Shown here one piece after another: positions 1 through 39,920 of a stretch of DNA of 39,920 nucleotides (positions are counted from its first letter, which is position 1; each line of letters starts with the position of its first letter). The DNA is from Mucilaginibacter sp. Lineage in GTDB: Bacteria; Bacteroidota; Bacteroidia; Sphingobacteriales; Sphingobacteriaceae. The notes under the pieces were generated by a model. The model was given only the letters and a program-made list of their open reading frames with translations. It searched no databases and was not told the DNA's origin. The stretch covers positions 1 to 39,920 of the forward strand of contig JAQBOK010000235.1 in assembly GCA_028288085.1 (NCBI GenBank), in the 5' to 3' direction. The position numbers and the translations under genes are program-made.

Positions 1-6
1 TTTTAC

Positions 7-957
7 ATGGACCCTAAAATTTCTATCTGGAAGCGCATTGGTATACAGGATTGGTTTTTGACTAATGAAAACACACAAAAATCCCAAAAACAACAGACCC
101 TTACGCCTGATGATGTTTATAATTATGTTATAGCAAAATTTAATGATTCTATCCGCCAGTTATCATTCGCCGACCGTGTGGTTTTTTATCATGAATATAT
201 AATCAGTTTTAATTCAGAAGATTATATAGAATTTATGAATAATAAACAGGGTATATTCGGGCTTATCGTAAATGAATCAGTAAAAAAATTCTACGAATTG
301 TTAAAACAACACCGCATAGCCGGTAAGACGGTTGAACCATCGAGTTCAAAATGGGTATTCAGATTGGTGTCTCATCCTGATTATAATCGTGGCGATATTG
401 GCTTTATAGGTAAATTGTTGCCGGGAATAAGTAAAAAGGAGGAAAATTTAAGGGTGACTTTTATTCCGCGACAAACAGGTATTGCACAAACATTTGATAT
501 CAGCCAGGATATATTGAAAGGCTTTAATTATTATAGTGAAGGGTATTATGAACTGCCTTATGCAGAGGCCCTTGAATATGACGAAAGTAGCGCTGCAAAT
601 TCGGCCCAAAAAAGTTTTGCCCGGTTTGAAACCATCCTCCCTGAAAAGCAATTTGCCGGGAAGAAGGTGGAGTATATTATGAAGGATGATGAAATAATTG
701 TATCCGGAAATGAAGAAAGCCGGGAAGAGTCCAATATCTTCAAAATCCCGTCCGAATGGGTAAATACTCCGCATCTCCTTATCCGGTTTAACAAATCAGA
801 TGGTAAATTTTACCTGGCATCATTTGGCGAGTTAACAATAATGAATGAAAATGAAGTGGTTAAAAGTAATGTGAACTCGCCTTTATGGGTCGAACTTCCT
901 ATTAATTCAAAGATATTACTGAATGGAATTATTGGTGTTAACATATTTAAATCATAG
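7..957 (+). CDS. FhaA-like protein with degenerate C-terminal FHA-like domain
   Basis: A soluble protein of 316 residues if the ATG at 7 is the start. The frame stays open to the window edge, so the true start may lie further left. Residues 35-150 resemble, from memory, the N-terminal domain of actinobacterial FhaA (DUF3662): a helical start, a strand around HEYIISFNSEDY, and a second helical stretch ending in a G-containing strand. Residues 230-316 look like an FHA beta sandwich (IIVSG, HLLIRF, DGKFYLASFG, then an ending like LxLNGIIGVNIF). They lack the GR and SxxH motifs that bind phosphothreonine, so phosphopeptide binding is probably lost. It is the first visible gene of an operon with a PP2C phosphatase and a cell-wall synthase. 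The likely role is scaffolding or regulation of that synthase. The domain assignment is by eye only; a profile search would decide it. Confidence 0.6.
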   Translation: MDPKISIWKRIGIQDWFLTNENTQKSQKQQTLTPDDVYNYVIAKFNDSIRQLSFADRVVFYHEYIISFNSEDYIEFMNNKQGIFGLIVNESVKKFYELLKQHRIAGKTVEPSSSKWVFRLVSHPDYNRGDIGFIGKLLPGISKKEENLRVTFIPRQTGIAQTFDISQDILKGFNYYSEGYYELPYAEALEYDESSAANSAQKSFARFETILPEKQFAGKKVEYIMKDDEIIVSGNEESREESNIFKIPSEWVNTPHLLIRFNKSDGKFYLASFGELTIMNENEVVKSNVNSPLWVELPINSKILLNGIIGVNIFKS

Positions 958-962
958 CTGAT

Positions 963-1061
963 ATGTCACAAATTTTATCGGTAGGGTTGTTGGTTATTTG
1001 CATCTTCTTATTGGTAACGCATTTTTTCGATATTAAAAACTCAGGTAAATCAAATGGCTGA
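963..1061 (+). CDS. 32-residue single-span membrane micropeptide
   Basis: A short open frame begins with ATG 5 nt after the preceding stop. It ends with TGA inside the first codons of the phosphatase gene, giving an 8-base overlap (ATGGCTGA). Its product has one hydrophobic stretch from about residue 4 to 21 (ILSVGLLVICIFLLVTHFF), then a short polar tail FDIKNSGKSNG, so it is probably a membrane peptide with one span. The exact fit between two operon genes, and the stop-start overlap typical of translational coupling, argue that it is translated. It might be a separate anchor or regulator: actinobacterial FhaB carries its own membrane span next to pstP, although no homology is claimed. It could also be a leader that couples translation of the phosphatase. 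No known family is recognised. Confidence 0.5.
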   Translation: MSQILSVGLLVICIFLLVTHFFDIKNSGKSNG

Positions 1062-2481
1062 CCAGTTTTTTGGAATAACAGATACAGGTAAAGAACGGCA
1101 AAACAATGAAGATACCTTTATTGCACAACAGGGTGAAAATAATAAATTCATTATTGCCTGTGTTATTGATGGTGTAGGTGGATACTCAGGTGGTGAAATT
1201 GCCGCTGCGATAGCGCGTGAAGCCATTCTTCAGCGTCTTGAAAAGCCTTCGGGAGAAATCACATCCATGATTATTGATTGTTTTAGGCTGGCAAATGAAA
1301 AAATCTGGCATGAAAAACAACAAGTTAAGGAACATGATAGTATGGCCTGTGTTTCTACATTGGCCATAGTGGATATAGCTCATAACCAGTTTTACTATGC
1401 GCATGTAGGCGATACGAGGCTGTATCTGCTGCGCGATAACTCTCTGGTTAAAATTTCTCATGATCAATCTTTTGTAGGGTTTTTAGAAGATTCCGGGCGG
1501 TTAACAGAAGAAGCCGCGATGCATCATCCAAAGCGCAATGAGATCAACAAGGCGCTGGGCTTTGAAAGTTTGATAAGCAGCAATAGCGATTACATTGAAA
1601 CAGGCCAATCGCCGTTTCTTTCGGGGGATATGCTGCTGCTATGCAGTGATGGCTTAACCGATATGGTGGATAGAGCCGAAATTACGTCTATCATTATTGG
1701 AGAAGGCTCATTAAAAGATAAATGTCAAAAACTTGTTAATGCGGCAAATGCGCATGGTGGAAAAGACAATATTACCGTGGTATTGGTGCAAAATAATAAC
1801 ACCCCGCTAAAGCATGATGCTACGATGCCGGCAGCAAACTCAAAAAAAAATAATAATAGTGAAAATGATAACCTTGCCGCCCCACAGAAATCTGGGGCAT
1901 TTGATAGAAGGTTGCCGGGTACAGCAACAAAAAGCAACAAGAGCCTTATCATTATACTTTTTCTGTTGATGCTTGTTTTTTTTGCGAGTACCATATGGCT
2001 GTATTTACAAAGCGGGCAGGTTGTACAAAAAAATGCTGTGGCACCAGTTAAAAAAAGCCGGAACAAACAAGAAATAAAACTTCAACAAGCTATTGACCAG
2101 CTAAACGGCCATGTATTAATACTTTCAGACACGGCTTATACTGCCCCAATACTGATTAGTGAAGCTATTCGGATCAATAAAGATAGTTTGCTGATCAAGG
2201 CCAGGGGGAAAATTGTGCTTCAAAGCGATTCGGGATACACGGGCCCAGCATTAAGCCTGTCCCAAAAATGTAAAAGTGTTGTATTGGATAGCTTGTCTGT
2301 TAATAATTTCCGGGTAGGTATAGCTGCATATAACAGTGCTTTAACGCTAAAAAATATAAGGTTTGTGAATTGCCCTATGCCGCTCCAAAATGCATTCACT
2401 TTTGCTGATAAAAAATATATGAGCGGGAAATTGCCTGTTATTCTTTTCAGAACCGATTCCGTGCCAATGATCAAAAAATAA
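1054..2481 (+). CDS. Membrane PP2C-type Ser/Thr phosphatase with extracytoplasmic domain
   Basis: A 475-residue PP2C (PPM family) metal-dependent protein phosphatase that removes phosphate from Ser/Thr. The catalytic domain spans residues 3-246 with its metal-binding motifs intact: NED (Asp20), DGVGG (Asp39, Gly40), HVGDTR (Asp120), CSDGL (Asp199) and GKDNITVV (Asp238). A polar linker (250-295) leads to one membrane span (about 298-318) and an outside domain of some 150 residues. This last part (345-450) has short repeated strand patterns such as LDSLSVNNFR and LTLKNIRFVNC, which suggest a small right-handed beta helix. The layout resembles mycobacterial PstP: catalytic domain inside, span, outer domain. 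The gene overlaps the micropeptide and lies 4 nt before the cell-wall synthase, so co-translation is likely. The expected substrates are FHA-bound phosphoproteins or a cognate kinase, which is not in the window. Confidence 0.88.
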   Translation: MADQFFGITDTGKERQNNEDTFIAQQGENNKFIIACVIDGVGGYSGGEIAAAIAREAILQRLEKPSGEITSMIIDCFRLANEKIWHEKQQVKEHDSMACVSTLAIVDIAHNQFYYAHVGDTRLYLLRDNSLVKISHDQSFVGFLEDSGRLTEEAAMHHPKRNEINKALGFESLISSNSDYIETGQSPFLSGDMLLLCSDGLTDMVDRAEITSIIIGEGSLKDKCQKLVNAANAHGGKDNITVVLVQNNNTPLKHDATMPAANSKKNNNSENDNLAAPQKSGAFDRRLPGTATKSNKSLIIILFLLMLVFFASTIWLYLQSGQVVQKNAVAPVKKSRNKQEIKLQQAIDQLNGHVLILSDTAYTAPILISEAIRINKDSLLIKARGKIVLQSDSGYTGPALSLSQKCKSVVLDSLSVNNFRVGIAAYNSALTLKNIRFVNCPMPLQNAFTFADKKYMSGKLPVILFRTDSVPMIKK

Positions 2482-2485
2482 AGTA

Positions 2486-5400
2486 ATGGAACAGGAAAGA
2501 TCTACACCGGTTTCCAGAAAAAAAGAGCGCTTGTTTTTATTGCTGATAGCCATTGTTTTAGGCTTGCTTTTTTGCCGTTTGTTTTTTGTGTTCCAAAGAA
2601 ATTTTACCGATGTAGACAAGCGGCTTGGAGAAGGTACCATGGTTAACCTGAATGCCAGCGACCCTGCTAAGAATACAAGATTACTTTTAGAAAAAAGATA
2701 TTATTTTGAAGATAAGAGGGATATTGATCTAATAGAAAACGTTTTAGCCGAAAGAATTAATACAGGTAAAAAATTTGAGAATATAGGTGAACTAAATAAG
2801 CGGGAATATAACATTGACGCGGATGAAGCTTTTAATAAAGGCGGATCCTCTTTTAAACAAAGAGTAATGGTATCCCGTGCGTTATTAGGCTACACCGGGG
2901 ACGATTCACTGCGTTTTATACAGGAAAAAACCAATCCGCCGACTTTACCCACCATTACAGATATTGGCTTAAATGGTAACAGTATTTCGGGAAAAGTGCT
3001 AAACAAAACCGTACCTGTACCCGGAATATTGATAAGGCTCCAGATGATACTGCCCCAGGACAGTACGTATAGTGATGAAGAAACTGATCTTGTTAAAGCT
3101 AAAACAGAGACGGGCAAAGGTTATAAAAAAGTGTATGTTTTGGATGCAGGCGGTCAAAAACATCTGCAATCATTAGTAGCTTTTGCACGGACAGATGAGC
3201 AGGGGATTTATACTTTTAAAAATTTGCCTGCAAACAAAGCATTTGAGGTTTTACCATTACAGCCTGGCTATCAATTTGGTAAACCATTAGGTACCGAGAG
3301 CCTGGATAAAGATGAACAATTTACCTTTTACCAGTCGCCTCATACCATCAGGCTTTTATCATCAAAGGATTTCAGCATCCTCAAAAAGGAAAAATCGTTT
3401 ATTATACGTACCCCGGCAGAATTCAATCTTTGGTTCTGGATAATTGCAGGCGCTTTCTTTGCATGTTTTTTATTAATGCACATTATTTTAAGCTGGAGGT
3501 TCTCTTCTTCAGACCAGCTTATCCTTCCTTTGATCATGATCCTCACAGGAATATCATTCTTAACCTTATTAAGTTTGCAAGACCCATTGCGTGATCGTTT
3601 TTTAGCAAAAGATTCACTGGTTTATTTGGGGATGGGATTTGCCGGGATGGCCTTTTTGTTGTTATTTAATCTTCGCCGTTTTACCGCTGATTCTGGTTTA
3701 TACCGGATGTTTGTTTTCAAAAACAACCGCAAAGCTGCTAATGGCTGGCCGTGGATTATTTTGGCTATGGTATTGCTTGTGCTAACTATACGCTTTGGTT
3801 CCGGTCCTGAAGGGAGCGGCGTAAAAGTTAACCTGTTTGGTATTCAGCCAAGCGAGATCGTTAAATACCTGGTTATTATTTTCCTGGCGGGATTTTTTGC
3901 TGCCAATGAGAAGTTCATCAGCGAATATGCGAGCTGGCGAAAAAGATGGTCGTTTTTTTCATTTGCATTAATCTCAATCGGCATAACCCTTTTCTTGTTC
4001 CTGATGCTTGGAGATATGGGACCGGCGATGATCATCTGTTTTACCTTTATTATTCTTTTCTCATTTTCAAGAGGCGATTTTATGTTCATGATAATGGCTG
4101 TAGTTTTCTACGTGCTTGTTACCTGGATATTTGAAAACGTATGGTTGTCTGCCCTGCTAACGGCATTGATGTTGTTTTTTGTTATATTATTTAAACGTAA
4201 ACAGTTAAGCGAATCGGCAATAATGGCTTTGGTAATTATAGCCGGGTTTTTAACCATTGATAAGATCCCTCACCTGGATAAATTAATACCGGGACCAGTG
4301 CAGCGTTTGGTAGATCGTAAAGCAATATGGCAGGATGCCTGGAATAACGAAGTTTATGGCGGCGACCAGGTAGCCAACGGGCTGTGGGCGATGTCTAGTG
4401 GCGGGGTAACCGGGCAGGGCGTTGGAGAGGGCTTTGCGAAAACAATACCAGAGGCGCATACAGATATGATATTGCCTTCTATAGGTGAAGAATTTGGATG
4501 GACTGGCATTATATGTATCTTTTTATTGTTTTTGTTATATCTGCACCGGTCAATAATTATTGGCCGGCAAACGGGCACACCCTTTCTGTTTTATTTATGC
4601 GCGGGTATTGGTATCTGCACGTTCGTGCAATTTTTATTGATATCAGGTGGCTCAACGGGGGCTTTGCCTTTGTCCGGCGTAGCTTTGCCGTTTGAAAGTT
4701 ATGGTGGATCATCATTAGTGGCGAATTTTCTGGCGGCAGGGGTTTTATTATCAGCTTCGCTGGTAAAAGGAACACCGGTACAAATGGCCTTCATTACTAA
4801 GCAACAAGACCGTAACCTGGTGCCTGCGCTAATGGCGGCCTGTGTTGGTATTGTATTATTAACTGTTAATGTTTCGCGCTACTTTTTTGATAATAAAAAA
4901 TGGATAATTAAACCATCACTGGTTGCTGACAGGAGCGGGGGCAGGATGTTTAGTTATAATCCACGTATTGCCATTTTGATGAATAAACTCCAGGCAGGTA
5001 CACTTTATGACCGGCAGGGGCTCATTCTGGCAACCAGTGATCCTAACCTCATCAGGAAACAGCAGAGTTTATTCAGTGCCGCAGGGGTTCAAAACTACAA
5101 CCTGGATTCGGCCATGCACAAACGCTTAAACCGGTATTATCCTTTTGACGAGCAAATGTTTTTTTGGGTGGGCGATTCCAATACAGGTGTTTTTAATGGC
5201 AGCACTAACGGGTACTTTGCAGAATATGAGCATGCCGCAGAGCTGCGTGGCTTTAAAATGCCTGATACCAGCTATAATGTACACGCCAGCCGTTACCGTG
5301 AGGGTCGGTTTTTACCTGTAGGTGTAAAGGAAATGACTGTTAGCAAAAAGGATTACAGCGCCCTGACGCCCTTGCTGATCGCAGGAATAAACAGCAATGA

Positions 5401-6574
5401 GGTAGATGCTTTTAAAAAAAGAAACCGTGATGTGCAGCTTACAGTAGATGCCGATTTGCAAACCAGTATTCAAAGATCAATTGCTGCTGATACTTCATTG
5501 AATGATAACCGGGTATCCGTGGTCATAATGGAAGCTTCAACCGGCGATGTGCTGGCATCGGCATTGTATCCTTTGCCGCCGGTACATAACTGGGACCAAC
5601 TTAATATTCCCGTAACCGAACAGAATAAACTGTCGCAATGGATAACCACGAGCGATTTGGGCTTTACCTATGCTACACAGCCGGGTTCAACTGCAAAAGT
5701 GCTCACTACTATGGCCGCATTTAATAAACTTGGTTTGGAAGCTGCTAATGTGAAATTTACTGTGAGTATGGCCGAACGCATACGTACCAAAGGCATAGAG
5801 CCTGATGAGACAGGGGTGATCACTCTTGAGCGCGCTGTGGTAAAGTCTAACAACGTATACTTTATAAAATTGGCGAACGAGCAACATTTAGAGGAAGATA
5901 TGGCCACACTCTATTTGAAAACGGGAATGTTTTTGCATGGTGTTGGTGGTTATTTTTATGGCAAGCAACCCAATAATACTGCCCAGGAAGAAAAATGGCT
6001 GGAGTTATGGCGTAAAACCGAATTTAATACCAGGCCGCGGTACGATCCCAACAATGTTCATCGTACGCGGGCTAAAGGGATCTCGGGAATGGCGTGGGGA
6101 CAGGGAGAATTAATTGCCACGCCAGCCGCTGTTGCTAGGTTGGTATCGGGGGTGGCCAATAACGGGTTGTTGATTGCAAACCGCTTCGTGTTGAAAGTAA
6201 ATGATTCCGCGCAGCCAATTAAAGGTGGCATAAAACTGGCTAATGATCCACAATATGCCGGTTTGATTACAAAATATATGATTGAACAAAGCGCGCCCAA
6301 GGTGCCAGTGTTAGGCATAAGTGTTGCGGGCAAGACGGGCACGCCAGAACGGATATGGAAAAAACAAAGCATCAATGATGGTTGGTATGTGTTTTTTGCC
6401 CCCAAAGCCAATGGTAAAGGGAATATGGTAGTTTGTATCCGCATTGAATCTACTAAAGGATCATCGGATGCAGTAAGACTTGCCGGGCAGCATGTTATCC
6501 CGTTCCTGTTAAAAAAAGGCTATATAAAAAGCATATCACCAGTATCTGATGAAGAGGTGTCAACGAATGAATAG
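2486..6574 (+). CDS. SEDS glycosyltransferase (RodA/FtsW) fused to class B penicillin-binding protein
   Basis: A 1362-residue fusion that should carry both steps of peptidoglycan synthesis. Residues 15-36 form a first span. Residues 37-310 lie outside and contain a carboxypeptidase-regulatory-like beta fold (about 165-260, ISGKV to GIYTFKNLP). A second span (313-336) leads to the SEDS core (345-765), with QPSE (454-457), LGDMGPA (508-514), the catalytic loop PEAHTDMILPSIGEEFG (expected catalytic Asp660) and the VALPFESYGGSS signature (732-743). A span at 779-800 enters the transpeptidase, which has the YDRQG box (841-845) and all three penicilloyl-enzyme motifs: STAK (nucleophile Ser1068), SNN (1121-1123) and KTG (1283-1285). 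SEDS and PBP are normally two genes of about 380 and 500-650 codons. No stop or frameshift interrupts the join, and the predicted topology is consistent with both active sites outside. It is the central gene of the operon. Confidence 0.9.
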   Translation: MEQERSTPVSRKKERLFLLLIAIVLGLLFCRLFFVFQRNFTDVDKRLGEGTMVNLNASDPAKNTRLLLEKRYYFEDKRDIDLIENVLAERINTGKKFENIGELNKREYNIDADEAFNKGGSSFKQRVMVSRALLGYTGDDSLRFIQEKTNPPTLPTITDIGLNGNSISGKVLNKTVPVPGILIRLQMILPQDSTYSDEETDLVKAKTETGKGYKKVYVLDAGGQKHLQSLVAFARTDEQGIYTFKNLPANKAFEVLPLQPGYQFGKPLGTESLDKDEQFTFYQSPHTIRLLSSKDFSILKKEKSFIIRTPAEFNLWFWIIAGAFFACFLLMHIILSWRFSSSDQLILPLIMILTGISFLTLLSLQDPLRDRFLAKDSLVYLGMGFAGMAFLLLFNLRRFTADSGLYRMFVFKNNRKAANGWPWIILAMVLLVLTIRFGSGPEGSGVKVNLFGIQPSEIVKYLVIIFLAGFFAANEKFISEYASWRKRWSFFSFALISIGITLFLFLMLGDMGPAMIICFTFIILFSFSRGDFMFMIMAVVFYVLVTWIFENVWLSALLTALMLFFVILFKRKQLSESAIMALVIIAGFLTIDKIPHLDKLIPGPVQRLVDRKAIWQDAWNNEVYGGDQVANGLWAMSSGGVTGQGVGEGFAKTIPEAHTDMILPSIGEEFGWTGIICIFLLFLLYLHRSIIIGRQTGTPFLFYLCAGIGICTFVQFLLISGGSTGALPLSGVALPFESYGGSSLVANFLAAGVLLSASLVKGTPVQMAFITKQQDRNLVPALMAACVGIVLLTVNVSRYFFDNKKWIIKPSLVADRSGGRMFSYNPRIAILMNKLQAGTLYDRQGLILATSDPNLIRKQQSLFSAAGVQNYNLDSAMHKRLNRYYPFDEQMFFWVGDSNTGVFNGSTNGYFAEYEHAAELRGFKMPDTSYNVHASRYREGRFLPVGVKEMTVSKKDYSALTPLLIAGINSNEVDAFKKRNRDVQLTVDADLQTSIQRSIAADTSLNDNRVSVVIMEASTGDVLASALYPLPPVHNWDQLNIPVTEQNKLSQWITTSDLGFTYATQPGSTAKVLTTMAAFNKLGLEAANVKFTVSMAERIRTKGIEPDETGVITLERAVVKSNNVYFIKLANEQHLEEDMATLYLKTGMFLHGVGGYFYGKQPNNTAQEEKWLELWRKTEFNTRPRYDPNNVHRTRAKGISGMAWGQGELIATPAAVARLVSGVANNGLLIANRFVLKVNDSAQPIKGGIKLANDPQYAGLITKYMIEQSAPKVPVLGISVAGKTGTPERIWKKQSINDGWYVFFAPKANGKGNMVVCIRIESTKGSSDAVRLAGQHVIPFLLKKGYIKSISPVSDEEVSTNE

Positions 6575-6598
6575 AGTTTTTAAGTAATACTTATTAAT

Positions 6599-7390
6599 AT
6601 GTTTGATTTATTTAAAAGGAATGAAAATAGGGGTCCGAGGGACGTAAAGGGTTTACGTGATTCACTATTGCGGTTTATTAAGGAAGAATTACAAAAGGCA
6701 GAAGGAGGGGAGGGACGTCATATTAAAGGGATAAATCTCTTTATTTCAAGCAATGCTGGTGAGAAACATATTTATGAGGCAGCCGTATATCTGGAAGAAA
6801 AAGATAGATTTAAAGAAGAAATACAAAAAATTGCAGATGATTTTGCTTTGGATATACCCATCAATTGGGAAATGCAAATTAGCTTTGATGATGCTTTCCC
6901 ACCGGAAGCCATAAAAATCAATGATCTGGATGCAGCTATTTTTATCAGGACAAAGGATCATGTGATACAAAAATCAGGGTCTGCCTTTATTAGAATATTA
7001 AATGGCGAGGCCGATCAGAATGAATATCAGATTACTTCGGCAGGTGGTAAAATCAATATCGGCCGGGAGAAGAAAGCGTTGGTTGATGATGGTTTTTTCA
7101 GGCTTAATCATATTGCATTCCCCGCAGATAGTGTGAATGAGGGCAATAAATTCATCAGCAGGCAGCATGCTCATATTGAGTGGAATAACGATAGTGGTTG
7201 CTTTATGCTTTTTGCTGATGATGGAGGAATACCTCCGGGAAATAAGATCAAGATAAGGTCGGTAACAAATAAAAATTTGATAAAACTAAATTCAACTCAT
7301 ATTGGCCATAAACTGGAAGAGGGCGACCAGGTTATTTTGGGTGAGTCGGCGGTTTTGGAATTTAGCTACCTTACCGCTAATAAGGACTGA
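6599..7390 (+). CDS. FHA-domain protein
   Basis: A 263-residue soluble protein. The C-terminal half (about 130-258) is an FHA domain, a module that binds phosphothreonine peptides. INIGRE (Arg156) and SRQHAHIEW (Ser187, Arg188, His190) are the conserved ligand-binding motifs. The end (LEEGDQVILGESAVLEFSY) is the usual last strands. The N-terminal 120 residues are alpha/beta and could be a distant relative of the FhaA N-terminal domain, but this is weak. It lies 24 nt after the SEDS-PBP gene and is the last gene of the operon; the next gene is convergent. Unlike the FhaA-like protein at the left edge, it keeps its binding residues. It is therefore the likely reader of a kinase-made phosphothreonine in this system, perhaps on the synthase or its regulators. 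Confidence 0.85.
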   Translation: MFDLFKRNENRGPRDVKGLRDSLLRFIKEELQKAEGGEGRHIKGINLFISSNAGEKHIYEAAVYLEEKDRFKEEIQKIADDFALDIPINWEMQISFDDAFPPEAIKINDLDAAIFIRTKDHVIQKSGSAFIRILNGEADQNEYQITSAGGKINIGREKKALVDDGFFRLNHIAFPADSVNEGNKFISRQHAHIEWNNDSGCFMLFADDGGIPPGNKIKIRSVTNKNLIKLNSTHIGHKLEEGDQVILGESAVLEFSYLTANKD

Positions 7391-7411
7391 CAACTGCTTT
7401 GGTACTGATGG

Positions 7412-8929
7412 CTATTTTCCACTTTTATCCGTTGAAATTGGCGGTGCAATTAAATGAACCGGCTCCTTAAATAAACCAAAATCACTTAAGGCAATACATA
7501 CAGGTGATGATGTAATACGCAATCGTAATTTAGCGGTGGTTATATTTTGCGGTAAACGTATCAATCGGTTAGCTCCAACACTTGGCACGGTTGCAATTTC
7601 TTTCCATTGGCCGTTTTGCCAGCTATCAACGGCGGCTCCTTCAATGCGCTGTCCCAACTTTGTATTTTCACGAAGTCTTATCACGTTAAATGTTTTGGCG
7701 TTGTGAAGATTAATAATCAGTTCAGGTTTTGTTACCTCATCGTCTGTTGCCCAATAGGTATAGCGGTTATTATCTGTCAAATGTCCGGGTCCGAATTTTG
7801 TGATATTGCCAGCCCGAATGTTGCTGGCTTTGAAGGTAGCACCTTTAGCCAGATCAACAGCAAAAGTTTGCCCTATTACCCGCCCAAATTGTGTTAAAAT
7901 GTTCACATCTTCATTACTTAATACCCCATCTTTATCTGGTGATAAGCCCAGGTCAAGGCAAGCACCCCTGCCCACGCTTTTATAATACAAATCAACCAGG
8001 GTAGATACCGATTTTGATTGCCCATCCTGCGATTGATGATAGAACCATCCCGGTCTTAACGGTACATCACACTCGGCCGGCATCCAATATTTACCGTTGC
8101 GCGTGCCTACAGTCCCCTCATAATCTTTAACATAACCGTTTGCAGGGTTTTTGCCCTCATCAGGCGCGTGAGGTGTATAGGTGGCCCAATAAGTTTCTCC
8201 GGCATGGCCTTCTTCATTCCCCACCCATCTTACATCGGGCCCTACATCGCCAAAAATACAAGCGCCAGGTTGCATTTTGCGGGTAATGGCCCAGGTAGTA
8301 TCCCAGCCATAATAAGTGGATCGATCAATTTTGCGAACTTCCCGGGTGCCGCCATAATAACCATCACCCCCGTTTGCTCCATCGTGCCAAGACATAAACA
8401 ACGGGCCATAATTAGTATACAGTTCTTTTAGTTGTTTGCGATATACATCTTTTACATATTCTGGCTTGCCATACAGGGGGCTGTTCCTATCCCAGGGCGA
8501 ACAATATACTCCCATTTTCATTCCCAGTTGATTACAGGCCAATCGATACTCTTTAAGCAAATCGCCTTTGCCGCCCCTCCATCGGCTCTGGCTGATATTA
8601 TGCTCAGTGGTTTTTGTGGGCCAAAGGCAAAAACCGTCGTGATGTTTGGCCACTACCACAATACCTTTAAAACCTCCGGCTTTTGCGGCGCTTAATATTT
8701 GTAAAGCGCTGAAATTCTTTGGATCAAAAATTTTAGGATCTTCATCACCATAACCCCATTCTTTATCGGTATAAGTAGCTACACTAAAATGTATAATGCA
8801 GTACATTTCTGTTTCCTGCCAGGCCAATTGTCGTTGTGACGGGATAGCTCCATAAGGTTTAGGGGTGATCTGAGCTATAGTAGCTAAACAACAGGCAAGC
8901 AAAAAAGCAGATAAGAATAGTTTTTTCAT
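7412..8929 (-). CDS. Secreted alpha-L-fucosidase, GH29 family, with discoidin-like C-terminus
   Basis: A 505-residue exported glycoside hydrolase expected to remove terminal alpha-L-fucose from glycans. The start chosen is the ATG at 8929, because it begins a classical signal peptide (MKKLFLSAFLLACCLATIAQ). The longer frame to 9001 would put 24 polar residues in front. GH29 hallmarks are an early W-E-x-E-M-Y-C-I-I-H-F strand, KHHDGF (95-100), and FMSWHDGANGG, where Asp183 is the likely nucleophile; His182 replaces the common Phe of WFDG. Residues 385-495 (GHLTDNNRYTYWA, ELIINL) resemble an F5/8 type C (CBM32-like) domain, as in many GH29 enzymes. It stands alone between the cell-wall operon (convergent, 21 nt away) and the peroxidase pair. 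A 12-bp palindrome lies 50 nt upstream. Substrate linkage cannot be read from the sequence. Confidence 0.88.
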   Translation of the reverse strand: MKKLFLSAFLLACCLATIAQITPKPYGAIPSQRQLAWQETEMYCIIHFSVATYTDKEWGYGDEDPKIFDPKNFSALQILSAAKAGGFKGIVVVAKHHDGFCLWPTKTTEHNISQSRWRGGKGDLLKEYRLACNQLGMKMGVYCSPWDRNSPLYGKPEYVKDVYRKQLKELYTNYGPLFMSWHDGANGGDGYYGGTREVRKIDRSTYYGWDTTWAITRKMQPGACIFGDVGPDVRWVGNEEGHAGETYWATYTPHAPDEGKNPANGYVKDYEGTVGTRNGKYWMPAECDVPLRPGWFYHQSQDGQSKSVSTLVDLYYKSVGRGACLDLGLSPDKDGVLSNEDVNILTQFGRVIGQTFAVDLAKGATFKASNIRAGNITKFGPGHLTDNNRYTYWATDDEVTKPELIINLHNAKTFNVIRLRENTKLGQRIEGAAVDSWQNGQWKEIATVPSVGANRLIRLPQNITTAKLRLRITSSPVCIALSDFGLFKEPVHLIAPPISTDKSGK

Positions 8930-8979
8930 GTATAGGTTAGTTCTGAACCGATTTGACGGAATGCTTGTAAACAATTTCC

Positions 8980-8991
8980 CGGGTATACCCG
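8980..8991. promoter_or_regulatory. 12-bp perfect palindrome upstream of the fucosidase gene
   Basis: CGGGTATACCCG is a perfect palindrome located 50 nt before the chosen fucosidase start, where an operator overlapping the promoter would sit. It is unusually GC-rich for this AT-rich spacer. No regulator gene is adjacent, so the binding protein is unknown. Confidence 0.35.
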
Positions 8992-9091
8992 CCCCGTTCA
9001 TCGCAAGTTAAAAAAAAGCCGGAAATACCATCAAAAGGAATATCAAATTACAAGCGATGTAAAATGGAGAACTACAACAGTAAAAGATATT

Positions 9092-9144
9092 TTCTTAATT
9101 ACAAAGGCTTCAATATCTCATTGATAGGGCTTTGTAATTAAGAA
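9092..9144. terminator. Hairpin after the DyP peroxidase gene (15-bp perfect arms)
   Basis: TTCTTAATTACAAAG (9092-9106) is repeated in inverse at 9130-9144 with a 23-nt spacer. It begins 11 nt beyond the peroxidase stop on the - strand, so a transcription end for the peroxidase unit is the simplest reading. It lacks a long uridine tract. It is more AT-rich than a typical terminator and could instead be an mRNA 3' stabiliser or an operator. Confidence 0.5.
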
Positions 9145-9155
9145 GAGTTTAGTTT

Positions 9156-10577
9156 CTAAACTGTTAAATATTTTAATGCCGGAATTGCAGGTAGAAAGAA
9201 ATATCCTCCGCCTTTTACCTGCACAAACCGGGGGATGCCGGTAAATACTTCTCTTACAGATGATGGGATAGTCATGTTATATTCCTTGCCCGAATTATCA
9301 CCCCTTGGATCAAAGTTGTTGCCCGCTATTGGATCACGATCATTATACATATCTCCAAATTTTGGATTGTTTATCCATGTTTGCTGTACAAATTCAAATT
9401 GTCTTTTAATATCTGCATTTACGCATAAAAATAATATTCCACGGTCCTGGCCATCATCTAAGCTACCACCAGGAAACGGCTGTCCGTATTGTATTCCACG
9501 CCGCAGTAAGCGGTGGCGGTTAACAGTTTTTATAGATTGCTCCTGATTGCCGGCCAATGAATCCCGTGGGTTCGACCTGCGAATATGAGATGCTATCGGG
9601 CAGGAGAGACCTTTAGCATCATTATTCATAAAAAAGAAATTGTTTTTATCATTCACATCAGGTATATCTATATCAGGGGAGATTACCAAAGGCGTTCCGC
9701 TTGGCCACCGGCCAACAAATTTTGCAGCTACCAGGGCCTTATGTTCTGCACTTTTAGTGTTTGCATCGAGATAACTATTAAACCCGGCTACGTCCTGGTA
9801 CAGCTTCCTGAAAACGAGGTAGCTTCCATTACAGCCGAAATCCTTAAGATTGTTGTCGGTAGACAGGCCGGGTAAATAATCATTTTTATCATCAGTAGCT
9901 TTTATAGTGGGTGTGGCCGGCAACAATTCATACTCGTTATGATAACCCAATATAAATTCTCCGGCCCTTACACAAGATTGAGTGCCTTTTGGAGTAGCCG
10001 GACTGTGTTCAATAAAGGGTTGGGATATACTATCGGTAAAACCAAAATGCTCCTTATTATTTGGGGGTTGATTGCCATATTCTGATTTCACCAAACTTAT
10101 TCCAAACCGTGTGTAGTCGGATTTTAGCTCATTAGAAAAAGTATCTCTTTCTTCAATGTTTGGCGCTTGTATAATGAGTAGAATATGCACACCTTCTTCT
10201 TTTATATCCCAAAGTTCGGGCGCGCTATTGCCATCATCGCCCAAACGGCGTGTGCGATGTGGTTCCGTTATGCCTTCAGCAAACTCCTGTGAAAAGCCGG
10301 ACACGAATGCCGGGCCGAACTTTTTAATGCCTGCATAAGTAAATGCGATATTTAAGGCGCAACCAGGTTTTTTCTTTTTCCCGTTTTCATCGTCGGGCCT
10401 GTGGGCAGTTGTTATTTTGGGAATGATAGCGGCAAGCCAATTTTTGGCTAAACTTGTGTCGCTAGTGGCTAAAAACTGGTATTCGGAATTTGGAAGATGA
10501 CCATAACCACTAATAATAATTCCCTGAATATTCTTTAATTCTTCTGGAGTAAGTTTTTTTAAGGTTTGAGTCGCCAT
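9156..10577 (-). CDS. DyP-type haem peroxidase
   Basis: A 473-residue dye-decolorising-type peroxidase, a haem enzyme that oxidises organic substrates with hydrogen peroxide. The family signature GxxDG appears as GFTDS (179-183), keeping the catalytic Asp182 but with Ser for the last Gly. The haem-ligand region reads SCPIASHIRRSNPRD, giving His331 as the proximal ligand. HRLLRRGIQYG (355-365) supplies the distal region common to the family. There is no signal peptide or twin-arginine motif, so the protein is probably cytoplasmic. No encapsulin gene is nearby. It is longer than small bacterial DyPs (about 300-350 residues) and fits the larger C/D-type group. It lies 53 nt after the duplicated-domain protein gene, and the two probably form one unit. 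The physiological substrate is unknown. Confidence 0.88.
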   Translation of the reverse strand: MATQTLKKLTPEELKNIQGIIISGYGHLPNSEYQFLATSDTSLAKNWLAAIIPKITTAHRPDDENGKKKKPGCALNIAFTYAGIKKFGPAFVSGFSQEFAEGITEPHRTRRLGDDGNSAPELWDIKEEGVHILLIIQAPNIEERDTFSNELKSDYTRFGISLVKSEYGNQPPNNKEHFGFTDSISQPFIEHSPATPKGTQSCVRAGEFILGYHNEYELLPATPTIKATDDKNDYLPGLSTDNNLKDFGCNGSYLVFRKLYQDVAGFNSYLDANTKSAEHKALVAAKFVGRWPSGTPLVISPDIDIPDVNDKNNFFFMNNDAKGLSCPIASHIRRSNPRDSLAGNQEQSIKTVNRHRLLRRGIQYGQPFPGGSLDDGQDRGILFLCVNADIKRQFEFVQQTWINNPKFGDMYNDRDPIAGNNFDPRGDNSGKEYNMTIPSSVREVFTGIPRFVQVKGGGYFFLPAIPALKYLTV

Positions 10578-10630
10578 AAGATGGTTTTGTTTTGCAGAAG
10601 TTAATACTCGACATTAGCCAGAGGTGACAA

Positions 10631-11818
10631 TTAAGAGCCATAATAGCCCATTATTAAATTTGGCCTCCCATTGGGACGGCTAAGGCTGCTTATTTTTTGG
10701 CTAAGGCTTAAATCAGTTAATATATTACGAACGGTTGAATCTTTATATGCGCTATAAAATATCTGGGCCGGGATCTGGTTTTGCCGGATATAGCTTTTAA
10801 AAGATTCAATATCTTTGCTGCCACCTTTTGGATAACCAATACAATTGCCCCATATTACGTTCATTCCCACGCTCGCATGATCTACAAAATCATCAATGTA
10901 ATTTTCCCAGCTGCCATCAAAGTTGCTTTCAAATAATATATTGTTTCCGTTATCAATAATTACCCACCTGGCAAAATGAATGGTGGCGAGGTCTGAAAGT
11001 GAGCCCTTAGCAGTTTTAACCTGGATGCTGATGCCCCAAAGAATCGCCCGTAAAAAGAGCCGGTGCAAAATGGATTTTTTTACAGGCACTATTACTGTCA
11101 TTTGGTTTTGGGTTACCAAATCCTCCATATCATACAAATGGTTACTTGTTTCAACCCTAATCTGTGGGTTGTTTTCACCATATCGTATACCTGCAATCCA
11201 TTCCAGTACATTAGAAATTATTCCTAAAATAAAGCTGCCAAAAGTTGCCTTAACCGGTTTTGGCCTTGCTGTTGAGAGATGGGTTGTCCTTAATTTTTCG
11301 TATTCATCATGAAGTAAAGCGACTGCCACTTTATCGTCATCACTTATTGTGCCTGCATTAAGGGTTTGATCCATTTTGAGGCGCAAATCAGCGCTTTCGC
11401 TTATAATAGCTTGTGTTGCGCCTGGTAGTGCGACATAAAATGCTTGTGAATTAATATTACGATTGTTTAAAAATGCGACCGCTTTAGTATTAGTTAGTAA
11501 GGTACCTGCTTCATAACTATCACACCTTGAAAAAATGGCATCAAGAGCCGGTGCTACATTGGTATCAATTAATTCCTTTGCATAAAGGTCGAAATCACCG
11601 TCAAAGTTGCTCGTGAACAAAAGACGTTTAGTACTGCTGTATGGCTTTGCGGTGGGGAGAATAACAAACCGTGCAAAATGGGTGAGGCTGGTTTTACTAA
11701 AATCAATTTTGGGATTTTTAGCCAGTAGTTGTCCAATAGAATTTAGCTCTTTCTCCAGCCATGAGGCGTTTTCCTCACTAGCTATTGGTAAGATCAGGGT
11801 TAGTGCGCATTGCTTCAT
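10631..11818 (-). CDS. Unknown protein with tandem duplicated domain, partner of DyP peroxidase
   Basis: A 395-residue protein of no family I recognise. It contains two copies of a roughly 135-residue unit (about 4-143 and 240-370) joined by a linker with a hydrophobic segment (193-211, FGSFILGIISNVLEWIAGI) that may touch or cross a membrane. Each copy starts with a strand (LTLILPI; MTVIVPV). Then come THFARFVIL / IHFARWVII, a strand plus SNFDG(D/S)(F/W)xxY, a Cys-containing segment (RCDSY / GNCIGYP), and a helix-strand ending (INSQAFYVA / IPAQIFYSA). The strand-helix rhythm suggests a ferredoxin-like or dimeric alpha/beta-barrel fold, the general fold class of DyP itself. This is an inference. 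It is first in a two-gene unit with the peroxidase, so it may help substrate access, haem delivery or localisation. Confidence 0.7.
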   Translation of the reverse strand: MKQCALTLILPIASEENASWLEKELNSIGQLLAKNPKIDFSKTSLTHFARFVILPTAKPYSSTKRLLFTSNFDGDFDLYAKELIDTNVAPALDAIFSRCDSYEAGTLLTNTKAVAFLNNRNINSQAFYVALPGATQAIISESADLRLKMDQTLNAGTISDDDKVAVALLHDEYEKLRTTHLSTARPKPVKATFGSFILGIISNVLEWIAGIRYGENNPQIRVETSNHLYDMEDLVTQNQMTVIVPVKKSILHRLFLRAILWGISIQVKTAKGSLSDLATIHFARWVIIDNGNNILFESNFDGSWENYIDDFVDHASVGMNVIWGNCIGYPKGGSKDIESFKSYIRQNQIPAQIFYSAYKDSTVRNILTDLSLSQKISSLSRPNGRPNLIMGYYGS

Positions 11819-12098
11819 AAAAATATATGCTTATATAATTAAATAAAGATTAATTCGCTGGGTATAAGATTTTTAAATCAAATTTAATGTAATATAAAGT
11901 ATATTTTTTAATATTTAAAAACTGTTATTAATTATTACTAAAATATTTTACGGACTCTTGTACGAACTTATATCATGCTTTATAAACATGAACGGACTTT
12001 TAGACGATTTCAAAGAGAAGAATCTTAGCTTTTTGCAAAAACGTTACTTTTGTCAATAAAGAACAGATTTAATTGCCTTGTAATCAGATGTTTATGTT

Positions 12099-12130
12099 TG
12101 TTCACGGTGTTCACGCCGTGAACATGAACA
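12099..12130. promoter_or_regulatory. Cluster of GTTCAC half-sites, including a 17-bp palindrome
   Basis: TGTTCACG-C-CGTGAACA (12108-12124) is a perfect inverted repeat with a 1-nt centre. A further forward copy TGTTCACGG lies directly before it (12099-12107) and a shorter reverse copy TGAACA directly after (12125-12130), giving four half-sites in about 32 bp. The layout is that of a multi-dimer operator in the middle of a divergent spacer. It could also fold as a hairpin. The regulator is unknown. Confidence 0.45.
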
Positions 12131-12366
12131 TTCGAAATAATAAAATCTTCCCGAAATTGGAAATATTTTGTACTCCGGACGATACAGATTTCCTGATGGT
12201 TTTTGGACTGTATATGTGCTTTAATACATCTGATTGCCTAAAATGAACGTTTTATCATATGCATGTAAAACACTCCCAAATACCTAAGATGGGTACTGTC
12301 GATTGTCAGTAGTTGTTCATAAGATCATCAACTATGTTTTTTAAGGCGAAATATTATTTAAACTTG

Positions 12367-12388
12367 TTGATGTTTGTTTAAACATCAA
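12367..12388. promoter_or_regulatory. Inverted repeat just before the monooxygenase start (operator candidate)
   Basis: TTGATGTTT (12367-12375) and AAACATCAA (12380-12388) form perfect 9-bp arms around GTTT. The repeat ends 16 nt before the monooxygenase ATG, so a bound protein would block transcription start or early elongation. As RNA it could form a small hairpin in the leader. No regulator gene adjoins it directly. Confidence 0.45.
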
Positions 12389-12404
12389 TCGTAATATCTA
12401 TAGC

Positions 12405-13439
12405 ATGGAAATAGGAATAGACACGTTTGCCGCGGCAACGTTTAATGATACCGAAGATAAGGCCACCCGGAATGTAAATGCGATTGCCAAATTACTGGAA
12501 AGAATTGAGCACGCCGATCAGGCGGGGTTGGATGTGTTTGGCATTGGTGAACATCACCGGAAAGAGTTTTTAGACTCGGCACCAACAATTATACTTGCAG
12601 CAGCGGCAGCACGCACCAAGCGAATCCGTTTAACAAGTGCTGTAACCGTGATCAGCGCGGCTGATCCGGTTAGGGTATTTCAAAACTTTGCCACATTAGA
12701 CCTTATTTCTAATGGCCGTGCCGAAATTGTAGCCGGGCGTGGCTCATTTATAGAAGCTTACCCGCTTTTTGGCTATAAACTGGAAGACTATGACGCACTT
12801 TTTTCTGAAAAGCTGAATTTGTTGTTGAAGATAAGAGACAATGAAACAGTTACATGGTCGGGCAAATTCCGTGCGCCACTAACAAATCAGGCTATATATC
12901 CCCGGCCCGTTCAACCCTCGCTGCCCATTTGGTTAGGCGTTGGAGGCACACCACAGTCTTTTATCCGTGCAGGCACTTTGGGACTTCCTTTAATGGTTGC
13001 AATTATTGGTGGCGAAACACACCGTTTCAGGCCGTTGATTGATCTTTATAGAGAAGCTGGTGCAAAAGCCGGGCATGCTCCCGATCGTTTAAAAGTTGGT
13101 TTGCATTCCATTGGCTATGTTGGAAATACAACCCGTGAAGCTACCAATGATTTTTATCCTGGATACGCAGAAACATTTACCAAAATAGGAAAAGAACGTG
13201 GATGGCCGCCGGTAACCCGCATGCAATATGATGCACAAACTGGGCCAACAGGCGCCTTGCTGGTTGGAAGCCCCCTGGAAGTTGCTGAAAAAATACTCCG
13301 CCACAGCGAAGCTTTAGGTGGGATTTCGCGGGTAACCTTTCAAATGGACCAGGCAGCGCTTCCTCAGCAGAAATTATTGAAATCTATTGAACTAATTGGC
13401 GAACAATTAATTCCACTGATCAGTCAGCATTCAATATAG
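12405..13439 (+). CDS. Luciferase-like flavin-dependent monooxygenase (LLM class)
   Basis: A 344-residue protein of the bacterial luciferase-like TIM-barrel family, whose members use reduced FMN or F420 to oxidise small organic molecules. Typical segments are the N-terminal strand with MEIGIDTFAAATF, FGIGEHHRKEF (about 46-56), the strand IRLTSAVTVISAADPVRV (about 74-91), the loop NGRAEIVAGRGSF (about 104-116) and LPIWLGVGGT (about 174-183). The length is normal for the group. It is monocistronic: a palindrome lies just upstream and a strong terminator 114 nt downstream. Similar genes are often annotated only as LLM class oxidoreductase, and the substrate cannot be inferred. Bacteroidota generally lack F420, so FMN is the more likely cofactor. 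Confidence 0.85.
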   Translation: MEIGIDTFAAATFNDTEDKATRNVNAIAKLLERIEHADQAGLDVFGIGEHHRKEFLDSAPTIILAAAAARTKRIRLTSAVTVISAADPVRVFQNFATLDLISNGRAEIVAGRGSFIEAYPLFGYKLEDYDALFSEKLNLLLKIRDNETVTWSGKFRAPLTNQAIYPRPVQPSLPIWLGVGGTPQSFIRAGTLGLPLMVAIIGGETHRFRPLIDLYREAGAKAGHAPDRLKVGLHSIGYVGNTTREATNDFYPGYAETFTKIGKERGWPPVTRMQYDAQTGPTGALLVGSPLEVAEKILRHSEALGGISRVTFQMDQAALPQQKLLKSIELIGEQLIPLISQHSI

Positions 13440-13553
13440 CCTGACGCTGTTATAGCTGATCCGAATAATCATGTTGCTAAGTACTTGACTCTTAAAAAAT
13501 AGATCAGGGAAGGGCGTGATTACCTGGTGCCAATTAGATGCTCGTGTCAACAC

Positions 13554-13603
13554 TTGAAACCACAAAGCCCCGGTGTTTTCACATCGGGGCTTTGTGGTTT
13601 CAA
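13554..13603. terminator. Bidirectional terminator, 19-bp perfect stem
   Basis: The arms at 13554-13572 and 13585-13603 (core AAACCACAAAGCCCCG) pair perfectly. The 12-nt loop can add about four more pairs, leaving a TTTC tip. It lies between convergent genes (monooxygenase on +, cold-shock operon on -). A-rich and T-rich stem ends let it work in both directions. Confidence 0.85.
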
Positions 13604-13681
13604 CAATACGGATTTTGAACCATTTTATTGAAAATGCTCAGGTTAATGGTTTAACCAATTATTTCCGATGGTCGGATCAAA

Positions 13682-13921
13682 TTAATTCTGCCAGGAGCTT
13701 TTCAAAACTTTGTACTTTTCAGTTTCTTCTAAAGTAAGACTTGATAAAACATTTAAAGATTTTCCATCGCGCCCTGTAAAACCGTAATTGCTTTTTTGAG
13801 CGGTTTCAAAAAAATGGATGGAATACTGATCTTTTAAAGATGTATTGTCTTTTATAATTTCTGCAAATCTTATTCTGAAATTTTCCTTTTGAATTGCTGA
13901 TGCTGTTGTTTTGGCCACCAT
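13682..13921 (-). CDS. Small unknown protein of the cold-shock operon
   Basis: A 79-residue soluble protein with no family I recognise. It starts MVAKTTASAIQKENF, has charged helical stretches (residues 14-25), a strand-like YSIHFFETAQ segment and a GFTGRDGKSLNVLSSLT segment, then an acidic helix. There is no signal peptide or Cys. Its start lies 2 nt beyond the stop of the Lys-rich cold-shock protein gene, so the two are almost certainly co-translated. That context suggests a role in RNA handling or cold and stationary-phase adaptation, but nothing in the sequence proves it. Confidence 0.6.
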   Translation of the reverse strand: MVAKTTASAIQKENFRIRFAEIIKDNTSLKDQYSIHFFETAQKSNYGFTGRDGKSLNVLSSLTLEETEKYKVLKSSWQN

Positions 13922-13923
13922 AA

Positions 13924-14373
13924 TTATTTCTTTTTTACTTTAATTGCAGATAATCCTTTTTGACCTTGCTCAGTTTCAAAAGTGACCATATTATTTTCCT
14001 TTAACGGTTCAGTTAACGCGTTAATATGCACAAAAATACTTTCCTGTGTTTGCAGATCCTTGATAAAACCGTAGCCCTTTGATTCATTAAAAAAGCTTAC
14101 TACGCCATTTCTGATGGTGTCATGTGGCAGATCTTGCTGCTTGGCGACCCCAATCTGGATGTCTTCTACATTGATCTTTATCTTCCTGGATGGGTCGGGC
14201 GGAGTTGAAGTAATATTCCCATGCTCATCAATATAAGCCATCATATCTTCCAGGCTTTTGCCCTTTCCTGCATTAGCCTTTCGGTCTTCAGCCTTTTCCT
14301 TTTTGTCTTTCGACTTTTTTAAGCGGGCCTTCTCTTTTTCCTTTTTACTAAATGTTTCTGTCGATCTTGCCAA
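13924..14373 (-). CDS. Cold-shock domain protein with Lys-rich N-terminal extension
   Basis: A 149-residue RNA-binding protein. Residues 87-148 are a cold-shock domain with RNP1 (KGYGFI) and RNP2 (IFVHI) motifs that stack on single-stranded nucleic acid. Residues 1-40 are a highly basic, probably disordered tail rich in Lys and Glu (KKEKEKARLKKSKDKKEKAE). Residues 41-86 include a short acidic helix (LEDMMAYIDEHGNI) and a linker. Typical CspA proteins are 63-70 residues, so this is an extended variant in which the tail may add nonspecific RNA affinity or ribosome contact. It lies 6 nt after the small Csp gene and 2 nt before the small unknown gene: a three-gene operon. Confidence 0.85.
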   Translation of the reverse strand: MARSTETFSKKEKEKARLKKSKDKKEKAEDRKANAGKGKSLEDMMAYIDEHGNITSTPPDPSRKIKINVEDIQIGVAKQQDLPHDTIRNGVVSFFNESKGYGFIKDLQTQESIFVHINALTEPLKENNMVTFETEQGQKGLSAIKVKKK

Positions 14374-14379
14374 TGCAGA

Positions 14380-14571
14380 TTATGCTATTTTAACATTAAC
14401 GGCACTTGGGCCTTTTTTGCCTTCTTCTACATCGTAATTAACCTGATCGTTTTCGCGGATCTGATCAATCAGTCCTGTAACGTGTACAAATACTTCTTTG
14501 CCGCCGTTAGCTGGCGTAATAAAGCCGAAGCCTTTTGATTCATTAAAAAATTTTACTGTTCCTGTTGCCAT
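14380..14571 (-). CDS. Cold-shock protein, CspA family
   Basis: A 63-residue single cold-shock domain, the usual length for the family. It starts MATGTVKFFNESKGFGFI, with RNP1 (KGFGFI) and RNP2 (VFVHV), and ends AVNVKIA. It binds single-stranded RNA or DNA and is expected to act as an RNA chaperone. It is the first gene of a three-gene operon on the - strand. The leader region upstream (14572 onward) is long and gene-poor, as is common for cold-shock genes with regulatory 5' UTRs, but I could not identify a defined RNA structure. Confidence 0.93.
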   Translation of the reverse strand: MATGTVKFFNESKGFGFITPANGGKEVFVHVTGLIDQIRENDQVNYDVEEGKKGPSAVNVKIA

Positions 14572-14707
14572 TATATTATTAGTTAAGGTGGCAAGATACG
14601 TTTAATTCTCCGAATGAACGTAAAGTTAAATGGAAAAATTCAAATTGCAGTTGAAAATACACTTTCGCAGTATTGGCATTTGTAGTGTTTCTTCTACTTC
14701 TTCGTAA

Positions 14708-14725
14708 ATGACGTTAGTACGTCAT
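14708..14725. promoter_or_regulatory. Palindrome ATGACGT-TAGT-ACGTCAT
   Basis: Perfect 7-bp arms around a 4-nt centre, 136 nt upstream of the cold-shock gene start. It could be an operator or a hairpin in a long leader RNA. There is no independent support. Confidence 0.3.
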
Positions 14726-14879
14726 GGGGTTTTATCAAGCGTTTAATTTTACTGTACGAAATCAGCAATTGTTGCGTGCATTGTGCAAAGGAACCGGTTT
14801 TGTTATGAACGAAGTTGGCGTTAAAGGCGATATTCTGAAGTTTAGCATAAATGGAAATTCCGATTTTTTACTCAAATAA
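14724..14879 (+). CDS. Possible 51-residue small protein or gene remnant
   Basis: An open frame on the + strand starting ATGGGGTTT and ending LLK-TAA. It has an even residue mix (MGFYQAFNFTVRNQQLLRAL, then KGTGFVMNEVGVKGDILKF). The composition looks protein-like rather than random, but there is no clear ribosome-binding site and no family I recognise. It could be a real small protein, a remnant of a lost gene, or chance. Confidence 0.2.
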   Translation: MGFYQAFNFTVRNQQLLRALCKGTGFVMNEVGVKGDILKFSINGNSDFLLK

Positions 14880-15004
14880 AAATTATTCCTTCCAATAAAG
14901 TGTTAAACGAATTCTATAGGTTGTTGATGCGAAAATCATATTGAGGGTTGCCTTAAAGGAGTTGTTTTCCCACAAATGAACAATTGGATGTTGGGTAAGT
15001 TGCT

Positions 15005-15337
15005 TTAGTTCTTTTGCATGACCGGTAAAAGATTCAATTCTTCTACTGCCTTAAAAATTGGAATAAATTCTATACCCAGTTCGGTAAGATGATATTCAAC
15101 ATGCAATGGCTTCAATTTAACTACGGTTCGTTCAAGTATGCCACTTTCTTCCAATTCACGTAAGGCGTTGGTAAGGGCCTGCCTGGTAGCCTCAGGCAAT
15201 AGTTTCATTATCTGACTAAATCTTACAGGGCCCTGCACAGCATATCTAAAAATGCAGGGCTTCCATTTGCCGGTTAACATTTTAAGCAGGTATTCTTTCG
15301 GGCAATGCAGGGTTAAATCGTTTTTTGGGGTAGTCAT
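15005..15337 (-). CDS. HxlR-family winged-helix transcriptional regulator
   Basis: A 110-residue DNA-binding protein. The start was set at the ATG at 15337 because it gives the normal HxlR length and N-terminus (a Cys-Pro motif at 12-13, then LLKMLTGKWKPCIF). The frame runs on to 15457, but that extension would overlap the divergent deacetylase gene and adds 40 residues foreign to the family. The winged helix spans about 15-90 (FSQIMKLLPEATRQALTNAL recognition region, wing VKLKPLHVEYHLTE). HxlR proteins act as dimers, often sensing redox or electrophile stress through the N-terminal Cys. The 67-bp divergent spacer to the YdjC-type gene makes that gene its most likely target. Confidence 0.88.
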   Translation of the reverse strand: MTTPKNDLTLHCPKEYLLKMLTGKWKPCIFRYAVQGPVRFSQIMKLLPEATRQALTNALRELEESGILERTVVKLKPLHVEYHLTELGIEFIPIFKAVEELNLLPVMQKN

Positions 15338-15404
15338 AAAAATTTGACTTATTGTGGGCGCCAAGGTTCTTGCTTTACTTTGAAGCGAACTCAAATCATT
15401 CCAT

Positions 15405-16499
15405 ATGTCAGCGATAAAGATAAAGTTTTCATTGATCATTAAATTTAAACGGGCCATTTTAATACTGGGTCTGGCATTTAATTGCTTTTCAAGCGAATTG
15501 TATGCTCAGACCTATGCTGAAAAATTAGGATGGAAGAAAGGCGACCGGGTGATCATCTTTCATGTGGACGATGCCGGAATGTCCTATGATTCAAATCAGG
15601 GCGTGATATGTGCGCTGGAAAAGGGTGTTGCCACTTCTGTTAGTGTAATGATGCCATGTCCATGGGTGGCTGATATGATCCATTATCTTAGCCGGCATCC
15701 ACAATTAGATGCAGGTCTTCATTTAACATTTACTTCTGAATGGAAGGGATACCGCTGGGGTTCGGTTTCAGGAATAAAAGCATGCCCCGGTTTATCAGAC
15801 AACGAGGGCGTTTTATGGAACAATGTTGCTGATGTGCTTATCCATGCTTCCCCGGATGAGATAGAAGGCGAATTAATAGCCCAGTTGACTAAAGCAAGGA
15901 AAATGGGTTTTAACCCGACTCACCTGGACACCCATATGGGGACTTTGTGGGCATCTCCCGAATATCTTGAACGATATATTAAAGTGGGAATAAAGGAACA
16001 TATCCCCATTTTATTTTCAGCAGGGCACAATACCTTTTTACGACAGGAACTCCGTGAGGGGCCGCTTTCAGGATTGAATACTCTTGTAAGACGAACCGAA
16101 AGCATGGTAACGGACACGACCGCTGTGTTAAACGCTATTCAAAAGACCGGTGAAAGGATATGGAACGGTGGCTTGCCTGTGGTAGATGACATGTATCTTT
16201 TAAGTTATGACTGGAAACTGCCTGCGAGTATTGAACCCACTGATGAAAACCTGAGAAAATTCAAGACTGCAAAGTATAAAGCATTGCTTCAATCCGTAAA
16301 ACCGGGGATAACCGTTGTGCTTATTCACTGTACCGATGCCGCGGAGCAATTTAAAAACATAAGTGATTCTGGCATCACAAGAAAGGGAGATTTACAGGCG
16401 ATGACCGATCCTGAATTAAAAGAATTTATACAGAAACAGGGATTTATTTTGACGACCTGGCGGGAATTGCAGGACAGAAGAGATCAACTGGGCAAATAA
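15405..16499 (+). CDS. Secreted YdjC/ChbG-type carbohydrate deacetylase
   Basis: A 364-residue exported protein. An N-terminal signal (hydrophobic 17-30, end ELYAQ at 35) is followed by a YdjC/ChbG domain, a metal-dependent de-N-acetylase fold that works on chito-oligosaccharides and related amino sugars. Metal and catalytic candidates are Asp55-Asp56 in FHVDDAGMS, His106 in GLHLTF, and His173, Asp175 and His177 in THLDTHMG. A late IHCTD motif lies near residue 309. ChbG itself is cytoplasmic and about 250 residues long; this one is longer and exported, like many Bacteroidota paralogues annotated polysaccharide deacetylase. It is divergent from the HxlR regulator and 38 nt ahead of the DinB-like gene, with which it may be co-transcribed. 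The substrate is unknown. Confidence 0.8.
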   Translation: MSAIKIKFSLIIKFKRAILILGLAFNCFSSELYAQTYAEKLGWKKGDRVIIFHVDDAGMSYDSNQGVICALEKGVATSVSVMMPCPWVADMIHYLSRHPQLDAGLHLTFTSEWKGYRWGSVSGIKACPGLSDNEGVLWNNVADVLIHASPDEIEGELIAQLTKARKMGFNPTHLDTHMGTLWASPEYLERYIKVGIKEHIPILFSAGHNTFLRQELREGPLSGLNTLVRRTESMVTDTTAVLNAIQKTGERIWNGGLPVVDDMYLLSYDWKLPASIEPTDENLRKFKTAKYKALLQSVKPGITVVLIHCTDAAEQFKNISDSGITRKGDLQAMTDPELKEFIQKQGFILTTWRELQDRRDQLGK

Positions 16500-16537
16500 A
16501 GTTCATGCGAATAAACAATCAAAATTAAATTACTGAT

Positions 16538-17023
16538 ATGCAAAAAGGAATCGAACGAATAAGAAACTCCAGGATTTACCTGCTGGATCTTATTGAAGAC
16601 TTAACCACTGAACAATTAAACGAAATACCGGAAGGATATAACAATAATATCATCTGGAATATGGGCCACCTGATCGCGAGTCAGCAAAGCATCTGCTATC
16701 TGCGTTCGGGTGTGAAAATATTTGTTGATGAAGAATATTTAGCTTCTTACAAAGCCGGAACAGCACCGAATAAGTTTGTTGAAAGGGTAGAGGCCGATCA
16801 AATGAAAAAGCTTTTCATAACAGCAATAGACCAGTTTGACATCGATTATGAAAAGTGTTTGTTTTCAAATCACCCTCATTGGAAAACAAACTATGGTATT
16901 GAAGTTGCGAATATGGAAGATGCCATATCTTTTGTTCTGTTTCATGAAGGACTTCATGTAGGCTATATAATGGCTTTAAGGCGTTTTTTAATTAGTAAAA
17001 AATCGGCTACAAGCAATCAATAA
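16538..17023 (+). CDS. DinB/YfiT-like putative metalloenzyme
   Basis: A 161-residue four-helix protein of the DinB superfamily. The expected metal triad is visible: His44 in WNMGHLIASQ, and His136 and His140 in FHEGLHVGYIMALRR. Members include thiol-dependent transferases (for example bacillithiol transferases) and many proteins of unknown role; the general theme is conjugation or detoxification. The length is typical. It follows the YdjC-type gene by 38 nt. Its stop codon lies in the loop of a terminator hairpin (17004-17038), so the last codons are part of the terminator stem. The substrate is unknown. Confidence 0.8.
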   Translation: MQKGIERIRNSRIYLLDLIEDLTTEQLNEIPEGYNNNIIWNMGHLIASQQSICYLRSGVKIFVDEEYLASYKAGTAPNKFVERVEADQMKKLFITAIDQFDIDYEKCLFSNHPHWKTNYGIEVANMEDAISFVLFHEGLHVGYIMALRRFLISKKSATSNQ

Positions 17024-17038
17024 GCTTGCTTGTAGCCG
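17004..17038. terminator. Bidirectional terminator overlapping the DinB-like gene end
   Basis: CGGCTACAAGCAA (17004-17016) pairs perfectly with 17026-17038 around a 9-nt loop that holds the TAA stop of the DinB-like gene. It sits between convergent genes separated by only 21 nt. There is no strong T tract on the + side; on the - side the stem is followed by A/T-rich coding sequence. Confidence 0.7.
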
Positions 17039-17044
17039 GGCTAT

Positions 17045-17440
17045 CTATGACGCTTTTAATTCAACAATGATTATTTCGTTTCCGTACAGGTCGAGACAGT
17101 GGAAATATTTATAGTCGGGCGTATTGACCGGTGCCACATTTATAATGACGTTATTGCCCTTGATCTGCTGATATAGGTCATCAAATGAAGAGGTATAAAT
17201 CACCATTGCGGGCTGGCCGTTAGTTTGTTTGCCAACGTTATCCCTTTGGTGCTTACCATCCGCCTTGATAAACCAAAGGCCAGTGGAATTGGGTTCATCT
17301 GTTCCAATTTGCAGGAAGCGTTGCCCCACGTCTGTGGTGACGTCATAAATTCTTTTGAAGCCAAAGTTCTTTTCGTAGAAGTTTGATGCTTCTTCATAAT
17401 CATTTACCAGGATGATCATTCTTCCAATGTGGTTTTTCAT
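17045..17440 (-). CDS. VOC-fold (glyoxalase/bleomycin-resistance family) protein
   Basis: A 131-residue single VOC module built of paired beta-alpha-beta-beta-beta units. It starts with the typical IGRMIILVNDYEEASNFYEKNFGF and ends with the paired strand YFHCLDLYGNEIIIVEL, whose Glu is a usual metal ligand. His4 and Glu126 region residues could form part of a metal site. Such proteins include glyoxalase I, dioxygenases and antibiotic-binding proteins, and sequence alone does not choose. It lies 25 nt after the small unknown gene and probably shares its transcript. Confidence 0.82.
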   Translation of the reverse strand: MKNHIGRMIILVNDYEEASNFYEKNFGFKRIYDVTTDVGQRFLQIGTDEPNSTGLWFIKADGKHQRDNVGKQTNGQPAMVIYTSSFDDLYQQIKGNNVIINVAPVNTPDYKYFHCLDLYGNEIIIVELKAS

Positions 17441-17465
17441 GTTCTTAAGTTTAAGTCTTTATAAA

Positions 17466-17999
17466 TTATTTTTGATTAAGGTAACTCTCAATGGCCATTT
17501 CATTTAGAAAGTGCCATGCCTGCAGATCGCCGGGTTTTACCCAGTCGTAGCCTATTTTTCTCCAATATTCAGGGTATTTAGCAAGGGAAAGGAAGGTAAT
17601 GTACTCATCGCCGCAAACTGCGAAGTCTTTCCAGAATCTGATCAGGTAGCCATCATGCTGTTGATGGTAAGCCGTTGCTTTCTCATAATCACTAAACCAG
17701 GCATAGATCAATCCCACCTTAGAGGAACGGTAAAGACAATCTTCCCGGATTACTTCCTTTTTCAGATCAGCCCAGCTTCTGAAGCCATATTTCAGCGCGA
17801 TCACCAAAAGTGCGTCCTTGAGTTTAATAGCATCGGATTGGTCAAGAATCCATTGGGTCGTTCCTCCTGAAAAAGCAGGGATTGTTAGAAATTGTGCAGC
17901 CGCGTCCCTTGATTCCAGAGAGTTGGAACCCAGGTTTTTCAAAAGAAACGTAGCTTGGGTTTTGAGATGGGTTAATCTAACAGGCTTTAAAATGTTCAT
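17466..17999 (-). CDS. Unknown protein with a short ankyrin-associated-type motif
   Basis: A 177-residue soluble protein from the ATG at 17999, chosen over an upstream ATG at 18026 because AAAAGGGGAA lies about 6 nt before it. Residues 60-90 (DALLVIALKYGFRSWADLKK) resemble a motif often seen at the N-terminus of ankyrin-repeat and other bacterial proteins of unknown function. The rest (RFWKDFAVCGDEYITFLSLA, YPEYWRKIGYDW) is not recognised. There is no signal peptide. It precedes the VOC gene by 25 nt on the same strand, so the two likely form a pair. No function can be assigned. Confidence 0.6.
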   Translation of the reverse strand: MNILKPVRLTHLKTQATFLLKNLGSNSLESRDAAAQFLTIPAFSGGTTQWILDQSDAIKLKDALLVIALKYGFRSWADLKKEVIREDCLYRSSKVGLIYAWFSDYEKATAYHQQHDGYLIRFWKDFAVCGDEYITFLSLAKYPEYWRKIGYDWVKPGDLQAWHFLNEMAIESYLNQK

Positions 18000-18175
18000 A
18001 TAATTCCCCTTTTGCCAATGTCCCATGTTTGGCGGAAATTATTAAACATTCTAAAATCTTGAGATCAAGGGTGAATTTATCTTTTATGGGAATAGGTTGC
18101 CCTCACAACCTGTTGTAAAGATAGGGTACTTTTTTAGAAAAGAAAATTATTATTTTGACTCCCTGTATTGCCTCA

Positions 18176-19150
18176 TTATTTTGATGAAAGAAGGAATTCA
18201 ATCATTTTTTTATTTACAATTTCCGGCTGATCAATATTAACGAGGTGTTTGGCATTTGGAACCATGAGCCCGGTAACATTTGGCATAAACTTTTCTGCCC
18301 GCTGTAAGGCATCATTATAATCATAGTTAGGCTCATGCTCTCCAATCATCACGAGGGTTTTTGTCTTAACCTGCCTCAATTCATTTTCGGTAAATTCTTG
18401 TGGGGTTATCAATTGAGACGCAATTCCTTCTTTGTATACTGACTTTAAAACACCTTTTACCCGAATATCTACCTTCTCTGGGTAATCCGAAAATATTTTA
18501 AATGCTGCATTATAATCAGAGGGAATAATTGTAGGGAATATCTTAACAACTGTTATGAATGCCTTAACAGGAAATTTCCAGTCGGTCAGTGTCGCAGCAG
18601 GAGCGATTAGGATCGCCTTATTAACCATCTCGGGATGATAAAGTGCGAAACTTAATGTAATAAACCCACCATATGATTCCCCGGCTATATTTACCTTATC
18701 CAATTTAAGGATATTCAATACTTCAAAAAGCCAGTCTGCAAAGTGTTTTTTATCAGGTAAAAGTCTTGATGCTTCACTTCGGTTGTGATCTCCAATTATG
18801 TCAATAGAATAAATCTTGAAATGCTTACTTAATTCACGAATATTCGGATACCAGCTGACAGAACTGAAAGTCATTATGGAGAGTAAAACCAATGGAGGCT
18901 TATTTTCGTCTCCGCAAATGTTAATATGGGTGCTGCCAAATGACGTATTTACATCCTTGGCAAAATATGGGGTATTCCAGGCTAACATCGCGGTATCATA
19001 AGCTTTGTAAAACCTATGTTTAGCTTCAGTTGATTTGAAAATAGGGTTCAACCTTGTTGGGGGTTGTAATTTATGGTTGATAAATATAGCACCGGCAATT
19101 ATTAATAGTAGAAAGAAATATATCATTGTCCTTTTTTTCTGGAATTTCAT
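18176..19150 (-). CDS. Membrane-anchored alpha/beta hydrolase
   Basis: A 324-residue protein with an N-terminal membrane segment (about 9-24, MIYFFLLLIIAGAIFI) and no clear cleavage site, so it is probably anchored in the inner membrane or exported. The hydrolase domain (about 70-322) has the nucleophile elbow GESYGG (Ser159), a likely acid in the strand LVMIGEHEPNYD (Glu271 or Asp277) and a terminal His302 in NAKHLVNIDQP. The cap region lies between 190 and 255. It resembles the prolyl aminopeptidase or haloalkane-type esterase groups in layout, but no substrate can be stated. It is monocistronic, with 476 bp of upstream spacer. Confidence 0.82.
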   Translation of the reverse strand: MKFQKKRTMIYFFLLLIIAGAIFINHKLQPPTRLNPIFKSTEAKHRFYKAYDTAMLAWNTPYFAKDVNTSFGSTHINICGDENKPPLVLLSIMTFSSVSWYPNIRELSKHFKIYSIDIIGDHNRSEASRLLPDKKHFADWLFEVLNILKLDKVNIAGESYGGFITLSFALYHPEMVNKAILIAPAATLTDWKFPVKAFITVVKIFPTIIPSDYNAAFKIFSDYPEKVDIRVKGVLKSVYKEGIASQLITPQEFTENELRQVKTKTLVMIGEHEPNYDYNDALQRAEKFMPNVTGLMVPNAKHLVNIDQPEIVNKKMIEFLLSSK

Positions 19151-19626
19151 AATTTAGGATGGCGCGTTTGACTTTAAGCAGGTTAGGATTTTATTAATTT
19201 TGAGGTGTATAGTTACCTATTTCTTTTGATTAATTGGTTGATTAACCAAATTGCCGACGTCCGCATTGAGAAATGGTAGTATACCAAGGCGGCTAAAAGA
19301 GTTCTTTTATAAAATATTATTAAATCAGACCTGAGTAGAGTAAGTATCTACTTATCTTAGCATAGAACGTTCTCCACAATTTCTACGTCGAAATTCCCCC
19401 AAAAACAGTCTTTGTGATTTTTTATATAAGTAATTGTAGATCAATAAGTTTATTCTAACTCTTGTCCGTTAAAGCTATAGGGATGAGCATTATGTCCCTG
19501 CAAGGTTTGTCGCAGAAGGCCCTGCACAAGATGATTGTGTGACGAGGGCGTTCACACATGCTGATTATTGTTACTGTTATTAGCTACCGGCATCAGTGGC
19601 TTACTACCACAGCGCACACTGATGAT
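19151..19626. other. 476-bp spacer between hydrolase gene and PUL end
   Basis: This should contain the promoter of the leftward hydrolase gene and the 3' end of the PUL transcript. TTGGTT-GATT-AACCAA (19234-19249) is a small inverted repeat about 85 nt before the hydrolase start and might be an operator. The hairpin at 19591-19624 is listed separately. No convincing coding frame or RNA gene is seen. Confidence 0.45.
19591..19624. terminator. Hairpin just after the last PUL gene
   Basis: CATCAGTG (19591-19598) and CACTGATG (19617-19624) form perfect 8-bp arms 2 nt beyond the NagB/PIG-L stop. The position fits the transcription end of the long leftward operon. The loop is long (18 nt) and no U tract follows, so a 3' processing or stability element is equally possible. 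Confidence 0.4.
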
Positions 19627-21561
19627 TTAATTTTTAATAACATTAAAATTAAATCTTACAAAAGCCTCCATTGCCTCGTACTCAGCCAATCCCAGTTTGT
19701 TGTAAATTTTTGCTGTTTCGCTGGTACGGTCTTCCGCTCTTAACCAAAACTCACGGGCATCATCTCCGGGGAATACAGGCCTGTCCTTTTGAGACTGATG
19801 CTTAAATATAGCCAGTCTCTTGCGTTCAACTTCCTGTGGCGAAAGAGGTACACACATTTCAATTTCGTACGTCTCAAACTCGTGCCAGGCACCGCGGTAT
19901 AGCCAAAGCCAACAATTATTAACCCATTCCTCTGTTTTGTTGAGGCGTTTTAATGATTCTAATATAATGTCAAAACATGTTTTATGTGTACCATGGGGAT
20001 CAGAAAAGTCGCCGGCCGAATATACTTGGTGTGGTTTTACTTTTTGCAAAAGCTGCATAGTTTGTTCGATGTCATCTTCGTATGATACATCATTGCTCAC
20101 TTTTCGTCTTTCGTAAAAAGGAAGATTTTGAAAATGAATATGTTCATTGTCAAGGCCCACAAATCTTGCACCGGCAATAGCTTCTCCTTTGCGAATAAGG
20201 CCTTTAACAATCTCCACTTCCTTTTTATCAGTTTGGTTGGGCTGTTTTGTTTGTAAAAATTCACGCATGTTTTTATACAGATCAACCAAAGAGGTATTAT
20301 TAATATTTTGAGAGTGTGAAAGATCGAGTGCAAATTCAACAAAACGCAGGGCATCATCGTCCCAAACAGCCGTATTGCCCGATGTTTGATAAGCCACATG
20401 CACATTATGCCCCTGATCGGCCAGGCGAATAAAGGTGCCACCCATGGATATTACGTCGTCATCAGGGTGGGGAGAAAAAACAATTACCCGCTTTTTTGCC
20501 GGCTCTGCCCGCTCTGGCCGCTGACTGTCATCCGCGCTTGGTTTGCCGCCCGGCCAGCCTGTTATGGTATGCTGTAGTTTGTTAAAAATGTGAATATTGA
20601 TATTGTAAACCGGCCCCTTTTCAGTAGCCAATTGGGCCATTCCATGATTATTGTAATCATCTTCAGTCAGCTTTAATACTGGCTTATTCAAGGTTTTGGC
20701 AAGCCATATTACGGCCTTTTTCGTTAGCTTCTCATCCCATAAACAATCCTTTACCAGCCAGGGGGAGTTAAACCTTGTCAATTCAGAAGCTGCATCCTGG
20801 TCAACTATAAATTCCACATTATCTGATAATTGCAAATATGTTGCCGGAACATCAGCAGATATTTCCCCTTCAATTGCTTTTTTAAGGATGGGTGCTTTTT
20901 TTGCCGACCATGCCATTAATATAATTTCCCTCGCTTTGAATATTGTACCAATACCCATTGTAATGGCTTTTGACGGAACGTTCGATCTGCCTCCAAAATC
21001 ATGTGCTGCATCACTGCGGGTAAGTGCATCAAGTGATATTAAACGCGTACCAGAATTTGGTGCCGAACCGGGCTCATTAAATCCTATATGCCCTGTACGG
21101 CCTATGCCTAATATTTGCAGGTCCAAACCACCGTAATTGGTTATTTTTTTTTCATAATTCAGGCAAAATGCCGCTATATCGTCCTGTTCGAGCGCTCCAT
21201 TTGGTATGTTAATATTTTCAGGATCAATATCCACATGATCAAATAAATGCTTCTGCATAAATACCTTATAGCTTTGCATCGCCGAAGAGTTCATTGGGTA
21301 ATACTCATCCAGGTTAAAGGTTATTACATTTTTAAAGCTTAAGCCTTCTTCTTTGTGCTGGCGTACCAATTCATTATAAACCGCTATAGGAGTTACACCT
21401 GTGGCTAAACCTAAAATAGCTTTTTCATTATTATTCGCTTTTTTCCTTATAATATCTGCAATGCGTTTCGCTACAGTTTTTGATGCTGTTATCATATCCG
21501 GGAATACGGTAACAGGCAGTTTTTCAAATCTCGTTTCTTCTAGAAGATTTAATCTCGGCAT
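19627..21561 (-). CDS. nagB: Glucosamine-6-phosphate deaminase-like protein with C-terminal PIG-L deacetylase domain
   Basis: A 644-residue two-domain protein. Residues 15-270 match NagB, which turns glucosamine-6-phosphate into fructose-6-phosphate and ammonia: LGLATGVTP (51-58), FNLDEYY (Asp85, equivalent to E. coli Asp72) and GIGRTGHIGFNEPGS (His158, Glu163). Thr156 stands where E. coli has Asp141. Residues 357-600 are a PIG-L/LmbE zinc deacetylase domain with FSPHPDDDVISMGG (His365, Asp367, Asp368) and DPHGTHK (521-527). This two-domain layout is known in Bacteroidota proteins annotated nagB. Together the domains could deacetylate and deaminate an amino sugar phosphate, replacing a separate NagA, which the window lacks. 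That coupling is an inference. It is the last gene of the PUL, 49 nt after the kinase gene. Confidence 0.88.
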   Translation of the reverse strand: MPRLNLLEETRFEKLPVTVFPDMITASKTVAKRIADIIRKKANNNEKAILGLATGVTPIAVYNELVRQHKEEGLSFKNVITFNLDEYYPMNSSAMQSYKVFMQKHLFDHVDIDPENINIPNGALEQDDIAAFCLNYEKKITNYGGLDLQILGIGRTGHIGFNEPGSAPNSGTRLISLDALTRSDAAHDFGGRSNVPSKAITMGIGTIFKAREIILMAWSAKKAPILKKAIEGEISADVPATYLQLSDNVEFIVDQDAASELTRFNSPWLVKDCLWDEKLTKKAVIWLAKTLNKPVLKLTEDDYNNHGMAQLATEKGPVYNINIHIFNKLQHTITGWPGGKPSADDSQRPERAEPAKKRVIVFSPHPDDDVISMGGTFIRLADQGHNVHVAYQTSGNTAVWDDDALRFVEFALDLSHSQNINNTSLVDLYKNMREFLQTKQPNQTDKKEVEIVKGLIRKGEAIAGARFVGLDNEHIHFQNLPFYERRKVSNDVSYEDDIEQTMQLLQKVKPHQVYSAGDFSDPHGTHKTCFDIILESLKRLNKTEEWVNNCWLWLYRGAWHEFETYEIEMCVPLSPQEVERKRLAIFKHQSQKDRPVFPGDDAREFWLRAEDRTSETAKIYNKLGLAEYEAMEAFVRFNFNVIKN

Positions 21562-21610
21562 GGTAATTAATATGATAGAAAAAATTGATTAAATATTAAA
21601 ATGTAAGTAT

Positions 21611-22759
21611 TTACAACTGAGCTGACTGCTCGGTACTTAAGCTGTTTTGTAAATTAAGCCACTCAGACTCCACTATGTCAGTAAGCTCTTTCTTGTTTAG
21701 TTCCAGCATTTTTAGAAGTTGAATCTGTGCCAATGTGCGTTGCAGGTTATGTTTGGCAAAGTGTATCTTATAGTAAACGTCGCCTTCTAAATAGTCCGTT
21801 AAAAAGCGAACGGCTTGCATATAAGGTAAAAGCATTACTCCTTTCATCAACGATTTTAGTTCCTGCTCTGTTAAAAAGGATATGGTTTGGCTCAGGTAAC
21901 CTTTTGTGAATTCAGAAAACAGCGGGATATTCAATTGTATGGCATCCAGATCTTTTTCATCTTCAACCGCTGTGTTGATGATACTCCGTATTGCATCTCC
22001 AAAATCATAAGCCACATAACCGGGCATTACCGTATCAAGATCGATAACACATTGTATATTATTGTTTTTATCAAGCAGGATATTGTTGAATTTTGTATCA
22101 TTATGGGTGATACGCAAAGGCAGCACACCAGCTTTTCCCATTACTAATATCTCTTTCATTACATCGGCGCGGCTTAATAAAAATTCCAGTTGATGTTTAA
22201 CAGATTTTACCCTGCCTGCGCTATCATTTTCAATGGCTTTCTCCAGGTCATTTAGTCTTTTTTCGATATTCAGGAAATCGGGTATAACATCTACCAGCAC
22301 GCCGGGGTAAAGATCGCACAGTAAATATTGGAATCTGCCGAAGGCTACACCCCCCTGATACGCCTGTTGGCCTGTAGTAACCAGGTCATAGCTTTGGGTA
22401 TCCCTTAAAAAGTAAGTCATGCGCCAGTAGTTTCCCTGCTTATCTTCATAATAATATTTACCGTTGTCGCATTCAACAAGTGTCAGTACTTCTTTTTCCG
22501 GATCTCCCTTTTCTATTGTTTTTTTCTTCAAATGGTTTGTTATATAAACCATATTGTTCATTAGCCCTTCAATATTTTTAAATACGAAATGATTGATTTT
22601 CTGAAGTAGATAATCTCTTCCATTTTCCGCAGACGTTTTTACTAAAAAAGTATCATTAATGTGGCCGGAGCCAAACGGTTTAACTTCCGGCACGCCGCTA
22701 TTGATATTAAAATGCGTAAGAATTTCTGTAAAGTTATAACCCATTATTTTGGTGTTCAT
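21611..22759 (-). CDS. N-acetylhexosamine 1-kinase-like phosphotransferase (NahK type)
   Basis: A 382-residue kinase of the aminoglycoside phosphotransferase fold. From memory it resembles Bifidobacterium NahK, which phosphorylates GlcNAc or GalNAc at C1: the N-terminal PFGSGHINDTFLV (28-40) corresponds to the NahK segment YGDGHINTTYLV. The catalytic loop reads RITHNDTKFNNILLD (Asp221 as base, Asn225 or Asn226) and the metal-binding segment VIDLDTVMPG (Asp240, Asp242) is present. Met6 is an alternative start. It lies between the GH36-like gene and the NagB/PIG-L gene, all on one strand. In the bifidobacterial galacto-N-biose pathway NahK works with a uridylyltransferase and GalE; GalE is present here but the phosphorylase and uridylyltransferase are not. 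The exact sugar is uncertain. Confidence 0.78.
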   Translation of the reverse strand: MNTKIMGYNFTEILTHFNINSGVPEVKPFGSGHINDTFLVKTSAENGRDYLLQKINHFVFKNIEGLMNNMVYITNHLKKKTIEKGDPEKEVLTLVECDNGKYYYEDKQGNYWRMTYFLRDTQSYDLVTTGQQAYQGGVAFGRFQYLLCDLYPGVLVDVIPDFLNIEKRLNDLEKAIENDSAGRVKSVKHQLEFLLSRADVMKEILVMGKAGVLPLRITHNDTKFNNILLDKNNNIQCVIDLDTVMPGYVAYDFGDAIRSIINTAVEDEKDLDAIQLNIPLFSEFTKGYLSQTISFLTEQELKSLMKGVMLLPYMQAVRFLTDYLEGDVYYKIHFAKHNLQRTLAQIQLLKMLELNKKELTDIVESEWLNLQNSLSTEQSAQL

Positions 22760-22792
22760 AAATTATAAAGTAACCTGTGTTATTCATTGTAT

Positions 22793-24808
22793 TTACAGCG
22801 GTCTGGCATCCATAACCTTTACCTCAAATGGAGCAAGTGTTATCATAAATGAGCTGCCTTTATACGCTGTAATTTTTTCGCCGTTCCTGGCGTCGTAAAA
22901 TTTGTAATTCTCTGTTAAGCTGCCTGGAATATCCAGTACCTGTTTAACCTTTACAATAAAAGTTTTTGTTTTTGATGTAGGATTACGCAATGTGAGCACC
23001 CCCTTTTTATTCGCCCATCCGGCATATCCGTAAACCTCACCTTTTAACGGATCGCCCCCAACCCAATGGATATCGGCAAGTGCCCGGGTATTTGTTTTTG
23101 ACCAGTTTGAAGCATCCTTCAAACAATCCCAATCAGCAGTATTCAGCTTATGGGGATTAATGTATAATTCCTGCAAACTGGTTCCGGTGCCAAAAAAAGC
23201 CCATATTTCATCACTGATATTTTTATGGTCCATTTCCAGTTTTCCAGGTAAACCATTATCAGCAATACATATCCCGTGATACATAATGGAGTTTAAAGGA
23301 AACAATGGGGCGCGTTTAACAATATTCTTATGTGCCTGCCCATCTTTATAAGTTATCCATTGCTGTCTTTTGGGCCCCTCGCCGGCCAAACCGGTGTCTT
23401 CACCAGCACGCCATATAGCATCACCATATTTTAGCCAATAAACAGATGGCCATGAACCAACTGTCAAACTTAAATAAAGGTCCGGCTTTTCAGTCCGCAA
23501 ACTTGTTATCAGTTTTAAAAATGCCTCAATATCTTTTTGAAAAGTAATGCTTGCGCCACTTGCACCGTTGCCGGCACCAACACCATCAAACTTAAACATG
23601 GATATATTATAATCTTTGATGAATGAAGTTGTTACTGCCTTAAAGCGGTTGTAATAAACAGGCCCGGTTAATGAGAAACCATTTTGGTTAGTCTCAAAAG
23701 GGGGCGTTTGTTTTTTGCCATAGGCCATGCGTTGCTCCTTAGGTTCATTATAACCCCCCCATGGAGATATCCATACACCTATGCTTGCCCCACTGGCCTT
23801 TGCTGCTGCCGTAAGATTGGTAAAACCATCAGGAAAACCCGAATTAAATTTCCATAACGTTTTATTGTCATCCCAGCCATCATCAAATAAAAAAGCATTT
23901 AACTTAACATGGCGCCTGGTGATCAAACTATCATTAAAAACCTTTATCCTATCCAGACAAACGGAATCATTTAGCTTCCTGTCATCCCATGATATATCAA
24001 ACCAGGAGTTGTAATGTAACATTTGATGATATGGATTGGCTCTTTCACGTTCAATATAATATAAAAACCCACGGCGCATCTGATTAATGGGTGTTATCCC
24101 CCAGGCTGACGATATAGTTAGCGGGTTTGTACTGTTAATGGCTACTAAACGCGGAAGAGAGATAGTATACTGATTTTTATTCCTTGATATTTGACTCATC
24201 GGATGCTCCATAGAGAAAAACATATTGTTATGAACAACAGGCGAACCATCAACGATGCCCGCTCTTTTAATAACAATGGATGCAGGTAGTTTAATAAGGA
24301 TGATTTTAGAAACCTTTACAGAATCCGTAGCGGCAAAAGTAAAAACCTGGCGAACATAATTAGCTCCATCGCGTAAGCTGGCTTCCCAGTGAACTTTTAA
24401 ACCGAGTTTCGTGTTCTCAAGATCAGCGGTACACATTTTACCTGCCAGTCTTTCGGCGTAATTTACAGCACCATTATTGCCTTTTAAAGCTAATAGGGTT
24501 GGTAAACCGGTGAGTATGAAATCGTTAGAGGTAATAGCCTGATTATTAGTCAATAGCAAAGTAAACAATGGTGTTGTGCCCAATGTCAAATGTTCGGGAG
24601 TTTGTTTATCCTCAAAACCCGCTATGACAAGCTTATTGGCTGTAGTTCCAAAATCCATTCGAACCACATTATTTTCAAAAATTATATGACTGCCCGTGCT
24701 TTTACTGGTAGCAAGGCCGGGTTTATTGCCCGGGTAATCAACCTGGGCAATAGTATATTCAGACCCGGCCATCAACCAAACCAAAAACAAACAAATTTTT
24801 CTATTCAT
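22793..24808 (-). CDS. Secreted GH36-like glycosidase (alpha-galactosidase or alpha-N-acetylgalactosaminidase type)
   Basis: A 671-residue exported enzyme with a signal peptide (MNRKICLFLVWLMAG, cut near AQ at 22). An N-terminal beta domain (about 25-250) leads to a TIM barrel resembling clan GH-D: LHYNSWFDI (264-272), FLFDDGWDD (307-315), the nucleophile strand MFKFDGVGAG (Asp408) and RAGEDTG (Asp471 as likely acid/base). A C-terminal beta domain (about 590-671) closes it. GH-D enzymes are retaining alpha-galactosidases or alpha-N-acetylgalactosaminidases. Some relatives carry an unfounded enterotoxin label. The neighbouring GalE and hexosamine kinase genes make Gal or GalNAc the most reasonable released sugar, but family assignment by eye is not firm; GH31-like or GH129-like relatives should be tested. 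Confidence 0.7.
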   Translation of the reverse strand: MNRKICLFLVWLMAGSEYTIAQVDYPGNKPGLATSKSTGSHIIFENNVVRMDFGTTANKLVIAGFEDKQTPEHLTLGTTPLFTLLLTNNQAITSNDFILTGLPTLLALKGNNGAVNYAERLAGKMCTADLENTKLGLKVHWEASLRDGANYVRQVFTFAATDSVKVSKIILIKLPASIVIKRAGIVDGSPVVHNNMFFSMEHPMSQISRNKNQYTISLPRLVAINSTNPLTISSAWGITPINQMRRGFLYYIERERANPYHQMLHYNSWFDISWDDRKLNDSVCLDRIKVFNDSLITRRHVKLNAFLFDDGWDDNKTLWKFNSGFPDGFTNLTAAAKASGASIGVWISPWGGYNEPKEQRMAYGKKQTPPFETNQNGFSLTGPVYYNRFKAVTTSFIKDYNISMFKFDGVGAGNGASGASITFQKDIEAFLKLITSLRTEKPDLYLSLTVGSWPSVYWLKYGDAIWRAGEDTGLAGEGPKRQQWITYKDGQAHKNIVKRAPLFPLNSIMYHGICIADNGLPGKLEMDHKNISDEIWAFFGTGTSLQELYINPHKLNTADWDCLKDASNWSKTNTRALADIHWVGGDPLKGEVYGYAGWANKKGVLTLRNPTSKTKTFIVKVKQVLDIPGSLTENYKFYDARNGEKITAYKGSSFMITLAPFEVKVMDARPL

Positions 24809-24818
24809 CTTAATATTA

Positions 24819-25859
24819 TTAGAAAGCGTTTTTATAAATATAATTTTCCCAGGCCCAGGCAGACTCCAGCATGTTGTTTAGTCCATTCTCGGCTTTCCAG
24901 TTGAGTTCTTTTTCGGCTTTGCTTACATCGCCCCATATTTTTACGATATCGCCATTTCTTGGTGGGCCTACTTGGTAATTTAGTTTTATTCCGGTGATGT
25001 TTTCAAAAGTATTAATCAACTCTATAACAGAATACCCTTTACCTGTTCCCACATTGAAAACTTCATAAGCCAAATCCATTTTACCGGCTTCCATTCTTTT
25101 TATGGCTGCCACGTGCGCTTTAGCAAGGTCGACAACATGAATAAAATCACGGATGCAACTACCATCTGTTGTATCATAGTTATCACCAAAAATGATTAAT
25201 TCTTTGCGCTTGCCAATAGCAGTCTGCATAACAAAGGGCACCAGGTTTTGCGGTATACCTATAGGCAGCTCACCTATCAAGGCCGAAGAATGTGCACCAA
25301 CCGGGTTGAAATAGCGTAAGGCTACTACTTTTAAATTGTCCGTTGCTCCGGCAGTTTCCCTTAATATTTCTTCGCCTATTTGTTTGGTATTACCATAGGG
25401 CGACTCGGCAGTTTTCACGGCAGCGTCTTCGGTTACAGGTAAAAAATCAGGCTCTCCGTAAACCGTGCATGATGAGGAGAAAACGAAATTAACCTGCCTG
25501 TCTTTTAGTGCATTTAATAAATTGACCAGTGTGCTGATATTGTTATCATAATACAGCAAAGGGTTTTTAACTGATTCGCCCACAGATTTGGAAGCCGCAA
25601 AATGAATAACCCCGGTTAGGTCAGGGTTTGATTTTATAAAATGGAATAATTCCGTTTTATCACGCAGGTCTAGTTTAACAAAACCAGGAGCTATGCCTGT
25701 AATGCTTTTTATCTGGTCAACAACTTTAATGTTTGAGTTCGATAAGTTATCCAAAATAATAACTTCATATCCGTTATTCTGAAGCTCCACAACGGTATGC
25801 GATCCTATATATCCCGTTCCTCCCGTAACCAATATTTCCCCTTGCTTTAAAGCTTTCAT
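24819..25859 (-). CDS. galE: UDP-glucose 4-epimerase
   Basis: A 346-residue short-chain dehydrogenase of the extended type that interconverts UDP-glucose and UDP-galactose, and in some forms their N-acetyl counterparts. Landmarks are the NAD-binding GGTGYIG (13-19), SSSCTVYG (128-135) and the catalytic pair Tyr155/Lys159 in SPYGNTKQIGEE. In the UDP-sugar region RNGDIVKIWGD (301-311), Ile308 falls where E. coli has the gatekeeper Tyr299 and human GALE has Cys307. A smaller residue there can admit N-acetylated substrates, so dual use is possible but not shown. It is 10 nt from both neighbours, inside the PUL operon. A galE inside a PUL suggests that galactose or GalNAc is the imported sugar. 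Confidence 0.93.
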   Translation of the reverse strand: MKALKQGEILVTGGTGYIGSHTVVELQNNGYEVIILDNLSNSNIKVVDQIKSITGIAPGFVKLDLRDKTELFHFIKSNPDLTGVIHFAASKSVGESVKNPLLYYDNNISTLVNLLNALKDRQVNFVFSSSCTVYGEPDFLPVTEDAAVKTAESPYGNTKQIGEEILRETAGATDNLKVVALRYFNPVGAHSSALIGELPIGIPQNLVPFVMQTAIGKRKELIIFGDNYDTTDGSCIRDFIHVVDLAKAHVAAIKRMEAGKMDLAYEVFNVGTGKGYSVIELINTFENITGIKLNYQVGPPRNGDIVKIWGDVSKAEKELNWKAENGLNNMLESAWAWENYIYKNAF

Positions 25860-25869
25860 TTTATATTAT

Positions 25870-27384
25870 TTATTTTAGTTCTATTGCAGCATTAAGTTTA
25901 TTATAACCTGTTGTGCTATCCCACAGATCATTATTTGCCAGCCTTATACTGTATTCGGGCCTGTTTGTAATGCTTGCAGCGGCATCGGGCATACTAAGCA
26001 TCACATCATAAGTACCTGCGTCCATCCCGGCTGGCAGTGATAATTTATCTTCCAGTTTAATGCTTCCGGTGTACCATCTGCGGATATCAGTATTAAAGCT
26101 GATGGCAGTTACTTTGCCTGTAGATTTGTTCTTTAATATCAGTTGCACCGGCCTAGCGTTAAAAGGAGAGGCGTAACCAATATTGTCGACATTTAAGGAT
26201 AGGCTGATACTGCCACTTTTGCTGGCCGAAACAGGTATCGTGGCGTTACGTAACACAAAACGGTAACCCATTTTCTGTTTTATCTCATCCATGCAACCGC
26301 CTGTAACCCAATCATCGTTCACATCAACGTTATAACTGGCATTTAAAAAACTGTAATGAAAGTTAGCAAATTCCTGCTGGGCCATCCCTGCTGGCCCGCA
26401 ATCATTTTGCGGACTGTAAGAGTTGTCACAGGTTTCGCCACCTACTGCCGTGTACTTACTGTCGGCCATTTCAAAATTACGTAAGGCTGTTGTGGCATCC
26501 TTTTCAGGTGTGCCTGAATTACCGTAATCGGTGTAAGTGCCCTCATCATTGGTGCTCGATAAAAAGCAATCGTTATGAAATGCGATTCTTGATTTATCTG
26601 TGCCGGTAAATGCCTCAGCCTCTGTAAGTGCGGGTGATATTGCATTTGCAGATATTCCGTAAACATACCGTTCTTTTAACTGCGGGATACGCACCTGGAT
26701 CATTCTGTCTGCAGGTAAAGCCGCCAGTAAAGCTTTAAGTATATCTATTCTATCCTGCCAATTATTATCCAGTAATTTACCCTGGGTAGAAGCATCACCG
26801 AAATGATCCGAAAAATAATTCTCGCCCCATATACCAATAAAGCCGAGCTGCATACATGCAATTACGTCTTCGTTTTTTTGCAGGTATGGTTTTAACTGAC
26901 TAATGTGATTTAATATTACTGCTTTTGTTGCATCGCCATAGGGGGGGCAAATTGACAGCCCGGGACAACTACCGCTATGTGTGGTATTAGTATAAATAAA
27001 ACGTGGTATAAGTTTTACACCTGCGGCCCTGGCAGTAGCACAATCCTGATCAAAATTGCTCAAAAATGCAGATGATATTGGCGATGTAACAAAGCTATCC
27101 AATACATACTCCACATAAACTAAACTGGAAGATATTGAATAAATAGCCCCATTGATCTTTTGACTGCTCCTATAGCTGATAAGCACATCTTTATCAAGCG
27201 GGACATAGTTGGACGCACGTATCTCTGCATATTGAAAAAATCCCCGTTCAGGATTAACAATATCGTCCGTACTTTCTGTATAACTTACAGTGGCTGGTGC
27301 ATGAGTGGTGCCATTTAGAAGCATTTCTTTCTTACTGCAGGCCATAAAGCATAATGAAACAAGGATAATTGAATATCTTTTCAT
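25870..27384 (-). CDS. DUF4874/DUF4832 lipoprotein
   Basis: A 504-residue lipoprotein: the signal MKRYSIILVSLCFMAC gives the lipobox FMAC with Cys16. The mature part begins with NPERGFFQY, the usual opening of DUF4874, which with the following DUF4832 forms a TIM-barrel-like module resembling inactive or unusual glycoside hydrolases. Segments such as PERGFF, IMACMQLGFIGIWGE (here CMQLGFIGIWGE) and an extended C-terminal beta domain (about 390-500, SGSISLSLNVDNIGYASPF) fit that pair. The enzymatic role of the family is not settled. Its position in a PUL between GalE and the membrane acyltransferase suggests glycan binding or cleavage at the cell surface. Confidence 0.78.
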   Translation of the reverse strand: MKRYSIILVSLCFMACSKKEMLLNGTTHAPATVSYTESTDDIVNPERGFFQYAEIRASNYVPLDKDVLISYRSSQKINGAIYSISSSLVYVEYVLDSFVTSPISSAFLSNFDQDCATARAAGVKLIPRFIYTNTTHSGSCPGLSICPPYGDATKAVILNHISQLKPYLQKNEDVIACMQLGFIGIWGENYFSDHFGDASTQGKLLDNNWQDRIDILKALLAALPADRMIQVRIPQLKERYVYGISANAISPALTEAEAFTGTDKSRIAFHNDCFLSSTNDEGTYTDYGNSGTPEKDATTALRNFEMADSKYTAVGGETCDNSYSPQNDCGPAGMAQQEFANFHYSFLNASYNVDVNDDWVTGGCMDEIKQKMGYRFVLRNATIPVSASKSGSISLSLNVDNIGYASPFNARPVQLILKNKSTGKVTAISFNTDIRRWYTGSIKLEDKLSLPAGMDAGTYDVMLSMPDAAASITNRPEYSIRLANNDLWDSTTGYNKLNAAIELK

Positions 27385-27416
27385 ATTAATGATATCTGTC
27401 TGAGATTTAATGCGAT

Positions 27417-28529
27417 TTATATTTTGATAGAGACTTTATGTTTACTTAACCAATAACATAACAGCCATTCTAAGAACAACGTAAATAATGCCGAAAAAAC
27501 AGGAACGGTTTTGTTGTGAATATGGAGAAAGTTAAACGCCCCATATGTAAATATCCTGGTAGCGCCGTTAAACCATTGACTACCGACAGTCTCAAAAAAA
27601 ATATAGATAAATATGGCATTCATGCCCACTACTGTACATATCCATGCATATTTATTTATTTGTTTAACATCAACCAGCCAATACAAAAATGCCATTATGA
27701 GCAATACCCATCCGCCTGATACCAATGCGAATGAACTGGTACCTATCCTTTTTATGATAGGAGTAATGTTTGCGGCATCTAAACCGAAACCGAGCAATAA
27801 ACCTATTACACCTGCTATAACCAGGTATAATATCTTTTTATTAGCAGATAATTTTGAAATTAAAAGCTTGCCTGCCAATACCCCCCAAATGGTGTGTGCC
27901 GCGGTTGGTATTATATTAATAGCTACCCAGCCATCGGTGTTTATTTTGCCCATAATAACCGTATCAAAGTATGCGCCGAAGTTATGGAATTCAACAAACG
28001 GCTGATCAAAACCCGGTATTAGTATACTGCGGTACAGTACTTCGGTAATTACCAAAAGCAATACGGAAATCCCCATCTGGAACCAGAATGAGCGATTTAT
28101 GATAACGTAAGCGATAATGGTAGTAAACGATAGTTGCGTAAGCACATTCCAAAGCTCCCAAACCATTTTGCCTGCATAAATACAATGAAGGCCTGTGCCT
28201 AACAAAAATAGTTTTAACGATCTTATAGCGATGTGCCTGAAGTTTTGTGACCAGGTTATTCCTTTCTGAACTTTTGATTGATAAGATATGTACATCGCCG
28301 CTCCTGCCATCAGCATAAAGGCAGGTTGCACTAAATCCCAAAAGTGTAGCCCATGCCATGGATGGTGGAAAAATTCATCAATTAAACTATCTGCAAAACC
28401 ACCGGTATGCAAATTTCTTAAAGACTCGTACAACAAACAGCTTTCGCCGGCAAGCAAAATCATGATCAGGCCACGCATAACATCAAGCGATACGAGCCTG
28501 GTCGATGATTTTGAGATTATATCGTCCAT
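27417..28529 (-). CDS. DUF5009 / HGSNAT-like membrane acyltransferase (NagX-like)
   Basis: A 370-residue inner-membrane protein with about ten spans. The N-terminal RLVSLDVMRGLIMILLAGES and HPWHGLHFWDLVQPAFMLMAG segments are typical of COG4299/DUF5009, related to human lysosomal heparan-alpha-glucosaminide N-acetyltransferase, which passes an acetyl group from inside to an amino sugar outside. Members called NagX occur in GlcNAc utilisation clusters of Shewanella and Xanthomonas, where the precise role is unresolved. The conserved His in HHPWHG may be the acetyl carrier. Its place next to NagB/PIG-L and a NagP-type importer supports an amino-sugar PUL. A glucosamine to N-acetylglucosamine acetylation step before uptake would be reasonable but is inferred. 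Confidence 0.82.
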   Translation of the reverse strand: MDDIISKSSTRLVSLDVMRGLIMILLAGESCLLYESLRNLHTGGFADSLIDEFFHHPWHGLHFWDLVQPAFMLMAGAAMYISYQSKVQKGITWSQNFRHIAIRSLKLFLLGTGLHCIYAGKMVWELWNVLTQLSFTTIIAYVIINRSFWFQMGISVLLLVITEVLYRSILIPGFDQPFVEFHNFGAYFDTVIMGKINTDGWVAINIIPTAAHTIWGVLAGKLLISKLSANKKILYLVIAGVIGLLLGFGLDAANITPIIKRIGTSSFALVSGGWVLLIMAFLYWLVDVKQINKYAWICTVVGMNAIFIYIFFETVGSQWFNGATRIFTYGAFNFLHIHNKTVPVFSALFTLFLEWLLCYWLSKHKVSIKI

Positions 28530-28558
28530 ATTGGTTATTTAAAATTTACAAGCAGTAC

Positions 28559-29425
28559 TTATTGGCTGATATTCAATGTTATGGCAGATAAACCGGCATC
28601 GGGCATTGATCCAAGCGGATTATAGTTTGCATCGCTCACTATAATTCCAAAAGTTAACGCTTTACCTGTCAATCCACCTATTTTACCTCGTACCAATGCC
28701 ATTTCAAATTTTAATACTCCATTTGTTTCGGTAATTGTCCCCAGCTTATAATATTCAGGAATATCCAATGGGTTGAAACTAAAAGCATTCTGGCCGCCTG
28801 TGTGCTGATACTGCACTAATCCACCCGCTTGTGAAAGTAATGGGCCTTCCAGTAGATAATCATACCCGCCGCCAGGAATATCGCTTGTTAATAACCCCGT
28901 TGCAGAGCTATTATCAGTATCAAGATAGAAGTCAAAAATATTTCCTGCTGCTACAGTAGTTTTTATTTCCATGTAGATATAAACATTCTGACTGTCATAA
29001 TCAAACTTGGCTTTTTGTACGATGCCACCCTTTGATGTAGAAACAATTACGTTAGATATCGTATCCCAGTCGGCAAGGGTATTGTCGTTAAGTTTTATCG
29101 GCGAACTTTTTGATACATTGATAATTGTTGAACCACTGATGGTTTTGCCATTGGTTAACACAGCACTTAAAGTTGCCACAAACTTGCCTTTACTTGTGTA
29201 AGTATGGGATGGGCTTTGCTCAGTTGAGGTGGTACCATCACCGAATTCCCATTTGAATGATTTCGAGTCTGTTGTGGTATTGGTAAAAGTAACGTCATAG
29301 CTGTTTACGTTAACCGTAAAAACAACGTCTTTTACAACAACATTATCATTTTTTTTACATGAGTATAATGTAAGTACACTCATCATAAGCAAAAGACTGC
29401 CTTTTATATAATTGAATTTTTTCAT
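28559..29425 (-). CDS. PKD-domain lipoprotein, probable surface glycan-binding protein
   Basis: A 288-residue lipoprotein: the signal MKKFNYIKGSLLLMMSVL ends in the lipobox LYSC (Cys23). Residues 33-105 are a PKD beta-sandwich with the hallmark KWEFGDGTTS and PSHTY. Residues 110-288 look like a CBM9- or DOMON-type beta sandwich (NVYIYMEIKT, FDFYLDTDNSS, YLLEGP, LKFEMAL). PUL genes in this position after susD commonly encode SusE/F-like surface glycan-binding proteins, and this one fits by place and architecture though not by direct sequence identity. It is 39 nt after susD and 29 nt before the acyltransferase gene, so it is in the same operon. Confidence 0.75.
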   Translation of the reverse strand: MKKFNYIKGSLLLMMSVLTLYSCKKNDNVVVKDVVFTVNVNSYDVTFTNTTTDSKSFKWEFGDGTTSTEQSPSHTYTSKGKFVATLSAVLTNGKTISGSTIINVSKSSPIKLNDNTLADWDTISNVIVSTSKGGIVQKAKFDYDSQNVYIYMEIKTTVAAGNIFDFYLDTDNSSATGLLTSDIPGGGYDYLLEGPLLSQAGGLVQYQHTGGQNAFSFNPLDIPEYYKLGTITETNGVLKFEMALVRGKIGGLTGKALTFGIIVSDANYNPLGSMPDAGLSAITLNISQ

Positions 29426-29464
29426 ATCATTTGTTTTAGAAGCGCTTTGATTATTAATGATGAA

Positions 29465-30988
29465 TTATGGATTCTGAGTTGCTAACGTATTTGATAATAT
29501 TTCGCCTTCAGGGATATAATAAATAATTTTAGTGCTATTATAAGGTATTATCATGCCATCATAATTAGCCGGATCGGTGTTCAGGTCAATATCGCTTTCC
29601 TTTAATCCAGGTAAATGATATCCCCAATAGGTCCGGTTCATATTTAGTTTATTACGATACACATCATAAGTACGATGACCTTCAAAGGCAAGCTCCAAAC
29701 GTCGTTCCTGTAAAACAACACTTAAAGCAGTTGAACCGGCAGGAACTATGCCGTTATACAGTGAGCCCTGTAAGCCACGGTTCTTTCTTATTATATCCAC
29801 ATCGCCAAGAGCCGCACCTGTTTGGCCAAGTTTAGCTTCAGCTTCTGCTTTGTTCAGATACATTTCAGAAAGGCGAAACATTATTGGCGAACTTAAAGTA
29901 GGACTGCCGCCCTGGAAAGAAAATTTAGTCACATAATAAATCTGGATACCGTTCTTTGTTTGAATGGTGCCGGTAGAATCTTTAAGAGGAACGATGTATG
30001 AGGTACGCACATCTTCAGGATGTTGTGCATAAAGATTACGCAGGGGCTGCGAAGCATATTCTTCACCCCAACCTGAGTTGCCATTTGAGTAATATTGTGA
30101 AGCGATAGATCCTTCCTTGCCATAATCGTCAAGCGTTGTAAACGCAACACAGAATATGGTTTCAGGATTTCCGGGCGCATTGGCAAACATCGATGGAAAT
30201 GCCGAGGCACTTGATTCTGTAAACTTACCTGAACTGATCACCTGATTTGCATAGGCAATGGCATTCTGATTGTCTTCCTGGTATAACGCCACCCTTGAAA
30301 GTAATGCCTCTGCTGCTTCTTTTGTTGCATACTGGACGCCGCGGGGAGCATTCATCAATGTAGCACCTTTAGTAGCATCAGCAATTATCTGCGTATAAAC
30401 ATCTTTGACCGATGACCTGGCCTTTTGCGCATTATCAGTAGTTGATGTTCTGATTATGATACCCGGAGCAGTTGGATTAATGCTATAAGGCTGTGCAAAT
30501 AAACGCACAAGATTAAAGTGACAGAACGCGCGCAGGAAATAGCATTCGCCAATAAGCTGTTTGGTAGCAGCGCTTGGATTACTTTGTTTTTCACCCTGTT
30601 CAATTACGGTATTGGCATCACTAATAATCTTATAGGATATATACCAAAAAAAGCTTGTATTACCCTGTGTAGGGGAGTGGGCCAGGGAGAAAGAAAGGAA
30701 TAAAGGATCTGTAGTAACCTGTCCGCATACAACATCATCCGAAGCAAAATCAGACAATTGGTAATAGTGACGCAGATACATGTTATTAAGATCTGTTGTG
30801 CCTTCAAATGAACCATGATCTTTAAATAAGGCATAAGCCCCGTTAACCGCGTTCAGTAAACCGTCTGAGGTTGTATTTAACGATGCTGTGGTTACTGCAT
30901 TTGTGGGATTATCTTCAAGCTTACAGCCTGTATATATGAGTGCGAGCATTGATAATGCTGCAGCGATTGTAAATTTATTTTTCATCAC
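29465..30988 (-). CDS. SusD/RagB-family glycan-binding lipoprotein
   Basis: A 507-residue outer-membrane lipoprotein with lipobox IYTGC (Cys22 if started at the first Met; the second Met is an alternative). SusD landmarks are ECYFLRAFCHFNLVRLFAQPY (about 148-168), the TPR-like helices EAAEALLSRVALYQ and YLNKAEAEAKLG, and a C-terminal RRLELAFEGHRTYDVYRN segment, all typical of the family. SusD lids the SusC pore and captures the oligosaccharide. It lies 8 nt after susC. The glycan specificity of SusD cannot be read from sequence. Confidence 0.95.
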   Translation of the reverse strand: MMKNKFTIAAALSMLALIYTGCKLEDNPTNAVTTASLNTTSDGLLNAVNGAYALFKDHGSFEGTTDLNNMYLRHYYQLSDFASDDVVCGQVTTDPLFLSFSLAHSPTQGNTSFFWYISYKIISDANTVIEQGEKQSNPSAATKQLIGECYFLRAFCHFNLVRLFAQPYSINPTAPGIIIRTSTTDNAQKARSSVKDVYTQIIADATKGATLMNAPRGVQYATKEAAEALLSRVALYQEDNQNAIAYANQVISSGKFTESSASAFPSMFANAPGNPETIFCVAFTTLDDYGKEGSIASQYYSNGNSGWGEEYASQPLRNLYAQHPEDVRTSYIVPLKDSTGTIQTKNGIQIYYVTKFSFQGGSPTLSSPIMFRLSEMYLNKAEAEAKLGQTGAALGDVDIIRKNRGLQGSLYNGIVPAGSTALSVVLQERRLELAFEGHRTYDVYRNKLNMNRTYWGYHLPGLKESDIDLNTDPANYDGMIIPYNSTKIIYYIPEGEILSNTLATQNP

Positions 30989-30996
30989 CTGAATCT

Positions 30997-33900
30997 TTAA
31001 AATTTAACATTTATATTAAATAAATACTGACGGTTGTTGGGATATTTAAAATCGGCTACCCCTGGTGTCACAAAACTGGCCTGTGTAATAGTAGTCTGCG
31101 GGTCCTGGCCAATGTATCGTGTAAAGGTGTATACATTATCAGCGCTTAATGAGAGATCAACACTTTCCAGCTTTAATCTTTTTATAAACGTTTTAGGAAG
31201 CGAATAGCCAAGTGTTATATTTCTAATATTAATGTAGCTACCATTTTTAAGATATCTTGAAGATGGATCTGTAGAGTTTGCTGCATTTTGCGGACTTGGA
31301 TCAGTTGCAATATCACCAGGTTTTGTCCATACTACGGTTCCTTTTGGTGCAACTATCTGGTTAAGGTATGGCTCATGCCCGTCATTCATTACTTCAGTAA
31401 GATTGGCGCTATATACCTTATTACCGTAGAGATAGTAAGCATTTATTCTCAGAAATACATTTTTGTATTTAAATTCGTTATTAAAGCCTCCCTGAAATTT
31501 CGGTAGCGCCGAACCCTGCTCTTCAAATGTGGCTGATGCATAATCAGAAGTAACTGAGCGCACCACATTTCCTTTGGCATCTTTGCTTAAAACTTCCCAT
31601 TGCGGAGCTCCTGTCTGTACATTTACACCTGCCCATTTTGGCATGTAAAATTCATAAAGATCTCCGCCATTCCTGTAGATCTGCGAAACTGCATCTTCAC
31701 CGGTTGAAATAACAGTTGCGGGGAAACTTTGCAGTTTATTGTTATTAAAGTTGATATTAAAATCTGTTATCCACTGGAAATCCTTGCTGCGGATATTTGT
31801 ACTGCTGATAGCAAGTTCCAAACCATTGTTAAGTACCTGGCCTGTATTTTCCCATTTCGTTTCAAATCCAACAGATAATGGCTGGGCAACCTGTAAAAGC
31901 AGGTTTTTAGTTACGTTATGATAAACATCAACTGTTATATTTATGCGTTTAAATAGGCCTATATCAAAACCCAGATCTGTTTGATACTTACTTTCCCATG
32001 TTAGTTTAGGGTTTTCTAATTGGGATGGTGTTGCACCCACCGCTGAATTATATTGGGTTGAAAGCGAATATAAACCTAAATACCTGCCGGCGCCTATATC
32101 CTGAGTACCTGTTATACCATAGCTTAAGCGCAGCTTTAAATTATCAATGGTATGATTGTCCTTTAAAAAATCTTCGTTACTGGCCAGCCATGCACCCGAT
32201 ATTGATGGAAACGATGCATACTTATTACCCGGAGGGAAAGCTGATGATCCATCAATTCTGTAAGAACCGCTTAAAAAGTAACGGTTTTTATAACTATAGT
32301 TTACCTGTGACAAGTAGGATAATATTGATGGGCTATCAGGGTACCCATTTACTGTCTGGCTGTTAGCAACAACATCCAACACATTTAAACCCACGGGCAG
32401 GCCCTTTCCCGAGGCTCCGGTGTATTGTGTGGTACCTCCTTCAAAAGCCATACCCGCTATGCCGCTAATGGAATGATCGCCAAACTGGAAATCAAATTTA
32501 AAAAGATCATTTGATAAACCTCCGTAATTAAAAACGTCCTGTTCATTTATGTAACCTGTTCCATGATATTGGCCTTCCGCGAGCGGGCTGTAAAATGTGG
32601 TACCTGTTGAGTACGCTGCAGACAATCTGTTGGAGCTGTTAAATGATAGCCAACTGGTAATTGGCAAATTAAGTCCAAGGTCGTAGTTAACATCAAAATT
32701 CTTGAAAGGGTGATTTGAGTTTTCAATAGTGTTCAGGGGATTGGTTTTATCCCTCGACCACCATTTAAAAGTTGAATTGCCATCAACATAAATAGGATTA
32801 TGGTTGGCATCATAAGGGTTATCCCATGGTAAATTCAGGTAAGCATAATAAATATCATTGTAATCATAACTTTTACCTTGTGTACCGCTGATGTTTATGT
32901 TGTTGGTAAGCGTTATTTTATCGGTAAAGTGATAGGTGGAATTGGCTCTTAAGTTAACCCGTTTGTAATCGGTATTAACAAAGGTTCCTCCTTCATCGTA
33001 ATAACTTAAACCAAAATAATAGTCATTTTTAGCGGTTTTACCTGTGGCTGAAAAATAGTAATTCTGTACTGGTGCAGGCCTGAATAATGTGGTTAACCAA
33101 TTAGTATTGGTATTAAGTATGGATAGCGGACGTTCTGATTGGAATTTAAACAGATCAATAACATAAGAGTTATCGGTTGCTCCGGGTATATAATCGCGAT
33201 ACAGTTGCTTTTGATTTTCATATAGTTCACTGCTATTCATCATTTGCATTGATCCGAAATCAGCATCCCTGAAACCAGTAGCCGTTTTAAATTCATAATG
33301 TGTTTGCTGATCCTTTGCTTTTTTTGTTGTTACAATAATTACTCCGCCATTGGCCTGCGAGCCATAAATAGCTGTAGCGCCGGCATCTTTCAATACGGTA
33401 ATGCTTTCAACATCATTGGGGTCATAATTACCTCCGATAATGCCGTCGACCACAAAAAGCGGACTTTGCGTTGCATTTACAGAGGAGACACCTCTTAACC
33501 TAATCTCGGATGAACTCCCGGGTGCGCCCGACGAATTAACAACCTGCAAACCGGCCACTTTGCCCTGCAGCATTGCTCCCACATCGTTTGAAGTTACATC
33601 TTTCAGCTTATCGGCCGAGACTACAGTAATAGCACTTGTGAGTTCGCTTTTCTTTTTGTTTGAATAACCGGTTACTACAACTTCGCCCAATTGTTTGTTA
33701 TCCTCATCAAGCCCGATATTAATTTTGATCTGATCGCTGCTGATACTTACATCTTTGGGAATGTAGCCCATTGAGCGGGTTTCAATTATAACCACACCAG
33801 GGGGAAGAGTGATTGTGAATAAACCGTCGGGGCCGGAAGCAGCACCTTTATTTGTGCCTTTAATTGAAATAACCACGCCCGGCAGGGGAGAGCCATCTTT

Positions 33901-34002
33901 TGAGGATGTAACCTTTCCTTTTAATACTCTGGTTTGAGCATACAGGTTACAACAGCTGACTACGAAGAAAAGAAAGAGTAGGAATTTTTTCAAATTAAAC
34001 AT
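30997..34002 (-). CDS. SusC/RagA-family TonB-dependent outer-membrane transporter
   Basis: A 1001-residue outer-membrane importer. A signal peptide (MFNLKKFLLFLFFVV, cut after LYAQ at 23) is followed by a carboxypeptidase-regulatory-like domain (about 27-105, DGLFTI), a TonB-box-like stretch LGEVVVTGYS, the plug (about 115-230, with SAITVVSADKL, LRGVSSVNATQSPLFVVDG, VLKDAGATAIYG) and a 22-strand barrel ending in aromatic NVKF. These are classic SusC/RagA features. It pairs with SusD 8 nt downstream and heads the second PUL transcript. A promoter element and a palindromic operator lie about 200-230 nt upstream. It takes in oligosaccharides using TonB energy. Confidence 0.96.
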   Translation of the reverse strand: MFNLKKFLLFLFFVVSCCNLYAQTRVLKGKVTSSKDGSPLPGVVISIKGTNKGAASGPDGLFTITLPPGVVIIETRSMGYIPKDVSISSDQIKINIGLDEDNKQLGEVVVTGYSNKKKSELTSAITVVSADKLKDVTSNDVGAMLQGKVAGLQVVNSSGAPGSSSEIRLRGVSSVNATQSPLFVVDGIIGGNYDPNDVESITVLKDAGATAIYGSQANGGVIIVTTKKAKDQQTHYEFKTATGFRDADFGSMQMMNSSELYENQKQLYRDYIPGATDNSYVIDLFKFQSERPLSILNTNTNWLTTLFRPAPVQNYYFSATGKTAKNDYYFGLSYYDEGGTFVNTDYKRVNLRANSTYHFTDKITLTNNINISGTQGKSYDYNDIYYAYLNLPWDNPYDANHNPIYVDGNSTFKWWSRDKTNPLNTIENSNHPFKNFDVNYDLGLNLPITSWLSFNSSNRLSAAYSTGTTFYSPLAEGQYHGTGYINEQDVFNYGGLSNDLFKFDFQFGDHSISGIAGMAFEGGTTQYTGASGKGLPVGLNVLDVVANSQTVNGYPDSPSILSYLSQVNYSYKNRYFLSGSYRIDGSSAFPPGNKYASFPSISGAWLASNEDFLKDNHTIDNLKLRLSYGITGTQDIGAGRYLGLYSLSTQYNSAVGATPSQLENPKLTWESKYQTDLGFDIGLFKRINITVDVYHNVTKNLLLQVAQPLSVGFETKWENTGQVLNNGLELAISSTNIRSKDFQWITDFNINFNNNKLQSFPATVISTGEDAVSQIYRNGGDLYEFYMPKWAGVNVQTGAPQWEVLSKDAKGNVVRSVTSDYASATFEEQGSALPKFQGGFNNEFKYKNVFLRINAYYLYGNKVYSANLTEVMNDGHEPYLNQIVAPKGTVVWTKPGDIATDPSPQNAANSTDPSSRYLKNGSYINIRNITLGYSLPKTFIKRLKLESVDLSLSADNVYTFTRYIGQDPQTTITQASFVTPGVADFKYPNNRQYLFNINVKF

Positions 34003-34198
34003 AGTTTGATTTTTAATGGATTGTTAATAGATAAGTTCATATAGTTTTAGCGTTGGAATGTTTATTTTAAAATCAGTCAGAATACACCCTCTAACTTTAT
34101 GGATAAAGGAATTATAAATTGAATGTGTTCGGATACGCAGAATTTTAAATTGCTATATCTACTCACTTGTTTTATTTATAGTGCTTTAAATCATTAAA

Positions 34199-34206
34199 TC
34201 AAATAT
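34199..34206 (-). promoter_or_regulatory. Candidate -7 element of the susC promoter
   Basis: Read on the - strand this is TATATTTG, matching the Bacteroidota -7 consensus TAnnTTTG. No clear TTTG lies about 19 bp upstream; instead the palindromic operator occupies that -33 region. This would suit repression, or activation at a weak promoter. Confidence 0.45.
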
Positions 34207-34220
34207 ATAAAATTTATTTG

Positions 34221-34232
34221 CGTGTCCGTACA
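34221..34232. promoter_or_regulatory. Operator candidate A, GTGTCCGTACAC
   Basis: A 12-bp near palindrome that differs by one base from the perfect form GTGTCCGGACAC. The same motif recurs at 36525-36536 with shared flanks (TTGC before, A after, same orientation). The central CG is usual for LacI-family sites. It covers the expected -33 region of the susC promoter. The LacI-type gene at 36592-37695 is the natural binding partner. Confidence 0.6.
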
Positions 34233-34285
34233 CATTATTAAAAATAATTTTAAAAAATGAATAAGATTTACCATTATTTTAAATT

Positions 34286-34314
34286 ATAGTACATTTTTTT
34301 GAAAAAAGTACTAT
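34286..34314. terminator. Hairpin between importer gene and susC promoter
   Basis: ATAGTAC (34286-34292) and GTACTAT (34308-34314) are perfect 7-bp arms; inside them a T run faces an A run that extends the stem. It lies upstream of the susC promoter and may end the preceding importer transcript. It is weak because of its distance (225 nt) from the importer stop. Confidence 0.35.
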
Positions 34315-34538
34315 CAAAATGACTTGAATTTTGAATTGGTCTTAAATAATTGACGTGATTGTGGATATTTAACTACAAAATGAAGATTTACCGAAATGTT
34401 GACATGTTTTTTCATCAAATGGGTAGAATTTAGATGAAAACTTATTGAAGCAATAGATATCGCCTTATTTTAATGAAATTAATCGCTGATTTTTTCTTTA
34501 GACCTATTATTAGTGGGTGCTCCGCATTTATGGCGAAA

Positions 34539-35813
34539 TTATTTACCTTTTTTGTAGCCCGAAATAGAGAAGTATAAGATAAATAAATAAATAGGTATCA
34601 AAATCAAATAAGCCTGGTGTGCCGAAAATACATCCACCAGCCTGCCATACAACAGGGGGATCAATGCGCCCCCGGCAATGCCCATTACCAATAGGGACGA
34701 TCCAATTTTGGTAAATCTTCCTAAGCCTGATAAAGCAAGGGGCCATATAGCGGGCCACATTAATGAATTAGCCAATCCCAAAAGCGCAATGCACAGAACA
34801 GAAGTGTAACCGTGAGTTATTAAGGCAAGAGTAGCCAGGATTACACCTAAAACGGCCGATATCACAAGAGCTTTTTGTTGCTCGAGGTATTTTGGGATAC
34901 ATACGATACCAATAATATAGCCTATGATCATTGATATAAGGGTGCAGGTAGTGAAAAATTTAGCCGTTGATAACGGTATATGCTGCGAAGCTCCATAGCT
35001 AATAATCGAATCGCCTGCTAAAACCTCGGCGCCGACATATAAAAACAGCGTGATAACGCCTAATATTAAATGTGAGAAATGAAAAATACTGCTTTTGCCT
35101 GTGTTTGCAAGCATAATTGTATCATCCTCCCGATCTGTATCAATCTCGGGCAGCGAAGAGAAGTAAATTAATACCGCCAATAAAACCAGCACAACAACAA
35201 TAATGCTATAAGGGAATATAACACGGGTAGCCAGCATATTTAACTCCAGATTTTTTTGTATCAGGCTCATAGTGCTTAGCCTTGCCGTTAACTGGTCGAT
35301 GTTCTTTAAAGCAATGGCGCCTAAAACTATTGGAGCCACAGCACCTGCAATTTTGTTACAGATACCCATTATGCTGATGCGTTTTGCAGCACTTTCTGCC
35401 GGACCTAATATAGTAATATAAGGATTTGAGGCAGTTTGTAGCACTGCGAGGCCAGTGCCCTGTACAAATAAACCTGTCAGAAAAAACAGGTAGGTACGTG
35501 TTATTGCCGCAGGTATAAAAATCATAGCGCCTGTTGCTATGATTAGCAATCCAATAGCCATTCCATTTTTAAAACCGAATTTTTTGAGTACCCAGGCAGC
35601 GGGTACCGCCATAAGCAGGTATGCAATATAAAATGCAAATGTTACAAAATAGGCTTCAAAATTATTTAGCTGGCAGGCTATCTTCAAATAGGGGATTAAC
35701 ACGCCGTTCATCCAGGTAACAAAACCAAATATGAAAAACAAGGCCCCTATTATAGCAATAGGACTAATTACTGTCTTCTCATTTTTTGCTGCAACATTCG
35801 TGGTTATCTCCAT
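34539..35813 (-). CDS. MFS sugar importer, FucP/NagP type
   Basis: A 424-residue inner-membrane sugar:proton symporter with about twelve spans. The ATG at 35813 is preferred (MEITTNVAAKNEKT). An upstream ATG at 35846 would add eleven residues and overlap the previous gene. Family signs are FFIFGFVTWMNGVLIPYLK in the first span, and VLQTASNPYITILGP (about residues 125-140), characteristic of the FucP/GluP/NagP group. NagP members import N-acetylglucosamine, FucP fucose, and GluP glucose or galactose. A deletion or partial loss is not seen. It is 25 nt after the CBM9-like gene. The neighbouring hexosamine genes favour an amino sugar or galactose as cargo. Confidence 0.88.
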   Translation of the reverse strand: MEITTNVAAKNEKTVISPIAIIGALFFIFGFVTWMNGVLIPYLKIACQLNNFEAYFVTFAFYIAYLLMAVPAAWVLKKFGFKNGMAIGLLIIATGAMIFIPAAITRTYLFFLTGLFVQGTGLAVLQTASNPYITILGPAESAAKRISIMGICNKIAGAVAPIVLGAIALKNIDQLTARLSTMSLIQKNLELNMLATRVIFPYSIIVVVLVLLAVLIYFSSLPEIDTDREDDTIMLANTGKSSIFHFSHLILGVITLFLYVGAEVLAGDSIISYGASQHIPLSTAKFFTTCTLISMIIGYIIGIVCIPKYLEQQKALVISAVLGVILATLALITHGYTSVLCIALLGLANSLMWPAIWPLALSGLGRFTKIGSSLLVMGIAGGALIPLLYGRLVDVFSAHQAYLILIPIYLFILYFSISGYKKGK

Positions 35814-35838
35814 TTTAAGTAGGTTTATTATGTAATGA

Positions 35839-36486
35839 TCATACAAAGCTTACCTGTCCAAAAAACTCAGGCTGGTGAAAATCAGGATGCGGGTTAATTA
35901 TGTTATTCCAGCTTAAAAAATGCGGAATTGGTAAATCATCACCGCATTTGTAAAAATTAACCCGGCACACGCTTCCGGTTAGGGATGATATACTGTTATA
36001 TTTAAATACAGAAAAAGGAATATTAAGGGTAAGTTCCCAGTTGATCAACGCTTTTTCATCAGCATCCGATGTTTTAATATAGCTATAACTCTTTATTCCT
36101 TGTATAATACTTCTGTCTATATTAATACGATCATTTTTTTTACTGCCATATCCAACTAATGCCGTACCCAGGCAATTAAATTCAAGATTATAATAATTAT
36201 CCTCATTACCAAAGGCAATAAATAATTCCACACAGCTATCCTTATAAACCGGATCGTTAATATTTCTATAGATGGCACTCAAATATTCTTCCCTTACCGA
36301 ATACTTCAAAAGAATACTATTATTAGTATAGGCCATTGAGAAAAAAACGTCAGGCTTATATCCGTCATTACTCCAAAGCAGGTTATTGATTTTATGCTGT
36401 TCCTCGTTACTAAGCAAGCAGGATAATTGTGTTAAGTTGGCATTTATTAAAACTTCAGGAAAGTAAGACGTTTTAAAATGCTGCAT
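35839..36486 (-). CDS. CBM9-like carbohydrate-binding protein without signal peptide
   Basis: A 215-residue protein resembling the CBM9-like beta sandwich often annotated carbohydrate-binding family 9-like. Typical segments are YKDSCVELFIAFG (about 80-93), YYNLEFNCLGT, and the closing CRVNFYKCGDDLPIPHFLSW and HQPEFFGQVSF. It has no signal peptide or lipobox, so it may act in the cytoplasm, unlike most relatives that are exported parts of larger enzymes. It is the first gene after the regulator, directly behind operator B and a consensus promoter, and is 25 nt from the importer gene. A role as a small-sugar binder or an enzyme-like accessory is possible; no catalytic residues are apparent. Confidence 0.68.
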   Translation of the reverse strand: MQHFKTSYFPEVLINANLTQLSCLLSNEEQHKINNLLWSNDGYKPDVFFSMAYTNNSILLKYSVREEYLSAIYRNINDPVYKDSCVELFIAFGNEDNYYNLEFNCLGTALVGYGSKKNDRINIDRSIIQGIKSYSYIKTSDADEKALINWELTLNIPFSVFKYNSISSLTGSVCRVNFYKCGDDLPIPHFLSWNNIINPHPDFHQPEFFGQVSFV

Positions 36487-36524
36487 TAACTGAATACTTG
36501 ATGGTGTTAATAAAAACGCATTGC

Positions 36525-36536
36525 GTGGCCGGACAC
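36525..36536. promoter_or_regulatory. Operator candidate B, GTGGCCGGACAC
   Basis: The second copy of the PUL operator motif: one base off the perfect palindrome GTGTCCGGACAC and identical to copy A over TTGCGTGnCCGnACACA. It shares its last base with the -7 element, so the transcription start should fall inside it. This placement predicts repression by a LacI-type protein. Confidence 0.65.
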
Positions 36537-36566
36537 AAATCTATAATTTATATTGATAAGTGCAAA
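36536..36566 (-). promoter_or_regulatory. Consensus Bacteroidota promoter of the CBM9-importer unit
   Basis: On the - strand a TTTG (36566-36563) and TAGATTTG (36543-36536) are separated by 19 bp, matching the TTTG-N19-TAnnTTTG consensus. It lies 50 nt before the CBM9-like gene start and abuts operator B. It is the best-formed promoter I see in the window. Confidence 0.7.
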
Positions 36567-36591
36567 TATTTGAGTTATCAATAATTTTTTA

Positions 36592-37695
36592 TTAGATGTT
36601 TTTAAAAAAAGTATCCGTTTCGTCAAGAAAGTAATTCAGATTTTCATTAGTGACAATGTCAAGGGGGAGATATTTAAGAATTGGCACTTCTTTTTTAAAT
36701 ACCAGGTGCTCTGCCAAATGATAAATACCCCAGTAACCTTGCCCTTTCGGGTTTTGATTGATCAGGAAGCTGATATTGCCTTTGTTAAGATAATGCAGGT
36801 TTGGGGGTATAAGGTCATACCCAATTAGTTTAATATTATTAATATGGCGTTGTTCCAAGTATTTGGCCACATCATAAGCCTGCGATGTAGTAACAAATAT
36901 TTGCTTAAGGTCTAATGTTTTTTCTATTACCTCATCAAGTTTTTTAATAAAACCCGATTGGCTCGATCTTTTTAATTCGACACGTAAAATATTATATTGA
37001 TGGTCAAGGTTGTTTTGAGTAAAATAGTTTCTGAAACCCTGTTCCTTTTTAACAAGGTGCTGCGCATTACTTATTTCTTCGTCAATATGTGCAATTAATA
37101 TTGAACATGGGTTTGGCTGTCCGTAATGAACCAGTTTACCTGCTACCATGCCGCTTTGGTAAGAGTCTTGTCCAATGTAACTCAACGGATCATAATCTGC
37201 TATTTGTGTATTAAATAGCACGAAAGGTATTTTTTCTTCGCGCCATTTTTCAAAAAAGGGAAGCGTTTCTTTATAATATATGGGGGATAATAAAATGCCA
37301 TCGGGTTTCTTTTGAGTGATCTCAGCCGCCTTAGCGATATAAGCATCTACACTTTGTGGATCAAAAACAAATTGCTCTACTGCAACACCATATTGTTTTA
37401 AATCCTGTTCGGCTTTTTCAATACCTAATTTGGGGGCCAGCCAAAATGCATCATAGCTATGGTCAGGCAACAGGGCAGCAAGATGATATTGCTTTTTGGA
37501 ACCCAGCATACGTGCCATTAAATTAGGTTCGTAATTGAGTTCTTTAACAATTTTTAAAACCCGGGCTTTTACATCTTCGGCCACTCTGCCACGATTGTGT
37601 ATCACCCTGTCAACTGTTCCGGTAGAAACATTGGCTTTTATGGCTATATCTTTTATTCGTACAATGGTGTTTTTTGAAACAGAAGTTTTTTTCAT
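36592..37695 (-). CDS. LacI-family transcriptional regulator of the PUL
   Basis: A 367-residue regulator from the ATG at 37695. The frame continues to 37755, but the extra 20 residues are hydrophobic and foreign to the family. Residues 13-60 are the LacI helix-turn-helix and hinge (RIKDIAIKANVSTGTVDRVI, then NYEPNLMARMLGS). Residues 65-360 are a periplasmic-binding-protein-like sugar sensor (DGILLSPIYY, SYIGQDSYQSGMVAGKL, IKLIGYDLIPPN). It probably binds the palindromes at 34221-34232 and 36525-36536. A sugar inducer released by the PUL would be its ligand. It lies 105 nt before the CBM9-like gene, with its own -7 element upstream. The TVDRV variant of the recognition helix differs from the usual TVSRV. 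Confidence 0.9.
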   Translation of the reverse strand: MKKTSVSKNTIVRIKDIAIKANVSTGTVDRVIHNRGRVAEDVKARVLKIVKELNYEPNLMARMLGSKKQYHLAALLPDHSYDAFWLAPKLGIEKAEQDLKQYGVAVEQFVFDPQSVDAYIAKAAEITQKKPDGILLSPIYYKETLPFFEKWREEKIPFVLFNTQIADYDPLSYIGQDSYQSGMVAGKLVHYGQPNPCSILIAHIDEEISNAQHLVKKEQGFRNYFTQNNLDHQYNILRVELKRSSQSGFIKKLDEVIEKTLDLKQIFVTTSQAYDVAKYLEQRHINNIKLIGYDLIPPNLHYLNKGNISFLINQNPKGQGYWGIYHLAEHLVFKKEVPILKYLPLDIVTNENLNYFLDETDTFFKNI

Positions 37696-38118
37696 TAGAG
37701 GAGGTAATACAAAATATCGCAAATATAAATTAATAATCTGTGTATGGATAAGCACACCAATGAAAAGTAATATAAAGGATTTTATTTATCAGATTTCCGT
37801 ATCCCCTCCAAAAAAAACTTTTGCGTTCAAAGAGTAAATGAACAATTGACGTATAAAACAACAAACGCGACCGCAAGATCAGCTTTTGTACTTCAAAGGT
37901 TACAACTTTCTGATCACTTTTCGGAAGATATTAGGCTTTTATCGGAGCTATTTGCATAGAATTAAGCTTTTTGAAAAAAGGCAGCGGAAGTTTATCCAAT
38001 CGTTTAATATTTATAAATTGCCTATATATAACAAGTCAACTTTAATAAGGGTAAACAACCCTGCAAGCAATACGTGGTTGAGCTTGAAAGACAAATAAAT
38101 AAGGTAACCAACATAGAG
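37696..38118. other. 423-bp divergent spacer between regulator and membrane esterase gene
   Basis: This holds the promoter region of the LacI-type gene (a -7 element is listed separately) and of the rightward esterase gene, for which I see no TAnnTTTG element. A 70-codon open frame (37886-38098) has a basic, Phe-rich, non-protein-like composition and is not supported. No operator copy is found here, so autoregulation through the same motif is not evident. Confidence 0.5.
37719..37727 (-). promoter_or_regulatory. Candidate -7 element of the LacI-type gene
   Basis: Read on the - strand this is TATATTTGC, a match to TAnnTTTGC, ending 23 nt before the preferred ATG. No TTTG is found 17-21 bp upstream. 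The short leader supports the start at 37695 rather than 37755. Confidence 0.4.
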
Positions 38119-39510
38119 ATGAGTAAAAACCTGTACATTTTTTTAATTGCTTTTTTGGGGCTAACAGCGGCCTCGGGCATATGGAACAGCATAATCAATT
38201 TACAGGTTGGGGCAGAAATTTATAAGCTCGACTCCTATGTCGCGTGGTTTTCAGTGTTGAATATCACTGCTTTTATAGGATCAATATTACTGTTGAAGTA
38301 TTATTATCATCATAACTACCGGTTTGTTTTTTTTACAGGAATAATTGCCGTTATGGCAAACCTTGGTTATATCACTGTGTTTTATACTATCTTATCGTCA
38401 GGCGGATTAAGAAGTTATTATATGCCCGCACTCGTTCTTGACTTATGTGCTGTTATTTTATATTCTGCAAGCCTTATATTTTCAAATACAAGAAAAAGAT
38501 ACTGGTTAAAACTGGTAGGAATTTGCGGGTTGGTGACTGGCCTCGTTTTAGTTTCGGCAATTATTGGACACTTGTATCCTAAAGATGTGCGCATTAATAG
38601 CATACTGGGAAAACTTGTGCAATGGAGCCCGATGGCCTGGTGCGTGGTTAATCTGCTGTTTATTTTGAATTTCCTGGGTGAGATCAGGACATTAAAGACC
38701 AAAAATGCGAATGTCCCCAGGCAGAGACCTTTAGAGAGTATACTTGGTTTAGCTGCGGTAATCGCTTTTGTCTTTACGATAGCAATAGGAACATTATTAG
38801 TAAACCAAAGTTATACGCAATTATTTTGGCGAAAAAATAATGCTGAACAGGCGCAGCAATTGGTTAAGTTAGCCGGAGGAGCCAGAACCTTTGTGGACAG
38901 GGAAGGAGACAGCCTGCATTATCTTTTAATTAAGCCGCAGGGTTATGATCAGCAAAAGAAGTATCCGTTAGTTGTGTGCCTGCCTTATGGTGGTTATGAG
39001 GCAGGGGCCGCCGAGTTACTGTCAACTGGTATCTGCAGAAGTACATACCCTGCATTTATTTTTGTACCCTATTGCCCGGAAGGTGAAGGCTGGGGCGGTA
39101 TTCCCGGGGTTCCTTCGCTGGATTCGCTGGTTTATGAAACCATTAGCGCGCTGGCTGAGCCGGGAATAGATGTAAAAAGACGTTACGTAACAGGAGTATC
39201 ACGAGGCGCGTATGGAACCTGGCAATTTATTTGTACCCGCCCTGATATGTTTGCCGCTGCAATGCCGGTTTCCGGGGGAGGCGATCCTAAACTTGCGTCG
39301 AAAATTGTTAATATACCCATTTGGGCTTTCCATGGCGCGAAAGACAGGAACGTTCCTGTCAGTGGTTCCCGGGATATGATTGCCGCGATAAAAAAAGCAG
39401 GTGGGCATCCGGAATATACGGAGTACCCGGAGGAAGCGCACAACATTTGGGACAAGGTTAGCGAAACGCCGGGTTTATGGAACTGGCTTTTTGCCCAGAA
39501 ACGTGAGTGA
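38119..39510 (+). CDS. Multi-span membrane protein fused to a serine esterase domain
   Basis: A 463-residue protein from the ATG at 38119; an ATG at 38074 would add a polar lead of 15 residues. Residues 1-230 contain about seven membrane spans (for example 5-19, 41-60, 68-92, 104-121, 130-150, 170-188, 207-228) with no family I recognise. Residues 245-463 are an alpha/beta hydrolase of the LpqC/feruloyl-esterase or dienelactone-hydrolase-like type: a strand YPLVVCLPYGG, the nucleophile elbow GVSRGAYG (Ser361), Asp409 in HGAKDRNVP and His441 in EEAHNIWD. The catalytic triad is complete. An odd number of spans would place the esterase outside the cytoplasmic membrane. It is monocistronic with a terminator just downstream. 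Substrate unknown. Confidence 0.78.
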   Translation: MSKNLYIFLIAFLGLTAASGIWNSIINLQVGAEIYKLDSYVAWFSVLNITAFIGSILLLKYYYHHNYRFVFFTGIIAVMANLGYITVFYTILSSGGLRSYYMPALVLDLCAVILYSASLIFSNTRKRYWLKLVGICGLVTGLVLVSAIIGHLYPKDVRINSILGKLVQWSPMAWCVVNLLFILNFLGEIRTLKTKNANVPRQRPLESILGLAAVIAFVFTIAIGTLLVNQSYTQLFWRKNNAEQAQQLVKLAGGARTFVDREGDSLHYLLIKPQGYDQQKKYPLVVCLPYGGYEAGAAELLSTGICRSTYPAFIFVPYCPEGEGWGGIPGVPSLDSLVYETISALAEPGIDVKRRYVTGVSRGAYGTWQFICTRPDMFAAAMPVSGGGDPKLASKIVNIPIWAFHGAKDRNVPVSGSRDMIAAIKKAGGHPEYTEYPEEAHNIWDKVSETPGLWNWLFAQKRE

Positions 39511-39557
39511 TAACATTTTACGGTTTAGCTTGGTAGTGTTATCAAGACACTGTAAAC

Positions 39558-39590
39558 AAAAAGTCTGATATTTTTCATACCAGGCTTTTT
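39558..39590 (+). terminator. Rho-independent terminator after the membrane esterase gene
   Basis: The arms AAAAAGTCTGATAT (39558-39571) and ATACCAGGCTTTTT (39577-39590) pair over 14 positions with one G-U pair and one mismatch, ending in a T run. It lies 48 nt after the esterase stop. Confidence 0.7.
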
Positions 39591-39728
39591 GCTCGATTCT
39601 AAATGTACTCCAAATGACACAAGTATCCAAACATTTTGTGGATGATGTACTGCTTTTAGGGTGTTTAATCGCATAAAGAGTGATAGGAGACGGGATGGAT
39701 ATTTCGGACGTTTTAAAGTTAATTGTAT

Positions 39729-39920
39729 ATGCGTAAAATGATCTTCATTTTCTTTGTACTGCTATCACTGTTCAACATGAATGCTAATGCCGCAATAAGC
39801 TTTCCGGCAAAATCTGACACAACAAAGAAAATCATCTTTGTTAATGTTTTCCCGGCGATCCCTTTAATTGAGAAAGATCGATATGGCCAATATTTAAGTT
39901 TTGATCTGGTTATCAAAAAT
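39729..39920 (+). CDS. Exported protein, N-terminal part (cut by the window end)
   Basis: The first 64 codons of a gene running off the right edge. MRKMIFIFFVLLSLFNMNA is a clear signal peptide (basic start, hydrophobic core, cut near ANA or NAA). The mature start includes ISFPAKSDTTKKIIFVNVF and PAIPLIEKDRYGQYLSFDLV, with the strand pattern of a beta-rich exported protein. The type cannot be recognised from this fragment. It starts 139 nt after the terminator, so it has its own promoter. Confidence 0.6.
   Translation, partial: MRKMIFIFFVLLSLFNMNANAAISFPAKSDTTKKIIFVNVFPAIPLIEKDRYGQYLSFDLVIKN

Follow-up and report, generated by a model that had tools for sequence, protein, structure and literature searches.

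An accessory operon of Mucilaginibacter with a fused SEDS-PBP protein, a probable phospho-regulated peptidoglycan synthase

The five genes and their products

The stretch of DNA analyzed here (the window) comprises 39,920 nucleotides of contig JAQBOK010000235.1 from a Mucilaginibacter sp. assembly (GCA_028288085.1). At its left end lie five genes on the forward strand, which encode, in order, an FHA-fold protein, a membrane micropeptide, a membrane PP2C phosphatase, a SEDS-PBP fusion and a second FHA protein (Table 1). Genes 1 and 2 are separated by 5 nt, genes 2 and 3 overlap by 8 nt (AATGGCTGA), and the spacers before genes 4 and 5 measure 4 and 24 nt, in agreement with the original prediction of five genes with 4-24 nt spacing or overlap. 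The naming of a membrane micropeptide, a membrane PP2C and a RodA-PBP fusion was likewise borne out, by Pfam for the two larger products and by a conserved short hydrophobic ORF for the first.

Table 1. Features of the operon (window positions 7-7390)
Feature	Position	Strand	Description	Basis
Gene 1	7-957	+	316 aa; N-terminal alpha/beta domain (~28-140) and C-terminal FHA fold (200-316, nt 604-954)	Fold; Pfam FHA in two distant orthologues
Gene 2	963-1061	+	32-aa membrane micropeptide MSQILSVGLLVICIFLLVTHFFDIKNSGKSNG; stop overlaps PP2C start	Recurrence in loci; codon-position pattern
Gene 3	1054-2481	+	PP2C-type phosphatase, 475 aa; catalytic domain, one TM helix (~298-316), ~160-aa tail, presumably extracytoplasmic	Pfam
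Gene 4	2486-6574	+	SEDS-PBP fusion, 1362 aa; presumed bifunctional peptidoglycan synthase	Pfam; conserved motifs
Gene 4, N-terminal part	2486-3415	+	TM helix and long segment before SEDS core, presumably extracytoplasmic	Hydropathy peaks 17-35, next 317-335
Gene 4, SEDS core	3518-4765	+	SEDS glycosyltransferase core, residues ~345-760; H-T-D motif 658-660	Pfam; invariant motif
Gene 4, PBP domain	5516-6463	+	Class B PBP transpeptidase domain, residues 1011-1326; S1068-x-x-K1071, S1121-x-N1123, K1283-T-G	Pfam; motifs
Gene 5	6599-7390	+	FHA protein, 263 aa; N-terminal alpha/beta domain and C-terminal FHA (~125-260), pThr-pocket residues present	Pfam; fold

The phosphatase matches PP2C_2 with 54.7 bits, and its motif residues are invariant in 14 rows. 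The fusion combines FTSW_RODA_SPOVE (PF01098, 155.3 bits) and Transpeptidase (PF00905, 84.2 bits) in one ORF; the HTD motif, whose Asp we take to be a conserved SEDS residue, and SxxK, SxN and KTG, which we take to be the class B PBP motifs, are invariant over 11 rows. It is a single ORF of 1322-1443 aa in 36 relatives, while among 80 named loci it reads as two ORFs in one (L111) and is cut by the contig in some. A short hydrophobic ORF similar to the micropeptide follows gene 1 in 79/79 loci that have gene 1, and 3 Spirosoma-group loci have an equivalent. When 42 relatives of equal length are compared, 8830, 4898 and 13897 differences occur at the first, second and third codon positions, respectively (summed over pairs, which are not independent). 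Because of this recurrence and codon-position pattern the 32-aa ORF looks real; the family was probably overlooked in annotation, and it may be a partner of the synthase or the phosphatase.

FHA similarity was sought in both flanking proteins and found in each, by different routes. Gene 5 exceeds the Pfam FHA cut-off (25.6 against 20.7 bits), its predicted structure has an FHA fold (Z 14.0), and its pocket residues G155, R156, S187, R188, H190 and N215 are invariant over 77 rows; we assume here a pThr-pocket motif of GR, SRxH and N, whose positions in genes 1 and 5 were set by eye. Gene 1 itself has no Pfam match. Among three distant orthologues scanned, scores of 22.0 and 25.3 bits put two above the FHA cut-off, and L075 is without a match; the predicted structure of gene 1 (mean pLDDT 75.7) shows the FHA fold (VIA Z up to 14.4). 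By eye, most of its pThr-pocket residues are gone, and the family of the window protein seems to have lost the Arg and Ser.

The description of gene 1 as FhaA-like holds for the FHA fold; an FhaA_N domain (DUF3662) could not be demonstrated in either FHA protein. PF12401 has no match in genes 1 and 5 or in the orthologues scanned. When the N-terminal domain of gene 1 was aligned with FhaA_N by HHalign, genus-level rows gave P 0.062; with Spirosoma rows added, P fell to 0.004 and 0/100 column shuffles scored as high, which is suggestive, but 9/250 decoy windows did (a single overlapping stretch of the fusion supplies the six best decoys listed). For the N-terminal domain of gene 5, 1/100 shuffles and 19/250 decoy windows scored as high, and the two N-terminal domains show no likeness to each other (44/100 shuffles as high).

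Distribution, adjacent kinases and the housekeeping wall genes

The order gene 1-PP2C-fusion-FHA recurs in 78 of the 80 named loci, the exceptions (L136 and L145) being contig ends, hence the arrangement is not due to chance. Carriers are found in Mucilaginibacter, Pedobacter and Chitinophagaceae, as well as on one Spirosoma plasmid; three families of the class share the gene order, and most Chitinophagaceae loci read FHA-PP2C-SEDS::PBP-FHA-kinase(s). In a search of 37 genus genomes, not all of which are complete, 13 had no full-length fusion, and gene 1 is absent from 193 of 251 family genomes; the operon is therefore dispensable and accessory. The carrier bacteria are environmental. No earlier description of the operon is among the matches listed in the open-licence PMC literature.

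A kinase is missing from the window, as the original prediction stated, the contig beginning 6 nt before gene 1. No Hanks-type kinase of the expected type was found in the assembly of the window strain, and one low-score match there reads as an ABC1/UbiB-like protein. In relatives, a kinase lies directly upstream of gene 1 in 16/16 genus neighbourhoods (fetched out of 23 other known fusion carriers), eight of which also have a downstream kinase, and a kinase is present in 20/20 further loci. One to three kinases lie nearby in 75 of the 80 named loci, a set that overlaps in part with the other two, and the remaining five reach contig ends; in these 75 loci PP2C, SEDS, class B PBP, FHA and Ser/Thr kinase genes stand together on the same strand. 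The kinase of the window strain was apparently lost in an assembly gap.

The kinase of locus L032 matches PF00069 with 121.5 bits, and the Lys, Glu, catalytic Asp, DFG and APE residues are invariant over 18 aligned rows, with HGD replacing HRD in 124/125 kinases of the 80 loci. PASTA domains had no Pfam match in the eight kinases scanned (E<=10 in two, E<=1 in six more), and no known wall-sensing domain was recognized in six kinase tails.

A MreB gene, a PBP2-type gene and RodA lie together on another contig of the same genome (C84), hence the fusion would be an additional synthase, in line with the second wall synthase that had been proposed. FtsW was not found in this assembly, which is probably a gap, because relatives in the genus carry a second single-domain SEDS of FtsW size and position (Bacteroidota rows were labelled as RodA or FtsW in this analysis).

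Relation to known systems and origin of the fused synthase

The role of the actinobacterial fhaA-fhaB-pstP-rodA-pbpA-pknA-pknB locus in wall growth has been studied. That Actinobacteria hold the same parts together was confirmed by reading the locus directly in Nonomuraea (L208; FhaA-FhaB-PP2C-RodA-PbpA-kinase-PASTA kinase) and Actinomyces oris (L221), and in part in Tsukamurella (L223). Both systems comprise two FHA proteins, a PP2C, a SEDS protein, a class B PBP and kinases, arranged with little difference in order, and their SEDS proteins fall in the same clade in trees. In contrast to the separate rodA and pbpA, the Bacteroidota SEDS and PBP are fused and carry an extra N-terminal part, a micropeptide is added, and FhaA_N is not detected. 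The kinases scanned differ in having HGD for HRD and no PASTA (146 bits in Nonomuraea PknB), and the Bacteroidota operon is accessory, beside MreB-PBP2-RodA.

A clostridial cluster in Monoglobus pectinilyticus (L236) likewise has an FHA gene immediately before SEDS and PBP genes, and of the sequences compared it scores best with the profile of the PBP half and second best with that of the SEDS half; in contrast to the Bacteroidota operon, it uses separate ORFs, and no kinase or PP2C is listed in the 14 kb read, for which the gene table is incomplete. As in the Rod system (mrdAB with mreBCD), where RodA and PBP2 form one functional synthase, a SEDS protein is joined to a class B PBP; to our knowledge, the Rod system, of which a copy is encoded elsewhere in the same genome, has no kinase, PP2C or FHA genes of the operon's kind. 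One paper describes artificial E. coli RodA-PBP2 fusions as active and notes natural SEDS-PBP single ORFs, for which it cites the Rhodococcus RHA1 genome paper (PMC10449877). Unlike the Bacteroidota fusion, the RHA1 case is actinobacterial.

Whether the operon was inherited, transferred or arose by convergence had been left open, and the SEDS phylogeny now favours shared ancestry over convergence, while the PBP half is uninformative and profile scores are mixed. Five overlapping trees join the fused SEDS to the FHA-linked SEDS found in Actinomycetota and Monoglobus and not to Bacteroidota RodA or FtsW. The supports are 98/95 and 98/96 in two trees, 99/92 when Monoglobus is the only partner, 100/98 when Actinomycetota are, and 100/98 on well-filled columns; the long branch of the fusions, together with the mixed profile scores, leaves some doubt. 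The three top scores of the fused-SEDS profile all belong to FHA-linked SEDS (Tsukamurella RodA 119, Monoglobus 118, Nocardia RodA 114), against 87 for RodA of the same genome. The trees thus support, without proving, that the fused SEDS shares ancestry, by descent or transfer, with FHA-linked Gram-positive SEDS.

An alternative is that a duplicate of Bacteroidota RodA or FtsW was fused to a PBP, and that kinase, PP2C and FHA genes gathered around it with no link to the actinobacterial locus. Such modules have been repeatedly assembled in bacteria, and the absence of PASTA and PF12401 matches would fit this scenario. Forcing the fusions together with Bacteroidota FtsW is not significantly worse (p-AU 0.106), and both PDB search and NCBIfam put the SEDS part closer to FtsW than to RodA. 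With the fused-SEDS profile, the 98 of Nonomuraea RodA and the 96 of A. oris RodA are no higher than the 98 that both E. coli FtsW and a Mucilaginibacter RodA obtain, and the scores of two Bacillus SEDS are 101-107. The PBP half stands beside PBP2, including that of E. coli, in the best tree, although without support (63/11); its placement with PbpA is only 0.2 lnL worse (p-AU 0.463), and constraints to Bacteroidota PBP2 alone or to FtsI give p 0.054 and 0.089. Against convergence stand the five trees, the rejection of a grouping with Bacteroidota RodA (p 0.014), the three best profile scores and the near-collinear gene order, and we regard it as unlikely, at about one chance in a few.

A probable phospho-regulated synthase

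Taken together, the operon probably encodes an accessory peptidoglycan synthase under phospho-control, in which a single polypeptide would act as both SEDS polymerase and class B transpeptidase. One or more single-pass Hanks Ser/Thr kinases from adjacent genes would phosphorylate threonines on themselves, the synthase or its partners. Through its canonical FHA, the gene 5 product would recognize pThr and bind to the complex, the degenerate FHA of gene 1 and the micropeptide could form a scaffold and membrane anchor, and the membrane PP2C would reset the switch. The enzyme activities, the kinase targets and the phospho-switching of synthesis by an envelope signal are what we infer from the genes. 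The proposal gains from the conserved order with kinases, the invariant catalytic and FHA-pocket residues, the separate MreB-PBP2-RodA set, the near-collinear actinobacterial locus and the SEDS trees; it is weakened by the seeming loss of pThr residues in gene 1, the lack of a recognized wall-sensing kinase domain, the failure of the PBP half to group with PbpA, the dispensability of the unit and the kinase not found in the strain's own assembly.

Two further explanations appear improbable, each to a similar degree and more so than convergence. Several kinases per locus and their variable tails would suit a general Ser/Thr phospho-signalling module (for stress, or like the threonine phosphorylation pathway of type VI secretion) with the wall synthase as one output; against this, of the five families traced, the synthase is the constant one without a signalling role, and outside the operon unit no neighbour family is common to more than 5 of the 17 neighbourhoods compared. 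The fusion might instead be a low-affinity, beta-lactam-tolerant back-up synthase for wall repair or antibiotic tolerance with phospho-control as a secondary trait, as could be read from its accessory distribution, the plasmid copy and the best PDB sequence matches of the PBP half (PBP2a, then PbpA and PBP5; 8e-10 to 2e-6), although these matches are weak and may only reflect the structures available. A defence system was rejected, as the PADLOC matches listed (25/34) are kinase-bearing models (PD-T4-6 and others) and one weak PP2C, with nothing for the fusion or the FHA genes.

For the phospho-regulated synthase, a more far-reaching reading is tentatively put forward, to which we give somewhat less than an even chance. 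A Gram-positive-type elongation synthase controlled by threonine phosphorylation may have come into diderm Bacteroidota, or persisted there, in the form of a self-contained and partly mobile cassette. Within it, SEDS and PBP would have merged into a single protein that gained an extracytoplasmic control domain, other kinase tails would have replaced PASTA sensing, and a membrane micropeptide of 23-36 aa would have become an obligate extra subunit. If true, these bacteria could turn on and off a second mode of wall building that does not depend on mreB-rodA. Control of wall growth by kinase, PP2C and FHA proteins has been studied in Gram-positive bacteria. In culturable Bacteroidota, a conserved and compact accessory version that unites the entire synthase in a single protein would allow the effect of threonine phosphorylation on SEDS-PBP activity to be tested directly, and deletion of the operon need not be lethal, as the genome keeps its normal MreB-PBP2-RodA set.

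Layout and gene order of the operon

The original prediction placed five tightly packed genes at 7-7390, and this is borne out by the reading frames (table), which share one strand and are spaced by 5, -8, 4 and 24 nt, and by Pfam matches to PP2C, to SEDS plus transpeptidase and, in the last gene, to FHA; the window protein of gene 1 is without a Pfam match. The contig (C378, 39920 bases, one of 383 in the draft genome) is the entire window and starts only 6 nt 5' of gene 1; the downstream neighbour (7412-9001, opposite strand) matches alpha-L-fucosidase. Further along, the gene at 9156-10577 is homologous to DyP-type peroxidases (31.7 and 24.1 bits), and the 395-aa protein encoded next to it (10631-11818) matches no Pfam family at E<=1e-4.

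Operon genes in the window, and elongation genes on contig C84 of the same genome
Feature	Position	Strand	Source
Gene 1	7-957	one strand with the other four	ORF reading
Micropeptide ORF	963-1061	one strand with the other four	ORF reading
PP2C	1054-2481	one strand with the other four	Pfam PP2C
SEDS-PBP fusion	2486-6574	one strand with the other four	Pfam SEDS + transpeptidase, single ORF
Gene 5	6599-7390	one strand with the other four	Pfam FHA
MreB	C84:2151		own genome
PBP2-type ORF	about C84:4568-6574		own genome
RodA	about C84:6567-7838		own genome

The fusion is found at (nearly) full length in 23 of the 37 Mucilaginibacter genomes searched, its own included, and as a fragment that runs to the end of its contig in one further genome (G005); it is absent from the other 13, some of them incomplete, and from all 23 genomes of other families in the same sample. 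At wider scope, gene 1 occurs in 58/251 family genomes (7/25 genera) and 9/395 phylum genomes, and the fusion in 10/395 class genomes, spread over three families. A scan of a species-genome collection gave 257 pattern matches, 215 of them encoding some relative of the query, and the best 80 of these 215 were examined; they include Mucilaginibacter, Pedobacter, Paradesertivirga, Daejeonella, Hufsiella, Flavisolibacter, Segetibacter, Ferruginibacter and Paracnuella, and 78 of the 80 keep the four-gene order. Most Chitinophagaceae loci read FHA-PP2C-fusion-FHA-kinase(s), and two genomes of a third family place both kinases between PP2C and fusion. That family is called here, by inference, the Spirosoma group, because a 136.7-kb plasmid of Spirosoma oryzicola shows the same arrangement (annotated FHA, PP2C, two Ser/Thr kinases, FtsW/RodA, FHA). 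At single loci, the fusion reads as two ORFs 12 nt apart (L111, possibly a split gene), or about 4.2 kb separates it from the FHA gene (L112, possibly an insertion). In one Mucilaginibacter sub-lineage (L043-L047), an extra block of gene families (clusters c6-c13), confined to four to five genomes, surrounds the operon, which suggests a fixed site in that lineage.

The micropeptide accompanies this order: in 79/79 loci having gene 1, a short ORF (28-36 aa) whose product contains a single strongly hydrophobic stretch comes next, a raw count to be read together with the likeness of the sequences. In most loci it ends in [HN]F-x-[DE][IV]K and a basic tail, and in three Spirosoma-group loci it has 23-27 aa and ends in HFQDLPR or HFRNLPQ; on the S. 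oryzicola plasmid, whose gene table is incomplete, it was found in a gap without a listed CDS. In 42 copies that share the 32-aa length, differences summed over non-independent pairs number 8830/4898/13897 at codon positions 1/2/3, the pattern expected of a selected peptide.

Kinases beside the operon

The original prediction named leftward extension as the way to look for a Hanks-type kinase, and relatives supply one: a kinase gene lies 5' of gene 1 in each of the 16 genus neighbourhoods examined (20 kb each, drawn from 23 other fusion carriers in the genus), ending 9-144 nt upstream or overlapping by 1 nt, and a second one lies 3' of the FHA gene in 8/16. These kinases were grouped through BLAST similarity, and Pfam, run on one of them (L032), gave PF00069 at 121.5 bits. 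A relative's kinase used as query found no match in the window's own assembly, where the only kinase match, of low score, falls in an ORF that reads as ABC1/UbiB-like. Twenty further neighbourhoods, picked for divergence, all hold gene 1-PP2C-fusion-FHA and at least one kinase, and 75 of the 80 loci have one to three kinases nearby, counts that are not independent since the sets overlap in some genomes; each of the five kinase-less loci (L114, L136, L145, L161, L167) has a contig end beside the operon. Outside operon and kinases, each flanking family is confined to 5 or fewer of the 17 neighbourhoods that were compared. The contigs of two draft assemblies, the window (1-7) and L161, begin just 5' of gene 1, and such breaks are possibly caused by the similar kinase copies that flank the operon in relatives.

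Hanks kinases usually carry an HRD motif; 124 of the 125 kinases of the 80 loci have HGD instead, the remaining one being without the motif, and four Spirosoma-group kinases (L076, L077) have HRD. Exactly one TM helix follows the kinase domain in 122/124, and no PASTA match was obtained in the eight kinases scanned. Behind the TM helix, 31/73 kinases encoded 3' of the fusion end in a basic K(K)RKKFLGIF-type tail, vs 0/52 upstream kinases (L105-L184; e.g. L152:14916-16211). Kinases of 549-638 aa in Flavisolibacter and Segetibacter (L105, L110) have longer tails, and the five scanned gave no Pfam domain above cut-off; these are possible candidates for sensor domains of a new type.

FHA proteins and origin of the synthase

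Structure comparison finds the FHA fold in both flanking proteins (gene 1, Z 14.4, 101 residues, rmsd 2.0; gene 5, Z 14.0, 101 residues, rmsd 2.1). The pocket residues of gene 5 are invariant (77 rows); in gene 1 of the window family the majority are gone in an alignment judged by eye, and the Pfam FHA cut-off is passed by two Spirosoma-group orthologues of gene 1 and missed by that of L075. PF12401 (FhaA_N) matches neither protein. Compared by HHalign with six FhaA_N sequences, the N-domain of gene 1 gave P 0.062 in a first alignment and P 0.004 with Spirosoma rows added, above 100/100 column shuffles, yet 9/250 decoy windows scored as high; gene 5 was weaker (as high in 1/100 shuffles and 19/250 decoys).

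The actinobacterial counterpart in Nonomuraea reads FhaA_N+FHA, FHA, PP2C, RodA, PbpA, kinase, PASTA kinase; the corresponding Actinomyces oris locus was read as annotated, and in that of Tsukamurella PP2C is not listed in the gap. The eight fusions included in a 36-domain SEDS tree fall together with four actinobacterial RodA and the FHA-linked SEDS of the clostridial Monoglobus (98/96); seven Bacteroidota RodA and seven FtsW lie outside this group. A tree built before from a different sampling agrees (98/95), as do trees without the actinobacterial rows (fusions with Monoglobus, 99/92), without Monoglobus (100/98) and with stricter columns (100/98), the five trees having most rows in common. 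For constraint groups defined once a first tree was available, the AU test rejects a placement of the fusions with Bacteroidota RodA (p-AU 0.014; 0.037 with E. coli RodA added) and does not reject one with Bacteroidota FtsW (p-AU 0.106). Long-branch attraction is possible, because the fusion branch is long (1.86 in the 36-domain tree).

Profile scores are mixed evidence on origin. The SEDS half scores highest against Tsukamurella RodA (119), Monoglobus (118) and Nocardia RodA (114), then two Bacillus velezensis SEDS (107 and 101), Nonomuraea RodA, E. coli FtsW and a Mucilaginibacter RodA (98 each), A. oris RodA (96), the genome's own RodA (87) and the best Bacteroidota FtsW-type protein (84); by PDB search and NCBIfam it is closer to FtsW than to RodA. 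The PBP half scores 76 against Monoglobus, 66 Acetoanaerobium, 55 B. velezensis PBP2B, 49 Nonomuraea PbpA, 42 the best Bacteroidota PBP2 and 36.5 its own PBP2, and in the PBP tree grouping with PbpA costs 0.2 lnL (p 0.463), the PBP2 grouping having support 63/11. Shared ancestry with the actinobacterial and Monoglobus FHA-linked SEDS, by inheritance or by transfer and at least for the SEDS part, is favoured by the SEDS trees though not proven, and transfer of the operon is possible in view of the plasmid copy and the patchy distribution.

A second, probably phospho-regulated synthase

The fusion has a TM helix at 17-35, a long TM-free segment and TM helices from 317 to 796, the last preceding the transpeptidase (hydropathy peaks), and its HTD, SxxK, SxN and KTG motifs do not vary across 11 rows, among them the Spirosoma group; PP2C consists of a catalytic domain, a single TM helix at 298-316 and a tail. 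SEDS-PBP fusions exist in nature, and an artificial RodA-PBP2 fusion of E. coli is active (PMC10449877). No description of this operon was found among the matches listed from the open-licence PMC literature. FtsW was not found in the window's own assembly, and genus relatives seem to have it. The predicted second wall synthase beside the mre/mrd set is upheld by the MreB, PBP2-type and RodA genes on C84 of the same genome, because of which the operon synthase is taken as additional and dispensable. Most economically, the kinase/PP2C pair would form a phosphorylation switch acting on the fused SEDS-PBP synthase, in which a pThr-reading FHA protein would take part.
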